A stretch of 64,000 nt of DNA from Bradyrhizobium sp. BRP22 (lineage in GTDB: Bacteria; Pseudomonadota; Alphaproteobacteria; Rhizobiales; Xanthobacteraceae), in contig NZ_JADYVX010000009.1 of the NCBI RefSeq assembly GCF_020194175.1, positions 124,001 through 188,000 on the forward strand, in the 5' to 3' direction. Below the pieces are notes generated by a model that was not told the DNA's origin, searched no databases, and worked only from the letters and a program-made list of their open reading frames with translations. This document shows positions 1-64,000 of this stretch, piece after piece. Position numbers and translations under genes: made by a program. Numbering within the stretch: the first letter of the stretch is position 1; each line of letters opens with the position of its first letter.

Positions 1-665
1 TTGACCTTCACATTGCGAAAATGGGTGGTGCCGGTCGCCGTCAGCCGCTGGCCGAGCCCGTCCCAATCGTCGATCAGTTCGATGCCTTCGCGCTTGACGG
101 GGATGATCGTCGCGCCGGCCGCGCCGGACGGATCGGCGGCGCGCACCAGGACGTAGTCCGAATACAGCGTGCCGGTGCTGTAATATTTCGTGCCGTTCAG
201 CAGGAAGTCACCGTTTGCGTCGGGCGTCAGCGTCGTGTTGGGCGTGATGTCGCCGACCTTCGGGCTTTCCAGCTCGGTGGTCGCAAGTCCGATGATGGCG
301 CCTTCGGCGACCGCCTTCTGCCATTGTCGGCTCTGCTCGTCCTTGGGAGTCCGCACCAGCCGCTCGACGACGCTGAAATGGTTGCGCAGGATATGCGCGA
401 CGTTCGCGTCGGCCTCACCCAAGCGGATGACGACCTCGAACAATTCGCGGATCGTGCTGCCGGCGCCGGCGGCCGCCGTCGGCAGCCGCAACGCGCCGAG
501 GCGCGCCTTGCGGATCAGATCGATCTCCTGGAACGGAAGGACACGGTCGCGCTCGCGTTCGCTGGCGCCTTCGGCGATATGCTTCAGGAGCGCCTCAAGG
601 TCTGGTGAACGGAGATCGAGACGGTGCGACGATCCCAGGGAATTTGCGGATACAGGCTTGTTCAT
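1..665 (-). CDS. SfnB/DszC-like acyl-CoA dehydrogenase-fold flavin monooxygenase, 3' end missing
   Basis: The frame opens at an ATG (MNKPVSANSL) and runs 221 codons off the left edge, so a family member of about 400 residues is cut roughly in half. The visible part has the acyl-CoA dehydrogenase N-terminal helical domain (about 20-120) and the start of the middle beta domain, including the stretch GLATTELESPKVGDI where acyl-CoA dehydrogenases hold flavin. Relatives near sulfonate genes (SfnB, DszC) use FMNH2 and O2 on organosulfur compounds rather than acyl-CoA. It starts 30 bases after the SsuA-like gene on the same strand, so it is probably the last gene of the ssu-like operon. An ordinary acyl-CoA dehydrogenase is the alternative, but the neighbours argue for sulfur metabolism. 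Confidence 0.75.
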   Translation of the reverse strand, partial: MNKPVSANSLGSSHRLDLRSPDLEALLKHIAEGASERERDRVLPFQEIDLIRKARLGALRLPTAAAGAGSTIRELFEVVIRLGEADANVAHILRNHFSVVERLVRTPKDEQSRQWQKAVAEGAIIGLATTELESPKVGDITPNTTLTPDANGDFLLNGTKYYSTGTLYSDYVLVRAADPSGAAGATIIPVKREGIELIDDWDGLGQRLTATGTTHFRNVKV

Positions 666-695
666 CGTTTAACCCGGATGGAGTTGGAGTAGTGG

Positions 696-1700
696 TTACA
701 GTTGCGCAAGGTGATCGGTGATCTTGACCGGCTCGGGCAAGACCTTGCGCGCCACCAGCCAGTCGGCCGCCTTCTGCAGCTCGGCGAGGAACTTTTCGTC
801 GTTGACCGGGAAGTAGCGATACTGCCGCTTCAGCGCGATGAACTGATCGCGCACCTGGTCGCTGTACTTGCCGGCCTTCTGCGCGATGTATTCGGCGTCC
901 TTGCTGTTCTCCGAAATCCATTTGCCCTCGGCGCGGAAGGCGTCGTTGACGGCGCGGACCAGGGCCGGATTGTCGGTCGCGAATTTGCGGGTGGTGAGAT
1001 AGGAGGTGTAGTCGATCTGGAAATCGAGGTCGCGGCCCTCGAGGAAGATGTCGTGCGCCTTGTATTCGAGCCGCGCGATGTCGACGCCCGGACTCCACAT
1101 CGACCAGGCATCGACCTTGCCGGAGGCGAGCGCCGGCGCTGCATCGGGCGGATTGAGGTAGACGAATTTCACCGCGGAGCGGTCGACCTTGTGCTTCTCC
1201 AGCGCCGCCACCAGCAGGAATTCGCCGAGGCCCGAACGGTTCACCGCGACCGACTTGCCAACGAGGTCTTCGATCTTGTTGATGCCGGAATCGTCCTTGG
1301 CGATGATCGCGGTGGTGCGCGGCTCGTAGACGACGAACTGCGTAAACACCAGCGGCGAGCCGGCGATGATCGCTGCCAGTGCCGGCGTGGTGCTGCCGCC
1401 GAAGCTGAAGTCCGCGCTGCCGCCCGTCACCGCCTGCAGTGTCGGCGCATGGTTCGGGAACGGCCCGAGCCATTCGACCTTGATGCCGTCCTTGGCGAGC
1501 AGCTTATCGAACTCGCCGCGTTCCTTGGCAATCAGATTGAGGCCGCTGAGGCCCCAGGTCAGGCGGACCGTGTCGGTGGTGCGCCCGGTCGCCGATTGTG
1601 CGGTCTTCGGCAAGCCTAGGCCGGCAAGAGCGCCGAGGCCCGCGGCCGCCGAGCCGAGGAAGCTCCGGCGGGACGGTTTTGCAAACGAGAAGTCAGACAT
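696..1700 (-). CDS. ssuA: SsuA-like aliphatic sulfonate ABC transporter, substrate-binding protein
   Basis: Periplasmic binding protein of 334 residues in the SsuA/TauA (NMT1-like) family. The N terminus carries a twin-arginine signal (SRRSFLGSAAAG, residues about 9-20) followed by a hydrophobic stretch. The mature part begins with the typical RLTWGLSGLNLIAKE strand and has a second conserved region at SVAVNRSGLGEFLLVAALEK. I use the ATG at 1700; a longer frame to 1748 would bury the Tat signal. It lies 25 bases after the ATPase gene and 30 before the SfnB-like gene, so it belongs to one operon. The ligand is likely a sulfonate or another organosulfur acid; this rests on family and context. 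Confidence 0.82.
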   Translation of the reverse strand: MSDFSFAKPSRRSFLGSAAAGLGALAGLGLPKTAQSATGRTTDTVRLTWGLSGLNLIAKERGEFDKLLAKDGIKVEWLGPFPNHAPTLQAVTGGSADFSFGGSTTPALAAIIAGSPLVFTQFVVYEPRTTAIIAKDDSGINKIEDLVGKSVAVNRSGLGEFLLVAALEKHKVDRSAVKFVYLNPPDAAPALASGKVDAWSMWSPGVDIARLEYKAHDIFLEGRDLDFQIDYTSYLTTRKFATDNPALVRAVNDAFRAEGKWISENSKDAEYIAQKAGKYSDQVRDQFIALKRQYRYFPVNDEKFLAELQKAADWLVARKVLPEPVKITDHLAQL

Positions 1701-1725
1701 GGATGAACGATCCTTCCGAAGAAAC

Positions 1726-2441
<716 letters not shown>

Positions 2442-2445
<4 letters not shown>

Positions 2446-3305
2446 CGTGCGCCTCCATAGTTCGGGTGCCAGGCGAGCAGGCGCCGTTCGAGGAAGCGTG
2501 CGATCCCGTCCGCCGCGACGCCGATCAGCGCGTAGATCACGATGGTCAGCACGATCACGTCGGTGCGCAGGAATTCGCGGGCATCCATCGCGAGGAAGCC
2601 GATGCCGGATTGCGCGCCGATGGTCTCGGCCACGACCAGCGCGAGCCACGCCGTTGCGAGCGCATAGCGGACACCGGTCAGGATCGAGGGCAGGGCGCCC
2701 GGCAGAATGATCCGCCGGATCAGTTCAAGCGTGCCGAGACCCTGGATGCGTCCGAGTTCGACCAGCTTCGGATCGACCTGGCGGATCCCCAAGGTGGTGT
2801 TGATGTAGATCGGAAAGGTGACGCCAAGCGCGACCAGGAAGATCTTCTCGGCCTCGCCGACGCCGAGCCAGACGATCACGAGCGGCAGGGCCGCCAGGAA
2901 GGGAATCGCGCGGATCATCTGCACGCTGCGGTCGATCGCGGCCTCCGCGATGCGGGAGAAGCCGACCAGCGTGCCAAGCGCAAAGCCGACGGCGCCGCCG
3001 ATTGTAAAGCCCGCGGCGGCGCGCAACAGGCTGATGCCGAGATCGTTCAGCAGGCTGCCGCTCGTCGCAAGCTTGAATGCCGTCCTGACGACCTTGCTCG
3101 GCGCCGGTAACACTTGCGGCGACAGCCAGCCGGCCTGCGCGAGTACCTCCCAAACGATGAGGAGCGCGACCGGCGCGAGCCAGGAGAGCAGTTGCAGTCC
3201 GCGCCGGCCCAGCTCGAATGGTTTCCGTACGGGTGCCGACGCGCCGTCCTTGGGCTCAACTCCATCAAATTCGGCCGGAGAGACGGTTTGTTCCAGGTTG
3301 CTCAA
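2442..3305 (-). CDS. ssuC: SsuC-like ABC transporter permease
   Basis: Inner-membrane permease of 287 residues with about six membrane segments after a 40-residue cytoplasmic N terminus. The BPD_transp_1 coupling segment is visible as ELGRIQGLGTLELIRRIILPGALPSI cut at its EAA-like loop (about residues 185-205). The frame is closed upstream by a stop at 3324-3326 and contains no ATG, so the start is the TTG at 3305 (reading SNLEQTVSP), with GAGG about 11 bases upstream. It is the first gene of the leftward operon permease-ATPase-binding protein-SfnB-like, whose promoter must lie in the 346-base divergent gap. Confidence 0.85.
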
Positions 3306-3651
3306 GATAGCGTCGCCCTCGCTTTATCGTGTTGCATGATGCGCGCGCGGATGAAGCGACATCAGAATGCCACGCGCGGGACGCACCAAGGCATTTACTC
3401 TGTCGGCGGCGCGGCGCGCCCCTGAGTGCAAGCCCTTTCACACGTCGCAAAATGTCCCACGAATTTGGCCGGACAGAAATAGAGCGGTTTTCCAATTGTC
3501 TGGTGCCGGAGAGTTTTCTGGTTTCTTTGCGCGCGCAACACGGCAAAGAATATCTTTCAGCGCCGCTCCGCTTGATCTCTGTTCGCGCTTTGGCGAAAAC
3601 AGTCGCGCGCGTGGCGATGCGCACGAGAGAAATCAGAACAGAGAACTGGTA
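3306..3651. promoter_or_regulatory. Divergent intergenic region between ssuC-like operon and LLM monooxygenase
   Basis: No credible gene lies in these 346 bases. Both flanking genes start here and point away, so it should carry two promoters. The only symmetric element I see is TTGCGCGCGCAA at 3527-3538. Sulfur control by a CysB/Cbl-type activator is likely from the context, but no binding site could be assigned by eye. Confidence 0.5.
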
Positions 3652-4749
3652 ATGACGTCACGACCGCTTCGTTTCGGCATCTGGGCACTGGTCCATGGAC
3701 CGCGCGCCGCGCATCAGGATCCGGAAGAACCCTATGATGCGTCGTGGGAACGCAACCGCGATCTGGTGCTTGCGGCCGAGCGGCTGGGCTATGACTCGAC
3801 GCTGGTCGCGCAGCACACCATCAATCCGCATCAGGAGGATCTCGATCAGTTGGAGGCGTGGAGCGCGGCGGCGGCGCTCGCGGCACTGACGAGCCGGATC
3901 GAGATCATCGCCGCGATCAAGCCGTATCTCTATCACCCGGTGGTGCTGGCGAAGATGGCGCTCGGCATCGAGAACATCAGCCGCGGCCGCTTCGCCATCA
4001 ATCTGGTCAATGCCTGGAACAGGCCCGAGCTCGAAAAAGCGGGTATCGGCTTTCCGGAGCATGACGCGCGCTATGCTTACGGCCGCGAATGGATCAGTGT
4101 GGTGTCGCGCCTGATGCAGGGCGAGCGCCTGAGCTATAAAGGCGAGCACTTCGATGTGCGCGACTATGCCCTCCGGCCCGCCGACCTCTACCGGCAGCGG
4201 CCGCTGATCTACGTCGGCGGCGAATCCGAGCCGGCCCGCGCGCTGGTGGCCGATCACGGCGACGTCTGGTTCATCAACGGTCAGCCGCTGGAGGATGTCG
4301 CCGGGCTGATCGCCGACGTCGCAGCGCGGCCGCGCCCTTCCGCGCCGTTGCGCTTCGGCCTCTCGGCGTTCGTGATCGCGCGCCAGACCGATGAAGCGGC
4401 CCAGGCTGCGCATCGGCGGCTGTTGGACCTCGCCGCCAAGGATGCGCCGATGCGGGCGATCCAGAAGCAGAACACCGATCCGAAGGTCGTGATGATGCAG
4501 ACGATGCAGAAGAGCGCGCGGGTCGGCAGCAATGGCGGCACGGCGGCCGGCCTCGTCGGCAGCTACGACGACGTGGCATCGCGCATCCTTGCCTTCCACG
4601 CAGCGGGGATCGAGCTGTTCATGCTGCAGTTCCAGCCGTTCGAGGGGGAGATGGAGCGCTTTGCCAGGGAGATCATCCCGCGCGTGCGGCAGGCGCAGTC
4701 CGCGGCCGAGAGGAATCTTCTCCCGGTGAGGCAAGCGACGAAAGCTTAG
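3652..4749 (+). CDS. LLM-class flavin-dependent monooxygenase, SfnG/SsuD-like
   Basis: Luciferase-like TIM barrel of 365 residues. Recognisable blocks are LRFGIWALVHGP (1-15), SRIEIIAAIKPYLYHPVVLAK (about 80-100), GRFAINLVNAWN (about 112-123), LIYVGGESEPARALVADHGD (about 185-204) and ELFMLQFQPFEGEMERFA near the end. This layout is closest in my memory to FMNH2-dependent dimethyl sulfone (SfnG) and alkanesulfonate (SsuD) monooxygenases, which release sulfite or sulfinate from C-S compounds. The start is the ATG after GAACTGGTA; upstream in-frame sequence has no family similarity. It diverges from the ssu-like operon and precedes metN by 91 bases. A flavin reductase partner is not present in the window. 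Confidence 0.8.
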   Translation: MTSRPLRFGIWALVHGPRAAHQDPEEPYDASWERNRDLVLAAERLGYDSTLVAQHTINPHQEDLDQLEAWSAAAALAALTSRIEIIAAIKPYLYHPVVLAKMALGIENISRGRFAINLVNAWNRPELEKAGIGFPEHDARYAYGREWISVVSRLMQGERLSYKGEHFDVRDYALRPADLYRQRPLIYVGGESEPARALVADHGDVWFINGQPLEDVAGLIADVAARPRPSAPLRFGLSAFVIARQTDEAAQAAHRRLLDLAAKDAPMRAIQKQNTDPKVVMMQTMQKSARVGSNGGTAAGLVGSYDDVASRILAFHAAGIELFMLQFQPFEGEMERFAREIIPRVRQAQSAAERNLLPVRQATKA

Positions 4750-4840
4750 CCCACGTCTGCGCCGATATCTGGAATTGCCAGCGGCGACCGCTCGCGTAAT
4801 TTTGCGGTGCAGCGCGCAGCCGAAGGACCGGAATCCAGCA

Positions 4841-5962
4841 ATGAATGTGCATCAATCCCTCGCGGCCTCACGGCCGGCGGAGGCCTTTCCGCCCATCGTG
4901 ACCGATGTCGTCGCCGAAGATGCGATGGTGCGGTTCGAGGCCGTCTCGAAGACCTATCCCGCCTATCGCGGCAAGCCGAGCGTGACGGCGCTCCAGGACA
5001 TCGACTTCGCCATTCCCCGCGGCGCGATCACCGGCGTGATCGGGCGCTCAGGGGCCGGCAAGTCCAGCCTGGTGCGGCTGATCAACGGGCTGGAGAAACC
5101 GACGACCGGCCGCGTGATCGTCGACGACAGCGACATTTCGGCGCTTTCCGGCAGCGCATTGCGACTGGCGCAACGCTCGATCGGCATGATCTTCCAGCAC
5201 TTCAATCTGCTGTCGTCGCGGACGGCGGCTGACAACATCGCCTTGCCGCTTGAAATCGCCGGCTGGCCGAAAGCCGAGATCGCCGCGCGCGTCTCGGAAC
5301 TGCTCGACCTCGTCGACATCGCCAACAAGCGCAACCGCTATCCGTCCGAACTCTCTGGCGGCCAGAAGCAACGCATCGGCATCGCGCGAGCGCTGGCGAC
5401 GCGGCCGAGCGTGCTGTTGTCTGATGAGGCGACCTCGGCGCTCGATCCGCAGACGACGCGCTCGATCCTCGACGTGCTCGCCAACATCAACCGCGAACTC
5501 GGCGTGACCATCATCCTGATCACCCACGAGATGTCGGTCGTGCGGCAGCTCGCCAAGGAGGTGATCGTGCTCGATGCCGGGCGCGTCGTCGAGCGTGGTC
5601 ACGTCGCCGACATCTTCACCCATCCGCAGCATGCGATCACCCAGAGCTTCCTCTCCGAGGTGCTCGGCGACGCGGTCCCGGTGTCGTTGTCGAGCCGCCT
5701 GCAACAGCAGGCTGCGCCCGGTGCCCAGGCCGTGATCCGGGTGCTCGTCCGCGGCGATGGCGGCGACCGGCTGGTGGCGCGCCTGTCGCGCGAGCTTGCG
5801 ATCGACGCGGCGCTGCTGTCGGCGCGGATCGACGAGATCGGCGGCCAGCAGGTCGGGTCACTGACGCTTGGCGTGCCCGGCGACGAGGCCGTGGTTGCGC
5901 GCGTGCTGTCCTTCCTCTCTCAACATCGGTTTTCCGCGGAGCGTCTCGGCTATGTCGCCTGA
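4841..5962 (+). CDS. metN: Methionine-type ABC transporter ATP-binding protein MetN
   Basis: ATPase of 373 residues for import of methionine or related sulfur compounds. Walker A GRSGAGKSS is at about 68-76, followed by SSRTAADNIALPLEIAGWP typical of MetN, signature ELSGGQKQRIGIARAL and Walker B LLSDEATSALDP. The last 90 residues (from about 285) form a NIL regulatory domain, which in MetN binds methionine and inhibits transport; this domain separates it from SsuB-type ATPases. The stop overlaps metI by 11 bases. The start is the ATG at 4841 (MNVHQSL) with AAGGA upstream; a longer frame from 4775 adds an unrelated tail. Confidence 0.9.
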   Translation: MNVHQSLAASRPAEAFPPIVTDVVAEDAMVRFEAVSKTYPAYRGKPSVTALQDIDFAIPRGAITGVIGRSGAGKSSLVRLINGLEKPTTGRVIVDDSDISALSGSALRLAQRSIGMIFQHFNLLSSRTAADNIALPLEIAGWPKAEIAARVSELLDLVDIANKRNRYPSELSGGQKQRIGIARALATRPSVLLSDEATSALDPQTTRSILDVLANINRELGVTIILITHEMSVVRQLAKEVIVLDAGRVVERGHVADIFTHPQHAITQSFLSEVLGDAVPVSLSSRLQQQAAPGAQAVIRVLVRGDGGDRLVARLSRELAIDAALLSARIDEIGGQQVGSLTLGVPGDEAVVARVLSFLSQHRFSAERLGYVA

Positions 5963-6617
5963 ACTCATCAATCTCATCATCCAGGCGACCGGCGAAAGCC
6001 TGTTCATGGTCGCGGTTGCAGCCTCGCTCGGCACGCTGTTCGGGCTGCCGATCGGGGTGTTTCTCGCCACCAGCCGCAAGGGCGAACTATTCGCCGCACC
6101 GGCCGCGAATGCGGTCCTCGGCGTGATCGTCAATGCGACGCGCTCAACGCCCTTCATCATCCTGGTCGTCGCGATCATCCCGTTCACGCGCCTCGTCGCG
6201 GGCACCTCGATCGGATCGGGAGCGGCCATCGTTCCGCTGACTATCGCCGCGACGCCCTTCATCGCGCGCCTTGTCGAGGGGGCGATCCGCGAAGTCGATG
6301 CCGGCCTGATCGAAACCGCGTCGTCCTTCGGTGCAACCCCGCTACAGGTCGTGTTCAAGGTCCTGATCCCGGAGGCGCTGCCGGGGCTGGTGCTGTCGCT
6401 GACGCTCGCGGTGGTCAGCCTGCTCGGCTATTCGGCCATGGTCGGCGCGGTCGGCGGCGGCGGGCTGGGCGATCTCGGCATCCGCTACGGCTATCAGCGC
6501 TTCATGCCGGGCATGATGCTGGCCGTGGTGGTGGTCCTGATCGCGCTGGTGCAGACGGTGCAGACCGCCGGCGACTATCTGGCGCGCCGGGTCAACCGCC
6601 GGTTGCGCCATCGCTAG
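5952..6617 (+). CDS. metI: Methionine-type ABC transporter permease MetI
   Basis: Permease of 221 residues with five hydrophobic segments, the family's normal length. The MetI-specific NATRSTPFIILVV segment (about 56-68) and the EAA loop EVDAGLIETASSFGATPLQVV (about 117-137) are clear. It begins at an ATG 11 bases inside the end of metN and is almost surely translated with it. No binding-protein gene follows directly; a metQ lies 1.4 kb downstream behind an oppositely oriented gene. Confidence 0.9.
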   Translation: MSPELINLIIQATGESLFMVAVAASLGTLFGLPIGVFLATSRKGELFAAPAANAVLGVIVNATRSTPFIILVVAIIPFTRLVAGTSIGSGAAIVPLTIAATPFIARLVEGAIREVDAGLIETASSFGATPLQVVFKVLIPEALPGLVLSLTLAVVSLLGYSAMVGAVGGGGLGDLGIRYGYQRFMPGMMLAVVVVLIALVQTVQTAGDYLARRVNRRLRHR

Positions 6618-6659
6618 CCTACGGACGACGATGCGGCCGCGATGATCCCTGCGCTCCCT

Positions 6660-6675
6660 CTCCCGCTTGCGGGAG
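6660..6675. terminator. Hairpin between convergent metI and SsuA-like gene
   Basis: CTCCCGC (6660-6666) and GCGGGAG (6669-6675) form a perfect 7-bp stem with a two-base loop. It sits between two convergent genes, so it could end transcription from both sides. No T-run follows. The surrounding CTCCCTCTCCCGC also resembles a short dispersed palindromic repeat. Confidence 0.55.
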
Positions 6676-6683
6676 TGCTCGCG

Positions 6684-7691
6684 CTACGATCCCTTCGGCG
6701 CCCAGATCTTGACGTCGGTGGTATCGACCTTCTTCGGGATCAATCCCTCCGCGACGAAGGCATCAGCGATGCGCTGCTGCTCCGACAGGCCGGTGACGGT
6801 GACCGCGCCGACCTTGTAGGAACGATGGCTGTTGGCCTCTTCGACCGCCGCGGCATCGATGCCCCAGAGGCCGGCGAGAATCGTCGCAGCGTCCTTCGGA
6901 TTGGCTTTGACCCACTTGCCGGTCTCGGCGAGCTTGTTGAAGATCACGTTCAGCGCATCGCTGCGGCGATCGGCGAACGCGGCCGAGGCAACGTAATAGC
7001 GCTTGTAGCTGGCGAGGCCGTTGCTGCCGTCGGACAGCACGCGCGCGCCGGACTGGCGGCTTGCGCTGGTGAGGAAAGGATCCCAGGCCACCCAGGCGTC
7101 GACATTGTTGCTGACGAAGGCGGCGCGGCCATCGGCGGGCGTCAGGTAGGCGGGCGAGATGTCCTTGAAGGTGAGACCGGATTTGGCGAGCGCGGCGAGC
7201 AGCAGGAAATGGCTGCCGGCGCCCTTTGTCACCGCAACCTTCTTGCCCTTGAGATCGGCCACGGTTTTGACCGGCGAGTCCTTCGGAACCAGGATCGCCT
7301 GTGCCGATGGCGAAGCGGCTTCTTCGGCGACGTAGGCAAGCTTGGCGCCCGCGGCCTGCGCAAAGATCGGCACGGTGTCGGCGACGTCAGCGCCGAAATC
7401 GACGCTGCCGACATTGATGGCCTCGAGCAGCGGCAATCCGCTGGTGAACTCATGCCAGGATACGTTGATGCCGAGCGGCGCGAGCGCCCTCTCCAATTCA
7501 CCATTGGTCTTGAGGATCGCAGTGAGCGTCGATGACTTCTGATATCCGATCCGGATTTCCTCCGAGGCCGCAGGCTGCGCCAGTGACACCATTGCCAAGA
7601 GGCCGAGTGCGCTCATTGCGAGCCGGCGCGTGATGGGTTTGATCCGGGAGGCGGCTGGAACTTGCGGGGCCGAGCGGGGCGAGAACAGCAT
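6684..7691 (-). CDS. SsuA-like sulfonate-family substrate-binding protein (no own permease)
   Basis: Periplasmic binding protein of 335 residues with an N-terminal Sec-type signal (SALGLLAMVSLAQPAASEE, cut near residue 45). The mature protein starts IRIGYQKSSTLTAIL, the strand typical of SsuA, and continues with VDFGADVADTVPIFAQ and KKVAVTKGAGSHFLLLAAL. The ATG at 7691 has GGAAG eight bases upstream; a TTG 15 bases earlier is the alternative. No ATPase or permease gene accompanies it. It may deliver ligand to the ssu-like permease 4 kb away or to one elsewhere. Confidence 0.8.
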   Translation of the reverse strand: MLFSPRSAPQVPAASRIKPITRRLAMSALGLLAMVSLAQPAASEEIRIGYQKSSTLTAILKTNGELERALAPLGINVSWHEFTSGLPLLEAINVGSVDFGADVADTVPIFAQAAGAKLAYVAEEAASPSAQAILVPKDSPVKTVADLKGKKVAVTKGAGSHFLLLAALAKSGLTFKDISPAYLTPADGRAAFVSNNVDAWVAWDPFLTSASRQSGARVLSDGSNGLASYKRYYVASAAFADRRSDALNVIFNKLAETGKWVKANPKDAATILAGLWGIDAAAVEEANSHRSYKVGAVTVTGLSEQQRIADAFVAEGLIPKKVDTTDVKIWAPKGS

Positions 7692-8058
7692 GGCTATGGC
7701 TTCCAAAATAATACGGCAATCGATGGCGGATGATCCGGAACGTCATTTGCGGTCAATCGCGCCCCGGTGGCAATTGCGGAGAAATCGTCGGATGTGGTGC
7801 AAAATTCTCCGCCGGCGACAGTTATGAGAATTGCATTTCACGCGGCGTCCTCTCCCCGCGCAGCGTCATTCGCAGCTACGAGAGATCGATCCCTTGCGGA
7901 GAACAGAAGCATCGCGCTGCAGCATGTAGAGCGAATGTTTTGTTCCCGGCATTGAATGATCGCAACCGTTTCGTCGTTTTGTCGCGCAGGCGGTTGAAGG
8001 GGTGAACGATCGGCGCTAGTGGCAGCCGAGTACGTTTGTCTGATCTTTGGAGAGCTTT
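7692..8058. promoter_or_regulatory. Divergent intergenic region upstream of SsuA-like gene and metQ
   Basis: These 367 bases separate two divergent binding-protein genes and hold no credible coding sequence. I looked for a SAM-II riboswitch, which alphaproteobacteria often place before methionine genes, and did not find its conserved pattern. Promoters for both genes must be here but no confident boxes can be assigned. Confidence 0.4.
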
Positions 8059-8835
8059 ATGCGTATCTTTACCGCGATCGTTGCGGCAGCCGCCTTGTTT
8101 GCCGGCGCCGCAAGGGCCGAAACCATCCGGGTTGGCGTCACCGCCGGGCCGCACGCCGAAATCCTCGAGGTGGTGAAGAAAGTGGCTGCCGAGCGCGGCC
8201 TCGACATCAAGGTCGTCGAATTCACCGACTATGTCATTCCCAACCAGGCGCTGGCGCTGAAGGATCTGGAACTGAATTCGTTCCAGCATGAGCCCTATCT
8301 GAAGAACCAGATCTCCAAGACCGGCTGGAAGATCGTGAAGGTCGCCAATACCATCGCGTCGCCGCAGGGCGTCTACTCGCTGAAATACAAGAAGCTGTCG
8401 GATCTGCCGGAGGGCGCGCGGGTGGCGATCGCCAACGATCCCTCGAACGGCGCCCGCGGACTGATGATCCTCGCCCTTCACGGCGTGATCAAGCTGAAGG
8501 ATCCGAACAACGTCGCCTCGACGATTGCCGACATCACCGACAATCCGAAGAAATTGCGCTTCGTCGAGCTCGACGCCGCACAGCTCCCTCGCTCGCTGCA
8601 GGACGTCGATCTCGTCTCGATCAACAACAATTACGCGGTGCAGGCCGGCCTCAATCCCGCGACCGACGCGATCGCGCACGAGTCGAAAGACGGTCCGTGG
8701 GTCAACATCATCGCGGTGCGCGAGGAGGACAAGGAGAAGCCCTGGGTCAAGCAGTTCGTCGACGCCTATCACTCGGACCCCGTGAAGGCCTTCCTCGACA
8801 AGCGCTTCAAGGGCACCTACATCGCGACCTGGTAA
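8059..8835 (+). CDS. metQ: MetQ-family methionine-type substrate-binding protein
   Basis: NlpA/MetQ-family binding protein of 258 residues. A Sec signal (FTAIVAAAALFAGAARAE) is followed by the family start TIRVGVTAGPHAEILEVVKKVA. The conserved core ELNSFQHEPYLKNQ and ALKDLPEGARVAIANDP-type segment (here KLSDLPEGARVAIANDPSNGARGL) are present. There is no lipobox cysteine at the cleavage site, so it is probably a free periplasmic protein. The ATG at 8059 has GGAGAG (8049-8054) at normal spacing. It is the likely partner of metNI. Confidence 0.88.
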   Translation: MRIFTAIVAAAALFAGAARAETIRVGVTAGPHAEILEVVKKVAAERGLDIKVVEFTDYVIPNQALALKDLELNSFQHEPYLKNQISKTGWKIVKVANTIASPQGVYSLKYKKLSDLPEGARVAIANDPSNGARGLMILALHGVIKLKDPNNVASTIADITDNPKKLRFVELDAAQLPRSLQDVDLVSINNNYAVQAGLNPATDAIAHESKDGPWVNIIAVREEDKEKPWVKQFVDAYHSDPVKAFLDKRFKGTYIATW

Positions 8836-8844
8836 TAGACCTGA

Positions 8845-8879
8845 CGTAGGGTGGCAAAGCGAAGCGTGTCTACCCTACG
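8845..8879. repeat. REP-like palindrome between metQ and an oppositely oriented gene
   Basis: CGTAGGGT (8845-8852) pairs perfectly with ACCCTACG (8872-8879), with a partly self-complementary core containing CAAAGCGAAGCG. The unit resembles the palindrome at 47848-47880 and repeats I recall as common between genes in Bradyrhizobium. It lies between two convergent genes and may serve as a bidirectional terminator. Confidence 0.55.
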
Positions 8880-8918
8880 CAGGGTTTGTTTGCTTCGCGC
8901 TGCCGAACAGTCAACGCA

Positions 8919-10322
8919 CTATTCGGCGGCGTCGGATCGAACGGCGTCGCTAGACGAGCGGCGAAAGCCTGCGCCCGGATGCGTCGCGTGCAGGCGCGGT
9001 CCCCGTCCTGGAAACAGCTTCTCGCGCAAGGTGCCGTCGCGATAGGCGGTCTTGTAGACGCCGCGGGATTGCAGTTCGGGTACCACCAGGTCGACGAACG
9101 CGTTCAGCGATTCCGGCACGACCAGACGGAATAAATTGAATCCGTCAACGTCGGTCTCCTCGGCCCAGGCGATCAGCTCGTCGGCAACGTCCTGCGGCGA
9201 GCCCACCACGAAGGGCGAGCGGGCGCCGACGTGGCTCAAGCTGGCGAGATCTCCGATCCTGACCGGCCGCTCGCTTCGCAGCGTGAAATTCTCGACCATC
9301 GACTGGATGGCGTTGCTCTCGACATATTGCACGGCCTGGTCGGGACGGTGGGTGGAGAAGTCGATACCGGTCCAGCCCGAGAGCAGCGCGAGTTGCCCGG
9401 CTTGATCGACATGGCGGGCGTAGTCCTCGAGCAGGTCGTTTGCCTCGGCGCGCGTCGGTGCAACGATCACGGTCGCGCCGGCGAACAGCCTGATGTCATA
9501 GGGATCGCGCCCGAACTCCCTGGCGGCGTCCCTGATCTCGCGCACGGCGCGCTTAAGGATCGGTCTGGTCTGGCCGTTGAGGAAGATCGCTTCCGCATGC
9601 CGCGCGGCGAAGGCGCGGCCGCGCCGTGATGTTCCCGCCTGATACAACAGCGGCGTGCGCTGCGGCGACGGCTCGGCGAGATGGATGCCGTCGACACGAT
9701 AGTGCGAGCCTTCATGCCTGATGCGATGGACCTTCGCCGGATCGGTGAACAGGCGCGTTGCGCGATCGCGGCTGACGGCGCCGTCTTCCCAACTGCCTTC
9801 CCAGAGCTTGTAGACGGCGGCAAGAAAATCCTCGGCCGCATCGTAGCGCTCGTCATGGATGCGGGAGGTGGCGTGTCCCATCCCGCGCGCGCCACTGTCG
9901 AGATAGCCGGTGACGATGTTCCAGCCGATCCGCCCGTTGGTGAGGTGATCCAGCGTCGAGAAGCGGCGGGCGAATTGATAGGGATGCTCGAACGTCAGGT
10001 TCGACGTCACGCCGAAGCCGAGATGCCTGGTAACGAGCGCCATTGCTGAGACGAGCAGCGTCGGCTCGGCGTTCGGCAGTTGCACGGCATGGCTGATCGC
10101 CGTGTCCGGATTGCCGCCATAGACGTCGTAGACGCCGAAGACGTCGGCGAGGAAGATGCCGTCGAGCAGGCCGCGCTCCGCGGTCCTGGCATAATCGACC
10201 CAATAGTCGAGCGTGTTGTAGTTGATCGACGCATCGCGCGGATGTGACCACAGGCCGACCCAGTTGTGGCTTGGCGCGGTCATGTTGAACGCGTTGAAGC
10301 GGAGTTCTCGCGGTCTCGTCAT
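8919..10322 (-). CDS. NtaA/SnaA/DszA-family FMN-dependent monooxygenase
   Basis: LLM-class monooxygenase of 467 residues in the NtaA/DszA branch, longer than SsuD. Blocks seen are LRFNAFNMTAPSHNWVGLW at the N terminus, ERGLLDGIFLADVFGVYD, LDHLTNGRIGWNIVTGYLDSGARG, HDERYDAAEDFLAAVYKLWEGSW, and LLYQAGTSRRGRAFAARHAEAIF. Members oxidise dibenzothiophene sulfone, dimethyl sulfide or nitrilotriacetate using FMNH2 from a separate reductase. I use the ATG at 10322; another ATG at 10367 adds residues without similarity. Its head-to-head partner is the MetY-like gene, and metQ lies behind it, which favours an organosulfur substrate. Confidence 0.82.
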   Translation of the reverse strand: MTRPRELRFNAFNMTAPSHNWVGLWSHPRDASINYNTLDYWVDYARTAERGLLDGIFLADVFGVYDVYGGNPDTAISHAVQLPNAEPTLLVSAMALVTRHLGFGVTSNLTFEHPYQFARRFSTLDHLTNGRIGWNIVTGYLDSGARGMGHATSRIHDERYDAAEDFLAAVYKLWEGSWEDGAVSRDRATRLFTDPAKVHRIRHEGSHYRVDGIHLAEPSPQRTPLLYQAGTSRRGRAFAARHAEAIFLNGQTRPILKRAVREIRDAAREFGRDPYDIRLFAGATVIVAPTRAEANDLLEDYARHVDQAGQLALLSGWTGIDFSTHRPDQAVQYVESNAIQSMVENFTLRSERPVRIGDLASLSHVGARSPFVVGSPQDVADELIAWAEETDVDGFNLFRLVVPESLNAFVDLVVPELQSRGVYKTAYRDGTLREKLFPGRGPRLHATHPGAGFRRSSSDAVRSDAAE

Positions 10323-10545
10323 CAGCGGTTCTCTGGCAAAGGGTTCGTGTCGCGCGGAAACTATCATGCGAGCCGGACGACTTTGTTTTCAATTTGCCGC
10401 ACCGGACGAAAGATTACCGCCGCGCCAGGGCAAAGCGGCAGCACGCGCATCGCTATTTTCTCCGGTGGCTCGACAGCATGGGCGTCGGCAAGCATCATTT
10501 CCTCGCTGATGACGTAGAGGTCAGGGATTCAAGGGAGAGTTCGAA

Positions 10546-11865
10546 ATGCCGATCGAAACGAAGAACGTCGAGACGCTCGCTTTGCACGGCGGTTCCTATC
10601 GTTCAGACCCTGCGACCGGCGCGGTGGCCGTACCGATCTATCAAACCACGTCCTATCAGTTCGAGAATACCGATCACGCATCGCGGCTGTTTGCACTCGA
10701 GGCGATCGGTCAGATTTATACGCGGATCAAGAACCCGACCCAGGATGCTTTCGAGGAGCGGCTTGCGGCGATCGAAGGCGGCGTCGGCGCGCTTGCCGTG
10801 GCCTCCGGCCAGACAGCTTCGGCGTTCGCCATCTTCAACATTGCGCAGGCTGGCGACAATGTCGTGTCGTCCACGGATCTCTATGGCGGCACCTGGACGC
10901 TGTTCTCGCAGACGCTGAAGCAGTTCGGCGTCGAAGTCCGCTTTGTCGATCCCGCCGACCCCGAGAATTTCCGTCGCGCCACTGACGCGAAGACGCGGGC
11001 GTACTATGCCGAGACGCTGCCGAACCCGAAGCTCAACGTGTTTCCGATCAGGGAAGTTGCCGATATCGGTCGCTCGCTCGGCGTGCCGCTGATCCTCGAC
11101 AACACGGCGGCGCCGGTCATCGCGCGGCCGTTTGAGCATGGCGCTGCGATCGTGGTCTATTCGACCACCAAATATATCGGCGGACACGGCACCTCGATCG
11201 GCGGCGCGATCATCGATGGCGGCAATTTCGACTGGGAGGCGCACGCGTCGCGTTTCCCGCTATTGACGCAGCCGGATGAGGCCTATCACGGCGCGGTCTG
11301 GACCGAGGCGGCCAAGCCGCTCGGCCCGATCGCCTATATCCTGCGGGCGCGGGTGAAGCTGCTGCGCGACCTTGGTGCCGCGATCGCGCCGCAGAACGCG
11401 TTCCAGTTCATTCAGGGGCTCGAGACGCTGCCGCTGCGCTTGCGCCAGCACAATGAGAACGCGATCAAGGTCGCGAACTTCCTTGTCAAGCATCCGGCGA
11501 TCTCGCATGTGATCTTCCCGGGCCTGCAGAGCGGCGCGAACCGGCGCCGGGCCGATATTTATCTGAAAGGCGGTTACGGCGCGCTGGTCGGCTTCGAGTT
11601 GAAGGGCGGTGTCGACGCCGGGCGCCGGTTCATCGATGCGCTGAGACTCTTCTATCACGTCGCCAATATCGGCGACGCGCGCTCGCTCGCCATCCACCCG
11701 GCATCGACCACGCATCAGCAGCTCAGCGCGGAGGAGCAGCTCGCGGCCGGGGTGACACCCGGCTACGTGCGCCTGTCCGTCGGCATCGAACATCCCGACG
11801 ACATCCTCGCCGATCTCAACCAGGCCCTCGCCCATGCCGATGCCGGCGCGCGCAAGGCGGCCTGA
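10546..11865 (+). CDS. MetY-like O-acetylhomoserine sulfhydrylase (Cys/Met metabolism PLP enzyme)
   Basis: PLP enzyme of 439 residues. The PLP lysine lies in YSTTKYIGGHG at about K209, the phosphate-binding ASGQTASAFAIF segment at about 86-97, and the aspartate that pairs with the pyridine nitrogen in ILDNTAAP. The opening ETLALHGGSYRSDPATGAVAVPIYQTTSY is typical of MetY, which joins sulfide or methanethiol to O-acetylhomoserine to give homocysteine or methionine. GGGAGAG precedes the ATG by six bases. Followed 37 bases later by a second metQ, probably co-transcribed. Cystathionine gamma-synthase is possible but the length favours MetY. Confidence 0.85.
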   Translation: MPIETKNVETLALHGGSYRSDPATGAVAVPIYQTTSYQFENTDHASRLFALEAIGQIYTRIKNPTQDAFEERLAAIEGGVGALAVASGQTASAFAIFNIAQAGDNVVSSTDLYGGTWTLFSQTLKQFGVEVRFVDPADPENFRRATDAKTRAYYAETLPNPKLNVFPIREVADIGRSLGVPLILDNTAAPVIARPFEHGAAIVVYSTTKYIGGHGTSIGGAIIDGGNFDWEAHASRFPLLTQPDEAYHGAVWTEAAKPLGPIAYILRARVKLLRDLGAAIAPQNAFQFIQGLETLPLRLRQHNENAIKVANFLVKHPAISHVIFPGLQSGANRRRADIYLKGGYGALVGFELKGGVDAGRRFIDALRLFYHVANIGDARSLAIHPASTTHQQLSAEEQLAAGVTPGYVRLSVGIEHPDDILADLNQALAHADAGARKAA

Positions 11866-11902
11866 CCAATACGATCCTTCGAGAAGAAATGGACCCGACA
11901 CG

Positions 11903-12700
11903 ATGAAGACGTTCGTGCGTATGGCGCAGGCTGCCGGCCTGTTCCTTGCCCTGACCACCGCTGCGGTTGCCGACGAGCCGCTGAAGATCGCGACCAGCGC
12001 CGGCCCGGTCGGGCAGTTGGCGCAATATGCCGCCAAACTCGCCAAGGAAAAGGGGCGGGACGTCACGATCGTTGAACTCGCCGACTGGGTCGCGCTCAAT
12101 GAGGTGGTCCACAGCGGCGACGTCGACGCGAATCTGTTCCAGCACGCGACCTATCTTGCCCTTCAGAACAAGCAGCGCGGCTTCAATCTCGTTCAGGTCG
12201 ACAAGGTCGGCGTGATCGCGCCGGTCGGACTGTTTTCGAAGAAGATCAAGAGCCTCGAGGAGATCAAGTCCGGCGACAGCGTTGCGATTCCGAACGAGCC
12301 GCTCAACGGCGCGCGCGGATTGATCCTGCTCGAGCGTGCCGGCCTGATCAAGCTGACGCCGGGCAAGGGCTTCTCGGTGAGCAAGTTCGACATCATCGAA
12401 AATCCCAGGAACCTGAAGATCGTCGAGCTCGATCCCGCGCAGACTTACCGTTCGCTTGACGACGTCACGCTGGCGCTCGTCAACATCACCTATCTGATCC
12501 CGGCCGGCGGCGATCCGAAATCGGCGCTGATCATTGACCGCACCATCGATGACGGCCTGGTGCTGCGGTTCACCGCGCGCGCCGACAAGAAGGACGACCC
12601 GCGCCTGAAGGCGTTCATCCAGGTCTTCAACTCGCCGCAGGTGAAGCAGTTCATCGAGGAGAAGCTGCCGGCCTTCATTCCTGCCGGGTTCGGTAGCTAG
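11903..12700 (+). CDS. Second MetQ-family substrate-binding protein
   Basis: Binding protein of 265 residues of the NlpA/MetQ family, with a Sec signal (AAGLFLALTTAAVADE) and no lipobox cysteine. Conserved pieces are LKIATSAGPVGQLAQYAAKLAKEK, VHSGDVDANLFQHATYLALQN and KSGDSVAIPNEPLNGARGLILLERAGLIKL. It differs clearly from the metQ at 8059, notably in the segment ADWVALNEVVHSGD, so ligand specificity may differ. It follows the MetY-like gene by 37 bases, and both probably use metNI. Its stop is only seven bases from the stop of the convergent diguanylate cyclase gene. Confidence 0.82.
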   Translation: MKTFVRMAQAAGLFLALTTAAVADEPLKIATSAGPVGQLAQYAAKLAKEKGRDVTIVELADWVALNEVVHSGDVDANLFQHATYLALQNKQRGFNLVQVDKVGVIAPVGLFSKKIKSLEEIKSGDSVAIPNEPLNGARGLILLERAGLIKLTPGKGFSVSKFDIIENPRNLKIVELDPAQTYRSLDDVTLALVNITYLIPAGGDPKSALIIDRTIDDGLVLRFTARADKKDDPRLKAFIQVFNSPQVKQFIEEKLPAFIPAGFGS

Positions 12701-12707
12701 GCCCGGT

Positions 12708-13925
12708 TCAAGACGAGCTGCGCACGATCGGCGTGGCGTCGCGATCGCTCGGCGCCACCGTGTGCAGGATGCTGGTCCGATTGCGTCCCGCCTTCTTCGC
12801 TGCGTACAGGGCGGAATCGGCCGCCGATATGAGCCGATCCAGGACGATCCCTTGAGCGTGGGCGATCGATATTCCCGCGCTCGCGGTGGCCATAATTTCA
12901 ATGTCGCCGTGAACGACCGGCGCACCGCCGAATGCGGCCCGCACCCGATCGACGACCAGTCGTGCATCGTTGATCGTGGTGTCCGGCAGCAGTAGCGCGA
13001 ATTCCTCCCCGCCGATCCTGCCAAGGATATCGCCCTGGCGAATCGCATGCGCGGCGCGCCTTGCAAACTCGGCGATGACGCTGTCTCCGGCCGGATGGCC
13101 ATGTTTGTCGTTGATGGCCTTGAAGAAGTCGATGTCGAAGAGCGCAATCGCGATCTCGCACGATCTTCCGGAGAGTTTGGCAAGGCGCGCAGCGCTGGCC
13201 TCAAAGAAGCCGCGCCGATTGAGGACGCCGGTGAGCTGATCGGTCATCGCGAGATCGCGAAGCCGGCGCTCGGAACGCTCGCCGATCATCAGAATGCCGA
13301 GAACGACGATCGCCACCATCGCGACCGCGGATTGGAAGGGCGCAAATGTGAGCCATCCCCGGAGCGGGCCCTGGCCGATCTCCTCGCGCATGGCAAAGAT
13401 GGCGATCGCCTGGCTGTAGCTGACCACCGTCTCGAACAGGCAGATCACCGCGATGCAAAGGCGCGGCGAAAGTTCCCTGGAAGACGAGCGCCAGAGATCG
13501 AGGCCGATCAGGAGCGTCATCGTGCCGATCGCAAGATTGTAGTCGATCTGGCGAAGCGCATAGCTCGGATACGCGATCGGCAGGCCCACTGCCCAGATCA
13601 GCGGCGGCAGCAGGGCCGATGCGGGCAGCGGCCGTTGGTCGAAAACACGCAGGCCGCACCAGAGCGCGCCGGTGCCAAACAGGGCGAAAAAGCCAGGAAT
13701 GCCCACGGCCGAGATCAGGGGCAGCGTCTGGCGCTGTGCCGCCAGGATGACGCCAAGGCCGGACAGCAGGAATCCGAGCATCCACCAGGAATACGATTTA
13801 GTGGAGCGGTCGCGCACCCATGTGATCACGATGATCAAGCAACCGATCGCGCATGCGGCCTCGGCCAACAGCCCGACGGTGAACATATCGAACAAGGACC
13901 ACAACTCCGGACCTTTCCCCGGCAC
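12708..13925 (-). CDS. Membrane-anchored GGDEF diguanylate cyclase
   Basis: The first 210 residues hold about six membrane segments and the last 170 form a GGDEF domain. The active site reads GGEEF in RIGGEEFALLLPD, a competent cyclase motif. An RxxD inhibitory site (RQGD) sits five residues before it, so product feedback is likely. DIDFFKAINDKHGHPAGD is the usual metal and substrate loop. It would make cyclic di-GMP at the inner membrane. The start is uncertain: GTG at 13925 as given, TTG at 13895 (best-spaced GGAG) or ATG at 13886. Monocistronic by context. Confidence 0.88.
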   Translation of the reverse strand: MPGKGPELWSLFDMFTVGLLAEAACAIGCLIIVITWVRDRSTKSYSWWMLGFLLSGLGVILAAQRQTLPLISAVGIPGFFALFGTGALWCGLRVFDQRPLPASALLPPLIWAVGLPIAYPSYALRQIDYNLAIGTMTLLIGLDLWRSSSRELSPRLCIAVICLFETVVSYSQAIAIFAMREEIGQGPLRGWLTFAPFQSAVAMVAIVVLGILMIGERSERRLRDLAMTDQLTGVLNRRGFFEASAARLAKLSGRSCEIAIALFDIDFFKAINDKHGHPAGDSVIAEFARRAAHAIRQGDILGRIGGEEFALLLPDTTINDARLVVDRVRAAFGGAPVVHGDIEIMATASAGISIAHAQGIVLDRLISAADSALYAAKKAGRNRTSILHTVAPSDRDATPIVRSSS

Positions 13926-14057
13926 GACCAGCTATCCGCCCGACCTTAATGGAACGGGAGCGAATTCACTACAATTCGATCGACTGTGGTCACGGAAGAT
14001 AGCGCGGAGGCCGCGACGATGCGCGGCCTCCGGAGCGATCCGGATCTTCTGATTCGT

Positions 14058-14864
14058 TCAGAATCTATAGTTGACGCCGGCCTTGACCGTATGAAGCTTG
14101 GTGCTGACGTCCATGCTGGCGCTCGAGAAGAAGCCATTCGCGACGTCGTTGACGGCGTTGCTGAACAAAGCATGGCTGCCAAAGTCCAAATAGAGATATT
14201 CGGTCTTGAAGGACCAGTTCGGCGTGATGGCGTATTCGAGGCCGGCGCCGGCGGTCCAGCCCCATTGCGTGTCGCTCGCCGAGATCACAGCCGGCAGCGG
14301 ACCAACGAGTCCGTTGGCGTTGAAGCTGGCGTGGGACTTGACCTTGCCGTAAGCCGCGCCGCCGGTCGCATAGAGGAGGACCCTGTCCCAGGTGTAGCCG
14401 AGGCGGCCGCGAATGGTCCCGAACCATTCGATCTCGGAGCCGATGTCGAAGCTCGCGTTGCTGATCACGCCGGGAGCGGTGAAAAGCGCGGCGCCCGCGA
14501 GCTTGCCCTCGATGCCCGACCATTGGAAGTCGGCTTCGATGCCGGCGACCACATTGTTGTTGAACTGATGATTGTAGCCGATCTGGCCGCCGCCGAAAAA
14601 TCCGATCGAGTTGAGGCTGAAATTGCCGGCGGCGCTTGATTCGAGCGCGGGCGCTTCCGCCTGAAGCTGCCGCTGGAATGCGTTGAACGGATAGTCAAAC
14701 TTGTCGCCGCCAAAGCCCACATTGGCGCCGATGTAGAAGCCGGTCCAGGAGAACACCGGGACGGCCGCAACCGGCGCCTTGACCGGATAGGACAAATCGG
14801 CGGCAAGGGTCGGGCCCGCCGCCAAGCCAAGACCACAGACAGTACCGAGTAGAAACGTCTTCAT
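14058..14864 (-). CDS. Omp25/Omp31-like outer-membrane beta-barrel protein
   Basis: Protein of 268 residues with a Sec signal (MKTFLLGTVCGLGLAAGPTLAAD), then YPVKAPVAAVPVFSWTGFYIGANVGFGG, the hallmark start of rhizobial Omp25/31 barrels. Alternating strands follow (GFFGGGQIGYNHQF, VAGIEADFQWSGI, GTIRGRLGYTWDRVLLYATGGAAYG, FKTEYLYLDFG), ending in YRF, the aromatic C terminus needed for BAM insertion. The ATG at 14864 has AGGGG about ten bases upstream. Role is probably structural or surface; no substrate can be inferred. Confidence 0.85.
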   Translation of the reverse strand: MKTFLLGTVCGLGLAAGPTLAADLSYPVKAPVAAVPVFSWTGFYIGANVGFGGDKFDYPFNAFQRQLQAEAPALESSAAGNFSLNSIGFFGGGQIGYNHQFNNNVVAGIEADFQWSGIEGKLAGAALFTAPGVISNASFDIGSEIEWFGTIRGRLGYTWDRVLLYATGGAAYGKVKSHASFNANGLVGPLPAVISASDTQWGWTAGAGLEYAITPNWSFKTEYLYLDFGSHALFSNAVNDVANGFFSSASMDVSTKLHTVKAGVNYRF

Positions 14865-15213
14865 TACCACGCCCCTAAATTTCCCTGGAGAAAGGGTTTT
14901 CCAGTGCATCGCCGTCGTGGACGGCGACATGTGAAGGCCGGGCGATCGCGTCGGGTGATGCAGTGGTTGCATTCGACGCAGTCTCTCGCGGCAGCCGTGT
15001 CGCAACATGGCAGTGGTCGCGGCGGCGGTCTTGTTCTCGCCCGCACTGGATTTGAGCCCGAGCGCGCTCCCGCTAAACCGTTGGTCGCTGTGGCTGTCGC
15101 GCAACAATCCGACGCGGCGTGGCAGCGATTCATGGCGCGCTGCGGCAGAGTTACTCATGGCTCGCGTGGAGGAGTGCCGGTAGTATGAATGTGTAAATGC
15201 AATTACAAGAACA
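14865..15213. promoter_or_regulatory. Divergent intergenic region, Omp25-like gene and AraC regulator
   Basis: Both flanking genes point away from this 349-base gap. It has no credible coding sequence. The 35 bases before the AraC start (about 15180-15213) are AT-richer than the surroundings and may hold that gene's promoter. No clear Shine-Dalgarno precedes the AraC start. Confidence 0.4.
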
Positions 15214-16191
15214 ATGCATCAAGCAAGCTTCCACTCCGACAATCTCGATCCAGCGCTCGAAGACGATCGAAGGTTTTCCCTCTGGTATGAGACGGTGGAG
15301 GCGCTCACCTGCTGCGTCGACATCACGCGATTCGACGATCGGCCATTCCAGGGATTTCTGCGCTGGTCCGACTTTCAGGACGTTCACGTCACGCGATTCG
15401 GCGGCACTTTCGGCAGGATCAGGCGATCGAGAAGCGCGATTTCCCGCGGTCCCGACGATGATTTCTGCCTCGTCTTCCACCGCGGTTCGGGCACGCTGCG
15501 GGTGGATCAGTCGAACCGCGAGGCGAATCTGGCTGCCGGCGGCGCATTTCTCGGCACAAACGGCATGCCGGCCGACATGAGCTCCGATGCGCCCTTCGCC
15601 TGGACGACGTTGACGGTCGGCAGGGAAAGGCTAAGAGCGCTTGTCGGGCACGCGGATGACCTGCTGGCAAGGCCGCTCGATCCGCAGCGCCCGGCCGTGA
15701 CGCACCTGCGGCGCTATATCGAAAGCGTCGTGAAGCTGTCGCGAGCGCCCCACGATCCGCAGCTCGACGCGCACATCCGTACGACCCTCCTCGATCTGAC
15801 CGCGCTGGTGCTCGGCGCACGCGGTGACGCCGCACAGATCGCCACGACGCGCGGCCTGCGGGCGTCGCGCATTCACGACATCATCGCCGAGATCGAGCGA
15901 GGCTTCATGAATGCCGGCTTCTCGGCGGCGCACGTTGCCCGGCATCTCGGTCTCTCGACCAGATATGTCCAGGACCTCCTGCACGAGACCGGCCAGAGCT
16001 TCACCGAGCGCCTATTGGAGCGGCGGCTGCAGCAGGCGCGGCATATGCTTGCGAGCGAGCGCGGGGATCGTCTCAAGATCAGCGAGATTGCGCTCGCATG
16101 CGGCTTCGGCGAGGTCTCCTACTTCAACCAGCGGTTCCGCCGGCGTTTCGGCGTCACGCCGACAGAGTGCCGCCGCGATTCGCCCCGCTGA
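15214..16191 (+). CDS. AraC-family transcriptional regulator
   Basis: Regulator of 325 residues. The N-terminal 200 residues match the AraC-binding-like (AraC_binding_2) sensor type, with FCLVFHRGSGTLRVDQSNREANLAAGGAFLG in the middle. The C-terminal 100 residues hold the two helix-turn-helix motifs, HVARHLGLSTRYVQDLLHETG and EIALACGFGEVSYFNQRFRRRFGVTPTE. The effector is unknown. The nearest divergent gene is the Omp25-like barrel, a possible target; regulation of the sulfur genes is not supported. Confidence 0.85.
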   Translation: MHQASFHSDNLDPALEDDRRFSLWYETVEALTCCVDITRFDDRPFQGFLRWSDFQDVHVTRFGGTFGRIRRSRSAISRGPDDDFCLVFHRGSGTLRVDQSNREANLAAGGAFLGTNGMPADMSSDAPFAWTTLTVGRERLRALVGHADDLLARPLDPQRPAVTHLRRYIESVVKLSRAPHDPQLDAHIRTTLLDLTALVLGARGDAAQIATTRGLRASRIHDIIAEIERGFMNAGFSAAHVARHLGLSTRYVQDLLHETGQSFTERLLERRLQQARHMLASERGDRLKISEIALACGFGEVSYFNQRFRRRFGVTPTECRRDSPR

Positions 16192-16212
16192 AGCTCGCAC
16201 GCGAGTCGTCCA

Positions 16213-16284
16213 GGCCTGCAATGGTGATGCTGTGGCTTCAATGCAGGCCGCTGCATCATGCGCGTTCAACGGCGCGCATGATGC
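16213..16284. terminator. Two stacked hairpins between convergent AraC and DUF1127 genes
   Basis: GGCCTGCA (16213-16220) pairs with TGCAGGCC (16242-16249). GCATCATGCGCG (16253-16264) pairs perfectly over 12 bp with CGCGCATGATGC (16273-16284) around an eight-base loop. The position between two gene ends fits a bidirectional terminator without T-tract, or a small repeat element. Confidence 0.5.
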
Positions 16285-16323
16285 TCGCCCTTGATCATCA
16301 GCGATCGTGGCCGTCGCGCGCTA

Positions 16324-16575
16324 TCAAGCCAAGCAGGTTTCGCGCCTGCGGATGGAGCCGATATCGTAACGTGACAGTCCGATGTCGCGCAGCATCCGGT
16401 CGTCAAGATCCCGAAGCTCCGATATCGCCCGGCGTATCGCCAGTTCTTCGCGCATTTTTGACAGCAGGAACATCACCATCGCGCTGATCGAGACGTACCA
16501 TCGCGGGCCGTTCGGTGCCTGTCGCCTGTCTATCAGGTACGGTCGGCTGTAAAACAGTTGCTCTACGTGTGACAT
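16324..16575 (-). CDS. DUF1127-domain small protein
   Basis: Protein of 83 residues. The C-terminal 45 residues read as a DUF1127 (YjiS-like) domain: RRAISELRDLDDRMLRDIGL followed by SRYDIGSIRRRE, arginine-rich and amphipathic. The N-terminal half contains a hydrophobic stretch (VSISAMVMFLLSKM). GGGAGA stands six bases before the ATG at 16575, which decides this start over longer frames. Short DUF1127 proteins in alphaproteobacteria are linked to RNA metabolism and phosphate or stress responses, but no role is assigned here. Confidence 0.8.
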   Translation of the reverse strand: MSHVEQLFYSRPYLIDRRQAPNGPRWYVSISAMVMFLLSKMREELAIRRAISELRDLDDRMLRDIGLSRYDIGSIRRRETCLA

Positions 16576-16650
16576 TGATATCTCCCGGCAAAATATCAGT
16601 CGGGAGATTCTCGTGCTGCCATATTTCCGGAGCATTCCGGCGCTGGAAAA

Positions 16651-16666
16651 TACGGCTACAGCCGTA
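16651..16666. promoter_or_regulatory. 16-bp palindrome upstream of LivK-type and DUF1127 genes
   Basis: TACGGCT-AC-AGCCGTA is a perfect palindrome with 7-bp arms, 75 bases upstream of the DUF1127 start and 167 upstream of the LivK-type start. The size and symmetry suit a dimeric repressor site. No regulator is assigned. Confidence 0.4.
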
Positions 16667-16832
16667 ACACGGGAACGCGGCGACGCCTCCAATATGCCAA
16701 AACGTGCGTCGTCAAAAAAATACGGTGACATCGCGTCGATGTCAGACGACAATGATATACCCTCAAGAATTCGCGCTTTCGCGGTCTCTCCAAGACAACC
16801 ACGGTCTCCAAAACAACCCCAAGGACTTTCGT

Positions 16833-17948
16833 ATGAAAGTGGTCAAGCTCTTCGGTTTAACACTAGGTATGTCACTTGTGCTGTCGTCGGCAGCGCTGGC
16901 CCAGGACATCAGGGTGGCGGTTGCCTCATCGATGACGGGCGGCGAAGCCGCGTTCGGTCGCCAGTTCCGGAACGGCGCCGAGCAGGCGGTGGCCGATATC
17001 AACGCCGCTGGCGGTCTCCTTAACAAGAAGCTCGTGCTTGATGTCAACGACGATGCCTGCGATCCCAAGCAGGCGCGCTCGGTGGCCGAGAAGATCGCCA
17101 GCGCGGGAATTCCGTTCGTCGCCGGCCACTATTGTTCGTCCTCCTCGATCCCGGCGTCGGAAGCCTATGCGGACGGCAACGTATTGCAGATTTCGCCGGG
17201 CTCGACCAATCCGCTGCTCACCGAGCGCAAGCTGTGGAACGTGCTGAGGGTGTGCGGCCGCGACGACCAGCAGGGCCTGGTCGCCGCCGCCTATATCGCC
17301 AGGAATTTCGCCGGCAAGAACATCGCGATTCTCAACGACAAGACCACTTACGGCAAGGGACTTGCCGACGAGACCAAGAAGGCGCTCAACAAGGCCGGCG
17401 TCACCGAGAAGATGTTCGAATCCTTCAACAAGGGCGACAAGGATTTCAATTCCATCGTGTCGCGGCTGAAGCGCGAGAACATCGACCTGGTCTATGTCGG
17501 CGGCTATCATCAGGAAGCCGGCCTGATCGTGCGCCAGATGCGTGATCAAGGGCTCAAGACGGTGCTGATGGCGGGCGATGCGATCAATGACAAGGAGTTC
17601 GCCTCGATCACCGGTCCGATTGCGGAAGGCACGCTGTTCACCTTCGGCCCCGATCCGCGCGAAAAGCCGACCGCAAAAGCGATCGTCGACAAGTTCAAGG
17701 CCAAGAACATCGATCCCGAAGGCTACACGCTCTACACCTACGCTGCGTTCCAGGTGTGGTCGCAGGCGGTGGCGAAGGCCGGCTCGACCGATCCGAAGAA
17801 GGTGATCGATACCATCAAGGCCGGCGAGTGGGACACCGTGCTCGGCAAGATGGCCTTCGATTCAAAGGGTGACATCAAGGCAATCGATTATGTCGTCTAT
17901 AAGTGGGACGGCAAAGGAGGCTACGCACAGGTCGACAAGGGGCTGTGA
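16833..17948 (+). CDS. LivK-type branched-chain amino acid ABC transporter substrate-binding protein
   Basis: Periplasmic binding protein (type I fold) of 371 residues with a Sec signal (LFGLTLGMSLVLSSAALAQ). The mature start DIRVAVASSMTGGEAAFGRQFRNGAEQAVADINAAGGLL cut at its GGLL is the hallmark of LivJ/LivK. VAGHYCSSSSIPASEAYAD contains the serine-rich ligand loop. AAGGA lies seven bases before the ATG. No transporter partners are adjacent, so it feeds a Liv system elsewhere. The ligand could be leucine-type amino acids or another hydrophobic compound. Confidence 0.88.
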   Translation: MKVVKLFGLTLGMSLVLSSAALAQDIRVAVASSMTGGEAAFGRQFRNGAEQAVADINAAGGLLNKKLVLDVNDDACDPKQARSVAEKIASAGIPFVAGHYCSSSSIPASEAYADGNVLQISPGSTNPLLTERKLWNVLRVCGRDDQQGLVAAAYIARNFAGKNIAILNDKTTYGKGLADETKKALNKAGVTEKMFESFNKGDKDFNSIVSRLKRENIDLVYVGGYHQEAGLIVRQMRDQGLKTVLMAGDAINDKEFASITGPIAEGTLFTFGPDPREKPTAKAIVDKFKAKNIDPEGYTLYTYAAFQVWSQAVAKAGSTDPKKVIDTIKAGEWDTVLGKMAFDSKGDIKAIDYVVYKWDGKGGYAQVDKGL

Positions 17949-18010
17949 GGTCGCGACTGCCGCAGCCCTCGGCGCCGGGCGAGCTCTGCTGAATCGTATG
18001 ATGTCGAAGG

Positions 18011-18036
18011 CCAACGGGCGGGTTTCCGCCCGTTGG
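18011..18036. terminator. Strong hairpin terminator after the LivK-type gene
   Basis: CCAACGGGCGG (18011-18021) and CCGCCCGTTGG (18026-18036) form a perfect 11-bp stem around GTTT, 62 bases after the LivK-type stop and 26 bases before the stop of the convergent membrane-protein gene. It can act on both strands. No T-run follows on the plus strand. Confidence 0.7.
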
Positions 18037-18061
18037 TGCGGACGGTGCAGATTGACGCCGG

Positions 18062-18475
18062 CTAGAGCTTGACCACGGCCAAGACGACCACCGCGAGCAG
18101 GGAGACGAGGATCAAGGGCAGCGTTGGCAAGGGTTTTAGCGCCTTCTTCCTGACAAGGCGCCGGAGTTGTCCTGACTGGAGTCCATGTACGGCGGAGAGC
18201 AGGACAACAAAGGCCAGCTTGACTTGCAGCCACGTGCTGGAAAACCACCCGGCTGTGACCGCCAACGTCAAGCCGAAAGCCCAGACCAGCAGCATGGCCG
18301 GTGTGGTCAGCCAGCGTTCCGATTTCGCCAGAAGACCTGCGACAGGCGCAGCCGATCCCGGATTTGCGCGCTCCGCTGCCAGCACCATCGACGTGGTGAG
18401 GATGCCGGCTACGAAAAGGAAGGCGCTGACGACATGCAGCGCCTTCAGCCATGGATAGAGCGTAGCAAGGCTCAC
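18062..18475 (-). CDS. Small HemJ/CopD-like membrane protein
   Basis: Membrane protein of 137 residues with four hydrophobic segments. The spacing of WLKALHVVSAFLFVAG (histidine in helix 1) and WLQVKLAFVVLLSAVHG (lysine and histidine in helix 3) recalls HemJ (protoporphyrinogen oxidase) and CopD-type heme or copper membrane proteins. The resemblance is partial and the function is open. The GTG start at 18475 overlaps the TGA of the upstream gene as GTGA, so the two are coupled. Longer frames run into the neighbour in the wrong frame. Confidence 0.7.
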   Translation of the reverse strand: MSLATLYPWLKALHVVSAFLFVAGILTTSMVLAAERANPGSAAPVAGLLAKSERWLTTPAMLLVWAFGLTLAVTAGWFSSTWLQVKLAFVVLLSAVHGLQSGQLRRLVRKKALKPLPTLPLILVSLLAVVVLAVVKL

Positions 18476-18801
18476 TGGACCACACCGGTGCGCAACGCCG
18501 CGGACTTTCGTGCGATGAGCCGCACGTTGGCAAAGCCAGCGAACGGGATGAATGCCGTCGCAAGCAGCCGCGCCGCCTCCAGTCGGCTCCAGCCGCCTTC
18601 CGCGATCGATTGGATCGCAGCCCAGCAATAAGCGAGAAACGCAAGGCCGTGGACCGGCCCCATGACATGGACGGCGATGGTCCAGCCGGCGATATGCTTC
18701 AGTGGTACGGCTACTGCGACAAGCAGGACCAGCGTTGTGGCTTCGAGGACCGACAGGATTCCCAGCCATCGCAATTGCGTCGAATCATCATGGCTGGACA
18801 T
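18472..18801 (-). CDS. DUF3817-family membrane protein
   Basis: Membrane protein of 109 residues with three hydrophobic segments. LRWLGILSVLEATTLVLLVAVAVPLKHIAGW and VHVMGPVHGLAFLAYCW (split here at the HGL) match the DUF3817 pattern of an early glutamate, a PLK motif and a glycine-x-x-HG motif. GGAAGG stands five bases before the ATG at 18801. It is the first gene of a two-gene operon with the HemJ/CopD-like protein. Function unknown. Confidence 0.75.
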   Translation of the reverse strand: MSSHDDSTQLRWLGILSVLEATTLVLLVAVAVPLKHIAGWTIAVHVMGPVHGLAFLAYCWAAIQSIAEGGWSRLEAARLLATAFIPFAGFANVRLIARKSAALRTGVVQ

Positions 18802-18949
18802 GCGTACCTTCCCGCTTCCGAGACAGGCGGCACGCATAGACAAAGCCCCGCGCATTCGGTGAGCGGCTGAAATGACAATCTGCGATCATTTCCTGCCAAA
18901 CCGCGCTTCGGCTATGCTCGCCGTGGAAGATGCTCGCTGTGAGGTGTCC

Positions 18950-19894
18950 ATGCATAAGGTTTCGGTTCTCGCGATGGACGGCTTCGTGCCGTTCGACCTC
19001 TCGGTCCCGTGCGAGGTGTTCGGGCGGGCGAGTGCCGCGACGGGCGTCGCCAGCTACAGTGTCCGCGTGTGCAGCGAAGCGGCCGAAGTCCGGTCGAGGA
19101 ATTTCACGCTGCAGACGGATTGGGGCCTCGAGGAGCTCGCATCGGCCGATACGATCCTGGTGCCGGGAGTGGAGGATGCGACCGCTCCGATCTCCCCGGC
19201 TGTGCTCGAGGCGCTTCAGTCCGCCTGGGAGCGCGGCGCAAGATTGGCGTCGATCTGTTCGGGAGCGTTCGTGCTGGCGGCAACTGGCCTGCTGGATGGA
19301 CGCCGGGCCACGACGCACTGGGTTTGCGCGGACGAGCTCGCGCGGCGGTATCCGCGCATCCAGGTCGATCCAAATGTGCTGTTTGTGGACGAGGGCCGGC
19401 TGATCACCTCTGCCGGCGCTTCGGCCGGGATGGACATGTGCCTGCACCTGGTACGCCGCGATCACGGCCAGGCCGTTGCGGCCGACGCCGCGCGTCTTGC
19501 CGTTGCACCTTTGGTCAGGGACGGCGGCCAATCCCAGTTCATCCGGCACGAACCGCCGAAGTCCGCCGCCAGTCTGGCCCCGCTGCTCGAGTGGATGAGC
19601 GCCAATCTTGACCGCACGCTCACGGTCCGGACGCTGGCTGCTCAGGCGCGCATGAGCGAAAGGACGCTGGCACGCCGCTTCCAGCAACAGACTGGAAGCA
19701 CACCGCTGCAATGGCTGCTCAAGATGCGCATTCGTCGGGCGCAGGAGCTGCTCGAGACCAGCGAGGTGTCGATCGATCGGATTGCAAGCGCAGTTGGATT
19801 CGAATCCGCGGTCAGCTTCCGATCCCGCTTCCGGAAGGTCGCGGGCATCAGCCCAACTGCCTACCGCCATCGCTTCGGCGCCCGCCAGAGCTGA
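18950..19894 (+). CDS. GlxA-like AraC-family regulator with DJ-1/PfpI domain
   Basis: Regulator of 314 residues. Residues 1-165 form a DJ-1/PfpI domain, with VSVLAMDGFVPFDLSVPCEVF at the start and the nucleophile-elbow ASICSGAFVLAATGLLDGRRATTHW at about 100-125. Residues 210-314 carry two AraC helix-turn-helix motifs (RTLAAQARMSERTLARRFQQQTG and RIASAVGFESAVSFRSRFRKVAG). The ATG at 18950 has GAGG five bases upstream; an ATG at 18872 gives an unusual N-terminal tail. Relatives include GlxA and ArgR/GbdR-type regulators of amino acid and quaternary amine use. It lies upstream of the acyl-CoA operon but a link is unproven. Confidence 0.85.
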   Translation: MHKVSVLAMDGFVPFDLSVPCEVFGRASAATGVASYSVRVCSEAAEVRSRNFTLQTDWGLEELASADTILVPGVEDATAPISPAVLEALQSAWERGARLASICSGAFVLAATGLLDGRRATTHWVCADELARRYPRIQVDPNVLFVDEGRLITSAGASAGMDMCLHLVRRDHGQAVAADAARLAVAPLVRDGGQSQFIRHEPPKSAASLAPLLEWMSANLDRTLTVRTLAAQARMSERTLARRFQQQTGSTPLQWLLKMRIRRAQELLETSEVSIDRIASAVGFESAVSFRSRFRKVAGISPTAYRHRFGARQS

Positions 19895-19904
19895 CCCCAT
19901 ATTA

Positions 19905-19915
19905 TTGTCGGACAG
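19905..19915 (+). promoter_or_regulatory. Putative FadR-subfamily (FCD GntR) operator site 1
   Basis: TTGTCGGACAG lies just after the GlxA-like gene. It fits the TNGTNNNACN(A) pattern bound by FadR-subfamily GntR regulators, except for a final G. The same element recurs at 20044-20054 and, with CCA at its end, at 26934-26944 before the local GntR-family gene. Confidence 0.45.
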
Positions 19916-20030
19916 ATAGGAGACCCACCCGTCGAGTCGGATCGGATCTCTCAAAGATATCAGTGTATTGCGATATCGTAGATCCCTCCACCCTCGATTT
20001 TCTATACCCATCATTGCAAATTCAGGCGCC

Positions 20031-20060
20031 TTGCGGCTAATTTTTGTCCGACAGTAATAA
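20031..20060 (+). promoter_or_regulatory. Putative promoter with embedded operator site 2 for the acyl-CoA operon
   Basis: TTGCGG (20031-20036) and TAATAA (20055-20060) are spaced 18 bases apart like a sigma-70-type promoter, 70 bases before the phosphotransferase start. The spacer ends with TTGTCCGACAG (20044-20054), the second copy of the candidate operator. A repressor bound there would block RNA polymerase. Confidence 0.5.
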
Positions 20061-20129
20061 CTCTCGTGCCTTGAGGCGGCGGGTTGCGAGGACCCCAACT
20101 TTGGTATTCGAAAGAGGAAGCTGAGGCGC

Positions 20130-21212
20130 GTGACCACTGATCCGTCGCCATCAGGACATCCGGAACTATTGTCGGCCGCGGACACCGCGCCGTCCGACTG
20201 GGAGCGCTTGGCGCGCTATCTGGAAGCGCATGGCATGAGCGTCGATCTGGCGCAGCCGATCCGGCAATTCGCCGGCGGCCTCGCCAATCGCAACTATCTC
20301 CTGATCATCAACGGCGCGCCAACCGTCTTGCGTCGGCCGCCGGATGGCGATCTGCCGCCGGGCGCTCATGACATGGCGCGCGAGCATCGCATCCTGTCGC
20401 GGCTTGCCGATGCGCTGCCGTTCATCGCGCGCGGCCTGCATTATTGCGGGGACCGCGACGTCATCGGTGTTCCCTTTCAACTGATCGAGTACCGCGCCGG
20501 CTTCGTCGTCCGCGGCGCTGATCTCTCGCCGCTGCAAGGACGCGACGATGCGCCCGGGATTCTCTCGGAGATGATGGTTGCGACGCTGGCTGCGCTGCAC
20601 GGGGCCGATGCGCGCGCGGTCGGACTTGAGGATCTCGGCCGCCCCGAGGGATTCATCGCCCGCGCGATTGCCGGCTGGTCGAAACGCGGCGCGCTGGTCG
20701 CCGAGGACGGCGCGTTGCAAGGTCTGCTGCAGGACATCTCAAAGTGGCTGTCCCGGCAGACATTCCGCGAGCGGACGCCGACGCTGCTGCATTGCGATTT
20801 CAAGCTCGACAATCTGATCCTCAATCCGCAGACGCTGTCGCCGGTCGCGCTGGTCGACTGGGACATGGGAACGCGAGGCGATCCGCTGTTCGACCTGGCG
20901 ACGCTGTTGAGCTATTGGGCCGAGCCGGACGATCCGCCGCCATTGCAGCGCCTGCAGCAGATGCCGACGACCCATCCCGGATTCTGGCGGCGTGCCGACG
21001 TCGCGCGGCGCTATGCTGAGCTGACCGGAATTGATATCGACGACCTGCCGGCGATGCGCGTGCTGGCGCTGTTCAAGCTCGGCATCGTGTTCCTGCAACT
21101 GCACCGGCAATGGGTCAATGGCGCGGTGAAGGACAATCGCTATGCGAACTTCGCCCGGCTTGGCGAAGATCTTCTTCTGGTCGCGCGCGATGCCGCCACC
21201 GGAACTGAGTGA
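20130..21212 (+). CDS. Phosphotransferase-family protein, LvaA/ACAD10-kinase-like
   Basis: Kinase-fold protein of 360 residues (APH/choline kinase family). The Brenner loop HCDFKLDNLIL (about 227-237) provides the catalytic Asp and Asn, and VDWDMGTRGDPLFDLATLL provides the metal-binding Asp. The N-terminal QPIRQFAGGLANRNYLL is the glycine-rich nucleotide loop. In ACAD10/11 and the Pseudomonas lva operon such kinases phosphorylate the 4-hydroxyl of 4-hydroxyacyl-CoA. GTG start with GAGG upstream. The gene's end overlaps the region just before the acyl-CoA dehydrogenase, which strongly suggests they act together. Confidence 0.82.
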   Translation: MTTDPSPSGHPELLSAADTAPSDWERLARYLEAHGMSVDLAQPIRQFAGGLANRNYLLIINGAPTVLRRPPDGDLPPGAHDMAREHRILSRLADALPFIARGLHYCGDRDVIGVPFQLIEYRAGFVVRGADLSPLQGRDDAPGILSEMMVATLAALHGADARAVGLEDLGRPEGFIARAIAGWSKRGALVAEDGALQGLLQDISKWLSRQTFRERTPTLLHCDFKLDNLILNPQTLSPVALVDWDMGTRGDPLFDLATLLSYWAEPDDPPPLQRLQQMPTTHPGFWRRADVARRYAELTGIDIDDLPAMRVLALFKLGIVFLQLHRQWVNGAVKDNRYANFARLGEDLLLVARDAATGTE

Positions 21213-21223
21213 GGAAGCTGACG

Positions 21224-22417
21224 ATGCACCAACTCGACATGGACTTTTCGTTGCCGCCACGCGTGACCGAACTGGCGGATCGCGTGAAAGCCTTCGTCAA
21301 GGAGGCGGTGGTCCCGTTCGAGAAGGACAAGCGCTGGACCTCGCATGGCCCGACCGACGAGTTGCGGCGCGAACTCAACGCGCTCGCGCGCAAGGCCGGT
21401 GTTTTCGCGCCGCACGTGCCGGCGGAATATGGCGGCCAGCATCTGTCGCATATCGGCCGCGCCGCCGTGTTCACCGCCGCCGGCTATTCCATGCTCGGGC
21501 CCGTGGCGCTGCATTGCGCGGCACCCGAGGAGGGCAACATCCATCTCCTCGATGTCGTGGCGCGGCCCGATCAGCGCGAGCGCTATTTGAAACCGCTCGC
21601 AACCGGAGACGTCCGCTCCTGCTTCTGCATGACGGAGCCCGCACCGGGAGCTGGCTCCGATCCGGGCCAATTGCAGACCACGGCGCGGCGCGACGGCAAT
21701 GACTGGGTCATCGACGGCGAGAAATGGCTGATCACCGGCGCCGAAGGCGCGGCGTTCGCGATCATCATGGCGAAGACGAGCGGCGCAGGCATGGACGGGG
21801 CTGCGACCATGTTGCTCGCCGACATGTCCGATCCCGCGATCACGATCGAGCGCACGCTCGACACCATCGATTCCTCCTTTGTCGGCGGGCATGCGGTGGT
21901 CCGCTTCAACGGGCTTCGCGTGCCGGCCGACGCTGTGCTCGGCGAGATCGGCCAGGGCTTTCGCCACGCCCAGGTTCGCCTCGCCCCGGCGCGTCTCACG
22001 CATTGCATGCGCTGGCTCGGCGCGGCGATCCGCGCGCAGGAGATCGCAACCGAGTTCGCGCGGCGTCGCACCGCATTCGGCAAGCCGCTCGGCGAGCACG
22101 AGGGCGTCTCCTTCATGCTGGCCGACAACGCCATGGACATCCACCAGGCGCAATTGACGATCTGGCATACGGCCTGGCTGCTCGACAAGGGCGAACGCGC
22201 CTCGACGGAGAGCTCGATGGCCAAGGTGATCTGCTCCGAAGCGATCGCGCGCGTCGCCGACCGCTCGTTGCAGATTCTCGGCGGGCTTGGCACCACGCGC
22301 GACACGGTGGTCGAGCGGTTCTATCGCGACGTCCGCGCCTTCCGCATCTATGACGGACCGTCGGAAGTGCACCGCTGGGCGATCGGACGGCGGATCGTGA
22401 CCCACGGCGGGAGATAG
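21224..22417 (+). CDS. Acyl-CoA dehydrogenase family protein, LvaC/ACAD11-like by context
   Basis: Flavoprotein of 397 residues with the complete acyl-CoA dehydrogenase fold. The flavin and substrate strand is CFCMTEPAPGAGSDPGQLQTTARRDG (split motif TEP..GSDP at about 140-150). RTAFGKPLGEHEGVSFMLAD and QILGGLGTTRDTVVERFYRDVRAFRIYDGPSEVHRW are the C-terminal family signatures. With a kinase partner, such enzymes remove phosphate from 4-phosphoacyl-CoA to give enoyl-CoA. I chose the ATG at 21224, which has GAGGAAG six bases upstream, over a GTG at 21209 that overlaps the kinase stop. Confidence 0.85.
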   Translation: MHQLDMDFSLPPRVTELADRVKAFVKEAVVPFEKDKRWTSHGPTDELRRELNALARKAGVFAPHVPAEYGGQHLSHIGRAAVFTAAGYSMLGPVALHCAAPEEGNIHLLDVVARPDQRERYLKPLATGDVRSCFCMTEPAPGAGSDPGQLQTTARRDGNDWVIDGEKWLITGAEGAAFAIIMAKTSGAGMDGAATMLLADMSDPAITIERTLDTIDSSFVGGHAVVRFNGLRVPADAVLGEIGQGFRHAQVRLAPARLTHCMRWLGAAIRAQEIATEFARRRTAFGKPLGEHEGVSFMLADNAMDIHQAQLTIWHTAWLLDKGERASTESSMAKVICSEAIARVADRSLQILGGLGTTRDTVVERFYRDVRAFRIYDGPSEVHRWAIGRRIVTHGGR

Positions 22418-22473
22418 CTCGCGGCAACAGCGGCTACAGAACAACAAGCGCAAAACGCGCGAACAGGGAGGAG

Positions 22474-24114
22474 ATGATGCGCGATATCTGGTCGCCACCG
22501 AAGGAGTCCGCGGTCGAAGGCTATCAAGCCTTGTGCGCCAATTTCCGTTGGCAGGTGCCGGAGGCCTTCAATTTCGGCGCCGACATCATCGACCGGCGCG
22601 CCCGCGAGCAGGATGGTCCGGCGCTGATCTGGGAGAACGCCGCGGGCGAAACCCGGCGCTACAGCTATTCCGATCTGTCGCTGATGTCGAACCGGCTCGC
22701 GAATGTGCTGCGCGCGAACGGCGTGGAGAAGGGCGACCGCGTCATCATCATGCTGCCGCGGCTGCCGGAATGGTTCATCGCGCTGATTGCGGCGATGAAG
22801 ATCGGCGCAGTGCCGATCCCATGCATCGAGATGCTGACGGCGCGCGACATCGAATATCGCGTCACCAATGCCGAGGCCAAGGCGGCGATCTGCCGCCCCG
22901 AACAGACCGCGAAGTTCGCTTCCGTCGAGCAGGCGATTCCGGTGCGGATCGCGCTCGGCCAGACATCCGCCTGGCTCGACTGGAACAGCGAGGTGGCGCG
23001 CGCCTCGGAGACGACCGAGCCGGCGATCGTCCGCGCCGAAGATCCCGCCATCATGTACTATACGTCAGGCTCGACCGGCCATCCGAAGGCTGTCGTCCAT
23101 GCCGCGCGCGCGATCTATGCGTGGCGAGTGTCGGCGATCTACTGGCTCGATCTGCGTCCAGGCGAGGTGATCTGGTGCACGGCCGACACCGGCTGGAGCA
23201 AGGCCGGCACCAGCATCATCTTCGGGCCCCTGAGCTGCGGCGCCTGCGCGTTTTTCTTCGACGGCCCCTTTGTGCCGAAGGATCGGCTCGACCTCATACG
23301 CAAGCACCATGTCACCGTCTATTGCGCGCCCGGCACGGAGCTGTCGCGGGTCGTCGGCGAAGTCCGCGCACGCAGCGATCTCGGCCGGCTGCGCCGCGTC
23401 GTCACCGCCGGCGAGGCCATGAACCCCGTCGTCGCCGAGCGCTGGGAAGCGGCGACCGGCATCCGCATCGATGAAGCCTATGGGCAGACCGAAGCGCTGA
23501 TGGTCGCGCTGAATTATCCAGGCGAACCGGTCCGCTACGGCTCGATGGGGCGTCCATCGCCGGGCTCCGACCTCGACGTGATCGATGCCAGCGGCAACCG
23601 CTTGCCGCCGGGGCAGGAGGGCGATCTCGCGCTGAAAGTGCCGAGCCCGCAATTGATGCTCTGCTACTGGAAGGATGCGGAGCGCACCGCGGCCTGCTTT
23701 GTCGACGGTCCCGACGGACGCTGGTTTCTGACCAGCGATCGCGCGGAGAAGGATGCCGACGGCTATCTCTGGTATCGCGGACGTTCGGACGATGTCATCA
23801 ATTCAGCCGGATACCGCATCGGCCCGATCGAGGTCGAGAACGCGCTGGCCGAGCATCCCGCAGTGCAGACGTGCGCAGTCGTCGGCAGTCCCGATGCCGA
23901 GCGCGGCGAGATCGTGAAGGCGTTCGTCGTGCTGCGGCAAGGCCATGCGCCGTCGCCCGAGCTGACGCGCGCATTGCAGGACCACGTCAAGTCGGTCACC
24001 GCGCCTTACAAATATCCCCGCGCGATCGAGTACATCGCCGAGTTGCCGATGACGATCACCGGCAAGATCCGCCGCCGCGAGCTGCGCGACCGCGAGTTCG
24101 CACGTCGGGTTTAG
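22474..24114 (+). CDS. Acyl-CoA synthetase (AMP-dependent, medium-chain type)
   Basis: ANL-family ligase of 546 residues. The P-loop motif is YYTSGSTGHPKAVVHAA (about 190-206), the second motif DEAYGQTEALMV (about 332-343), and the C-terminal hinge DGYLWYRGRSDDVINSAGYRIGP has its aspartate and arginine. The catalytic lysine is in ITGKIRRREL at the C terminus. It activates a carboxylic acid to acyl-CoA with ATP. GGGAGGAG precedes the ATG. As third gene of the operon it would load the hydroxy- or other acid for the kinase and dehydrogenase. The sequence resembles MACS/benzoate-CoA ligase-like enzymes; substrate undetermined. Confidence 0.87.
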   Translation: MMRDIWSPPKESAVEGYQALCANFRWQVPEAFNFGADIIDRRAREQDGPALIWENAAGETRRYSYSDLSLMSNRLANVLRANGVEKGDRVIIMLPRLPEWFIALIAAMKIGAVPIPCIEMLTARDIEYRVTNAEAKAAICRPEQTAKFASVEQAIPVRIALGQTSAWLDWNSEVARASETTEPAIVRAEDPAIMYYTSGSTGHPKAVVHAARAIYAWRVSAIYWLDLRPGEVIWCTADTGWSKAGTSIIFGPLSCGACAFFFDGPFVPKDRLDLIRKHHVTVYCAPGTELSRVVGEVRARSDLGRLRRVVTAGEAMNPVVAERWEAATGIRIDEAYGQTEALMVALNYPGEPVRYGSMGRPSPGSDLDVIDASGNRLPPGQEGDLALKVPSPQLMLCYWKDAERTAACFVDGPDGRWFLTSDRAEKDADGYLWYRGRSDDVINSAGYRIGPIEVENALAEHPAVQTCAVVGSPDAERGEIVKAFVVLRQGHAPSPELTRALQDHVKSVTAPYKYPRAIEYIAELPMTITGKIRRRELRDREFARRV

Positions 24115-24468
24115 ATTGGAAATCAATTGATCCGAATAGGCGGCTGCGAGTCCACTCGCTCGTCAAAACGACACTTGCGGCTTCCGCGCTTGGCGGGATT
24201 TGGACGCTTGAAAATCGGGAGCTTTTCCCAGCCAACACCAGACAGAATTCCCGACGGGACGACGTCTAATTCACGCGCGGGCGGGATTGACGGCGCTGAA
24301 GTTTGCGAAGACCATCGAACAAGAACGAAGAATATCGCAAGGGATGACCTCAAGGAATCTTGGCCGATCGCAACGCGAGCGGTTTGAGGGCTTCGAACAA
24401 TCCAAATTTCTGATGTCGAGAGATTGAAACGGCAGTTTCAAGGGCACTCGGCAATTGGATGAGTGCAA
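24115..24468. other. 354-base intergenic gap, nothing recognised
   Basis: This gap between the acyl-CoA synthetase gene and the Rieske gene is AT-richer than its neighbours. Short open frames exist but show neither a ribosome binding site nor family resemblance. No copy of the TTGTCSGAC element was found. It probably holds the promoter for the Rieske-PQQ dehydrogenase pair. Confidence 0.45.
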
Positions 24469-25074
24469 ATGAGCGTGAAAGACTCTGACATCCGATCCTG
24501 TTGTTCTCGCAATCTCCTCATTGAACGTCGCGCTCTTCTCGCCTGCAGCCTGGCAATGACGTTACCCGGTCTCGGCATCCCGGCTGCGCGAGCGGATCCG
24601 GCCGACCCACGGGCAGCGCGTCCTCAACCGGGAGATCATCTCGTGTTCATATCGGGCGATCGACGTGAACAGATCATTGCACCTGCCGACCTGACCGTTG
24701 GAGCGTTACCAACGCTTGCATATCCGATGGATCCCGCGTCGCGGAGCATCCGGGACGGCTCGCGCGTCAACATGATCTTGCTTCTTCGCGTCAATCCAGA
24801 CGAGATTGCAGAATCCGATCGCAGTCGCGCCGCTGATGGGATCGTTGCGTTCTCCGCAATCTGTACCCACTACGGCTGCCCGGTCACGGGCCTGGACCAG
24901 GCAGCGAAGAATCTCGCGTGCAAATGCCACGGCTCTATCTTCGATCCGCGAAACAATGCCGAAGTGATTGGCGGGCCTGCGCCACGCCGGCTCGCCGCAC
25001 TGCCGCTCAAGCTGGAAGAGGGCGAGCTCAAGGTAGCCGGCGGATTTTCCGGCGCAGTGGGACAACAACGATAA
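24469..25074 (+). CDS. Tat-exported Rieske [2Fe-2S] protein
   Basis: Protein of 201 residues with an N-terminal Tat-like signal (IERRALLACSLAMTLPGLGIP cut at its RR, about 18-38). The Rieske ligands are C132 and H134 (CTHYGC) and C151 and H154 (CKCHGS), with C137 and C153 placed to form the stabilising disulfide. It should sit outside the inner membrane and carry one electron at a time. It precedes the PQQ dehydrogenase gene by 53 bases, so it may relay electrons from that enzyme. Subunit of a bc1 complex is unlikely, as no cytochrome b gene is near. Start at the ATG 24469; a GTG at 24463 is possible. Confidence 0.82.
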   Translation: MSVKDSDIRSCCSRNLLIERRALLACSLAMTLPGLGIPAARADPADPRAARPQPGDHLVFISGDRREQIIAPADLTVGALPTLAYPMDPASRSIRDGSRVNMILLLRVNPDEIAESDRSRAADGIVAFSAICTHYGCPVTGLDQAAKNLACKCHGSIFDPRNNAEVIGGPAPRRLAALPLKLEEGELKVAGGFSGAVGQQR

Positions 25075-25127
25075 GAGGTTTGCTGCTGACTTAATTGCAA
25101 TCGCCGTGCATCAGGGAGGAAACGTCG

Positions 25128-26867
25128 ATGAAGATGCTGTTGGCAATCGGTGCGCTCGGCTTGGCTATCGTTCCCAGTATATGCGCAGCACAAGGAGGGC
25201 CGGGCGACTACAAGCCCGTGACGCACGGGCGGCTCGTCAATCCCGAACCCGAGAACTGGCTCTTGACCAAGGGCAACTACGCCGGATGGAGTTACAGTCC
25301 TCTCAACCAGATCAATGCGAGCAACGTATCCAGGCTGAGGCCGGTCTGGTCCGCGGCAACCAATGTCGGCTCTGGCCACGAGGCGCCGGCGATCGTCAAC
25401 GGACGCTACATGTTCGTGGCGACACCACACAATCAGGTGCTCGCTTTCGACTCCAAGACAGGGGAGTCGCTTTGGCGATATCGACGCGAACTGCCCGAAG
25501 GATTCGGCGCTCTTCACATGACCAATCGCGGCGTCGCGTTGTGGGGCGACAAGGTCTACATCGCCAGCGTCGACTGCATGCTGGCTGCCCTTGACGCCAA
25601 GACCGGCAAGAAGGTCTGGGAATCTCAGGTCTGCGATTGGAAGACCGGGAACGCTTACATCACCTCGGCGCCGCTGGTCGTGAACGGCAAGGTGATGGTC
25701 GGACCATCCGGCGGCGAGTTCGGCGTCCGCGGTTTCCTGAAGGCGTTCGACGCCGAGACCGGCAAGGAGCTCTGGACGCGCTACAGCGTTCCCGGGCCCG
25801 GTGAGCCGGGTTCGGAGACATGGCCGCAGGACGGGCGCTGGAAGGACTCATGGAAGAATGGCGGCGGCACCATGTGGATGCCGGGCAATTACGACGCAAG
25901 GAATGACGTGCTCTATTGGGGCGTCGGCAACGGCGCGCCATGGATTGGCGATCAGCGTCCCGGGGACAATCTGTATCTTGCCTCGGTGCTTTCGCTGAAT
26001 CCCAACGACGGCGCCGTCAAGGGCCACTTCCAGTATCACTGGAACGACTCTTGGGATTGGGCCGGCATGAACGCACCGACGCTGGTCGACTTCAATCGCG
26101 ACGGTCAAAAGGTGCCGGGGCTGATCTCGGCGCAGCGAAACGGCTATTTGTTCTGGCTCGATCGCGATGCCAATGGCCGCATCCAGTACAGGAAGTCGCT
26201 GCCCTATGTGAAGAACACCGTGTTCAAGAGCGTCGATCCCAAGACAGGGCGTCCGACCTACAACGAGGATGCAAAGCCCAGCACCGGCAAAAGCGCGACC
26301 TACTGCCCCAGCCTTTGGGGCGGAAAGGACTGGCCCTATGAGGCCTATAGTCCGAATACCGGCATGCTCTACGTGCCTTTCAACGACAATCACTGCATGA
26401 AGTTTACGGGCATCGTTCAGCCGGTTGCGCCGGGGCAATGGTCCGCCGGCGTGGAGACCACCGACATCAAGCTCGTTATCGAAAAAGACTTCCCCTATAT
26501 CGGCGGGATTCAGGCATGGAGCGTCGACGGGGCTAAGGAGATTTGGCGCAATACCTATCCGAAGTCCTGGAATTTTGGGTCCATCCTGGCGACGGCTGGT
26601 GACATCATCTTCGCCGGCGGCACCAACGATCGTTCTTTCCGCGCTTACGATGCCAGGAGCGGCAAGTTGCTCTGGGAGTTTCCCACCCCGTCGGGAATCA
26701 TCTCGCCTCCAAGCAGCTTTGCCATTGACGGCAAGCAGTACATTGCCGTGGTGGCGGGCTGGGGCGTCGATGTCGCCATCATCCAGGGCATGATGCACGA
26801 TCAGTTCGGATGGGAGAAGGCGGTGCCTGAGGGCGGATCCGTTTGGGTCTTTGCTCTCGGCGACTGA
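25128..26867 (+). CDS. PQQ-dependent alcohol dehydrogenase (quinoprotein, methanol/ethanol family)
   Basis: Periplasmic quinoprotein of 579 residues with a Sec signal (LLAIGALGLAIVPSICAAQ). The beta-propeller repeats show tryptophan docking motifs such as AFDSKTGESLWRY, ALDAKTGKKVWES and AFDAETGKELWTRY. WDWAG contains the catalytic Asp, about D310. The residue two further on is Ala (A312), not Asp, which by family knowledge points to calcium rather than lanthanide as cofactor metal. No cytochrome c domain is fused, and no cytochrome c gene is adjacent; the Rieske protein may substitute. AGGGAGGA precedes the ATG. PQQ synthesis genes are not in the window. Confidence 0.88.
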   Translation: MKMLLAIGALGLAIVPSICAAQGGPGDYKPVTHGRLVNPEPENWLLTKGNYAGWSYSPLNQINASNVSRLRPVWSAATNVGSGHEAPAIVNGRYMFVATPHNQVLAFDSKTGESLWRYRRELPEGFGALHMTNRGVALWGDKVYIASVDCMLAALDAKTGKKVWESQVCDWKTGNAYITSAPLVVNGKVMVGPSGGEFGVRGFLKAFDAETGKELWTRYSVPGPGEPGSETWPQDGRWKDSWKNGGGTMWMPGNYDARNDVLYWGVGNGAPWIGDQRPGDNLYLASVLSLNPNDGAVKGHFQYHWNDSWDWAGMNAPTLVDFNRDGQKVPGLISAQRNGYLFWLDRDANGRIQYRKSLPYVKNTVFKSVDPKTGRPTYNEDAKPSTGKSATYCPSLWGGKDWPYEAYSPNTGMLYVPFNDNHCMKFTGIVQPVAPGQWSAGVETTDIKLVIEKDFPYIGGIQAWSVDGAKEIWRNTYPKSWNFGSILATAGDIIFAGGTNDRSFRAYDARSGKLLWEFPTPSGIISPPSSFAIDGKQYIAVVAGWGVDVAIIQGMMHDQFGWEKAVPEGGSVWVFALGD

Positions 26868-26933
26868 CGCATTCAGGCGGAGGGGTCTGTTGATCTCCCC
26901 GCCGCTTCCGCTACGATCCCGAAAACCCCGGGG

Positions 26934-26944
26934 TTGTCGGACCA
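26934..26944 (+). promoter_or_regulatory. Putative FadR-subfamily operator site 3, at the regulator's own start
   Basis: TTGTCGGACCA fits the TNGTNNNACNA consensus fully and ends two bases before the ATG of the GntR-family gene. The position suggests autorepression by blocking transcription or initiation. Confidence 0.5.
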
Positions 26945-26946
26945 AA

Positions 26947-27720
26947 ATGTCGCTAGCGGACCTCAGCAATGCCGCCGCCCAGGAGCGAGCCGGCCAGGAG
27001 CGAAACGAGCCGGTCTATAGGCTGGTGGTGCGCAGCATCGAAGCCAAGATCATGTCGGGCGAGTGGGCGGTCGGCGATCGGGTGCCGGCGGAGACCGCGC
27101 TCGCTGCGGGCTTCGGCGTCCACCGCTCGACGGTCCGGGAGGCCATCAGGGTGCTGGAGCAGAACGGCCTCGTCCGCCGTCACGACGGCGGCAAGCTGCT
27201 CTACGTCACCGCACCTCGCGAGGCCGACATTTCCGAGAAGGTGACGGCGGCGATCGTGCTGCAGGAGATCAGCTTCTTCGAACTCTGGGAGAGCATGCGC
27301 TGTTTCGAGCCGGTGCTGGCGGAATGCGCGGCGATGCGGATCGACGACGACATGCTGGCCGCGCTGCGCGCCAATGTCGAGAAGACCAAGGCCGCGCTCG
27401 AGGATAAGCAGAGCCTCGTCGAACTCGACATCGAATTTCATCAGATCATCGCCCGCGCCTCGCGCAACCGCGCCCTGCAGCTCAGCCGCGAGCCGATGAG
27501 CCAGTTGTTCTATCCGGCTTTCCTCAAGGTGTTCTCGCGCCTGAACGCGGGCGAGCGCCTGGTGTTCGCCCATGAGAAGATCCTGCAGGCGCTTGCGACC
27601 CGCAATTCCGCCGAGGCGCGGTCCTGGATGGACAAGCACATCGTCGATTTCCGGCGCGGCTACGAGCTTGCCAATTTCGACATCGAGGCGCCGGTGGTCT
27701 GGTCGGGACGACCCGCATAG
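26947..27720 (+). CDS. GntR-family transcriptional regulator, FadR subfamily (FCD domain)
   Basis: Regulator of 257 residues. The winged helix at about 20-90 contains GEWAVGDRVPAETALAAGFGVHRSTVREAIRVLEQNGLV (split here: GDRVPAE, STVREAIRVLEQ, the usual GntR signature). Residues 105-240 form an all-helical FCD domain with the metal ligand pattern ELDIEFHQIIARAS and a C-terminal histidine in DKHIVDFRRGYE. It probably binds an organic acid and represses the nearby catabolic genes. It starts 80 bases after the PQQ dehydrogenase. Its stop is six bases from that of the convergent porin. Confidence 0.88.
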   Translation: MSLADLSNAAAQERAGQERNEPVYRLVVRSIEAKIMSGEWAVGDRVPAETALAAGFGVHRSTVREAIRVLEQNGLVRRHDGGKLLYVTAPREADISEKVTAAIVLQEISFFELWESMRCFEPVLAECAAMRIDDDMLAALRANVEKTKAALEDKQSLVELDIEFHQIIARASRNRALQLSREPMSQLFYPAFLKVFSRLNAGERLVFAHEKILQALATRNSAEARSWMDKHIVDFRRGYELANFDIEAPVVWSGRPA

Positions 27721-27726
27721 GGGCGC

Positions 27727-29235
27727 TCAAAAGCGGAAGCGCAATCCTGCCGTAGGGGCGACGTTGCTGTGCTGGAAAAAGCCGGATGCCAATCCGCCAT
27801 TGACCTGCGTGAACATCACGCCGAAATAGGCATCCCATTTCGGCGCAAACCTCCAATCGACCGCGGCAGAGATTGCGTCGAACGTGCCGGCGCATTGCGC
27901 GTGTGCGCTGCTCGAGCAGAAGGCTTGGCCGCCGGCGGCGGTGCCGAAGAAGGAATTCTGGATGTAGTGATAGTAGGCGGCGATCACGTCCAGGTCGTCA
28001 TGCACGGCGTATTTAATGCCGGTCCACATCACCTGGAAGGTCTTGTTGCCGAACCCGTTCATGCCGAACGCTGCATTATTGATATTCGTATTGTTGAAGG
28101 CGTCGCAGCCCTGGCAGAGGAAATTTCCCGCGATGTCGGTGAAGGCGGCCTGCGGATTGCTGGGCGGCTCGTAGCGGATGTATTCGTAGCCGGCGTAGAG
28201 TTTCAGCGACTTGGTCGTGTATCTCGCCACCAACATCGCGGCCGTGTTGTCGGAGATCGTCGCTGTCAGCGTCTGCGGCAGGAACGGCGGGATCGGTGTC
28301 CCGAACGCATTATTGGCTCCCGGCGCCAACGCGAGCGACACCGAGTCCTTTACATGGCTGTAGATCGCATCGACCGAGAGCACGTCGCTGCCGTGGATCG
28401 GAATATCGGCGCCGAGCTGGAATTGATAGGCGCCGTTGGAGGCATTGTTCTCTTCATAGCCGCCGAACTGCCACAGCGCCGCTGCCCGGAAGTGGTTCAG
28501 GAAGTTGATCCGATACTTCAGCGAGGTCGAGTGTCTGCAGTTCTCGGTATTGCCGCCGCCGCAGGTTATGCCCTGGAAGCCGATCGCGGAGAAACCGTAG
28601 GAGGCGCCGAACGGGTCGTAATCGAACACGGCATCCAGCGTCAGCGAGTTCTGCCGAAAGACAGTCAGCGTGCCGTAGGTCGGAGAGCTGACGCCGACAT
28701 AACCCTGACCGTTGTACCACTGTCCCGCTCGGCTGGAGTCAGAATAGGCGGATTGCAGGTTTTGCGGAACGCCGGCATTCGCGGCGATCGATCCCGGTCC
28801 GTTCGAGAATCGCAGCGAGTAGGGATCGAAGCCGGCATCGAGGTCGAAGATGACGGAAAAGTCCCCGCCGATCGGCCTGGTTCCTTTGATGCCGATGGTC
28901 GAATTGCTCAGCGCGTTGGGCGCCAAGCTCCAGATCGCCGACCTGTTCTGCTTCTGGATCAGGTAGGAGGCTCCAACCGCGGATCGTGAGTCAAACGGCG
29001 CGCCGTGGCTTTGCCAGCCGAAGCCGGTGTCGACGATCCCGAAGACCGTGATGCCTTCCCAGGTGAGCTGGCAGTTGGTCGTGACGAAGTCCGAGGGATC
29101 GGTGCACGGACGCGGCGTCGCGGCGGAGGCGGCCGGGGTCTTGGTCGGCGCCACATCGGCTGCCCACGCCTTTGATGCGCCCGACGCGCAGACAACCGCA
29201 ACGAGGAACGCCGCACAGATTCCCAGCTTTGCCAT
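27727..29235 (-). CDS. Gram-negative porin, trimeric general-porin type
   Basis: Outer-membrane barrel of 502 residues with a Sec signal (LGICAAFLVAVVCASGASKAWA). The mature part begins SVTLYG-like as LTWEGITVFGIVDTGFGWQSH, then SAIGIKG-like STIGIKGTRPIGGDFSVIFDLDAGF and YVGVSSPTYGTLTVFRQNSL, the order seen in Burkholderia-type porins. It ends in FRF. Five cysteines in pairs (CTDPSDFVTTNC, CQGC, and one near the C terminus) are unusual for a porin. Convergent with the FadR-type regulator; possibly the uptake channel for the substrate of this block. Confidence 0.82.
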   Translation of the reverse strand: MAKLGICAAFLVAVVCASGASKAWAADVAPTKTPAASAATPRPCTDPSDFVTTNCQLTWEGITVFGIVDTGFGWQSHGAPFDSRSAVGASYLIQKQNRSAIWSLAPNALSNSTIGIKGTRPIGGDFSVIFDLDAGFDPYSLRFSNGPGSIAANAGVPQNLQSAYSDSSRAGQWYNGQGYVGVSSPTYGTLTVFRQNSLTLDAVFDYDPFGASYGFSAIGFQGITCGGGNTENCRHSTSLKYRINFLNHFRAAALWQFGGYEENNASNGAYQFQLGADIPIHGSDVLSVDAIYSHVKDSVSLALAPGANNAFGTPIPPFLPQTLTATISDNTAAMLVARYTTKSLKLYAGYEYIRYEPPSNPQAAFTDIAGNFLCQGCDAFNNTNINNAAFGMNGFGNKTFQVMWTGIKYAVHDDLDVIAAYYHYIQNSFFGTAAGGQAFCSSSAHAQCAGTFDAISAAVDWRFAPKWDAYFGVMFTQVNGGLASGFFQHSNVAPTAGLRFRF

Positions 29236-29550
29236 CAGAAAGCACCCAGCGGCCGCCCCCCAACGCCCGCATCACCGACCTTGGCTTGCTGGTGAGTCGC
29301 GCTGCAAGCCGGATTTGATGCTATGCACAGCGGCCAGCGGGGAAAATTTTTTCCCGTGGCGGCACGGACACACCGCCTTGTCAGCCAGCCACCACGGCCG
29401 CGTCCATTCCACTGGCCATCACATTTTGGTGCGATGCGGCGATCCGGGCCGCGGAGCGAGCATCGATCTAGTGTTGCTCTACGTTGATACCGTTGGCTTT
29501 CCGGATCCGGGTGCTATTGATCCGGAGCAAACGGGACAAAGGCGCGAACA
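29236..29550. promoter_or_regulatory. Divergent intergenic region, porin and RND adaptor genes
   Basis: These 315 bases hold no gene. Both flanking genes start here. No TetR- or MarR-type operator palindrome is obvious, and no regulator gene accompanies the efflux pair. Confidence 0.4.
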
Positions 29551-30798
29551 GTGAATCTTGCAGGGATGACAGGGAGCCGGCTTGCCGGGGCCGCCGCGTT
29601 GGGAGTCGCCATGTTTGGCGCGCTGACTGCGGCCGAGGCCCAGCCGGCTGCGGGACCTCCGGCCGTCGGTATCGTCGAGGCGGTCAAGCGGCCCGTCACC
29701 GAGTCCAACGAGTTCCTGGGACGGATCGAGGCCACCAATCGCGTCAACGTGGTCGCGCGCGTCACCGCCTTCCTGGAGAAGCGGAACTTCGTCGAGGGCG
29801 CCGAGGTCAAAACCGGCGACATGCTCTACGAGCTCGAGCGCGGCCCATTCGAGGCCGACCTTGAATCCAAGAAGGCGCAGGTCGCGCAATTGCAGGCGAC
29901 CCTCGTCAACGCCAAGCTGACGACCGGCCGCGCCAAGGCCTTGCTCGGCGGCCCGGCCGGCCAGCAATCGACCTATGATGCTGCGCTCGCGAACGAGCAG
30001 AGCCTGGAAGCCCAGGTGCAGGCCGCCCAGGCGCAAGTGGACCTCTCGAAGATCAATCTCGACTACACCCAGATCCGCTCGCCGATCGACGGCAAGATCG
30101 GCCGCACCGCAGTGACCGAGGGCAACGTCGTCAGCCCGAGCTCCGGGGTGCTCACGACCATCGTGAGCCAGGACCCGATGTATGTCACTTTCCCGGTCTC
30201 GGTGCGCGAAGCCCTCGTGCTGCGCGACCGCTACGCGACGCAGGGCGGGTTCAAGGCGGTGGTGATCAGGGTTCGTCTGCCCGATGGCAAGCTCTATGAC
30301 CAGACGGGCGAACTCAACTTCGTCAACAACACCATCGCGCAGAACACCGACACCATCATGCTGCGTGGCACGATTCCCAATCCGGTGCTGCCTCGCCTGT
30401 CGGCCGAGGACGGGACGGTGCGCCAGCTCACCGACAACGAGTTCGTCACGGTGCTGCTCGAGGGCGTGCAGCCGGTAGAGGTGGTGGCGATCCCGCGCTC
30501 GGCGGTGCTGTCGGACCAGCAGGGCGACTATGTCTTCGTGCTCGGCGCCGACAACAAGGCGGTGCAGCGGCGGATCGTCCTCGGACAGTCGACCGCGACC
30601 ATCGCTGCGGTGACAAGTGGGCTTTCGGTCGGAGAGAAGGTGATCGCTGAAGGGATGCAGCGGGTGCGGCCCGACCAGCCCGTGGCGCCCGGACCGGCGA
30701 GCGCGCTGATCCAGTCCAGCCTGAAGGAATCGGCGGAAAATACCGGTCCGCGGCGCAGCGGGGCGATCGGTCCGAAGCCTGCGGGCACCAGCCCATGA
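29551..30798 (+). CDS. RND efflux periplasmic adaptor (membrane fusion protein)
   Basis: AcrA-type adaptor of 415 residues. A hydrophobic N-terminal signal ends near [11 protein letters not shown]; no lipobox cysteine is seen. The lipoyl half [43 protein letters not shown] is followed by a coiled-coil hairpin (about 100-165) and the second lipoyl half [26 protein letters not shown]. The beta-barrel and membrane-proximal domains follow. The start is GTG. Its TGA overlaps the ATG of the pump gene (ATGA). No TolC-type channel gene is in the window. Confidence 0.88.
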
Positions 30799-33700
30799 TT
30801 TCCGCCGTCTTCGTCGATCGTCCGCGGCTCGCCATTGTCATCGCGCTGGTCATCACCATCGCGGGTGCGCTCGCGCTTCTGCAAATTCCCGTGGCGCAGT
30901 TTCCGGACATCGTGCCGCCGCAGGTCACCGTCACCGCCAACTTCCCCGGCGCCTCCGCCGAGGTGGTGGAATCGAGCGTCGCGCAGCCGCTCGAGGCCCA
31001 GGTCGTCGGCGTCGACAAGATGCTCTACATGAAGTCGACCAGCGGCAATGACGGCAGCTACACGCTGACCGTCTCGTTCGCGCTCGGCACCAACCCTGAC
31101 ATCAACACCGTCAACGTCAACAACCGCGTCCAGAGCGCGCTCGCGCAACTGCCGACCGAGGTGCAGGCGCAGGGCCTGGTGGTGCAGAAGCGATCCTCGG
31201 CGGTGCTGCAGTTCATCGTGCTGTACAGCAAGACCGGCCAGCAGGATCCGCTGTTCATCACCAACTACGCCATCATCAACGTGCTCGACGCGATCTCGCG
31301 CACGCCGGGTGTCGGCCAGGCGACGCTGTTCGCGAAGCTGAACTACTCGATGCGGATCTGGTTCGATACGCAGCGGCTCACCAGCCTCAACCTGGCGCCG
31401 TCGGACGTGATCGCGGCGATCCGGGCGCAGAGCGTGCAGGCGCCGGTCGGCCGCATCGGCGCCCGTCCGATCGCCGAAGACCAGCAGTTCCAGTTCAACG
31501 TGCAGACGCAAGGGCGGCTCACGACCTCGACCCAGTTCGGCAACATCGTGCTGCGCGCCAATCCGGACGGCTCGGTGCTGCGGATCAGCGATGTCGCCCG
31601 GGTCGAGATCGGCGCCCAGAACATGGACAGCGAGTCGCGGATCGACGGCCAGCCCGGCGTGCCGATCGGCATCTACCTTGCGCCGGGCGCCAATGCGGTG
31701 ACCACCGCCAGCGCGGTGCAGGCGACGCTCACCAAATTGTCCGAGCGATTTCCTCCGGGCCTGACCTATCTGGTGCAATACGACTCCACGACCTTCGTCT
31801 CCGACACCATCAAGGAGGTGCTGAAGACGCTCGGCGAAGCTTTCGTGCTGGTCGTGATCGTCGTGTTCCTGTTCCTAGGCAATCTGCGCGCCACGGTGAT
31901 CCCGGCGGTCGCGGTGCCGGTCAGCCTCATCGGCACCTTCGCGATTCTTTTGATCCTCGGCTATTCCGCCAACACCGTGTCGCTGCTTGCGATGGTGCTT
32001 GCCATCGGCATCGTGGTCGATGACGCCATCGTCGTGGTCGAGAACGTCGAACGGGTGATGGAGAGCGAGCCGGAGCTGTCGCCGGCGGAGGCCACCAAGA
32101 AGGCGATGGCGCAGATCACTGCGCCGATCATCGCGATCTCGCTGGTGCTGCTGTCGGTGTTCGTGCCGATTGCGTTCATACCCGGAATCTCCGGAACCCT
32201 GTTCCGCCAGTTCGCGGTGACGATCAGCGCCGCGATGGTGATCTCGGCACTGAACGCGCTGACATTATCGCCGGCGCTCTGCGCCGTGTTCCTGCGGCAT
32301 ACCGGGCCGCGCCACGGCATCATGGGGCGCGTGCTCGGCGGCATCGACTGGGTCCGCGACCGCTACGCCGGCGTGGTGCGCCGGCTGCTGCGGGTGGCGA
32401 TAGTGTCGCTGGTTGCGGTCCTGGTGTTTGCCGGCGGCGTGTTCGGCGTGTCGCGAATAACGCCGACAGGTTTTCTGCCCGAGGAGGACCAGGGCGCCTT
32501 CTTCATCGCGGTGCAATTGCCTGACGGCGCGTCGGTGGCGCGCACCAGCAACGTGACCAAACAGGTCGAGGCGTTGCTCAAGAACATGCCGCAGGTCGAG
32601 CACGTGCTCTCGATCATCGGTTTCTCGCTGCTCGACGGCGCCAGCGAGCCGAACTCGGCCTTCATGGTGGCGCGCATGAAGCCGTTCGCCGATCGGCAGG
32701 CGGCCGTGGATTCGGTGCAGGCAACGATCCGCCGAATGTTCGGCGAGGGCGCGCAGATCCGGCAGGCCAACATCCTGCCGTTCAACCTGCCGCCGATCAT
32801 CGGGCTTTCGACCTCCGGCGGCTTCGAATATCAGCTCGATGCGCTTGAAGGTCAGGATCCGGCCGCGCTCGGCAGCGTGATGGGCGGGTTGATCAATGCG
32901 GCCAACCGCGACCCGCGGCTGGCACGCGTGTTCTCGACCTTCACCGCGACCAATCCGTCGATCTATCTCGACATCGACCGCGCCAAGGCGCAGGCGCTCG
33001 GGCTGAACATGGCCGACGTGTTCACCGCGCTGCAGGCGACGCTGGGCGGCATCTACGTCAACAACTTCAACCTGTTCGGCCGCACCTGGCAGGTCAATGT
33101 GGAGGGCGAGGCCGCCAATCGCGGCGACATTCCCGACATCTGGCAGATCTACGTTCGCAACAGCACCGGCGACATGGTGCCGATGCGTTCGATCGCCAGC
33201 TTGCGCATCGTCACCGGACCGCAGGTCATCACTCGCTACAACAACTACCGCTCGGTCACCGTCAACGGCAGCCCGGCTCCGGGCGTCTCGTCGGGAACTG
33301 CAATCGCCGCGATGGAGGAACTGTCGAACAAGACGCTGCCTGCCGGCTACTCCTACGAATGGACCGGCACGGCCTATCAGGAGCAGGCGGCGTCGGGGCA
33401 GACCGGCATCATCCTCGCTCTCGCGGTGCTGTTCGCCTATCTGTTCCTGGTTGCGCTCTACGAGAGCTGGACCATTCCGATCCCCGTCCTGTTGTCGGTC
33501 ACCGTCGGTGTGCTCGGCTCGTACCTGGCGATCAAGGTCGCAGGGTTGAACCTCGATCTCTACGGCCAGATCGGCCTCGTGGTGCTGATCGCGCTTGCCG
33601 CCAAGAACGGCATCCTGATCGTTGAATTCGCCAAGGAGCAGCGCGAGGGCGGATTGCCGATCGCGCAAGCCGCGGAGCTCGGCGCCCAGATGCGTTTCCG

Positions 33701-33944
33701 TGCGGTGATGATGACGTCGATCGCCTTCATCCTCGGCCTGGTGCCGCTGGTGGTCGCGACCGGGGCCGCCGAGATCAGCCGCAGGGCGGTCGGCACGGCG
33801 GTGTTCGGCGGCATGCTGGCGGCAAGCTCGATCGGCATCTTCCTGGTGCCGATGCTCTACGTCGTGTTCCAGCGCTGGCGCGAAGGCGTGAAACGCCGGT
33901 TCGGCAAGCCGGCCGAAGCGTCGCACGCGCCGCCAGCGGAGTAG
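30795..33944 (+). CDS. RND multidrug efflux pump, AcrB/HAE1 family
   Basis: Inner-membrane proton antiporter of 1049 residues, the normal HAE1 length. It opens [18 protein letters not shown] and [14 protein letters not shown]. The proton-relay aspartates are in [18 protein letters not shown] (transmembrane helix 4), and a second internal repeat starts near residue 540. Porter-domain segments such as [19 protein letters not shown] are clear. Translationally coupled to the adaptor. Drug range cannot be read from the sequence. Confidence 0.92.
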
Positions 33945-33950
33945 GTTTCG

Positions 33951-34130
33951 ATGATCAACGCCCGACGTTCGTTCACGCAGATCTTTCTGGTCCCGGCGAT
34001 CATCGCGGTGATCGTCGCTTTCGGCCTGGTGTCCGCCTTACTCGGCGACGGCATCTGGGACACGACCTCATGGATCGCACTAGGCGTCCCACTCGCCGTC
34101 ACCGCATTCTTCGCGTGCAGGGCGCGATAG
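33951..34130 (+). CDS. Small two-helix membrane protein, 59 residues
   Basis: An ATG six bases after the RND pump stop opens a 59-codon frame closed by TAG. GGAG lies about ten bases upstream, inside the end of the pump gene. Two hydrophobic segments (about 11-32 and 41-56) are separated by GDGIWDTTSW. The N terminus is basic (MINARRSF) and the C terminus is RAR, so both ends are probably cytoplasmic. I recall similar short proteins in Bradyrhizobium but know no function. The spacing suggests co-expression with the pump, perhaps as a small regulatory or stabilising partner; that is inference. Confidence 0.65.
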   Translation: MINARRSFTQIFLVPAIIAVIVAFGLVSALLGDGIWDTTSWIALGVPLAVTAFFACRAR

Positions 34131-34174
34131 CGATCATCGCAGAATCCGCAATCCGCTCATCCCGGCTACCGGCC

Positions 34175-34276
34175 TCATTCCGGGACGCGCATAGCGCGAA
34201 CCTGGAATCCATTCGTCCATTCGCGCAAGCAGCGAAATGGATTCCGGGCTTATCGCTTCGCGATGCCCCGGAATGA
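34175..34276. repeat. Nested palindromic repeat (REP-type) A
   Basis: TCATTCCGGG (34175-34184) pairs with CCCGGAATGA (34267-34276), and inside it GGAATCCATT (34204-34213) pairs with AATGGATTCC (34236-34245). Both arms are perfect 10-bp matches. This is the form of a dispersed Bradyrhizobiaceae intergenic palindrome that I recall, not a gene. Confidence 0.65.
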
Positions 34277-34389
34277 CAGAGAAAAATTCGCCAGCGATTC
34301 CAAGGTGATTTTGGTCGTCCAGCCCTCGCGCGAAAAATATTCCGCTTCCGTCGTCGGGCAAATCAGAACTATGACTCCGCGCGTCTCAT

Positions 34390-34712
34390 CCAAATGAGGG
34401 GCGGGTCGCGATCGTCACGAACGTTGCGGTGAGATGCGGTGGACGTGATGGGCGTGACTGACGAGCACGCGCATCACGGACGGCGAAGTCGTGTGGTTCT
34501 GGCGCCCCGACGCTGGCGCTAAGTTCGTAGAGATAATCTGCGAGCGACGGTGGCAAGAAAGCCCGGTCACCGAGAAGAGCACGAAGTAAGCCGTAAAACC
34601 ATCGCGCAGGGAAAGCCGGAGTTGCTTCGGTGACCTGTGGTCCTACCCCCGTGCTTTTTGTTGCACGGGGCCCACGGGTGCAACCGGCACCCGGCTTTCC
34701 CTGCGCCCTCAC
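34390..34712. repeat. Long structured intergenic repeat with 16-bp inverted repeat
   Basis: The right part has GCGCAGGGAAAGCCGG (34604-34619) and its exact complement CCGGCTTTCCCTGCGC (34691-34706). Between them a smaller stem CCCCGTGC (34647-34654) / GCACGGGG (34663-34670) has a T-rich loop. The left part (about 34440-34600) contains ACGCTGGCGCTAAG and ends with a short frame stopping at about 34590. I recognise this combination as a multi-copy element between genes in Bradyrhizobium and Rhodopseudomonas. Copy number cannot be checked here. The outer limits are approximate. Confidence 0.6.
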
Positions 34713-34792
34713 TTCAATGAGAGGGTGGAAAGTGAAGCAAGACTCGGGCGCCATGCGCCGCGAGAATGCGATCTCACGTCCACTCCACCGTC

Positions 34793-34935
34793 ATGCCCCG
34801 CGGAGGCGGGGCATCCAGTATCCGGCGGCCTCTCGGCTCAAGCTCAGGCGCCTCTGGAATACTGGATCGTCCGCCGGAGCCTGTCATCGGGCGGCGCTTT
34901 GCGCCGACCCGGTGGCGGACGATGACAGCGGAGAG
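34793..34935. repeat. Nested palindromic repeat (REP-type) B
   Basis: ATCCAGTAT (34813-34821) pairs with ATACTGGAT (34859-34867). A second unit follows, with GTCCGCC (34869-34875) pairing with GGCGGAC (34914-34920) around a GGCGC-TTT-GCGCC hairpin. The block starts with TCATGCCCCGC, a common beginning of dispersed palindromes in this group. Confidence 0.55.
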
Positions 34936-34966
34936 CTGTTTGAAATTTGAATCAGGACTCTCACCG

Positions 34967-35053
34967 CGTCATTGCGAGAAGCGATGCACGAAGCAATCCA
35001 TGCGTCCACAAGCGGAAAGTCGGATTGCTTCGCTTACGCTCGCAATCACGACG
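34967..35053. repeat. Nested palindromic repeat (REP-type) C
   Basis: CGAAGCAATCC (34989-34999) pairs perfectly with GGATTGCTTCG (35022-35032). The outer arms CGTCATTGCGAG (34967-34978) and CTCGCAATCACGACG (35039-35053) pair with one inserted or changed base. This is the CGTCATTGCGAG family of palindromes that is frequent in Bradyrhizobiaceae. Confidence 0.6.
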
Positions 35054-35110
35054 TCGTACCGGCGCAAACCCGATACGACGCCGCGTTGTATCTGTGAGAC
35101 CTACAGCGCC

Positions 35111-37288
35111 CTACGCGAAGCTGATGTTCTGCTGCCGCAGCGGCACCGAGCGGATACGCTTGCCCGTTGCTGCGAAGTAGGCATTCAGCACTGCGGGCGC
35201 GGCGACGCCGATGGTCGGCTCGCCGACGCCGCCCCAGAAGCCGCCGCTCGGCATCAGGATCGTCTCCACCTTCGGCATCTCGCTGATGCGCATCGAATTG
35301 TAGGTATCGAAGTTGGTCTGCTCGATCCGGCCGTCCTTCACGGTGCAGCCGCCATAGAACAGGGCCGAGAGGCCGTAGACGAAGGAGCCCGCGACCTGCC
35401 GCTCCACCTGCGCCGGATTGACGACATAGCCGGGATCGGTGGCGGCGACGATGCGATGCACCTTGATCTTGTTGCCGTCGGTCACCGAGATCTCGGCGGC
35501 GCCGGCGACATAGCTGCCATAGCCCATCACCTGCGCCAGCCCGCGATAGACGCCCTTCGGCGGCGGCTTGTCCCACCCGATCCGTTCGGCGACCGCATTC
35601 AGCACCGCGAGATGCTTGGGATGGCCGCCCATCAGCTTGCGACGGAACGCGAGCGGATCCTGGCCGACCGCATGCGCGAGTTCGTCCATGAAGCTCTCGA
35701 GATAGATCGTGTTGGGGTTGATGTTGACGCCACGCCAGAAGCCGGGCGGGACGTGCGGGTTGCGCATCGAATGCTCGATGAGCAGGTTCGGGATCGAATA
35801 GCCGATCGCCGCTTCGCCGCCGGGCGCGAGTCCCTGGAAGGTCGCGGGATCCATGCCGTTGATCATCGCCTCGGGCCGCAACCGCGCCAGGATCGACTGG
35901 CCGGAGATCCGCATGCGCAGCGCGGTCAGGTTGTTGTCGGCGTCGAAGGCGCCGACCATCCGGCACTGTGTGACCGGATGATAGAAGCCGTGCTGCATGT
36001 CCTCTTCGCGCGACCACAGCAGCTTGATCGGCGTGCCCTGCATCTCCTTCGCGATCAACACCGCCTGCCGCACATAGTCGCTCTGGCCGCGCCGGCCGAA
36101 ACCGCCGCCGAGGATCAGCTTATGCACGTCGCATTTGTCGGCCGAAAGGCCGGAGGCCTGCACCGCGGTGGCGAAAGCTGCCTCGCCGTTCTGCGTGCCG
36201 CACCAGACATCGAGCTTGTCGCCGGTATGGAGCGCGGTCGCGTTCATCGGCTCCATCGTGGCCTGGTTCTGGTAGGGATAGTTGTAGACGGCCTCGACCA
36301 CCTTTGCGGCACGTCCGATCTCGGCCATGGCATTGCCGTTCTGGTTGCCGACGAACGCCGCCTGCGAAGGTTCGAGGCCTTCGGCCAGCCATTTGCTGAT
36401 GGTCTCGCTGGAAGTCTGTGCGTTCGGACCTTCGTCCCACACGATCGGCAGTGCATCGAGGGCGGTCTTGGCGTGCCACCAGGTGTCGGCGACGACCGCC
36501 ACCGCGCTGTCGCCGACCTTGACCACCTTCTTGACGCCTTTCATGTTGGTGATCTTGGCTTCGTCGAAGCTCTTCACCTTGCCGCCGAACACCGGGCAAT
36601 CCTTGATCGCGGCGTTCAGCATGCCTGGCAATTTGAAGTCGATGCCGTAGACCATCGCGCCGGTGGTCTTGTCGGCGGTGTCGAGGCGCTTCAGGCCTTT
36701 GCCGGCGATCTTCCACTCCTTGGCGTCCTTCAGCTTCACGTCGGACGGCGGAGAGAGCTTTGCCGCCGCTTCCGCCACCTTGCCGTAGGTCGTGGTGCGG
36801 CCCGTCGGCAGATGGGTGATGACGCTGCTCGCGGCCGAGCATTCCGAGGCAGGTACCTTCCACTCGTTCGCTGCGGCCTGGATCAGCATCAGCCGCGCGG
36901 TGGCGCCGCCCTTGCGAACGTAGTCGTGCGAGCCGCGGATGCCGCGGCTGCCGCCGGTCGAGAAGTCGCCCCAGGGCCGGCCACGTGCGGCGCTCTGGCC
37001 GGGTGTCGGATATTCGGTCGTGACCTTCGACCAGTCGCATTCGAGCTCTTCTGCAACGAGCTGCGCGAGACCGGTGAGCGAACCCTGGCCCATCTCCGAA
37101 CGCGCGATGCGGATCACTACCGTATCGTCAGGGCGGATCACCACCCAGGCGTTGACCTCGGGCGAGCCATCGGCGGCGCGCGCCACCGCCCCGCCAAACG
37201 GAAGATTGAAGCCGAGTGCAAGGCCGGCGCCCGCCGCGGCGGTGCCAATCACGAACGCGCGGCGATTGAGCATGACGTGCTGATTCAT
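35111..37288 (-). CDS. Xanthine dehydrogenase-family molybdopterin-binding subunit (IorB-like)
   Basis: Large molybdenum subunit of 725 residues exported by Tat: NRRAFVIGTAAAGAGLALGF at about 8-27. The catalytic glutamate lies in GGVGEPTIG near the C terminus. The molybdopterin-contacting segments LGGGFGRRGQSDYV and PPGFWRGVNINPNTIYLESFMDELA are present. The family (isoquinoline 1-oxidoreductase beta, periplasmic aldehyde oxidases) hydroxylates N-heterocycles or oxidises aldehydes. The [2Fe-2S] subunit gene lies nine bases upstream. No FAD subunit, cytochrome or XdhC-type maturation gene is in the window. ATG at 37288 rather than GTG at 37291. Confidence 0.87.
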   Translation of the reverse strand: MNQHVMLNRRAFVIGTAAAGAGLALGFNLPFGGAVARAADGSPEVNAWVVIRPDDTVVIRIARSEMGQGSLTGLAQLVAEELECDWSKVTTEYPTPGQSAARGRPWGDFSTGGSRGIRGSHDYVRKGGATARLMLIQAAANEWKVPASECSAASSVITHLPTGRTTTYGKVAEAAAKLSPPSDVKLKDAKEWKIAGKGLKRLDTADKTTGAMVYGIDFKLPGMLNAAIKDCPVFGGKVKSFDEAKITNMKGVKKVVKVGDSAVAVVADTWWHAKTALDALPIVWDEGPNAQTSSETISKWLAEGLEPSQAAFVGNQNGNAMAEIGRAAKVVEAVYNYPYQNQATMEPMNATALHTGDKLDVWCGTQNGEAAFATAVQASGLSADKCDVHKLILGGGFGRRGQSDYVRQAVLIAKEMQGTPIKLLWSREEDMQHGFYHPVTQCRMVGAFDADNNLTALRMRISGQSILARLRPEAMINGMDPATFQGLAPGGEAAIGYSIPNLLIEHSMRNPHVPPGFWRGVNINPNTIYLESFMDELAHAVGQDPLAFRRKLMGGHPKHLAVLNAVAERIGWDKPPPKGVYRGLAQVMGYGSYVAGAAEISVTDGNKIKVHRIVAATDPGYVVNPAQVERQVAGSFVYGLSALFYGGCTVKDGRIEQTNFDTYNSMRISEMPKVETILMPSGGFWGGVGEPTIGVAAPAVLNAYFAATGKRIRSVPLRQQNISFA

Positions 37289-37297
37289 CACGGCACC

Positions 37298-37747
37298 TCA
37301 CGCGTTCGCGGCAGTGTGGATCGCTTCGCGCACCTGCGCGAAGGTGCCGCAGCGGCAGATATTGGTGATGGCCTCGTCGATATCCTGGTCGGTCGGCTTC
37401 GGGTTGTCCTTCAAGAGCGCCGCCACCGCCATGATCATGCCGGTCTGGCAATAGCCGCATTGCGGCACGTCGTGTGCGATCCAGGCCTGCTGCACCTTGT
37501 GGAGCTTGCCGTCAGCGGCAAGGCCCTCGATGGTCGTGATCTCCTTGCCGTCAGCTTCGCTGACGAGCACGCCGCACGAGCGCATCGCCACGCCGTCGAC
37601 ATGAACGGTGCAGGCGCCGCATTGCGCGATGCCGCAGCCATATTTGGTGCCGGTCAGTCCAATGTTTTCGCGGATCGCCCAGAGCAGCGGCGTATCCGGC
37701 TCGACATCGATCTCGATTTTCTTGCCGTTGATTGTGAGGTTAGCCAT
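37298..37747 (-). CDS. [2Fe-2S]-binding subunit of molybdenum hydroxylase (IorA-like)
   Basis: Protein of 149 residues with two iron-sulfur clusters. The plant ferredoxin-type cluster ligands are in [16 protein letters not shown] and the cysteine of RSCGVLV. The helical second cluster ligands are in CGYCQTGM and ICRCGTF. No signal peptide is visible; it is expected to travel with the Tat-exported large subunit. AGGGG precedes the ATG at 37747. First gene of the two-gene operon. It passes electrons from the molybdenum site to an unknown acceptor. Confidence 0.9.
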
Positions 37748-37900
37748 CGCAGTCCCCTTTTGATCCAGTTCCACCAACTGGACCTCGCTGCGAGTGTGAC
37801 CCGGCCGCTAGAACGATTCAAATCAAGAAAATGCGTAGGCGATGAGGCAGGAACAAAGACGGTGATGCGGTGTTCTCTATCTCTTGTGCCCGGCGCAGGG

Positions 37901-39292
37901 TCATGCGCCCTTGGGCGCGACGGCCAGTCGCAGGAAGCTCATCGCGCTTCCGAGCGCCGCAAATCCAGCGCCAAGCGCGAGCGCGTAAGTGGCGCCTTCG
38001 TGCCCGGCGATGGCAAAGCAGAAGGCAGCGAGCGCAGCGCCGATGGTTTGCCCGGTCAGGCGCGCGGTGGCGACGATGCCGCTGGCACTGCCGCTGCGGT
38101 GGGGCGGCGCGCTCGTCATCAGTGCCTTCATATTAGGCGTCTGGAAAAAGCCGAATCCGATCCCGCAGATCACCATGCGCCAGACGATATCGGGCATGCT
38201 GGGCGAGGCGGGCAGCGTCGCCAAGAGCGTCATGCCGATGCCGAGCAGGATCAACCCGATACCGCCGAGGATGCCGACCGGATAGCGGTCAGCCAATCGG
38301 CCGCCGATAGGTGCCATGATGCCGACAACCAATGGCCAAGGCGTCATGAAGAATCCGGTCTCGACCTGCGACCGCATCAGCACGGCTTCGAAATAGAACG
38401 GCAGCGAAACGAAGGCGAGGCCCTGGATCGCGAAGGAGCAGACCGCGGTCACCGCGGACAGTGCGAACATCGGCCGGCGGAACAGGTCGATCGGGAGCAT
38501 CGGCGCCGGATGATCCCGATGCCGGTGCATCAACAGCCAGCCCAGCAGGACCGCTCCCGCAAGCTCAACCAGCACCAGTGTCGGCGATGTCTTGTGCGCG
38601 GCGCTGCCGATGCCGATGATGAACAGGCCGAGGCAGCCCGCCGCCAGCACTGCGCCGGCGAAGTCGAAGGCATGCACGGCGCGCGGCGTCGGCGGCAAGG
38701 TCTTCATCCCGATGAGCAGCGCGATCAGGCCGAACGGGATGTTGATGGCAAACAGCCACGGCCAGGTTCCGAACGCGAGGATGCCGGAGGCGATCGTCGG
38801 CCCGAGCGTGAAGGCGGTCGCAACCACCAGCGCGTTGTGGCCGAACCCGCGACCATGCATCCTGCTCGGATAGACGTAGCGGACCAGCGCGGTGTTGACG
38901 CTCATCAGCCCGCTGGCGCCGAGTCCCTGCAGCGCTCGCGCAATCAGAAGGCTCTCGAGCGACCATGCGAGCGCGCAGCCGAGCGAGGCCAGCGTGAACA
39001 GGAGCAGGCCGCCGACATAGATGCGCTCATGGCCGACGATTTCCCCAAGGGCGCCGAGCGGCAACAGAGTCGCGACCAGCGCGATCTGGTAGACATTGAC
39101 GACCCAGACCACATCCGCCGGGCTGACCTGGAGATCGGTCGCGATCGCCGGCAGGGCGATGTTGGCAATCGCAGTGTCGAGCGAAGCCATCGCGAGCGCG
39201 GTGAAGATCGCGGCAACGGCCCACCGCCGCCGCTCGGGCGGCAAGCCGTCCATGACCGGCGCGACTGGCGCCTTCGCCGCGAGCATATCCAT
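37901..39292 (-). CDS. DHA2-family MFS drug exporter
   Basis: Membrane transporter of 463 residues. The DHA2 helix-1 motif LDTAIANIALPAIATDLQ is at about 35-52, motif A-like GALGEIVGHERIYVGGLLLF at about 80-99, and the motif C region GPTIASGILAF at about 163-173. Segment count fits 14 helices by hydrophobicity. Closest types are EmrB/QacA exporters. It stands alone: 140 bases separate it from the ABC operon gene upstream on the same strand. Substrate unknown. Confidence 0.85.
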   Translation of the reverse strand: MDMLAAKAPVAPVMDGLPPERRRWAVAAIFTALAMASLDTAIANIALPAIATDLQVSPADVVWVVNVYQIALVATLLPLGALGEIVGHERIYVGGLLLFTLASLGCALAWSLESLLIARALQGLGASGLMSVNTALVRYVYPSRMHGRGFGHNALVVATAFTLGPTIASGILAFGTWPWLFAINIPFGLIALLIGMKTLPPTPRAVHAFDFAGAVLAAGCLGLFIIGIGSAAHKTSPTLVLVELAGAVLLGWLLMHRHRDHPAPMLPIDLFRRPMFALSAVTAVCSFAIQGLAFVSLPFYFEAVLMRSQVETGFFMTPWPLVVGIMAPIGGRLADRYPVGILGGIGLILLGIGMTLLATLPASPSMPDIVWRMVICGIGFGFFQTPNMKALMTSAPPHRSGSASGIVATARLTGQTIGAALAAFCFAIAGHEGATYALALGAGFAALGSAMSFLRLAVAPKGA

Positions 39293-39436
39293 TGTGGTCA
39301 GATTCTCCGGAAGGACGGGATCCCGCCCTTCCAGCCATGTACTACGCGCGCGTGGGTTGCCACAGGCATGCGGTTGCATGATGCGTATGCGCAATTCTGC
39401 CTGCTTGCGCGGCGTAAGCCGTCCGGGCGCGATGGA

Positions 39437-40213
39437 TCAGGCGTTCGCGCTGAGCCCGAGCCGGGCATAGATGCGCCGGGCATAGGCGCCGAATTCGTCG
39501 GTCGTCTTGATCGGCAGTGCGCGAGGGAAGGGCAATTCGATCGGGAAATATTCCGCCATCCGCGCCGGCCCCGCGGTGAGCACGGCGCAGTGGGAGCCCA
39601 GGAACACGGCTTCTTGGATGCTGTGGGTGACGAAGATGATGGTCTTGCCGCTCTCGCGCCAGATCCGGAGCATTTCGAGATTCATCTGCTCGCGTGTCAG
39701 CGCATCCAGAGCGCCGAACGGCTCGTCCATCAGGATCAGTTTGGGATCATGGATGAAGGCGCGCGCAATCGCGGTGCGCTGCTGCATGCCGCCGGAAAGC
39801 TGCTGCGGATATTTGTCCTCATAGCCGGCGAGGCCGACGAGTTTCAAGAGGTCGCGGGCGCGTGCGCGCGCGGCCTTCATCGGCAGGCCGACGATCTCGG
39901 CCGGCAGCAGCACGTTGTCCAGGATGGTGCGCCATTTGAGCAGCAGCGCCTGCTGGAACACCATGCCGATATCGCGTGCCGGATCGAACGGCGTCTTCGC
40001 GTTGCCGATCTTGATCGTGCCGCCATCGGCGCCGTGCAGGCCGGCAAGGATCTTCAGCACGGTGGTCTTGCCGCAGCCGGATGGTCCGACCAGCGCCACC
40101 AGTTCGCCCTCGGCGATATCCATGGTGACGTCGGAGACGGCGAGGAACTCGGCTCCCTTGGACCGATAGACCTTGCGGACATTGCGCAGGCTGATGAAAG
40201 GCTCGGCCGTCAT
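39437..40213 (-). CDS. NitT/TauT-family ABC transporter ATP-binding protein
   Basis: ATPase of 258 residues with Walker A GPSGCGKTT (about 43-51), signature LSGGMQQRTAIARA, Walker B LILMDEPFGALD and H-loop FVTHSIQEA. GMQQR in place of GQ.QR is usual for the NitT/TauT branch. Its ATG overlaps the TGA of the DHDPS-like gene (ATGA), so it is the last gene of the operon starting at 43908. It would power the permease encoded by the first gene. Confidence 0.88.
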   Translation of the reverse strand: MTAEPFISLRNVRKVYRSKGAEFLAVSDVTMDIAEGELVALVGPSGCGKTTVLKILAGLHGADGGTIKIGNAKTPFDPARDIGMVFQQALLLKWRTILDNVLLPAEIVGLPMKAARARARDLLKLVGLAGYEDKYPQQLSGGMQQRTAIARAFIHDPKLILMDEPFGALDALTREQMNLEMLRIWRESGKTIIFVTHSIQEAVFLGSHCAVLTAGPARMAEYFPIELPFPRALPIKTTDEFGAYARRIYARLGLSANA

Positions 40214-41265
40214 GCCAGCCATTTCTGCAGGTTCGCGGCGACGAAGGCGTCATCACTGAGATCGGCATGCTCGCGGCAGACGCGGTCGATTTCCTGCATC
40301 TGGCCCGGGCTCAGGCCCTCATTCGGATCGAGGCACCAGATGCCTTCCATCAAGCCCTGGCGGCGGAGGATCTCGTGACAGCCGGCGATGCAGCCGTGGA
40401 AATTGTTGGCGACGTCGAAGAACGCGCTGTTGCAATCGGTCACCCGAGCATCGAGCGCGAGCAGATTGGCAGGCACGCTATCCTTGTGGCGCGCGTCCCT
40501 GCACATCTCGAATTGCCTGATTGCCGTTTGCGTCCACACCGACCAGTGACCGAGCAGGCCGCCCTTGAAGTAAGTGCGGGTGGTGACGCCGTTCTCGCGC
40601 AGGTCGAACGGCAAAGCGAGGTCGAGCAGGATGTGGTCGTCATTGCCGGTATAGAGCGCGACGCGGTCGAGGGCACCAGCCGCGGCGACGCCGCGCAGCA
40701 CGTCGAGGGTGCGATAGCGGTTGAACGGCGCGATCTTGATCGCGATCACATTGTCGATCGCCGCGAAGCGCCGCCAGAAATCCGCGCTCAACACCACGCC
40801 GCCAACCGCCGGCTGCAAATAGAAGCCGACCAGCGGGATCTCGCGCGCGACCGCTTGGCAATGCGCGATGATGTCGTCCTCCGACGCAGCCTTCATCGCG
40901 GCGAGGCTGAGCAGGCCGGCGTGATAGCCGATATCGCGCGCGGTGCGCGCTTCCGAGATCGCCTGCTGCGTCGGGCCGGCGAGGCCTGCGACCATCGCCA
41001 GTGGCCGCGTCGTCCAGTTCGCCGCCGTCTCGGCGGCAAGCTCGAGTACGGGCCGATAAAGCCCGACCTCGCGGATCGCGAATTGCGTGGTGTGGACGCC
41101 GACCGCAAGGCCGCCGGCGCCGGCGTCGATATAATAGCGCGTCAGCGCGCGCTGATGCGTCTTGTCGAGCGTGCGATTGGCGTCGAGCGCGAGCGGGTGC
41201 GCGGGCAGCACGGTGCCGTCGGCGATCAGCTTGCGTATTTCGGATTTGATCTCGCTCTGGTGCAT
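40210..41265 (-). CDS. Dihydrodipicolinate synthase (DHDPS/NAL) family aldolase or lyase, divergent
   Basis: TIM-barrel protein of 351 residues, longer than DHDPS (about 290). The Schiff-base lysine is K177 in VIAIKIAPFNRY and the catalytic tyrosine position is Y149 in GFYLQP. The usual GTTGE substrate loop is replaced by GVHTTQFA (about 56-63), so the substrate is not the classical pyruvate plus aspartate semialdehyde pair. AGGA precedes the ATG at 41265. It sits between the GNAT and ATPase genes of a transport operon and probably cleaves or builds a 2-oxoacid from the imported compound. Confidence 0.8.
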   Translation of the reverse strand: MHQSEIKSEIRKLIADGTVLPAHPLALDANRTLDKTHQRALTRYYIDAGAGGLAVGVHTTQFAIREVGLYRPVLELAAETAANWTTRPLAMVAGLAGPTQQAISEARTARDIGYHAGLLSLAAMKAASEDDIIAHCQAVAREIPLVGFYLQPAVGGVVLSADFWRRFAAIDNVIAIKIAPFNRYRTLDVLRGVAAAGALDRVALYTGNDDHILLDLALPFDLRENGVTTRTYFKGGLLGHWSVWTQTAIRQFEMCRDARHKDSVPANLLALDARVTDCNSAFFDVANNFHGCIAGCHEILRRQGLMEGIWCLDPNEGLSPGQMQEIDRVCREHADLSDDAFVAANLQKWLA

Positions 41266-41273
41266 GGTCAATC

Positions 41274-42095
41274 CTATCCAAATTCCGGGCCGGCGACAGC
41301 GAAGGGAAGCTCCTCGCTTTGCGCCGTGGCGCGACCGAACCGCATGCGCTGGAACGGCCGCTCGATGTTCCAGCCGGCGCCGGTCAATCCGGCGATGAAT
41401 GGCTCCTGCGACGCGATCGCGTCGATCAGGAACGGGCCGCTTTCGGTTCGCCTGATTGCATCGACCAGCGCCAGAGCGTCCGCACCGCTGTCCGCGAACA
41501 ATGGCCCGATATGGCGCGCGATGCGGCCGTCGCGCACGAGCGCTATCGCGTTGCCGTGGGATAGAATGCGCGACTTCGAGCGCGCGCCGAATTCGGCGAG
41601 CAAGGCATTGCGCTCAAATCCCATGGCGCGCCGGTCGCGCGCGCTCAGTGCGCCGATATCGGAGGTCGCGAGCGTCGCGGGCGCCTCGTGCGTTGAATGT
41701 TCGAGCCGCAAGCGCCGAAGCTCCAATGTCGGTGTGAAGCCGAGTGGACCGTATACCGTGGCGCCCGCCGGCGTCGCGTCGAGCCAGGTGGTGAGCCCGC
41801 GCTGTCCTGCTGCGTCGAGACAGGCATCGACCAGCCGGGTCGCAATGCCGCGGCGGCGCCAGCGTTCGGTCACCAGCACCATGCTGATCCAGGCATTGCC
41901 GGCGGAATACGGCAGCAGCGCCGCGGTTGCGACGAGATGGGTTCCGTCGCGGACGCCGAACACGATGCCGTTGGTGAGGAAGAAGCGCCAGTCGGCTTCG
42001 TTCTGGTTCCAGCGCGCCTCGGTCGACAGCGCCAGGCCGGCGGCTGCGTCGTTGACGCCGAGTTCGACGATGGCGACGGGCTCAGTATCGGCCAT
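41274..42095 (-). CDS. GNAT-family N-acetyltransferase
   Basis: Protein of 273 residues. The N-terminal half is a GNAT domain with the acetyl-CoA loop ERWRRRGIATRLVDACLDAA (about 75-95, the R-R-G-I-A pattern) and a closing VYGPLGFTPT strand. The C-terminal half resembles a second, GNAT_acetyltran-like domain (IGPLFADSGADALALVDAI). The start is fixed by GAGG six bases before the ATG at 42095, giving a 14-base overlap with the upstream gene. It may acetylate an amino compound handled by the operon. Confidence 0.82.
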   Translation of the reverse strand: MADTEPVAIVELGVNDAAAGLALSTEARWNQNEADWRFFLTNGIVFGVRDGTHLVATAALLPYSAGNAWISMVLVTERWRRRGIATRLVDACLDAAGQRGLTTWLDATPAGATVYGPLGFTPTLELRRLRLEHSTHEAPATLATSDIGALSARDRRAMGFERNALLAEFGARSKSRILSHGNAIALVRDGRIARHIGPLFADSGADALALVDAIRRTESGPFLIDAIASQEPFIAGLTGAGWNIERPFQRMRFGRATAQSEELPFAVAGPEFG

Positions 42096-43119
42096 CGCGC
42101 ACCTCATATTTGGTCGGCTTGCCGAGGCTCGGCATCGAGCGCGCCACCCAGTCCGCAGTCCAGGCGATCAACTGCTCGGTGTCGACGACCGGCGGGCCAA
42201 ACAGGCTGACCGCCTGCGAGGTGTCGGTCAGCCACGCCGTCGGCTCTTCGTTGCCGACGATCACGGGCTCGCGGCCGAACCGCGCGCCGAACTTGGCGGC
42301 GAGATCGCGCACCGCAAGGATCTCGTGGCCGCTGACATTGATCGGCGAGGTCGGCACCGTGCAATGTGCAAGGCACCGCAGCGCCTGCGCGGCGGCGTCG
42401 CCCTGCCAGATGAAATTGACATGGCCGAGGCTGACGTCGATCGGCGTGCCCGAAAGCACCTTGGTCGCGATGTCGTGCAGCACGCCGTAGCGCATGTCGA
42501 TCGCGTAATTCAGGCGGAACAGGCGGCCGGGCGTTACGAACTTCTTCGAGAAATACTCGAACATGCGCTCGCGCCCGACGCAGGATTGGGCGTATTCGCC
42601 GGGCGGGTTCGGCGCCATGCTCTCGTCGGAGCCTTTGCCGTCGACCGGCACGAAGGGATAGACGCAGCCGGTCGAGAACGCGACGATCCGCGAGGTGGGG
42701 AAGGCCTGCGCGACCAGCGCGGGGACATGCGCATTCATCGCCCAGGTCAGCGACGGGTCGCCCTCGGCCCCGAATTTGCGGCCGGCCATGAAGATGATGT
42801 TGGGCGCCTTCGGCAGCGTCTTGATCGCGATCTCGTCCATGAGGTCGCAATTGATGGTCTCGATGCCGCGCTTCTCGAGCCAGCCCTTCACTGCAGGATC
42901 GCTGAAGCGGGCGACGCCGATGATGCGGCGATCCGGTGCGGCGGCCTTGGCGAGGCCGGCCAGCGTCGGTCCCATCTTGCCGGCGACGCCCAGGATCATG
43001 ATGTCGCCGTCGACCTTGCCGAGATCGTCGATCAAGGCCTGACTGGGCCTGCACAGCAACTCGTCGAGCGCTGCAATATCCGGGATCGTCTTCGGCAGGG
43101 TTTCGCGCGTGAGCAGCAT
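42082..43119 (-). CDS. NAD-dependent epimerase/dehydratase-like protein with changed catalytic lysine
   Basis: Extended-SDR Rossmann protein of 345 residues. The dinucleotide loop GVAGKMG (44-50) and FSTGCVYPF (148-156, serine and threonine of the active site) are typical. At the YxxxK position the sequence is Y176-AQS-C180, so the catalytic lysine is a cysteine (codon TGC). The protein may be a non-canonical dehydrogenase, an epimerase using another base, or a regulator. It lies 18 bases after the permease gene and overlaps the GNAT gene. Confidence 0.78.
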   Translation of the reverse strand: MLLTRETLPKTIPDIAALDELLCRPSQALIDDLGKVDGDIMILGVAGKMGPTLAGLAKAAAPDRRIIGVARFSDPAVKGWLEKRGIETINCDLMDEIAIKTLPKAPNIIFMAGRKFGAEGDPSLTWAMNAHVPALVAQAFPTSRIVAFSTGCVYPFVPVDGKGSDESMAPNPPGEYAQSCVGRERMFEYFSKKFVTPGRLFRLNYAIDMRYGVLHDIATKVLSGTPIDVSLGHVNFIWQGDAAAQALRCLAHCTVPTSPINVSGHEILAVRDLAAKFGARFGREPVIVGNEEPTAWLTDTSQAVSLFGPPVVDTEQLIAWTADWVARSMPSLGKPTKYEVRDGRY

Positions 43120-43137
43120 GGTTCGTCCCTTCGTTTC

Positions 43138-43908
43138 TTATTGCAGCCGGATGTCGGAGACCACGAACAGTCGTTCAAGTGCCAGCACCAGGCCATAAAG
43201 CCCGACGCCGAGCAGCGTCAGCAGCACGACCGCCATCACCATGGCTGGCATATCGAGCGAGGACTGCACCTGGATCATGAGATAGCCGAGGCCGCGCTCG
43301 GAGGCGATGAACTCTCCGACGATGGCGCCGGCAACCGCGAGAATGGCGCCGACCTTCATGCCCGAAAACACGTAGGGCAGCGATCCCGGCAACTGGATTT
43401 TCCGGAACAGCGTCCAGCGCGATCCGCGCAACGATTTGACGAGATCGAGCAGGTCGGGTTCCACCTCGCGCAGCCCGCGCGCAGTCGTCAGCAGGATCGG
43501 AAAGAAGCAGATGCTGAAGGCAATCAGGATGTTCGGAATGATGCCGTAGGAGAACCAGACGATGATCAGCGGCCCCAGCGCCACTTTCGGGATCATGTTC
43601 AGCGTCACGAACAGCGGCAGCAGCAACAGGCTCACCAGCGGCGACCAGCTGAAGATGACGGCGAGCGCGACACCGACCAGCGCGCCGAGGCAGAACCCGC
43701 CGAGGATCTCGGCCGCGGTGACCAGCAGGTTCGACAGCCAGGCATATTTGGCCGAAGCGAGCGTCGCGACGGTCGCGAGCGGCGAAGGCAGGATGAATTT
43801 CGGCACCTGGAACGCGTCGACCAGGACCTGCCAGAGCACGATCACGGCAAGATGCACGATCAGGATGATCGCGATGGACCGCCTGGATCGCCCGCCGTCA
43901 CCGAACAC
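43138..43908 (-). CDS. NitT/TauT-family ABC transporter permease
   Basis: Permease of 256 residues with six hydrophobic segments. The coupling loop is EVEPDLLDLVKSLRGSRWTLFRKIQLPGSLPYVF (split; EAA-like at about 150-170). Length and layout match SsuC/TauC/ThiX proteins. The GTG at 43908 has AAGGAG at six-base spacing; a TTG directly before it would be only three bases from that site. First gene of the operon permease, SDR-like, GNAT, DHDPS-like, ATPase. The divergent binding protein at 44775 is the likely partner. Confidence 0.87.
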   Translation of the reverse strand: MFGDGGRSRRSIAIILIVHLAVIVLWQVLVDAFQVPKFILPSPLATVATLASAKYAWLSNLLVTAAEILGGFCLGALVGVALAVIFSWSPLVSLLLLPLFVTLNMIPKVALGPLIIVWFSYGIIPNILIAFSICFFPILLTTARGLREVEPDLLDLVKSLRGSRWTLFRKIQLPGSLPYVFSGMKVGAILAVAGAIVGEFIASERGLGYLMIQVQSSLDMPAMVMAVVLLTLLGVGLYGLVLALERLFVVSDIRLQ

Positions 43909-43953
43909 CAATTGCTCCTTCGAAACCCCGCGGCACCCCGGCCGTCGGCTGTC

Positions 43954-43982
43954 AGCCTAGTCGGGTCGCATCAATCTTTCAA
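43954..43982 (-). promoter_or_regulatory. Putative promoter of the ABC-lyase operon
   Basis: On the minus strand, TTGAAA (43977-43982) and TAGGCT (43954-43959) are 17 bases apart, with the -10 box 46 bases before the permease start. The -35 box begins with the last four bases of the palindrome at 43979-43994, so the bound regulator would cover it. Confidence 0.5.
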
Positions 43983-43994
43983 CCATCTGGTTGA
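43979..43994. promoter_or_regulatory. Putative TetR operator O1
   Basis: TCAACCATCTGGTTGA has perfect 7-bp arms around two central bases. It lies between the tetR stop and the permease operon. It shares CAACCA and GTTGA with the element at 44678-44693 in the same register, as expected for two sites of one dimeric repressor. Confidence 0.6.
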
Positions 43995-44027
43995 TTGTGG
44001 GGAACCGATGGACGGCGGTGGCAGCGG

Positions 44028-44675
44028 CTATGGCCGGAGCGACTGCATCACCAGATCGGTCACGTGCCGCCGCCGGGCTCGCCGCGCGGCCGTGCTCGAC
44101 AGGTCCTTGCCGAAGATCGCCGACAATGTCGGCGTGTTGGAGAAGAAGAAATAGCCGAGCGCCGCGATCGAGATATACAGGTGGACCGGATCGATGCCGC
44201 GCCGGAACGCGCCGGCGCGCACGCCTTCATTCAGGATCTTCGAGACCATGCTGACCAGCGGCGAGTGCATGGCCTCCAGCCGGCGGGAGCCGCGGACATG
44301 CCGGGCGCCGCCGCGGTTCTCGTCGTTCAGGAGCACGATGAAGTCGGGATGGGCCGCCAGGTGATCGAACGACGCCTCGATCAGCTTCTTGATCGCCTGC
44401 TCCGGCGGCAGCCCCTCCAGGTTGAGCTTGCGCTCCTGCTCGCGGATTTCCTCATAGACCCATTCGAGCACGGCGAGGTAGAGCGCGTCCTTGTCCCCGA
44501 AATAATGGTAGACGAGCTGCTTGTTGACGCCGGCCCTGGCCGCGATCTCGTCGACCCTGGCGCCGGCGAGCCCGTTCTGAGCGAATTCGCGCCGCGCCGC
44601 GGTCAGGAGTTTCTGTTGCGTGGCGACGGGGTCGCGCCGCTGCGGCTTTGTGTCGTCGGATCGTCTCTTCAGCAT
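44028..44675 (-). CDS. TetR-family transcriptional regulator
   Basis: Repressor of 215 residues. The helix-turn-helix at about 30-70 reads VDEIAARAGVNKQLVYHYFGDKDALYLAVLEW (broken here at HYFG), a standard TetR signature. The C-terminal domain has an RutR-like look (DFIVLLNDENRGGARHVRG). It stands between the operon it probably controls and the divergent binding-protein gene. Start at the ATG 44675; upstream frame overlaps the operator. The ligand is presumably the imported compound or a product. Confidence 0.87.
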   Translation of the reverse strand: MLKRRSDDTKPQRRDPVATQQKLLTAARREFAQNGLAGARVDEIAARAGVNKQLVYHYFGDKDALYLAVLEWVYEEIREQERKLNLEGLPPEQAIKKLIEASFDHLAAHPDFIVLLNDENRGGARHVRGSRRLEAMHSPLVSMVSKILNEGVRAGAFRRGIDPVHLYISIAALGYFFFSNTPTLSAIFGKDLSSTAARRARRRHVTDLVMQSLRP

Positions 44676-44677
44676 TT

Positions 44678-44693
44678 CCAACCAAACAGTTGA
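44678..44693. promoter_or_regulatory. Putative TetR operator O2
   Basis: CCAACCAAACAGTTGA lies two bases upstream of the tetR start codon and overlaps the -35 box (44690-44695) of the divergent promoter. It matches O1 at 11 of 16 positions, including both half-site cores. A repressor bound here would block both its own gene and the binding-protein gene. Confidence 0.55.
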
Positions 44694-44718
44694 CAATTGC
44701 ACTTGTCCCTTGTTGCAT
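44690..44718 (+). promoter_or_regulatory. Putative promoter of the NMT1-type binding-protein gene
   Basis: TTGACA (44690-44695) is a consensus -35 box, followed after 17 bases by TTGCAT (44713-44718) as a weak -10 box, 57 bases before the start codon. The -35 begins with the last four bases of operator O2, the same arrangement as at the operon promoter. Confidence 0.55.
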
Positions 44719-44774
44719 TGGTAACGTCACAAACGAGCAGCGACAAGGCCGGGTTGCGCACAAGGAGAGTTGCG

Positions 44775-45785
44775 ATGAAGGGTTCGAAGCTTGCAGCCCT
44801 GGCGTTTGCCTTTGCGCTGGCCGCGTCAGTTGCGCCGGCGCGCGCCGCCGAATCCGTCAATTTGATCCTGAACTGGACCCCGACGGCGGATCATTCGCCG
44901 TTCTATTACGCCAAGGCGCAGGGCTGGTACGAGAAGGCCGGCATCGATCTCACGATCGAGACCGGCAAGGGCTCCGGCGTCTCGTCGCTGAAGGTCGGCT
45001 CCGGCGGCTCGCCGTTCGGCATTGCCGACCTCGCGACCATGCTGGTGGCAAAGAGCAAGGGCGCCGATGTGGTGGCGCTGATGAGCATCTACGCCAACAC
45101 CGGGCAGACCTTCTATTGGCTGAAGAGCTATGGCGTGAACAGCGTGAAGGACTTTCCCGGTCACAAGATCGGCAATCCGCCCGGCGACGCCTCGCGCGTG
45201 ATGTGGCCGGCCTTCGCCAAGGCCGCCGGCATCGCGCCGGACGCCGTGAGTTTCGTCAATGTCGGCCCGACTGCGAAGATAGCGGCGCTGAAGAGCCATA
45301 CGGTCGATATCATCAGCGATTTCTACAACGAGCACGATCTCAAGGTGATCGAGTTCGGCGCCGACCTCGGCTATGTCAACTGGAAGGACATCGGGCTCAA
45401 TCCGTACGGCAATTCGCTGATCGTCAACGGCGCGTTCCTTCAGAAGAATCCGAAGCTGGCGGAGGAATTCGTGCGGGTCACGCAGAAGGCCTACGCCGCC
45501 TGCGTCGCTGACGTCGCCCCCTGCCTGAAGGCGCTGCTCGACCAGGTCTCCGGCCTCGACCGGGAGAACCAGGAGCGGCAGTGGGAGCGCATCAAGTTCC
45601 TGATGACGGACGAATTTACCACGACCAGGGCGCTCGGCTGGATCGACGCCGAGCGGATGAAGAAGGATTATGACCTGGTGCACACGTACCTGGGCATGGA
45701 AAAGCCGTTCGACGTGAGCACGGCGTTTTCCACCAAGATGCTGGATACCGGCATCAAGATGGATGCGAGCAAGGTGAAGAAGTAG
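44775..45785 (+). CDS. NitT/TauT (NMT1/THI5-like) substrate-binding protein
   Basis: Periplasmic binding protein of 336 residues with a Sec signal (LAALAFAFALAASVAPARAAE). The NMT1-type start VNLILNWTPTADHSPFYYAKAQGWYEKAGIDLTIE is diagnostic (seen in thiamine-precursor and related binding proteins). GGSPFGIADLATMLVAKSKG and IGNPPGDASRVMWPAFAKAAG follow. AAGGAGAG lies four bases before the ATG. It should feed the permease and ATPase of the operon transcribed in the opposite direction. The WTP..DHSPFYYA motif hints at a pyrimidine-like or aromatic ligand, but this is a guess. Confidence 0.88.
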   Translation: MKGSKLAALAFAFALAASVAPARAAESVNLILNWTPTADHSPFYYAKAQGWYEKAGIDLTIETGKGSGVSSLKVGSGGSPFGIADLATMLVAKSKGADVVALMSIYANTGQTFYWLKSYGVNSVKDFPGHKIGNPPGDASRVMWPAFAKAAGIAPDAVSFVNVGPTAKIAALKSHTVDIISDFYNEHDLKVIEFGADLGYVNWKDIGLNPYGNSLIVNGAFLQKNPKLAEEFVRVTQKAYAACVADVAPCLKALLDQVSGLDRENQERQWERIKFLMTDEFTTTRALGWIDAERMKKDYDLVHTYLGMEKPFDVSTAFSTKMLDTGIKMDASKVKK

Positions 45786-45878
45786 CGCGGGCTGCAGAAC
45801 GCATTTGACGCCCGAAGCCGCACGCTCATAAATCCCTCTTCACAGCCGGACCGAACCGTCGGGCAGGAGGGACCAGAG

Positions 45879-47813
45879 ATGACCGAGACAATCGCCGGCG
45901 AAGCTTCCAAGGACGCCTCGCCCTCCGTGGTCGCGCAACAGGCGGCGATGCTGGACGCGCTGCCATTCTACGACACCGCCGATTTCGACGACGCCGCGCG
46001 CGGCTTCCTCGGCACCATCGACAACGCGCAAATCACCACCGCGCAAGGCAGGGTGGTCTGGAGCCTTGAGCCCTATCAGTTCCTGGCTGCGGAAGATGCC
46101 CCGCCCACCGTCAATCCGAGCCTGTGGCGGCAATCGCGACTGAATATGCATCACGGCCTGTTCGAGGTGGTGCCCGGGGTCTACCAGGTGCGCGGCCTCG
46201 ATATCGCCAACATGACGCTGATCGAGGGTGACAGCGGCGTGATCGTGGTGGACACCCTCACATCGATCGAGGGCGCCAGCGCCGCGATGGAGCTCTACTT
46301 CAGGCATCGCGGCAGGCGTCCGGTCGTGGCCGTCATCTTCACGCATACCCATACCGATCATTGGGGCGGGGTCCGCGGGGTGCTCGATGACGAGACATTG
46401 GCGAGCCGCGAGGTGCCGATCATCGCGCCCGACCTGTTCATGGAGCACGCGGTTTCCGAGAACATCATCGCTGGCCCCGCGATGCTGCGGCGGGCGCAGT
46501 ATCAGTTCGGGCCCTTCCTGGCGAAGGGGCCGCGAGGCCAGGTGGATTGCGGCCTCGGCAAGTCGATGGCAGCGGGATCGGTGGCGCTGCTGCGGCCGAC
46601 CGACCTGATCCTCGCCACCGGAGATACGCGCACCATCGACGGCGTCGAATTCGAATTCCAGATGGCGCCGAACAGCGAGGCACCGGCGGAGATGCACTTC
46701 TACCTGCCGCGCTACAAGCTGCTGAACCTCGCGGAAAACTGCACCCATAATTTCCACAATCTGCTGCCGTTCCGCGGCGCGGATGTGCGCGATGCGCTGG
46801 CGTGGTCGAAATATCTCGGCGAGGCACTCAGGATGTGGGGCGGCAAGGCAGAGGCGATGTGCGGCCAGCATCATTGGCCGGTGTGGGGGCGGGAGCGGAT
46901 CGACACCATGATCCGCCAGCAGCGCGATCTCTACAAGTTCGCGCATGACCAGACCGTCCGCCTGATGAACCATGGGCTCACCGCGAGCGAAATCGCCGAG
47001 ACCATTCGTCTGCCGAAAAGTCTTGAGGGCGCCTGGCATGGGCGCGGCTATTACGGCCACATCAGGCACAATGTGAAGGCGATCTACCAGAAATATCTCG
47101 GCTGGTACGACGCCAACCCCGTCAATCTCGATCCGCTGCCGCCAACCGAGTCCGGCAGGAAATATGTCGAGTATATGGGCGGCGCGGACGCGATCCTGGA
47201 GCGGGCGCGCAAGGATTTTGCCAACGGCGAATTCCGCTTTGTCGCGCAGGTGGTAAGCCACCTGGTGTTCGCCGAGCCGGATAATGCTGCGGCTCGCGCG
47301 CTGCTCGCCGATACGTTCGAGCAGCTCGGCTATGCCGCGGAAAGCGCGACCTGGCGCAACAGCTATCTGTTCGGCGCGCAGGAATTACGGCAGGGTATGC
47401 CAAAGGCGCCGGCACGACCGGCGATGCCGCGCGAGACGCTTGCCGCGCTCCGCACCGAGCAGCTCTGGGACGTGCTCGGCATTCGCCTCAACGGTCCAAA
47501 GGCCGAGGGCAAGCGCATCGTGTTGAACTGGACGTTCACTGACACCAACGAGACCTTCATCCTCAATTTGGAGAATTGGGCATTGACCTGCGCCGCCGAC
47601 GCACAGGCCGACGACGCCGATGCGGCATTCACGCTGCCGCGCAGCACGCTCGACGAGGTCATCGCCAAATTGACGACGTTTCCGGAAGCCGTCGCCGGCG
47701 GCAGGATCAGCGTCAGCGGCAACGCGATGCGGCTTGCCGAACTGATGATGCTGATGGATGAGTTTCCGCGGATGTTCGAGATCGTCGAGCCGAAGCGGAC
47801 GACGGTAAGTTGA
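45879..47813 (+). CDS. Alkyl/aryl-sulfatase, metallo-beta-lactamase fold (SdsA1-type)
   Basis: Zinc sulfatase of 644 residues. The metal motif THTHTDHWGG is at about 155-164, with further ligands likely in AENCTHNFHNL and GQHHWPVWGRERID. A helical dimerisation domain (about 380-520) and a C-terminal SCP2-like domain (about 530-640) complete the SdsA1 layout. Unlike secreted SdsA1, no signal peptide is visible, so the enzyme is probably cytoplasmic and acts on imported sulfate esters. It lies 93 bases after the binding-protein gene on the same strand and may share its promoter. Confidence 0.88.
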   Translation: MTETIAGEASKDASPSVVAQQAAMLDALPFYDTADFDDAARGFLGTIDNAQITTAQGRVVWSLEPYQFLAAEDAPPTVNPSLWRQSRLNMHHGLFEVVPGVYQVRGLDIANMTLIEGDSGVIVVDTLTSIEGASAAMELYFRHRGRRPVVAVIFTHTHTDHWGGVRGVLDDETLASREVPIIAPDLFMEHAVSENIIAGPAMLRRAQYQFGPFLAKGPRGQVDCGLGKSMAAGSVALLRPTDLILATGDTRTIDGVEFEFQMAPNSEAPAEMHFYLPRYKLLNLAENCTHNFHNLLPFRGADVRDALAWSKYLGEALRMWGGKAEAMCGQHHWPVWGRERIDTMIRQQRDLYKFAHDQTVRLMNHGLTASEIAETIRLPKSLEGAWHGRGYYGHIRHNVKAIYQKYLGWYDANPVNLDPLPPTESGRKYVEYMGGADAILERARKDFANGEFRFVAQVVSHLVFAEPDNAAARALLADTFEQLGYAAESATWRNSYLFGAQELRQGMPKAPARPAMPRETLAALRTEQLWDVLGIRLNGPKAEGKRIVLNWTFTDTNETFILNLENWALTCAADAQADDADAAFTLPRSTLDEVIAKLTTFPEAVAGGRISVSGNAMRLAELMMLMDEFPRMFEIVEPKRTTVS

Positions 47814-47847
47814 CTGGCGTGTCCACCATCACGGGCAGAGCGCGAAA

Positions 47848-47880
47848 GGTGGGCACGGCGCTTGCGCGCCTTTGCCCACC
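47848..47880. repeat. REP-like palindrome after the alkylsulfatase gene
   Basis: GGTGGGCA (47848-47855) pairs with TGCCCACC (47873-47880), and inside GGCGC (47857-47861) pairs with GCGCC (47866-47870). It lies between two convergent genes and resembles the palindrome at 8845-8879 in core and position. Confidence 0.55.
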
Positions 47881-47900
47881 CCTACCGCACCTACGGCACC

Positions 47901-48971
47901 TTACTCCGCGCTTGCGACCAGCCTGACGCGCGGCGAGGCCGCTTCCATCAGGTCGCGATAGGCGTTGAGATAGTCGAGCGCCATGCGACGCGCAGTGAAG
48001 CGCGCCTCGAACCGCTGACGGATCGTCTGTCGGCTTAACGCGGGCAGCCGGCCGACCGCGCCGACCGCGCTGGTCTCATCTTCGACGATGAAGCCGGTCA
48101 GGCCATCCTCAATGATCTCCGGCACCGAGCCGCGATTGTAGGCGATCACCGGCGTACCGCAGGCCATGGCCTCGATCATCACGAGGCCGAACGGCTCCGG
48201 CCAGTCGATCGGCAGCAACAGCGCGATGGCGCCGCTCAGGAACTCCGGCTTCTCGCGATCGCTGATTTCGCCGATGAACTCGACCAGCGAATTGCCCTCG
48301 ATCAGAGGGCGGATGCACGCGTCATAATACTCCTGGTCGGCGCGGTCGACCTTTGCCGCCATTTTCAAGGGGATGCCACAGCGCATCGCAATCTTGATGG
48401 CGCGGTCGACCGCCTTTTCCGGCGCGATACGACCGAGCACCGCGAGATAGGATGGGGTGACCGCCTGTGGCGTCAGCAGGTTCTCCGGCAGACCGTGGTG
48501 GATCGTCGATACCCAGTTCGCCTGCGGCACCGGGCGGCGCTGGGCGTTGGAGATCGAGATGACAGGCACCTCCGGGAACGTGTCGAACACCGGCTGGTGT
48601 TCGGGCAGGTCCAGCCGGCCGTGCAGGGTGGTCACAAAAGGCGTCGGCTGCCGCTGGAACAACGACCACGGATAATAGTCCAAATGGAAGTGGAGGAAGT
48701 CGAACTCCTCCTGATCGCATTTCTGTCGGACACGCTCGAGCAGCACCATATGCAGCGCGTTGGGGTCGCGAACCGATCCATCCAGGCGCAACGCCTTCGG
48801 CCAGGTCGCCTCCAGCTTGCCCGAGGTCCGGGAATCCCCGCTAGCGAACAGGGTAACGTCGTGGCCTAACGTGACCAGTTCTTCGGTCAGCCAGTGCACG
48901 ACCCGTTCCGTGCCGCCATAGAGCTTCGGGGGAACAGCCTCCGTCAGCGGCGCAACCTGCGCGATGCGCAT
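47901..48971 (-). CDS. Glycosyltransferase family 4 protein
   Basis: GT-B glycosyltransferase of 356 residues. The N terminus MRIAQVAPLTEAVPPKLYGGTERVVHWLTEEL carries the GGTER donor-domain motif typical of bacterial GT4. VLGRIAPEKAVDRAIKIA is the linker, and PIDWPEPFGLVMIEAMACGTPVIAYNRGSVPEII holds the E-x7-E nucleotide-sugar motif. GAGGAG precedes the ATG at 48971. It probably makes a soluble or surface glycan; acceptor unknown. It is divergent to the ABC exporter, which may export or process the product. Confidence 0.87.
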   Translation of the reverse strand: MRIAQVAPLTEAVPPKLYGGTERVVHWLTEELVTLGHDVTLFASGDSRTSGKLEATWPKALRLDGSVRDPNALHMVLLERVRQKCDQEEFDFLHFHLDYYPWSLFQRQPTPFVTTLHGRLDLPEHQPVFDTFPEVPVISISNAQRRPVPQANWVSTIHHGLPENLLTPQAVTPSYLAVLGRIAPEKAVDRAIKIAMRCGIPLKMAAKVDRADQEYYDACIRPLIEGNSLVEFIGEISDREKPEFLSGAIALLLPIDWPEPFGLVMIEAMACGTPVIAYNRGSVPEIIEDGLTGFIVEDETSAVGAVGRLPALSRQTIRQRFEARFTARRMALDYLNAYRDLMEAASPRVRLVASAE

Positions 48972-49281
48972 GTTTTCGTCTCCTCTGTGTGATGTGAGAT
49001 AACCAAGCCCAACCCCATTTGTCCGGCACCGGCATGCCGTAACGGGAACGTATTCGCACGTGCGAAGTTCCTTTGACGTGCGGGTCGTTCTTTCTTCCTT
49101 CACAGTCTGGTCTTGCTGATGCCATCTGCCGCGAACAAATTTTCGCAACTATCGATGCTGCAGAATTGTTGCGCAGTGATGGCTTCGCGATACGAAACAT
49201 CGATCGCCGTTCCTCACGGAATCGTGTGCGGGACGGTGCCCTAAGAAATTCACCTTACTGCTCAACAGGTTTGCAGGCGTC
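48972..49281. promoter_or_regulatory. Divergent intergenic region, GT4 and ABC exporter genes
   Basis: The 310 bases contain no credible gene. Both flanking genes start here. The middle (about 49120-49170) is AT-richer and may contain promoters, but I cannot assign boxes with confidence. Confidence 0.4.
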
Positions 49282-51045
49282 ATGGACAATCTTTCAGGAT
49301 ATGCGCACCGCCCCTTTCCCTTTGTGCTGCGCTATCTGCGGCGGCGGCCCGCATCACACGCCGTGATACTGGGTTGCGTTCTCGCCGCGGTTGCCTGCTC
49401 GGTGGGCACGCAGTACGGCGTGAAGAACCTGGTCGACAGCCTCTCGGGCGGTCCGACCAAGGCCGGTGGCGTATGGCTGGCATTCGTTCTGCTCATGTCA
49501 CTGATCGCGGCTGACAATTTCCTGTGGCGGATCGCAAGCTGGATCGCGAGCTATGCCTTCGTCGGCGTCACCGGCGACCTCCGGCGCGACCTGTTCCGCC
49601 ACCTCACCGGCCACGCGCCGAGTTATTTCAGTGATCGCCTGCCGGGCATGCTGACCAGCCGGATCACGGCGACCTCGAACGCCGTCTATACGGTCGAGAA
49701 CATGTTTGTCTGGAATGTGCTGCCGCCGTGCGTGGCGACATTCGCGGCCATCGCGCTGATCGGGACGGTGAGCCTGACGATGTCGGCGGTGCTGATCGTC
49801 ATCGCGGGAACCATGGTGTTCGCGATGTTCCGGATGGCGGCGGCGGGCCGGCCGTTGCACGACGATTTCGCCGACAAGGCTGCGGCGGTGGATGGCGAGA
49901 TGGTCGACGTCATCAACAACATGCCCCTGGTGCGGGCATTCTGCGGATTGAGCTTCGAGCATGCCCGGTTCGATGCGACGGTAAACCGGGAACTGACCGC
50001 CCGGGGGCGCAGCCTGCGCTATCTCGAAAAGCTGCGGCTCACCCATGCTGCGGTAACGGTCGTCCTCACCATCGGCATGCTGGCCTGGGCAATCAGCCTT
50101 TGGCAGCAGGGCGCCGCCACCACCGGCGACGTCGTGCTGGTCTGCACGCTCGGAATCTGCATTCTCAGCGCGACGCGCGACCTTGCCGTAGCGCTGGTCG
50201 ATGCCACCCAGCACGTCGCCCGCCTGATGGAGGCGCTTGCGACGCTGCTGGTGCCGCACGAATTGAAGGATCACCCGGAGGCCGAGCCGCTGATCAAGAG
50301 CGGGGCCGCGATCGCCTTCAACAACATCTCGTTCCAGTATCCCGGCGGCATGCAGGTATTCGACAAGTTCAGCCTGCGGATCCAGCCCGGCCAACGGGTC
50401 GGGCTGGTCGGGCAGTCCGGCGGCGGCAAATCGACGCTGTTCACGCTGCTGCAGCGCTTCTACGACGTGCAGCGCGGCAGCATCACGATCGATGGCCAGG
50501 ATATCTCACGGGTCACCCAGCAGAGCCTGCGTGAGGCGATCTCGGTGGTGCCCCAGGATATCTCGCTGTTCCACCGCTCGATCCTGGAGAACATCCGCTA
50601 CGGACGGCCGAATGCGACTGACGACGAGGTGCTGCGCGCGGCGATCGCGGCGCGCTGCGACTTCATCGAGAACTTGCCTGAAGGCATGGATACCATCGTC
50701 GGCGATCGCGGGATCAAGGTGTCGGGCGGCCAGCGCCAGCGCATCGCGATCGCCCGTGCGTTCCTGAAAGACGCACCCATCCTTCTGCTCGATGAAGCGA
50801 CGGCGGCGCTTGACAGCGAGTCGGAGGAAGCCATACGTGAAGCCCTGTCGCGCTTGATGCGCGGGCGCACCGTGGTCGCGATTGCCCATCGTCTGGCCAC
50901 GCTGCGCAGCTTCGATCGCGTGGTCGTGCTGCAGGGCGGCCGCATCGTCGAGGACGGGCCGCCCGATATCCTGGTGCAGGGCAGGGGGCCGTACCGCGAA
51001 CTCGTTGCGCGCGAAGTGGGCCGCCTCACCACTCAGGCTGCCTGA
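49282..51045 (+). CDS. ABC exporter half-transporter (fused membrane and ATPase domains)
   Basis: Protein of 587 residues: a six-helix type I exporter membrane domain (about 20-310) followed by an ATPase domain. Walker A GQSGGGKST is at about 375-383, signature VSGGQRQRIAIARA, Walker B ILLLDEATAALDS. It works as a homodimer; MsbA-like lipid, glycan or drug export is typical. It is the first of a plus-strand run with the debranching enzyme 61 bases downstream. Substrate not inferable. Confidence 0.87.
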   Translation: MDNLSGYAHRPFPFVLRYLRRRPASHAVILGCVLAAVACSVGTQYGVKNLVDSLSGGPTKAGGVWLAFVLLMSLIAADNFLWRIASWIASYAFVGVTGDLRRDLFRHLTGHAPSYFSDRLPGMLTSRITATSNAVYTVENMFVWNVLPPCVATFAAIALIGTVSLTMSAVLIVIAGTMVFAMFRMAAAGRPLHDDFADKAAAVDGEMVDVINNMPLVRAFCGLSFEHARFDATVNRELTARGRSLRYLEKLRLTHAAVTVVLTIGMLAWAISLWQQGAATTGDVVLVCTLGICILSATRDLAVALVDATQHVARLMEALATLLVPHELKDHPEAEPLIKSGAAIAFNNISFQYPGGMQVFDKFSLRIQPGQRVGLVGQSGGGKSTLFTLLQRFYDVQRGSITIDGQDISRVTQQSLREAISVVPQDISLFHRSILENIRYGRPNATDDEVLRAAIAARCDFIENLPEGMDTIVGDRGIKVSGGQRQRIAIARAFLKDAPILLLDEATAALDSESEEAIREALSRLMRGRTVVAIAHRLATLRSFDRVVVLQGGRIVEDGPPDILVQGRGPYRELVAREVGRLTTQAA

Positions 51046-51106
51046 TCCACTGTAGTTGCGTATAATCAGCGTCCATCGCAACCCGAGAGAATCGCTCGAG
51101 GTCTAA

Positions 51107-53308
51107 ATGGCAGCGGAGATCGTGACGCAATTTTCGACCACGCGCGTCGTCGAGCAAATCGCGGAATCCCCCTTCTACATCCCGATGACGGGTCCCGCCG
51201 CGCGGCCGCGGCGGTCGCTCAAGCATGACGACACCTTCATCGTGCTCGACAGCCATGGCGACATCGGCGCTTCCGCCGGCGGACCCGATGGCCTGTTCAA
51301 CGCCGATACGCGTTATCTTGCGCGGCTGGAAATGGTGCTCGACGACGTGCAGCCGCTGTTGCTCGGCTCCAACCTGCGCGACGACAATTCCGCGCTGACG
51401 GTCGACCTCACCAATTCCGACGTTTACCGCAACGGCCGGCTGGTGCTGCAGAAGGATACGCTGCACATCGTGCGCTCGATCTTCCTGTGGCGCGGCACGG
51501 CCTATCAGCGGATCGGCCTGCAAAATCATGGCGACCATTTGGCAAGCTTCGATCTCACCTTGCTGTTCGACAATGATTTCGCCGATCTGTTCGAAGTGCG
51601 CGGCGAGCGCCGACCGCGGCGCGGCACCGGCTCGAGCAGGTTGCTCGGCCCGACCGATGTCGTGCTCGAATATGGCGGGCTGGACGGCCAGTCGCGGATC
51701 ACGGCGCTGCATTTCGATCCCAAGCCGACGCGGCTCTCGGTCAATGCCGCGACTTATCATTTCGAACTGGCGCCCAAGGCGGTCACCTCGCTGTTCATCG
51801 CGGTGTCCTGCAACAAGCCGATCATGCACAAGCCGGTGCCGTTCTTTCGCGGGCTCCTCGCGCATCGCCGCGAGATGCGGTACTCGACCGCCGGCGCCGC
51901 CAGTATCGAGACCTCGAATAACATCTTCAACGAGGTGCTGTGCCAGGCGATGGCCGACCTCAACATGCTGATGACCGAGACGCCGCAGGGCCGATATCCT
52001 TATGCCGGCATCCCCTGGTACTCGACGACGTTCGGCCGCGATGGATTGATCACCGCGTTGCAGATGCTGTGGGTCGATCCGCGTATCGCGCAAGGCGTCT
52101 TGAAGCGGCTCGCATTCTTCCAGGCCAAGAGCGTCGATCCGCTTGCCGATGCCGAGCCCGGCAAGATCCTGCATGAGATGCGCGGCGGCGAGATGGCGGC
52201 GCTGCGCGAGGTGCCGTTCGCGCAATATTACGGCAGCGTCGACTCGACGCCGTTGTTCGTGCTGCTGGCCGGCCATTACTACGAGCGCACCGGCGACGAA
52301 GCGACGCTCGCCGAGCTCTGGCCTTCGATCGAGGCGGCGCTGCAATGGATCGACGGCCCCGGCGATCCCGATCACGATGGTTTCATCGAATATCAGCGCG
52401 CGACCGAGCAGGGCCTCGCCAACCAGGGCTGGAAGGATTCCTTTGATGCCATCTTCCATGCCGACGGCAGATTGGCGGAGGGCTACATCGCGCTCTGCGA
52501 GGTGCAGGGCTATGTGTTCGCGGCCAAGCGGCTCTTGGCCAGGGTGGCGCGCCGGCTCGGTTATGCCGATAGGGCGGATAAGCTCGATGCGGAAGCCGAG
52601 ACGCTGCGCCAGCGCTTCGAGGAGGCGTTCTGGTGCGAGGAACTCGGCACCTATGCGCTGGCGCTCGACGGCAAGAAGGAACCATGCCGGGTGCGGACCT
52701 CGAACGCCGGCCAACTCCTGTTCGCCGGCATCGTCCGGGAAGACCGCGCACGGTTGGTCGCCGCCGACCTGATGAGCCAGAGTTTCTTCTCGGGCTGGGG
52801 CATCCGCACGGTCGGCAAGAACGAGGTGCGTTACAACCCGATGTCCTATCATGACGGCTCGATCTGGCCGCATGACAATGCGCTGATCGCGCTCGGTTTC
52901 GCCCGCTACGGGCTGAAGGGCTCGGTGGCGCATCTGTTCAAGGGGCTGTTCGACGCCGCAAGCTACATGGATCTGCGGCGCCTGCCCGAGTTGTTCTGTG
53001 GGTTCCAGCGCGAGCGTCGGCGCGGACCTGTGCTCTATCCGGTGGCCTGCGCGCCGCAGGCCTGGGCGAGCGCGACCCCCTTCACGCTGGTGGAGGCGGC
53101 GCTGGGACTCGAATTCGATGCCGCGCGCGGCGAGATCAGGCTGCGCGATCCTCGCTTGCCTGAATTCCTGAATGAGGCGATCCTGCGCGACCTGCGGCTC
53201 GGCGCCTCCAGCGTCGATCTGAGAGTCCGCCGCCATGATGGCGAAGTGTCGCTCGAAGTATTGCGTACACGCGGTCAAATCCAGGTGTCGATCGTGCTGA
53301 CGCATTAG
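51107..53308 (+). CDS. Amylo-alpha-1,6-glucosidase (glycogen debranching enzyme family)
   Basis: Protein of 733 residues. The N-terminal GDE_N_bis domain (about 35-230) begins LKHDDTFIVLDSHGDIGASAGGPDGLFNADTRYLARLEMVL (split around GLFNADTRYL). The C-terminal (alpha/alpha)6 barrel has PWYSTTFGRDGLITALQML, ANQGWKDSFDAIFH and YNPMSYHDGSIWPHDNALIALGF, where acidic residues act in hydrolysis. It removes alpha-1,6-linked glucose from glycogen-like glucans. It lies in a stress/glycan group with GT4 and GlgA. The start follows TCTAA; no strong ribosome site is seen. Confidence 0.87.
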   Translation: MAAEIVTQFSTTRVVEQIAESPFYIPMTGPAARPRRSLKHDDTFIVLDSHGDIGASAGGPDGLFNADTRYLARLEMVLDDVQPLLLGSNLRDDNSALTVDLTNSDVYRNGRLVLQKDTLHIVRSIFLWRGTAYQRIGLQNHGDHLASFDLTLLFDNDFADLFEVRGERRPRRGTGSSRLLGPTDVVLEYGGLDGQSRITALHFDPKPTRLSVNAATYHFELAPKAVTSLFIAVSCNKPIMHKPVPFFRGLLAHRREMRYSTAGAASIETSNNIFNEVLCQAMADLNMLMTETPQGRYPYAGIPWYSTTFGRDGLITALQMLWVDPRIAQGVLKRLAFFQAKSVDPLADAEPGKILHEMRGGEMAALREVPFAQYYGSVDSTPLFVLLAGHYYERTGDEATLAELWPSIEAALQWIDGPGDPDHDGFIEYQRATEQGLANQGWKDSFDAIFHADGRLAEGYIALCEVQGYVFAAKRLLARVARRLGYADRADKLDAEAETLRQRFEEAFWCEELGTYALALDGKKEPCRVRTSNAGQLLFAGIVREDRARLVAADLMSQSFFSGWGIRTVGKNEVRYNPMSYHDGSIWPHDNALIALGFARYGLKGSVAHLFKGLFDAASYMDLRRLPELFCGFQRERRRGPVLYPVACAPQAWASATPFTLVEAALGLEFDAARGEIRLRDPRLPEFLNEAILRDLRLGASSVDLRVRRHDGEVSLEVLRTRGQIQVSIVLTH

Positions 53309-53355
53309 AATGTCGGCCAGAATGTTTAGCTTTATTCCTGGTTTGGAGACCCCCG

Positions 53356-53835
53356 ATGTGGGCGAGCATGGTGACGACAATTGTTGCTGCGGCCTTTGCC
53401 GCAATTGCGGCCGCACAAGCGGCCGATGATCCGGCGGCACCGCCGCCGACCAAGCCTCCGGCTGCGCAGAAGGAACCGGCGCCTCCACCGTCGGTGACGG
53501 TGATCGGCGCCAGGGATGCGCACGGCATCCTCGGCCGCGACGTGCGCAGCGCCGCCAATGAGGACATGGGACGGATCGTGGATGTGATCGTCGATCGCGA
53601 AGGCACCGTGCGCGCCGCCGTGATCGACTTCGGCGGCTTCCTCGGTGTCGGCAGCCGCAAGATCGTTGTTGATTGGAACGCACTGCATTTCGGCAAGGTC
53701 GCCAACAAGAGCGACAGCATCACGCTCGAACTGACCAAGGAGCAGGTGAGCGCGGCGCCGGAATACAAGGAGGATACGCCTCTCATCGTGCTCGGCGCTG
53801 CCGGCAGTTTGCGTCCTTGGCAATATGACCATTAA
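53356..53835 (+). CDS. PRC-barrel domain protein with signal peptide
   Basis: Protein of 159 residues. An N-terminal signal (VTTIVAAAFAAIAAAQAAD) precedes a proline-rich linker (about 24-45). The PRC-barrel follows: GILGRDVRSAANEDMGRIVDVIVDREGTVRAAVIDFGGFLGVGSRKIVVDW (split; GRIVDVIVDREG, DFGGFLGVG). Exported PRC-barrel proteins with such linkers are common in rhizobia and linked to stress. GGAGACC precedes the ATG. Its end overlaps the MFS gene by 11 bases. Confidence 0.82.
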   Translation: MWASMVTTIVAAAFAAIAAAQAADDPAAPPPTKPPAAQKEPAPPPSVTVIGARDAHGILGRDVRSAANEDMGRIVDVIVDREGTVRAAVIDFGGFLGVGSRKIVVDWNALHFGKVANKSDSITLELTKEQVSAAPEYKEDTPLIVLGAAGSLRPWQYDH

Positions 53836-55180
53836 AGACGGAGATACATTGATCGCTCGTCCCTCCTCCTTGGCGGACAGGATCGGCGGCGATCGCAGGC
53901 GGTCGACGGCGGACGATCACGGTGCGCCACTGGTGCCGGAGTTACCGGCACCCGACCCATCGCGCCAACCTTCGCGGCAGAGCCAGCGTGGACTCGACTG
54001 GTTCATCTTCTTCCTGGCCGATGTGCAGACCGGGTTCGGCCCGTTCGTGGCGGTCTACCTGACCACGCAGAAATGGACCCAGGTCGAGATCGGCTTCGTG
54101 CTGTCGATCGGCGGCATCGTCGCGTTGCTCGGGCAGATGCCGGGCGGCGCCATCGTCGACGCCGCACGCTCCGAACGATTTGTCGCCGGGGCCGCGGTCG
54201 CGACCATTGGCTGCAGCGCGCTGGCCTATGCGGTGTGGCCGATCTTCCCGGTGGTGACGGCAGCCGCCACCCTGCATGCGCTTGCGAGCTGCGTGTTGGG
54301 GCCCGCAATCGCCGCGATCAGCCTCGGCCTGGTCGGGCCATATGCGATCGGGGAGCGGCTCGGGCGCAATGCCCGTTTCGCGTCGCTCGGCAACGGCTCG
54401 GCTGCGGCGCTGATGGGTGCCTGCGGCTACCTGATCTCGAGCCGCTCGGTGTTCCTGGTCACCTTCATCCTGGCGATACCGACTTTGATCGCGCTGTCGC
54501 GGATCCGCGAGAAGGAGATCGACATCGCGCAAGCCCATGGTGCCGTTGTCCGCAAGATTCCCGACAAGAAAGCGACCAGCGTGCTGGCGCTGTGCAGCAA
54601 GCGGCCGCTGTTGATCTTCGCCTTCAGCGTGCTCCTGTTCCAGCTCGCGAATGCGGCGATGCTGCCGCTGATGGCGGGCGTGGTGACGATGCGCTCCAGC
54701 CAGTGGGCGCCGGTCCTGATCGCGGCCTGCATCATTGTGCCGCAGGCGATCGTGGCGCTGGCCTCGCCCTCGGTCGGGCGCAAGGCGCAGACCTGGGGCC
54801 GCCGGCCGCTGCTCCTGCTCGCCTTTGGCGCGCTCGTGATCCGCGGTGTGCTGTTTGCAACCGTGCGCGACCCCTACCTGCTGGTGGCCGTGCAGATCTT
54901 CGACGGCATTACCGCGGCAGTGTTCAGCGTCATGGTGCCGTTGATCGTGGCTGACGTCGCCTTCGGCAGCGGGCACTTCAACCTGGCGCAGGGCATCGTC
55001 GGCACCGCGACCGGGATCGGCGCATCACTGAGCACGGTGCTCGCCGGCTATGTCAGCGACAAGTTCGGCAGCAACATCGCTTTCTTAGGGCTTGCCGGGA
55101 TCGCCGCGCTCGGCCTGCTGATGATCCTGTCGATCATGCCCGAGACGCGACGGACGGCGCCGGCACCAGACGCACGGTGA
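53825..55180 (+). CDS. MFS transporter
   Basis: Transporter of 451 residues with 12 hydrophobic segments after a 55-residue hydrophilic N-terminal tail. The segments FFLADVQTGFGPFVAVYLTTQKWTQVEIGFVLSIGG and GQMPGGAIVDAARSERFVAGAAV (motif A-like) are clear. The substrate is unknown. The ATG lies 11 bases inside the PRC-barrel gene, so they are co-translated. Its last 47 bases overlap the end of the convergent MFS gene. Confidence 0.83.
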   Translation: MTIKDGDTLIARPSSLADRIGGDRRRSTADDHGAPLVPELPAPDPSRQPSRQSQRGLDWFIFFLADVQTGFGPFVAVYLTTQKWTQVEIGFVLSIGGIVALLGQMPGGAIVDAARSERFVAGAAVATIGCSALAYAVWPIFPVVTAAATLHALASCVLGPAIAAISLGLVGPYAIGERLGRNARFASLGNGSAAALMGACGYLISSRSVFLVTFILAIPTLIALSRIREKEIDIAQAHGAVVRKIPDKKATSVLALCSKRPLLIFAFSVLLFQLANAAMLPLMAGVVTMRSSQWAPVLIAACIIVPQAIVALASPSVGRKAQTWGRRPLLLLAFGALVIRGVLFATVRDPYLLVAVQIFDGITAAVFSVMVPLIVADVAFGSGHFNLAQGIVGTATGIGASLSTVLAGYVSDKFGSNIAFLGLAGIAALGLLMILSIMPETRRTAPAPDAR

Positions 55181-56360
55181 GCAGCGCAGCTATCGCAACT
55201 GACGTGGCGACGCCCGCCACGCAGGCGGTCCATCCCCACCGATCGAACAATTGGCCAAGCACCGCGCTGCCGACGAGCCCGCCGAGAAAATAACAGGCCA
55301 GATAGGTGCCGCTCGCGACGCCGCGGTTGCCGTTTGCTGCGCGGCCGACGAAGCCGGTCGCGCACGCCTGCGCGAAGAAGGTTCCGACGCCGACCAGGAT
55401 CATGCCACTCAACACCAGCCAAAGATGTGACGAGAGCAGGGGCGGCAGGCCGATGCCCGCAACCACCAGCGCGGCCCAGATCGCCGGCCGCGTGCCGAAG
55501 CGCGCGATCGCCGCTCCCGCAAACAGCGTCGTTACGATCGAAGGAAGGAAGGCCAAATAGATCAGGCCGAGGTCCATGCGACTGAGCGACAGCGGCGGGC
55601 GCACAAGGACGAAGTTGACGAAGGTGAAGGTGCCGATGAAGGCGAACAGAATGCAGAAGCCGAGCGCGAAAGCGGCACGCAGTGCTGGATTGCACCAATG
55701 CTCGATCGTCGCTTGCAGCGGCGAGATCGTCGTCGTCATCGCCCGCATCGGTTTCGCTCGGGCGACGGTGAAATAGACCAGAACTGCGCCTGCGATATTG
55801 AGCAGCGCAAAGAAGCAGAAATTCGAGGCCAATCCGAATGTGTCGGCAATCGCCGCGGATACGAGGCGGCCCACCAGATTGCTCGCGACATTGCCGGTAA
55901 CATAAGCCGCAAACGCGCCCGCTGAATCCGTCTCGCTGCACTGCTCGCCGAGATAGGCCAGCGTCAGCGTGAAGGCCGAGGCCATGCACAGGCCCTGCGC
56001 GATGCGGAGTACCGTGAAGGTGGCGAGGTCGGGCGCAACTGCGAGCAGGTTGGTTGGTACCGCAAGCAGGAGGAGACTTACGAGGATGCCCAATCGCCGG
56101 TCGATGTGCGGGCTTAGCATGCCGATCACGAGGCCGGCGACGGCCATGCCGAGCGTGCTCGCATTGACCGCCACGCTCATGGCCGCCGGCGACACGTTGT
56201 AATGCCGGGTGAGTGAGGGAAGGATTGCCTGGGTCGCGAACAGATCCACAACCGTCAGAAACGCGGTCACGCCGATAACGAGGGATCGCAGCGCTATCCC
56301 CGGCGAGTGGCCGCCCATCTCGATTGTTTCTGCTCTGATATGCGCGGTCAGGTCGGTCAT
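55134..56360 (-). CDS. MFS transporter, YnfM-like
   Basis: Transporter of 408 residues with 12 segments. LTVVDLFATQAILPSLTRHYNVSPAAMSVAVNASTLGMAVAGLVIGMLS (split at the VSPAAMS loop) is the AraJ/YnfM-type N terminus, and LLAVAPDLATFTVLRIAQGLCMASAF is motif B-like. It probably exports small metabolites or drugs. GAGG lies six bases before the ATG at 56360. Overlaps the convergent MFS gene tail to tail. Confidence 0.83.
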   Translation of the reverse strand: MTDLTAHIRAETIEMGGHSPGIALRSLVIGVTAFLTVVDLFATQAILPSLTRHYNVSPAAMSVAVNASTLGMAVAGLVIGMLSPHIDRRLGILVSLLLLAVPTNLLAVAPDLATFTVLRIAQGLCMASAFTLTLAYLGEQCSETDSAGAFAAYVTGNVASNLVGRLVSAAIADTFGLASNFCFFALLNIAGAVLVYFTVARAKPMRAMTTTISPLQATIEHWCNPALRAAFALGFCILFAFIGTFTFVNFVLVRPPLSLSRMDLGLIYLAFLPSIVTTLFAGAAIARFGTRPAIWAALVVAGIGLPPLLSSHLWLVLSGMILVGVGTFFAQACATGFVGRAANGNRGVASGTYLACYFLGGLVGSAVLGQLFDRWGWTACVAGVATSVAIAALLTVRLVPAPSVASRA

Positions 56361-56462
56361 GGCGGACCTCGCGAAGAGAGGGAGGATGTGACGCCTGGGC
56401 GTGTGGGCGGCACGGGAACTCCAGGACGTCACATCCGGTAACGAGGCTGGGGTGGGCGCTCG

Positions 56463-56948
56463 TCACATATTATGGTCGTGCGGATCCTTGCGGACGTCGC
56501 CGACATAGAGAATGACGGTTTCCTTGCCGAGATTCTTCCACCAGTGCGACGTGCCGAACACTTCGGGACGAATGTCGCCGGCCTTGTGCACGATCGGCTC
56601 GGCGCAATTGCTGGCATATTCGACGATCTCGCCCTGCTGGACGAAGATCAGCGCCGGCCGGTCGTCATGGCTGTGCCACGGCACGATGCCGCCGGGCTCG
56701 ATCGTCAGTCTGCGAAAGCGCAGTTCACGATCCTTGATATGGGCGGGCTGCTTTTCAAGGTCGATCGAGCCGAGGGTGTCATCGCTGACGCCGACCGCCT
56801 TGGTGTCGACCTTCTCGCGGACATTGGGCTTCAGCTTGTCGGCCGGACATTCGCCGGCGTGCGCGACTGAGGTTGCGGCCATCGACCCGGCGAGGGCGGC
56901 GGCAACGGTCAGGCGGCGCCAGGGCAGGCGTGCAGGGATACCAAACAT
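56463..56948 (-). CDS. Secreted cupin-domain protein
   Basis: Protein of 161 residues with a signal peptide (LTVAAALAGSMAATSVAHAGE). The single cupin has PGGIVPWHSHDDRPALIFVQQGEIVEY (metal ligands in HSH; the usual following glutamate is not at its normal place) and a second motif at GDIRPEVFGTSHWWKN with a histidine. Two cysteines (GEC, SNC) could form a disulfide in the periplasm. Function unknown; catalytic or sensory. Monocistronic. Confidence 0.78.
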   Translation of the reverse strand: MFGIPARLPWRRLTVAAALAGSMAATSVAHAGECPADKLKPNVREKVDTKAVGVSDDTLGSIDLEKQPAHIKDRELRFRRLTIEPGGIVPWHSHDDRPALIFVQQGEIVEYASNCAEPIVHKAGDIRPEVFGTSHWWKNLGKETVILYVGDVRKDPHDHNM

Positions 56949-57201
56949 GTCGTGCTCTCCTTCGTGCGTCGGCCTCGGATGTTCCGGCCGGCTATGCCAT
57001 CACCATCGTCGAAAGATCGCATCGGATGAAATGCCGGCTGGCTCTCGACTCGATAGCGCCCTGCTATGCCGCGTTGTCAGCTCGCGATGCTTGGCGGCTA
57101 TCGAAGCGATTGGACAGCGGCATTTCCAATTTCGGAGGTGTGAGCCCTTCATGAGGCACGCGCCCGGTTGGCGGGCGTTTCGTCCAGCGAGAGGATTTCC
57201 C

Positions 57202-57486
57202 ATGAGCAAGTCGTTCAGGACTGTCATTTTCGCCGCGGCGTTCGCCGCGACTGCCACCTCCGCGCTTTCGCAGGTGGCCTGGGAGTTCAATCCCGGCATG
57301 GCCTATATGTACGCCGGTCCCGGAAAGATGACCGCGATGGCCATGGCGCCAGGCGAAAAGAACCACGAGGCGATGATGAAGCACGCCACCAGGGTGCCCA
57401 ACAGCACCATCTTCTTCCTGGACGGTGGCCAGCTCTATTCAGTATCCGGCACCCTCGATCCGACCGGCAATTTCTATCGGCCGTGA
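57202..57486 (+). CDS. Small secreted protein of unknown function, 94 residues
   Basis: An ATG preceded by GAGAGG opens 94 codons. A Sec signal (VIFAAAFAATATSALSQ) is followed by a methionine-rich mature part with MAYMYAGPGKMTAMAMA and EKNHEAMMKHATRVPNS, then a beta-like tail with DGGQLYSVSG. Ten methionines and two histidines in about 70 mature residues recall metal-binding periplasmic proteins, but no known family is recognised. A 6-bp hairpin (57161-57166/57172-57177) followed by TTT stands 24 bases upstream and another lies after the gene. Confidence 0.7.
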   Translation: MSKSFRTVIFAAAFAATATSALSQVAWEFNPGMAYMYAGPGKMTAMAMAPGEKNHEAMMKHATRVPNSTIFFLDGGQLYSVSGTLDPTGNFYRP

Positions 57487-57501
57487 ACATGCATTCGGCG
57501 A

Positions 57502-57523
57502 GGCCGCCCCCTTGCGGGCGGCC
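57502..57523. terminator. GC-rich hairpin after the small secreted-protein gene
   Basis: GGCCGCCC (57502-57509) and GGGCGGCC (57516-57523) form an 8-bp stem with a six-base loop, 15 bases after the stop. An A-rich rather than T-rich tail follows, so it may be a weak terminator or a 3' stabiliser before the peroxiredoxin-like gene. Confidence 0.5.
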
Positions 57524-57569
57524 CCCTGGAGAAAATAAAACCGGGCTTACCAATTGATCGGAGTCAGAG

Positions 57570-58283
57570 ATGACCGAGCTTTTGCCCGCCGATGCCGAAC
57601 GCCTCAGGCAGGCATTTCAGCGCTGTCGCGACATGGACGGCACGTTGGGCGAGCAGCTGGAGGTTTATGCCGCGGCTGGCCGCGAGATCTTTCCCGCTTA
57701 TAGCGATGCGGTGGACCGTCTGGTCTGTCGCCTTCGCGAGAACGGCGGCGGCGAAAATGCGCCGCGGCCGGGCGAGGTGATGCCGTTCTTCGTGCTTCCG
57801 GACGAAACCGGCCGGTTGGTCAACCTGAACTGGTTGCTTGCTGACGGGCCGGTGGTGGTGATGTTCTATCGCGGGCACTGGTGCCCTTATTGCAGGTTGA
57901 GCATCAATGCAGTGGTGCAGGCTCACGATCGGATAAAGGCGATGGGGGCTCGGGTTGTGGCAATCATGCCTGAGACGCAAAGATACGCCGAGCAATTCAA
58001 ATCGGAGTCGGGCGCGCCGTTTCCCGTGCTGAGCGATCTCGACAACGGCTATGCATTGTCGCTGAATCTCGCGATCTGGCTGGGTGCCGAGATCCAGCAA
58101 CTGTTGTCCTATCTCGACTTGTCGGGCTTTCACGGCAATAACGGCTGGGTGTTGCCGATCCCGGCGACTTTCGTTGTCGGCCGCGATGGGATCGTGAAAG
58201 CTCGGTTCGTCGATCCCGATTTCCGCAAGCGGATGCAGATCGACGCGCTGATCGCCGCGGTGCAGAGCGCCAGCCACGGATAG
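57570..58283 (+). CDS. Peroxiredoxin-like (AhpC/TSA, thioredoxin-fold) protein
   Basis: Protein of 237 residues. Residues 70-235 form a thioredoxin/peroxiredoxin fold, with MPFFVLPDETGRLVNLNWLL, the active motif FYRGHWCPYC (CxxC at about 109-112) and VLPIPATFVVGRDGIVKARFVDPDFRKRM (split; cis-proline in IPATF). The first 60 residues are helical. It probably reduces peroxides or disulfides in the cytoplasm. It diverges in none of its neighbours; the LysR gene is convergent 18 bases away. Confidence 0.82.
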   Translation: MTELLPADAERLRQAFQRCRDMDGTLGEQLEVYAAAGREIFPAYSDAVDRLVCRLRENGGGENAPRPGEVMPFFVLPDETGRLVNLNWLLADGPVVVMFYRGHWCPYCRLSINAVVQAHDRIKAMGARVVAIMPETQRYAEQFKSESGAPFPVLSDLDNGYALSLNLAIWLGAEIQQLLSYLDLSGFHGNNGWVLPIPATFVVGRDGIVKARFVDPDFRKRMQIDALIAAVQSASHG

Positions 58284-58301
58284 CGGCAAGGCAAGCGCAA
58301 T

Positions 58302-59204
58302 TCAGGCGATCGCTGTCCCGCTCAGGAGATGTTGCCAGTCGGCGCCGCGAAGCATTCGCATGACCGCGGACGCAACCGCAGTACGCTGGCGTCCCACCAC
58401 GCCATAGAGATTCACCGTACGGCGGGAGTCCAGCCCGTCGAGCGCGGTGCGCTTCAGAGTGTCCGGAATAACGCTCGTATGAGGGATCACTGCAATCCCG
58501 ATATCGGCCTCCAGCAATTCGATCAGGTCGCGCTCCGAGGCGATTTCGTGGCTGTGATCGACCGCGATACCGCGCTCGCGCAGCGACAGCCCCAGGCGCT
58601 CGGAGTGCTCACAATAGGTTCGGGAAAGCAGTTGCTCGGATCTGAGATCATCGAAGCTGATATTGTCGCGCTCCGCCAGCGGATGCTGCCGGCTCATGAC
58701 CAGATAGAAATCTTCCGTGAACAGCGGCCACGTGTCCAGCCGGTCCCAGTCGCTGCCGAGTTCTGCGGCGATGCCAAGTTCCGCTTCGCCTTTCTTCAGG
58801 TATTCGCCGACCTCCTCGCTGCTGCCGCGCAGGAAGCGAAATTCCAGGCGGTTGAACTGCCGCTTGATCTGCTCGAGATGCGGGATCAGAAGCGACAGGT
58901 CGATCGAATGGGTCAGCGCGATCCGCAATGCGCCGATTTCGCCGCTCTTGAAGGACGACGCCAGCATTCGCGCGCCGGCGGCCGCATCATAGCATTGCTG
59001 CAACAGCGGATGCATACGCTGGCCGAGTTCGGTCAATTGCGCCGTCGGCCGCTCTCGTCGGAACAGGTCGCCTCCGAGCTCGGCTTCGAGCTGCTTGATG
59101 GCGCGCGTCAGCGAAGGCTGCGTGACATTGCATTCCTCGGCGGCGCGCGTGAAATTCAACAGCCGCGCCACCGCGAGGAAATACCTGACCTGATGCATCT
59201 CCAT
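58302..59204 (-). CDS. LysR-family transcriptional regulator
   Basis: Regulator of 300 residues. The helix-turn-helix is LLNFTRAAEECNVTQPSLTRAIKQLEAELGGDLFRRER (split; AAEECNVTQPSLTRAI at about 20-35). Residues 90-290 form the substrate-binding domain. The nearest divergent gene is the patatin at 59456, 251 bases away. The convergent peroxiredoxin-like gene is also a candidate target, in the way OxyR relatives act, but redox cysteines are not obviously conserved. Confidence 0.86.
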   Translation of the reverse strand: MEMHQVRYFLAVARLLNFTRAAEECNVTQPSLTRAIKQLEAELGGDLFRRERPTAQLTELGQRMHPLLQQCYDAAAGARMLASSFKSGEIGALRIALTHSIDLSLLIPHLEQIKRQFNRLEFRFLRGSSEEVGEYLKKGEAELGIAAELGSDWDRLDTWPLFTEDFYLVMSRQHPLAERDNISFDDLRSEQLLSRTYCEHSERLGLSLRERGIAVDHSHEIASERDLIELLEADIGIAVIPHTSVIPDTLKRTALDGLDSRRTVNLYGVVGRQRTAVASAVMRMLRGADWQHLLSGTAIA

Positions 59205-59455
59205 GATCGCACTGCCCTGTCCGACCCAGGGTGAAGGTTAGCCGAAACCCGCCGGCAACTACACCAGAACCGCTATAGCGCCCGCCTATGGTTTCGGAAG
59301 CCAAGAGGCATTTGCGATATTTGCGTGCGGCGCAGATTGTGCCCGCAGTGGCGGTGTAGCCGCCGCGCCGGGCGGCGGGCCCTCGCACTGAAACGTGATC
59401 GTAACGGATCAGGAGCGCACGCGAATATCACACGGATAAGCGGAGGAAGCGTGAC

Positions 59456-60619
59456 ATGAGCAATGCGAAGGACAGGAATTCTTCCCTAAATCTTCGCACC
59501 CGGGGTGATGCGGGGCCGGGCCAGGTCGTTCTGGTGCTGCAGGGCGGCGGGGCGCTCGGCTCCTATCAGGCTGGTGTCTATCAGGCGCTGCATGAAGCCG
59601 GCATCGAGCCCGACTGGATCATCGGCACCTCGATCGGCGCGATCAATGCGAGCCTGATCGCAGGCAACTCGCCGCAGCACCGGTTGTCGCGCCTGCGCGA
59701 GTTCTGGAAGAGGATGGAGCAGTCGCCGGTCTGGAGCTTTCGCGATGTCTTTCCCGGCTTCAACGACAAGCTGTCGTACTGGTCGACCGTGACCAGCGGC
59801 ATTCCCGGCTTCTTTCGGCCCAATCCCTTGGCCCATGCCGGCGACTCCTATCCGCTCGGCGCCGACAAGGCCGGATACTATTCGACCGCGCCGCTGGAGC
59901 GGACGCTTGCCGAACTGGTGGACTTCGACCTCGTCAACAATTGCTCGCTGCGGCTGACGGTCGGCGCCGCCCATGTTCGCACCAGCCAGATGCGTTATTT
60001 CGACAGCCGCGATATCCGGCTCGGCGTCAGGCACATCATGGCCTCCGGCGCGCTGCCGCCGGCTTTCCCGGCCGTGCGCATCGACGGCGAGTTCTATTGG
60101 GACGGCGGAATTTTATCGAACACGCCGACGGAAGCCGTATTCGACGACAATCCGCGCAGGGACTCGCTGATCTTCGCGGTGCATTTGTGGAATCCGCATG
60201 GCGCGGAGCCGACCACGATGGCGGAGGTGCTCAACCGTCACAAGGATGTGCAGTATTCCAGCCGGATCTTGAGTCACGTTGCGCGCCAGCAGCAGGCCCA
60301 CCGGCTGCGCCACGTGATCAATGAGCTCGTTGCCAGGTTGCCGGAAGCCGAGCGCAATAGCGAGGCAGTGCGGGAGTTGGCCAGTTACGGCTGTCCGACC
60401 CGGATGCATGTGGTGAGGCTGCTCGCGCCGCAGCTCGATCACGAGACCCACACCAAGGACATCGATTTCAGCCCGTCTGGCATCATGAAGCGCTGGGATG
60501 CCGGCTACACCCATACCAAGGCGGTGCTGCAGCGCGCCCCCTGGATTGGCGAATTCGACCCGCTGTCGGGCGTCATTCTGCACGAGCAGATGGCGACCAT
60601 GCCACAGGCGGCGGAATGA
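59456..60619 (+). CDS. Patatin-like phospholipase
   Basis: Serine hydrolase of 387 residues. The oxyanion loop LVLQGGGALGSYQAGVY (about 25-41), nucleophile elbow GTSIGAINAS (about 57-66) and catalytic aspartate in WDGGILSNTP (about 217-226) give the complete Ser-Asp dyad. The C-terminal 100 residues resemble DUF3734 (HVINELVARLPE). The family hydrolyses membrane lipids or poly-hydroxybutyrate-associated lipids. No signal peptide. Its stop is six bases from the convergent glgA stop. Confidence 0.87.
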   Translation: MSNAKDRNSSLNLRTRGDAGPGQVVLVLQGGGALGSYQAGVYQALHEAGIEPDWIIGTSIGAINASLIAGNSPQHRLSRLREFWKRMEQSPVWSFRDVFPGFNDKLSYWSTVTSGIPGFFRPNPLAHAGDSYPLGADKAGYYSTAPLERTLAELVDFDLVNNCSLRLTVGAAHVRTSQMRYFDSRDIRLGVRHIMASGALPPAFPAVRIDGEFYWDGGILSNTPTEAVFDDNPRRDSLIFAVHLWNPHGAEPTTMAEVLNRHKDVQYSSRILSHVARQQQAHRLRHVINELVARLPEAERNSEAVRELASYGCPTRMHVVRLLAPQLDHETHTKDIDFSPSGIMKRWDAGYTHTKAVLQRAPWIGEFDPLSGVILHEQMATMPQAAE

Positions 60620-60625
60620 CGCCGG

Positions 60626-62056
60626 TCAGCCGCTTATGACCTGCGGCACCGCCAGCTTGCGATAGAGCGCACTATACAGGGCGGCCGAGATGCTCCAGCT
60701 AAAGCTCCGCGCCATGGCGCTGCGGCGCATGGTGTCGAGCCGATCCTTGGCGACGAACGTCTCGAATGCCCGGCGCACGCCGCCGAGGAAGGACTCCGGC
60801 GACGGTTGCGGGAACAGGAAACCGGTCTCGCCGTCCTTGATGGTCTCGGCCAGCCCGCCGGTCTGATGGCCGATCGGCAGCGAGCCGAACCGCTGCGCAT
60901 ACATCTGGCTCAGGCCGCACGGCTCGAACCGCGAGGGCATCAGGGTGAAATCGCTGCCGGCAAAAATCCGCCGCGCCTGGGCATCGTTGAAGCCGATTGC
61001 CACCCCGATCGCGTCCGGCCGCCGCCGGTGTGCCTCCACCAGCGCCTGCTCGATCCCCGGCTCGCCGGAGCCGGTGACGACGATCTGTCCACCGGCCGCG
61101 ACGATCTCGTCGGCTGCCGACAGCACGAGGTCGACGCCCTTCTGATGCACCAGGCGGGCGACCAGGCCGAACATGGGTCCGCGGGAGACGGCGAGGCCGA
61201 ACTGCTTGCGGACGTAATCCGCATTGGCCTGCTTGCCGGCCCAGTCGCCGGCGCCGAACTGCTGCGCGAGCTTGGCATCAAAGCGCGGGTCCCAGCTCTC
61301 GTCGATGCCGTTAAGAATTCCGGTGAGCTGCGCGGCATTGGAGCGGATGCGAAGCAGGCCTTCGAGCCCGCAGCCGAGCTCTGCGGTCGTGATCTCCCTG
61401 GCATAGGTCGCGCTGACGGTCGTGAGGTGCGAGGCGTAGACGATGCCGCCCTTGAGGAAAGACAGCTTGTCGTAGAATTCGAGCCCGTCGATGTGGAAGG
61501 AGTTTTCCGGCGCGCCAATCCGGCGCAGCGAATCCTTCGGGAAGAGTCCCTGATAGGCGAGGTTGTGGATGGTCAGGATCGAAGGGATGCGTGCGCCGCG
61601 CCAAGCCAGATAGGCCGGCACCAGCGCGGCCTGCCAGTCATTGGCGTGCACGAGGTCGGCTGCCCAATTCTTGTCCAGACTGCCTGCGGCAAGTTCTGCG
61701 GCGGCGGACGCGAAGCGGCCGAAGCGGATGTCGTTGTCCGACCAGTCGCGTCCCGACTCGTCGCCGTAAGGATTGCCCGGCCGGTCGTAGAGCTCCGGGC
61801 ACAGCACGACGTAGACAGGTATGCCGTCGCGGGTCGAGGCGCGACCGATCGTGCACGCGGGCATCTCGGCAAGGGGCGCGCATTTGCCAGCAATTTCAAT
61901 ATGAGTGAGTTGTTCGACCACGTCCCGATATCCGGGCAGCATGATCCGGACATCGCCCCAGGGACGTAGCGCGCGGGGAAGGGCGGCGGAAACAGCGGCA
62001 AGGCCGCCGACGCGGACGAAATCGTCCATTTCAGTTGTGACGAATAAGACCCTCAA
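60626..62056 (-). CDS. glgA: Glycogen synthase (GT5)
   Basis: ADP-glucose starch synthase of 476 residues. The N-terminal donor loop reads RVGGLAAV (15-22) where GlgA normally has K-x-GGL-x-D-V; thus the ADP-glucose-binding lysine is an arginine and the next aspartate an alanine. VHANDWQAALVPAYLAW, TIHNLAYQGLF, and MPSRFEPCGLSQMYAQRFGSLPIG with the E-x7-E motif are well conserved. The start is TTG at 62056 (GAGG six bases upstream); no in-frame ATG is close. It elongates glycogen-like glucan and fits with the debranching enzyme 8 kb away. Confidence 0.87.
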   Translation of the reverse strand: MRVLFVTTEMDDFVRVGGLAAVSAALPRALRPWGDVRIMLPGYRDVVEQLTHIEIAGKCAPLAEMPACTIGRASTRDGIPVYVVLCPELYDRPGNPYGDESGRDWSDNDIRFGRFASAAAELAAGSLDKNWAADLVHANDWQAALVPAYLAWRGARIPSILTIHNLAYQGLFPKDSLRRIGAPENSFHIDGLEFYDKLSFLKGGIVYASHLTTVSATYAREITTAELGCGLEGLLRIRSNAAQLTGILNGIDESWDPRFDAKLAQQFGAGDWAGKQANADYVRKQFGLAVSRGPMFGLVARLVHQKGVDLVLSAADEIVAAGGQIVVTGSGEPGIEQALVEAHRRRPDAIGVAIGFNDAQARRIFAGSDFTLMPSRFEPCGLSQMYAQRFGSLPIGHQTGGLAETIKDGETGFLFPQPSPESFLGGVRRAFETFVAKDRLDTMRRSAMARSFSWSISAALYSALYRKLAVPQVISG

Positions 62057-62230
62057 AAAGCGCCTCGCTCCAACCCTGTAAACGACTATGCAAAAATGGG
62101 TCCAATTTCCCTTTGATTGAAATCAAGGGCCTCGCCCAGTCCGGTCTGGATCAGACGCTTCCCTGTAGAAGCAGCTCACTTTAGGTTGGCGCCGCGCCGA
62201 CAAGAGGTACGGCCGAGGGGAGCTTTGCGA

Positions 62231-63412
62231 ATGACGATAGTCGAGAACGATGAGGGCTGTTTGACAAAGAGTCTTGATGGCCTTCGTGTGCTTGATTTTT
62301 CGACCACGATCGCCGGGCCTCATTGCACGCGCATGCTTGCCGACCTCGGAGCGGAGGTGATCAAGATCGAACCGGCGGAAGGCGAGATGATGCGTACCCG
62401 ACCACCGGTGCGCAACCATTGCTCCACCGCATTCGGCCAGCTCAATGTCGGCAAGAACAGCCTGACGCTTGACCTGAAGTCGGCGGGAGCGGTGGAGGTG
62501 GTCCGCCGGCTTGTCGCGACTGCCGATATCCTGGTGGAGAATTTCCGCCCCGGCGTGATGCAGCGCTTGAGGCTCGATTATGCCAGCCTCCGCGGGCTCA
62601 ACCCGCGGCTGATCTATTGCTCGATTTCCGGCTACGGCCAGACCGGGCCGTCGGCCGGTCTGCCGGCCTATGCCCCGGTCATCCACGCCGCCTCCGGCTA
62701 CGACATGGCGCATCTCGCCTACCAGGCCGGGCGGAGCAGGCCTGACTATTGCGGCATCTACATCGCCGACGTGCTGAGCGGCGTCTACGCGTTCGGCGCG
62801 ATCGGAGCGGCGCTGCATCAGCGCCACCGCAGCGGGGAGGGGCAGCACATCGACGTCTCGATGCTCGAAGTGATGCTGAGCCTGACCTTGAACGAGGTGC
62901 AGTGGGCGCAGTTCAAGGTGCAGCCGACGCAGCGGCCGATGTTCGGTCCGGTTGAGACCTCCGACGGCTACGTCATGGTCGCGATCGCCAGTGAGAAGAC
63001 ATTTCAGAGCCTGATGCAGGTCATCGGGCGTCCCGAATGGGTCGGCGATTCGCGCTTCGCCAAATATTCCGACCGCCGGGAAAACTGGGCGGCCTTGATG
63101 GATGGCGTCGAGGATTGGTCGCGCCGGGTGACGACGGAACAGTGCCTGGCCGCGCTCAATGAGGAGGGCGTGCCCTCCTCCGCCTATCGCACGGTCGCGC
63201 AGGCGCTGGCCGATCCGCAGCTCGCGCATCGCGGCGCCCTGGCCGAGGTCGAGGACGGCGGCGGCACCTTCAAGGTGGTCAACCTGCCGTTCAGGATGTC
63301 CGGCGCAAAGGTTGCCGCCGCAACGCGCGTCGCGACGCTCGGCGAGCATACCCGCGCCTATCTCAAGGCGGCGGGCCTGTCCGAAGCCGAGATCGCTGCA
63401 TTCGCGGATTAG
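62231..63412 (+). CDS. CaiB/BaiF-family CoA-transferase
   Basis: Class III CoA-transferase of 393 residues. The N terminus LDGLRVLDFSTTIAGPHCTRMLADLGAEVIKIEP is the family signature, and the catalytic aspartate lies in GIYIADVLSGVYAFGAI. SGYGQTGPSAGLPAYAPVIHAASG and GEGQHIDVSMLEVM are conserved. It moves CoA between carboxylic acids, for example formyl, succinyl or carnitine types. GGGGAG precedes the ATG at 62231. It is 74 bases before the alcohol dehydrogenase gene on the same strand, possibly in one catabolic operon. Confidence 0.87.
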   Translation: MTIVENDEGCLTKSLDGLRVLDFSTTIAGPHCTRMLADLGAEVIKIEPAEGEMMRTRPPVRNHCSTAFGQLNVGKNSLTLDLKSAGAVEVVRRLVATADILVENFRPGVMQRLRLDYASLRGLNPRLIYCSISGYGQTGPSAGLPAYAPVIHAASGYDMAHLAYQAGRSRPDYCGIYIADVLSGVYAFGAIGAALHQRHRSGEGQHIDVSMLEVMLSLTLNEVQWAQFKVQPTQRPMFGPVETSDGYVMVAIASEKTFQSLMQVIGRPEWVGDSRFAKYSDRRENWAALMDGVEDWSRRVTTEQCLAALNEEGVPSSAYRTVAQALADPQLAHRGALAEVEDGGGTFKVVNLPFRMSGAKVAAATRVATLGEHTRAYLKAAGLSEAEIAAFAD

Positions 63413-63486
63413 CAGGGCGGTGGTTTGTCTCGCGTCGGCAGACGTGGCAATGTCCGCCGCAACAACAAAAGAATGTTGGGAGAACA

Positions 63487-64000
63487 ATGATGAAGAGTTT
63501 CCAGGTAGCCGAATTCAACGCCCCCCTGAAGGAAGTCGATCAGCCGACGCCGGAGCCGACCGGAACCCAGGTGCTGATCAAGGTGAAGGCGGCCGGCATC
63601 TGCCACAGCGACCTGCATATCTGGGAAGGCGGCTATGATCTCGGCCACGGGCGCAAGCCGCTGTCGCTGAAGGATCGCGGCGTCTCGCTGCCACGCACGA
63701 TGGGGCATGAGACCGTCGGCGAGGTGGTGGCGTTCGGGCCGGACGTGAAGCCGGGCGACACCGGCGGTCTCAAGGCCGGCGACGTTGCGCTGGTCTATCC
63801 ATGGCTCGGCTGCGGCAAGTGCCCGACCTGCCTCGGCGGCGACGAGAACATGTGCGCGGTCAAGCCGAACTCGCTCGGCGTCTATTGCGACGGCGGCTAT
63901 GCCGACCATATGCTGGTGCCGCATCCGAAATACCTGCTGACCCTCAAGGGGCTCGATCCCGTCACCACCGCGCCCTATGCCTGCTCGGGCGTGACCACCT
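63487..64000 (+). CDS. Zinc-dependent alcohol dehydrogenase (MDR), 3' end missing
   Basis: The frame opens at ATG ATG with GGGAG upstream and runs 171 codons to the window edge, about half of the usual 340-350 residues. The catalytic zinc ligands are in AAGICHSDLHIW (Cys) and MGHETVGEV (His). The structural zinc cysteines are in CGKCPTCLGGDENMC. The Rossmann domain lies outside. It oxidises an alcohol or reduces an aldehyde with NAD(P). Probably co-transcribed with the CoA-transferase. Confidence 0.85.
   Translation, partial: MMKSFQVAEFNAPLKEVDQPTPEPTGTQVLIKVKAAGICHSDLHIWEGGYDLGHGRKPLSLKDRGVSLPRTMGHETVGEVVAFGPDVKPGDTGGLKAGDVALVYPWLGCGKCPTCLGGDENMCAVKPNSLGVYCDGGYADHMLVPHPKYLLTLKGLDPVTTAPYACSGVTT

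Follow-up and report, generated by a model that had tools for sequence, protein, structure and literature searches.

The window, the whole 64,000-nucleotide stretch analyzed here, carries a gene for a TetR-family regulator (tetR, 44028 to 44675, minus strand; PF00440 and PF17938) flanked by two palindromes and two divergent transcription units. The leftward unit, also on the minus strand, is an operon that begins with a gene for an ABC permease (43138 to 43911; BPD_transp_1, PF00528; TTG or GTG start) and continues with genes for an NAD-dependent epimerase/dehydratase family protein (42082 to 43119; PF01370), a GNAT acetyltransferase (41274 to 42107; PF00583), a protein of the DHDPS/N-acetylneuraminate-lyase superfamily, termed the lyase (40210 to 41271; PF00701, 35.8 bits), and an ABC ATP-binding protein (39437 to 40222; PF00005). 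The rightward unit, on the plus strand, begins with a gene for a periplasmic NMT1/SsuA-like binding protein (sbp, 44775 to 45785; PF09084), and its neighbor 93 bp further on encodes an alkylsulfatase of the MBL fold (45879 to 47813; PF14863). No NCBIfam model reached its cut-off with the DHDPS-like protein. All 15 of the DHDPS-like proteins compared share an IK pair (its lysine being K179 in locus L126), and this lysine is presumably the Schiff-base residue, as family knowledge suggests.

Conservation was assessed across the genus, in the window's own genome and those of 88 relatives; of these 89 genomes, 62 contain a tetR orthologue with at least 82% identity. The gene order, with sbp divergent from tetR and followed by the permease, epimerase, GNAT, DHDPS-like and ATPase genes, is found in 61 of the 62 loci; the exception (L091) is a contig that ends at tetR.

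Operator 1 (TCAACCATCTGGTTGA, 43979 to 43994) is a perfect 16-bp dyad, TCAACCA-NN-TGGTTGA, whose final TTGA opens the −35 box of a predicted leftward promoter on the minus strand (43954 to 43982), with TTGAAA at 43982 to 43977, a spacer of 17 nt and TAGGCT at 43959 to 43954. Every one of the 62 genomes with a tetR orthologue has operator 1, exactly in 58 and with a single mismatch in 4 (L045, L062, L063 and L082). In genome G035, where tetR runs into a contig end, an exact operator 1 is found on another contig together with the end of tetR (L116). The pattern TTGAWN-17-TANNNT accompanies the operator in 61 of 61 loci, and the −10 box matches TATAAT at three or four of its six bases across the same-genus loci. 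The distance from operator 1 to the permease start is 74 to 97 nt in 61 loci, including nine in which the operator lies 103 to 199 nt from tetR. Because the distance to the permease is steady while that to tetR varies, operator 1 belongs to the operon promoter and not to the tetR end. In L031 to L033, L045 and L063, the stretch from tetR to the permease gene contains inverted-repeat elements of the GTCATTGCGAG...CGCAATGAC type, and L040 and L048 carry a different repeat; in several relatives such elements are located on the tetR side of operator 1 and leave operator and promoter intact.

Operator 2 (CCAACCAAACAGTTGA, 44678 to 44693) is an imperfect dyad lying 2 nt from the tetR ATG, and its terminal TTGA begins a predicted rightward promoter (44690 to 44718, plus strand) made up of TTGACA at 44690 to 44695, 17 nt and TTGCAT at 44713 to 44718. 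The operator pattern (YCAACCARNYAGTTGACA / YCAACCARNYAGTTGA) occurs in all 62 same-genus loci, with CAACCA and AGTTGACAA invariant throughout, and TTGACA is separated from TTGCAT by 17 nt in 59 loci and by 16 nt in 3. Spacer bases between the promoter boxes vary among the same-genus loci. Operator 2 differs from the perfect dyad at three positions in the window, and at two or three in each of the 62 loci, so that the pattern by itself gives no significance, which is provided by conservation. These persistent departures could mean that operator 1 is the real site, and that operator 2 is conserved mainly as a −35 box, as the tetR start and perhaps as the target of another regulator, TetR binding there being weak or absent; a nearly invariant block (GTTGCATTGGTA) around and past the rightward −10 box hints at such an extra constraint. 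This alternative is unlikely, as CAACCA, which is part of neither the −35 box nor the tetR codons, is unchanged in all 62 loci, and a dyad on the tetR/sbp side is present in outgroup loci as well (e.g., L128, L131, L132 and L139), in some with the same AACT half. The preferred reading is that both palindromes are operators of the TetR protein.

The palindromes, all four promoter boxes and the intervening tetR gene had been described in a first-pass annotation and are found exactly where it placed them. Its central proposal, that matched operators overlap the −35 boxes of the two promoters flanking tetR, is supported by the comparison, and the conservation of both sites in related genomes, which it had named as a check, is seen. 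Both −10 boxes of the window match TATAAT at only three of six bases, and a generic sigma-70 scan of 43900 to 46000 found no promoter, so it is conservation that underpins the promoter claims. The spacing fits the RpoD-like consensus of B. japonicum, whose motifs include TTG-N(16-18)-TATA (PMC4842269).

Within the 8.36-Mb genome, TCAACCANNTGGTTGA has one exact copy, which is operator 1, and the sole match with one mismatch falls within an open reading frame, apparently that of an ABC permease. The looser YCAACCANNNNGTTGA occurs at four places, two of them at this locus, compared with two places for a reversed control pattern; when up to two mismatches are allowed, the numbers are 33 and 20. 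Four of the two-mismatch matches (L117 to L120) were examined as additional regulon members and none was convincing. In L118 (G000:C133:29186-29201), GCAACCATTTGGTTGC is flanked by TTGACA and TATTGT in a promoter-like sequence, which looks like the promoter of another regulator. Across the genus, 58 of the 62 genomes that have the tetR orthologue contain the exact dyad, as does 1 of the 27 that lack it (L112), a co-occurrence that is partly trivial given that the locus includes the site.

A second copy of the dyad is found elsewhere in 5 of the 62 orthologue-containing genomes. Among 14 loci from various genomes with dyad copies away from the tetR locus, 4 (L104, L108, L111 and L112) have TCAACCANNTGGTTGA at or next to the start codons of genes that, by eye, are ArsR-like, near position 5001 in each; L108 and L111 contain a second, similar dyad 40 to 41 bp from the first. 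The dyad is thus not unique to this regulator type, and the palindrome may be used by another regulator family too. Its presence at ArsR-like start codons in other genomes would suit the idea that both palindromes of the window are bound by a different regulator, such as an ArsR-type protein or a TetR paralogue with 49% identity. That idea is very improbable: both sites accompany this tetR throughout the genus and recur beside related tetR genes in other families, whereas the paralogue loci (L092 to L094) have no CAAC-N6-GTTG in 12.6 kb each, and the paralogues in L092 and L093 carry the other recognition helix, NKRM. The paralogue with 49% identity (L092, G000:C173:244395-244997) is encoded on the same contig at a distance of approximately 76 kb, close to a further ABC importer whose permease, binding protein and ATPase are distant matches.

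To follow the system beyond the genus, the DHDPS-like protein was searched in 385 genomes of the class, of which 35 had a match, 33 of them outside the genus. With two order-level loci (L095 and L097), these 33 made up an outgroup of 35 loci; 26 contain a tetR homologue, which is absent from the stretch in the remaining 9. When 256 half-sites were combined with 13 gaps (0 to 12) near tetR in these 26 loci, AACC-N4-GGTT ranked first (19 loci), followed by TAAC-N6 and GTAA-N8 (17 each), which are parts of the same dyad, and then by GCGC-N4 (15). By a score and threshold set in this analysis, the dyad reached at least 15.5 near tetR in 24 of the 26 loci, the exceptions being L154 and L155. A wider contig search added 80 loci, of which 23 are of the same-genus type. 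Among the other 57, a tetR homologue is present in 29 and absent from the stretch in 28, and all 17 loci with a strict dyad belong to the 29. Betaproteobacterial loci are included (Hydrogenophaga L169, Corticibacter L210, Ottowia L217, Xenophilus L219 and Eoetvoesiella L227), and Ramlibacter loci possess the DHDPS-like gene with neither tetR nor dyad. A related regulon recurs across Alpha- and Betaproteobacteria, and it does so in two forms.

The two forms differ in the outer bases of the operator and in the recognition helix of the regulator. Operators with outer TC..GA (TCAAC..GTTGA) accompany the helix NKQ, as in the window (NKQLVYHYF), and those with GT..AC (GTAAC..GTTAC) accompany NKR, in 37 of 37 rows scored under a strict dyad rule, which was set once the exceptions to a looser TCAA-N8-TTGA pattern had been noted and which removes them. 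Under the looser pattern, L155 (helix R) is discordant, L124 and L125 have an additional GTAAGG..CGTTAC, and L215, whose helix was not read, has GTAAAAAATTACTTAC. For the 14 loci that lack a strict dyad, a 10- or 11-of-12 match to the form predicted by the helix is present in 7, and no convincing relaxed dyad was found in the other 7. An initial set comprised 18 TC and 16 GT proteins, two groups that are fully separated by residues 53 to 55 (Q, L, V versus R, M, L or I) and equally well by residues 23, 28, 106 and 212. In a larger set of 56 rows, in which the window stands for its genus and loci with sbp >80% identical were left out, residue 53 (Q or R) is the only one of positions 53 to 55 that continues to separate them; L203 combines NKRLIY with a GT operator, and L169 combines NKQLIY with a TC operator.

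A tree of 50 TetR proteins was calculated with the helix columns removed, near-duplicates (L226, L156, L124 and L125) dropped by name and two proteins with <150 aligned residues (L152 and L157) omitted. Both traits are available for 37 of its rows (18 Q/TC and 19 R/GT) and 13 lack one. Each trait changes once on the tree, and the Q/TC rows form one strongly supported clade (100/99). The match between helix and operator thus corresponds to a single switch, to which no statistic can be attached. The agreement nevertheless argues, at the level of sequence, that these proteins read these sites.

Operator position differs between the two forms too. The counts cover operators that lie no more than 330 nt from the start of a cluster gene, and the −10 box was taken as the best of three spacings; because of this choice, and because they ignore common descent, binomial values for the counts are given no weight. 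Of the TC operators before permease or epimerase genes (17 rows, window included), 13 have TA...T exactly 17 nt further on; in L210 the distance is 16 nt, one of the three L217 rows lacks the box, and L132 and L216 have TTGAC 29 nt upstream of the operator instead. GT operators before cluster genes other than tetR have TTGAC 27 to 38 nt upstream in 17 of 18 rows (all but L228), which places them over or just after the −10 box. Read towards tetR, none of six GT rows has TTGAC at that distance, so autoregulation is without promoter-box backing there. The three TC rows at the binding-protein gene outside the genus (L123, L132 and L161) lack a −10 box at 16 to 18 nt. The earlier claim that the operators occupy the same point on both promoters consequently holds inside the genus and fails outside it: sharing of the −35 box on both sides is a property of the genus, and promoter cover is the wider rule. 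A further candidate rule, that the weaker operator is on the binding-protein side, is true in the genus and sometimes reversed elsewhere (L135, L140 and L123), and it is not general.

These positions bear on the direction of control. The weak −10 boxes of the window, each with half of the consensus bases, would suit an activated promoter, at which the TetR protein recruits polymerase from an operator at the −35 box. There is very little probability of this, since the operators either overlap the −35 box (most TC rows) or follow TTGAC (most GT rows), and both placements should block polymerase; TetR-family regulators are, moreover, mostly repressors. An evolutionary scenario is offered tentatively and with slightly less than even confidence, in which one regulator lineage recoded operator and helix together (from GTAAC..GTTAC and NKR to TCAAC..GTTGA and NKQ) and the new outer TTGA then served as a −35 box, shifting repression onto the −35 region from a position just past it. 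L132 and L216, with a TC operator and TTGAC still 29 nt upstream, would be intermediates in such a recoding. By eye, L127 and L129 resemble these two loci.

The locus is very probably controlled by a local TetR-type repressor of the SsuA/NMT1-like ABC importer, of the DHDPS-like lyase operon and of itself, as judged from sequence comparison. A TetR dimer would bind the 16-bp dyad at operators 1 and 2. Because each operator supplies the opening TTGA of a −35 box, the bound repressor would keep RNA polymerase off, barring it from the permease-epimerase-GNAT-lyase-ATPase operon and from the binding-protein gene. Operator 2, so close to the tetR start, should repress tetR too; the comparison supports a site placed such that it would give the autoregulation predicted in the first-pass annotation. 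A ligand would release TetR from the DNA, the inducer probably being the imported substrate or a breakdown product. The regulon would consist of two or three local promoters and is probably autoregulated.

The alkylsulfatase, previously regarded as a probable member of the regulon, is not supported as one and was set aside, since its gene lies within 500 bp of sbp in just 7 of 62 same-genus loci and no operator match with up to two mismatches occurs elsewhere on the window's contig. It is found anywhere in the fetched stretch (approximately 6 kb on each side for most loci) in 21 of the 62. Among 23 same-genus-type loci with wider flanks, some of which are probably repeat genomes, it is present in 9 and within 500 bp in 3. 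RNA folding of the sbp-alkylsulfatase gap gave a z value of −1.82 and no clear terminator; in the window, the alkylsulfatase gene could be transcribed by read-through across these 93 bp from the binding-protein promoter.

RutR, the pyrimidine-responsive regulator, is the nearest named relative of this TetR protein, with the equivalog cut-off missed by far. The protein matches the PF00440 helix-turn-helix (60.8 bits, residues 23 to 69) and PF17938 (TetR_C_29, 138.9 bits), and its best-scoring named model is TIGR03613 (68.7 bits against a cut-off of 368; NF011584, 58.3 against 230). RutR structures are also the first function-named PDB matches (4x1e, 2.1e-13; 3loc, 1.7e-12; 6z1b, 1.9e-12), preceded by four chains without a function name, led by 3npi (3.2e-20). 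The RutR operator, TTGACCA-NN-TGGTCAA, has the same 16-bp layout and the same ACCA-NN-TGGT core as the dyad described here and differs in the outer bases. RutR controls pyrimidine-degradation (rut) genes; the conserved neighbors of the present tetR are importer, epimerase, GNAT and DHDPS-like genes. The importer shares the PF09084 binding protein with SsuA/TauA-type (NMT1/THI5) importers but, unlike them, is linked to DHDPS-like, epimerase and GNAT genes. The best models are SsuA_fam for the binding protein, SaoP and then SsuC for the permease, and a taurine importer for the ATPase, and none reached its cut-off (TIGR01728, 60.1 against 163.5; SsuC, 79.6 against 347; taurine ATPase, 211.1 against 357).

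Typical TetR repressors are encoded between their targets, have operators over promoters and control a local regulon that includes their own gene. The arrangement described here is real, well conserved and ordinary in kind, differing from the typical system in that two separate operators flank tetR, each lending TTGA to a −35 box, and in that a second operator/helix form exists in other lineages. What is new is that this unnamed regulon recurs widely, with linked changes in the helix, in the operator and in the position of the latter. An importer-lyase cluster of Alpha- and Betaproteobacteria thereby gains a predicted regulator, operator and promoters, and the inducer offers a handle on the importer's substrate. 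Two operator/helix forms in one regulon provide a clean case in which to ask how repressor specificity can change with survival of the regulon.

Among the literature matches listed, as titles and abstract openings and with some search terms ill-suited, none concerned this cluster, operator or regulator, and matches to TCAACCA/TGGTTGA in the retrieved part of PMC8070244 are primers. Blr7984 of Bradyrhizobium diazoefficiens USDA110, a TetR regulator with a mutant study, belongs to the genus of many of the close loci; its most up-regulated neighbor is a glutathione S-transferase gene (PMC5017801), and from the neighbors given in the excerpt, which are the sole basis of this judgment, it is a different locus.

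Further features lie around operator 2 and the tetR start, which was taken in this analysis as the ATG at 44675, a column invariant in 62 of 62 loci. The block CTTGTTGCATTGGTA (44709 to 44723), which surrounds the −10 hexamer, varies hardly at all among the 62 relatives, beyond the need of a −10 box, and a conserved GCGACAAG (44740 to 44747) follows approximately 17 nt past it; these blocks are possibly the tetR promoter on the opposite strand or the site of another regulator. The tetR ATG nearly touches operator 2 and has no clear Shine-Dalgarno sequence ahead of it (44675 to 44702), and the tetR frame is open through the operator, with TTG at 44696 and GTG at 44702. It is possible that the tetR message is leaderless or that its start lies within operator 2; leaderless-type starts are reported for B. 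japonicum in PMC4842269.
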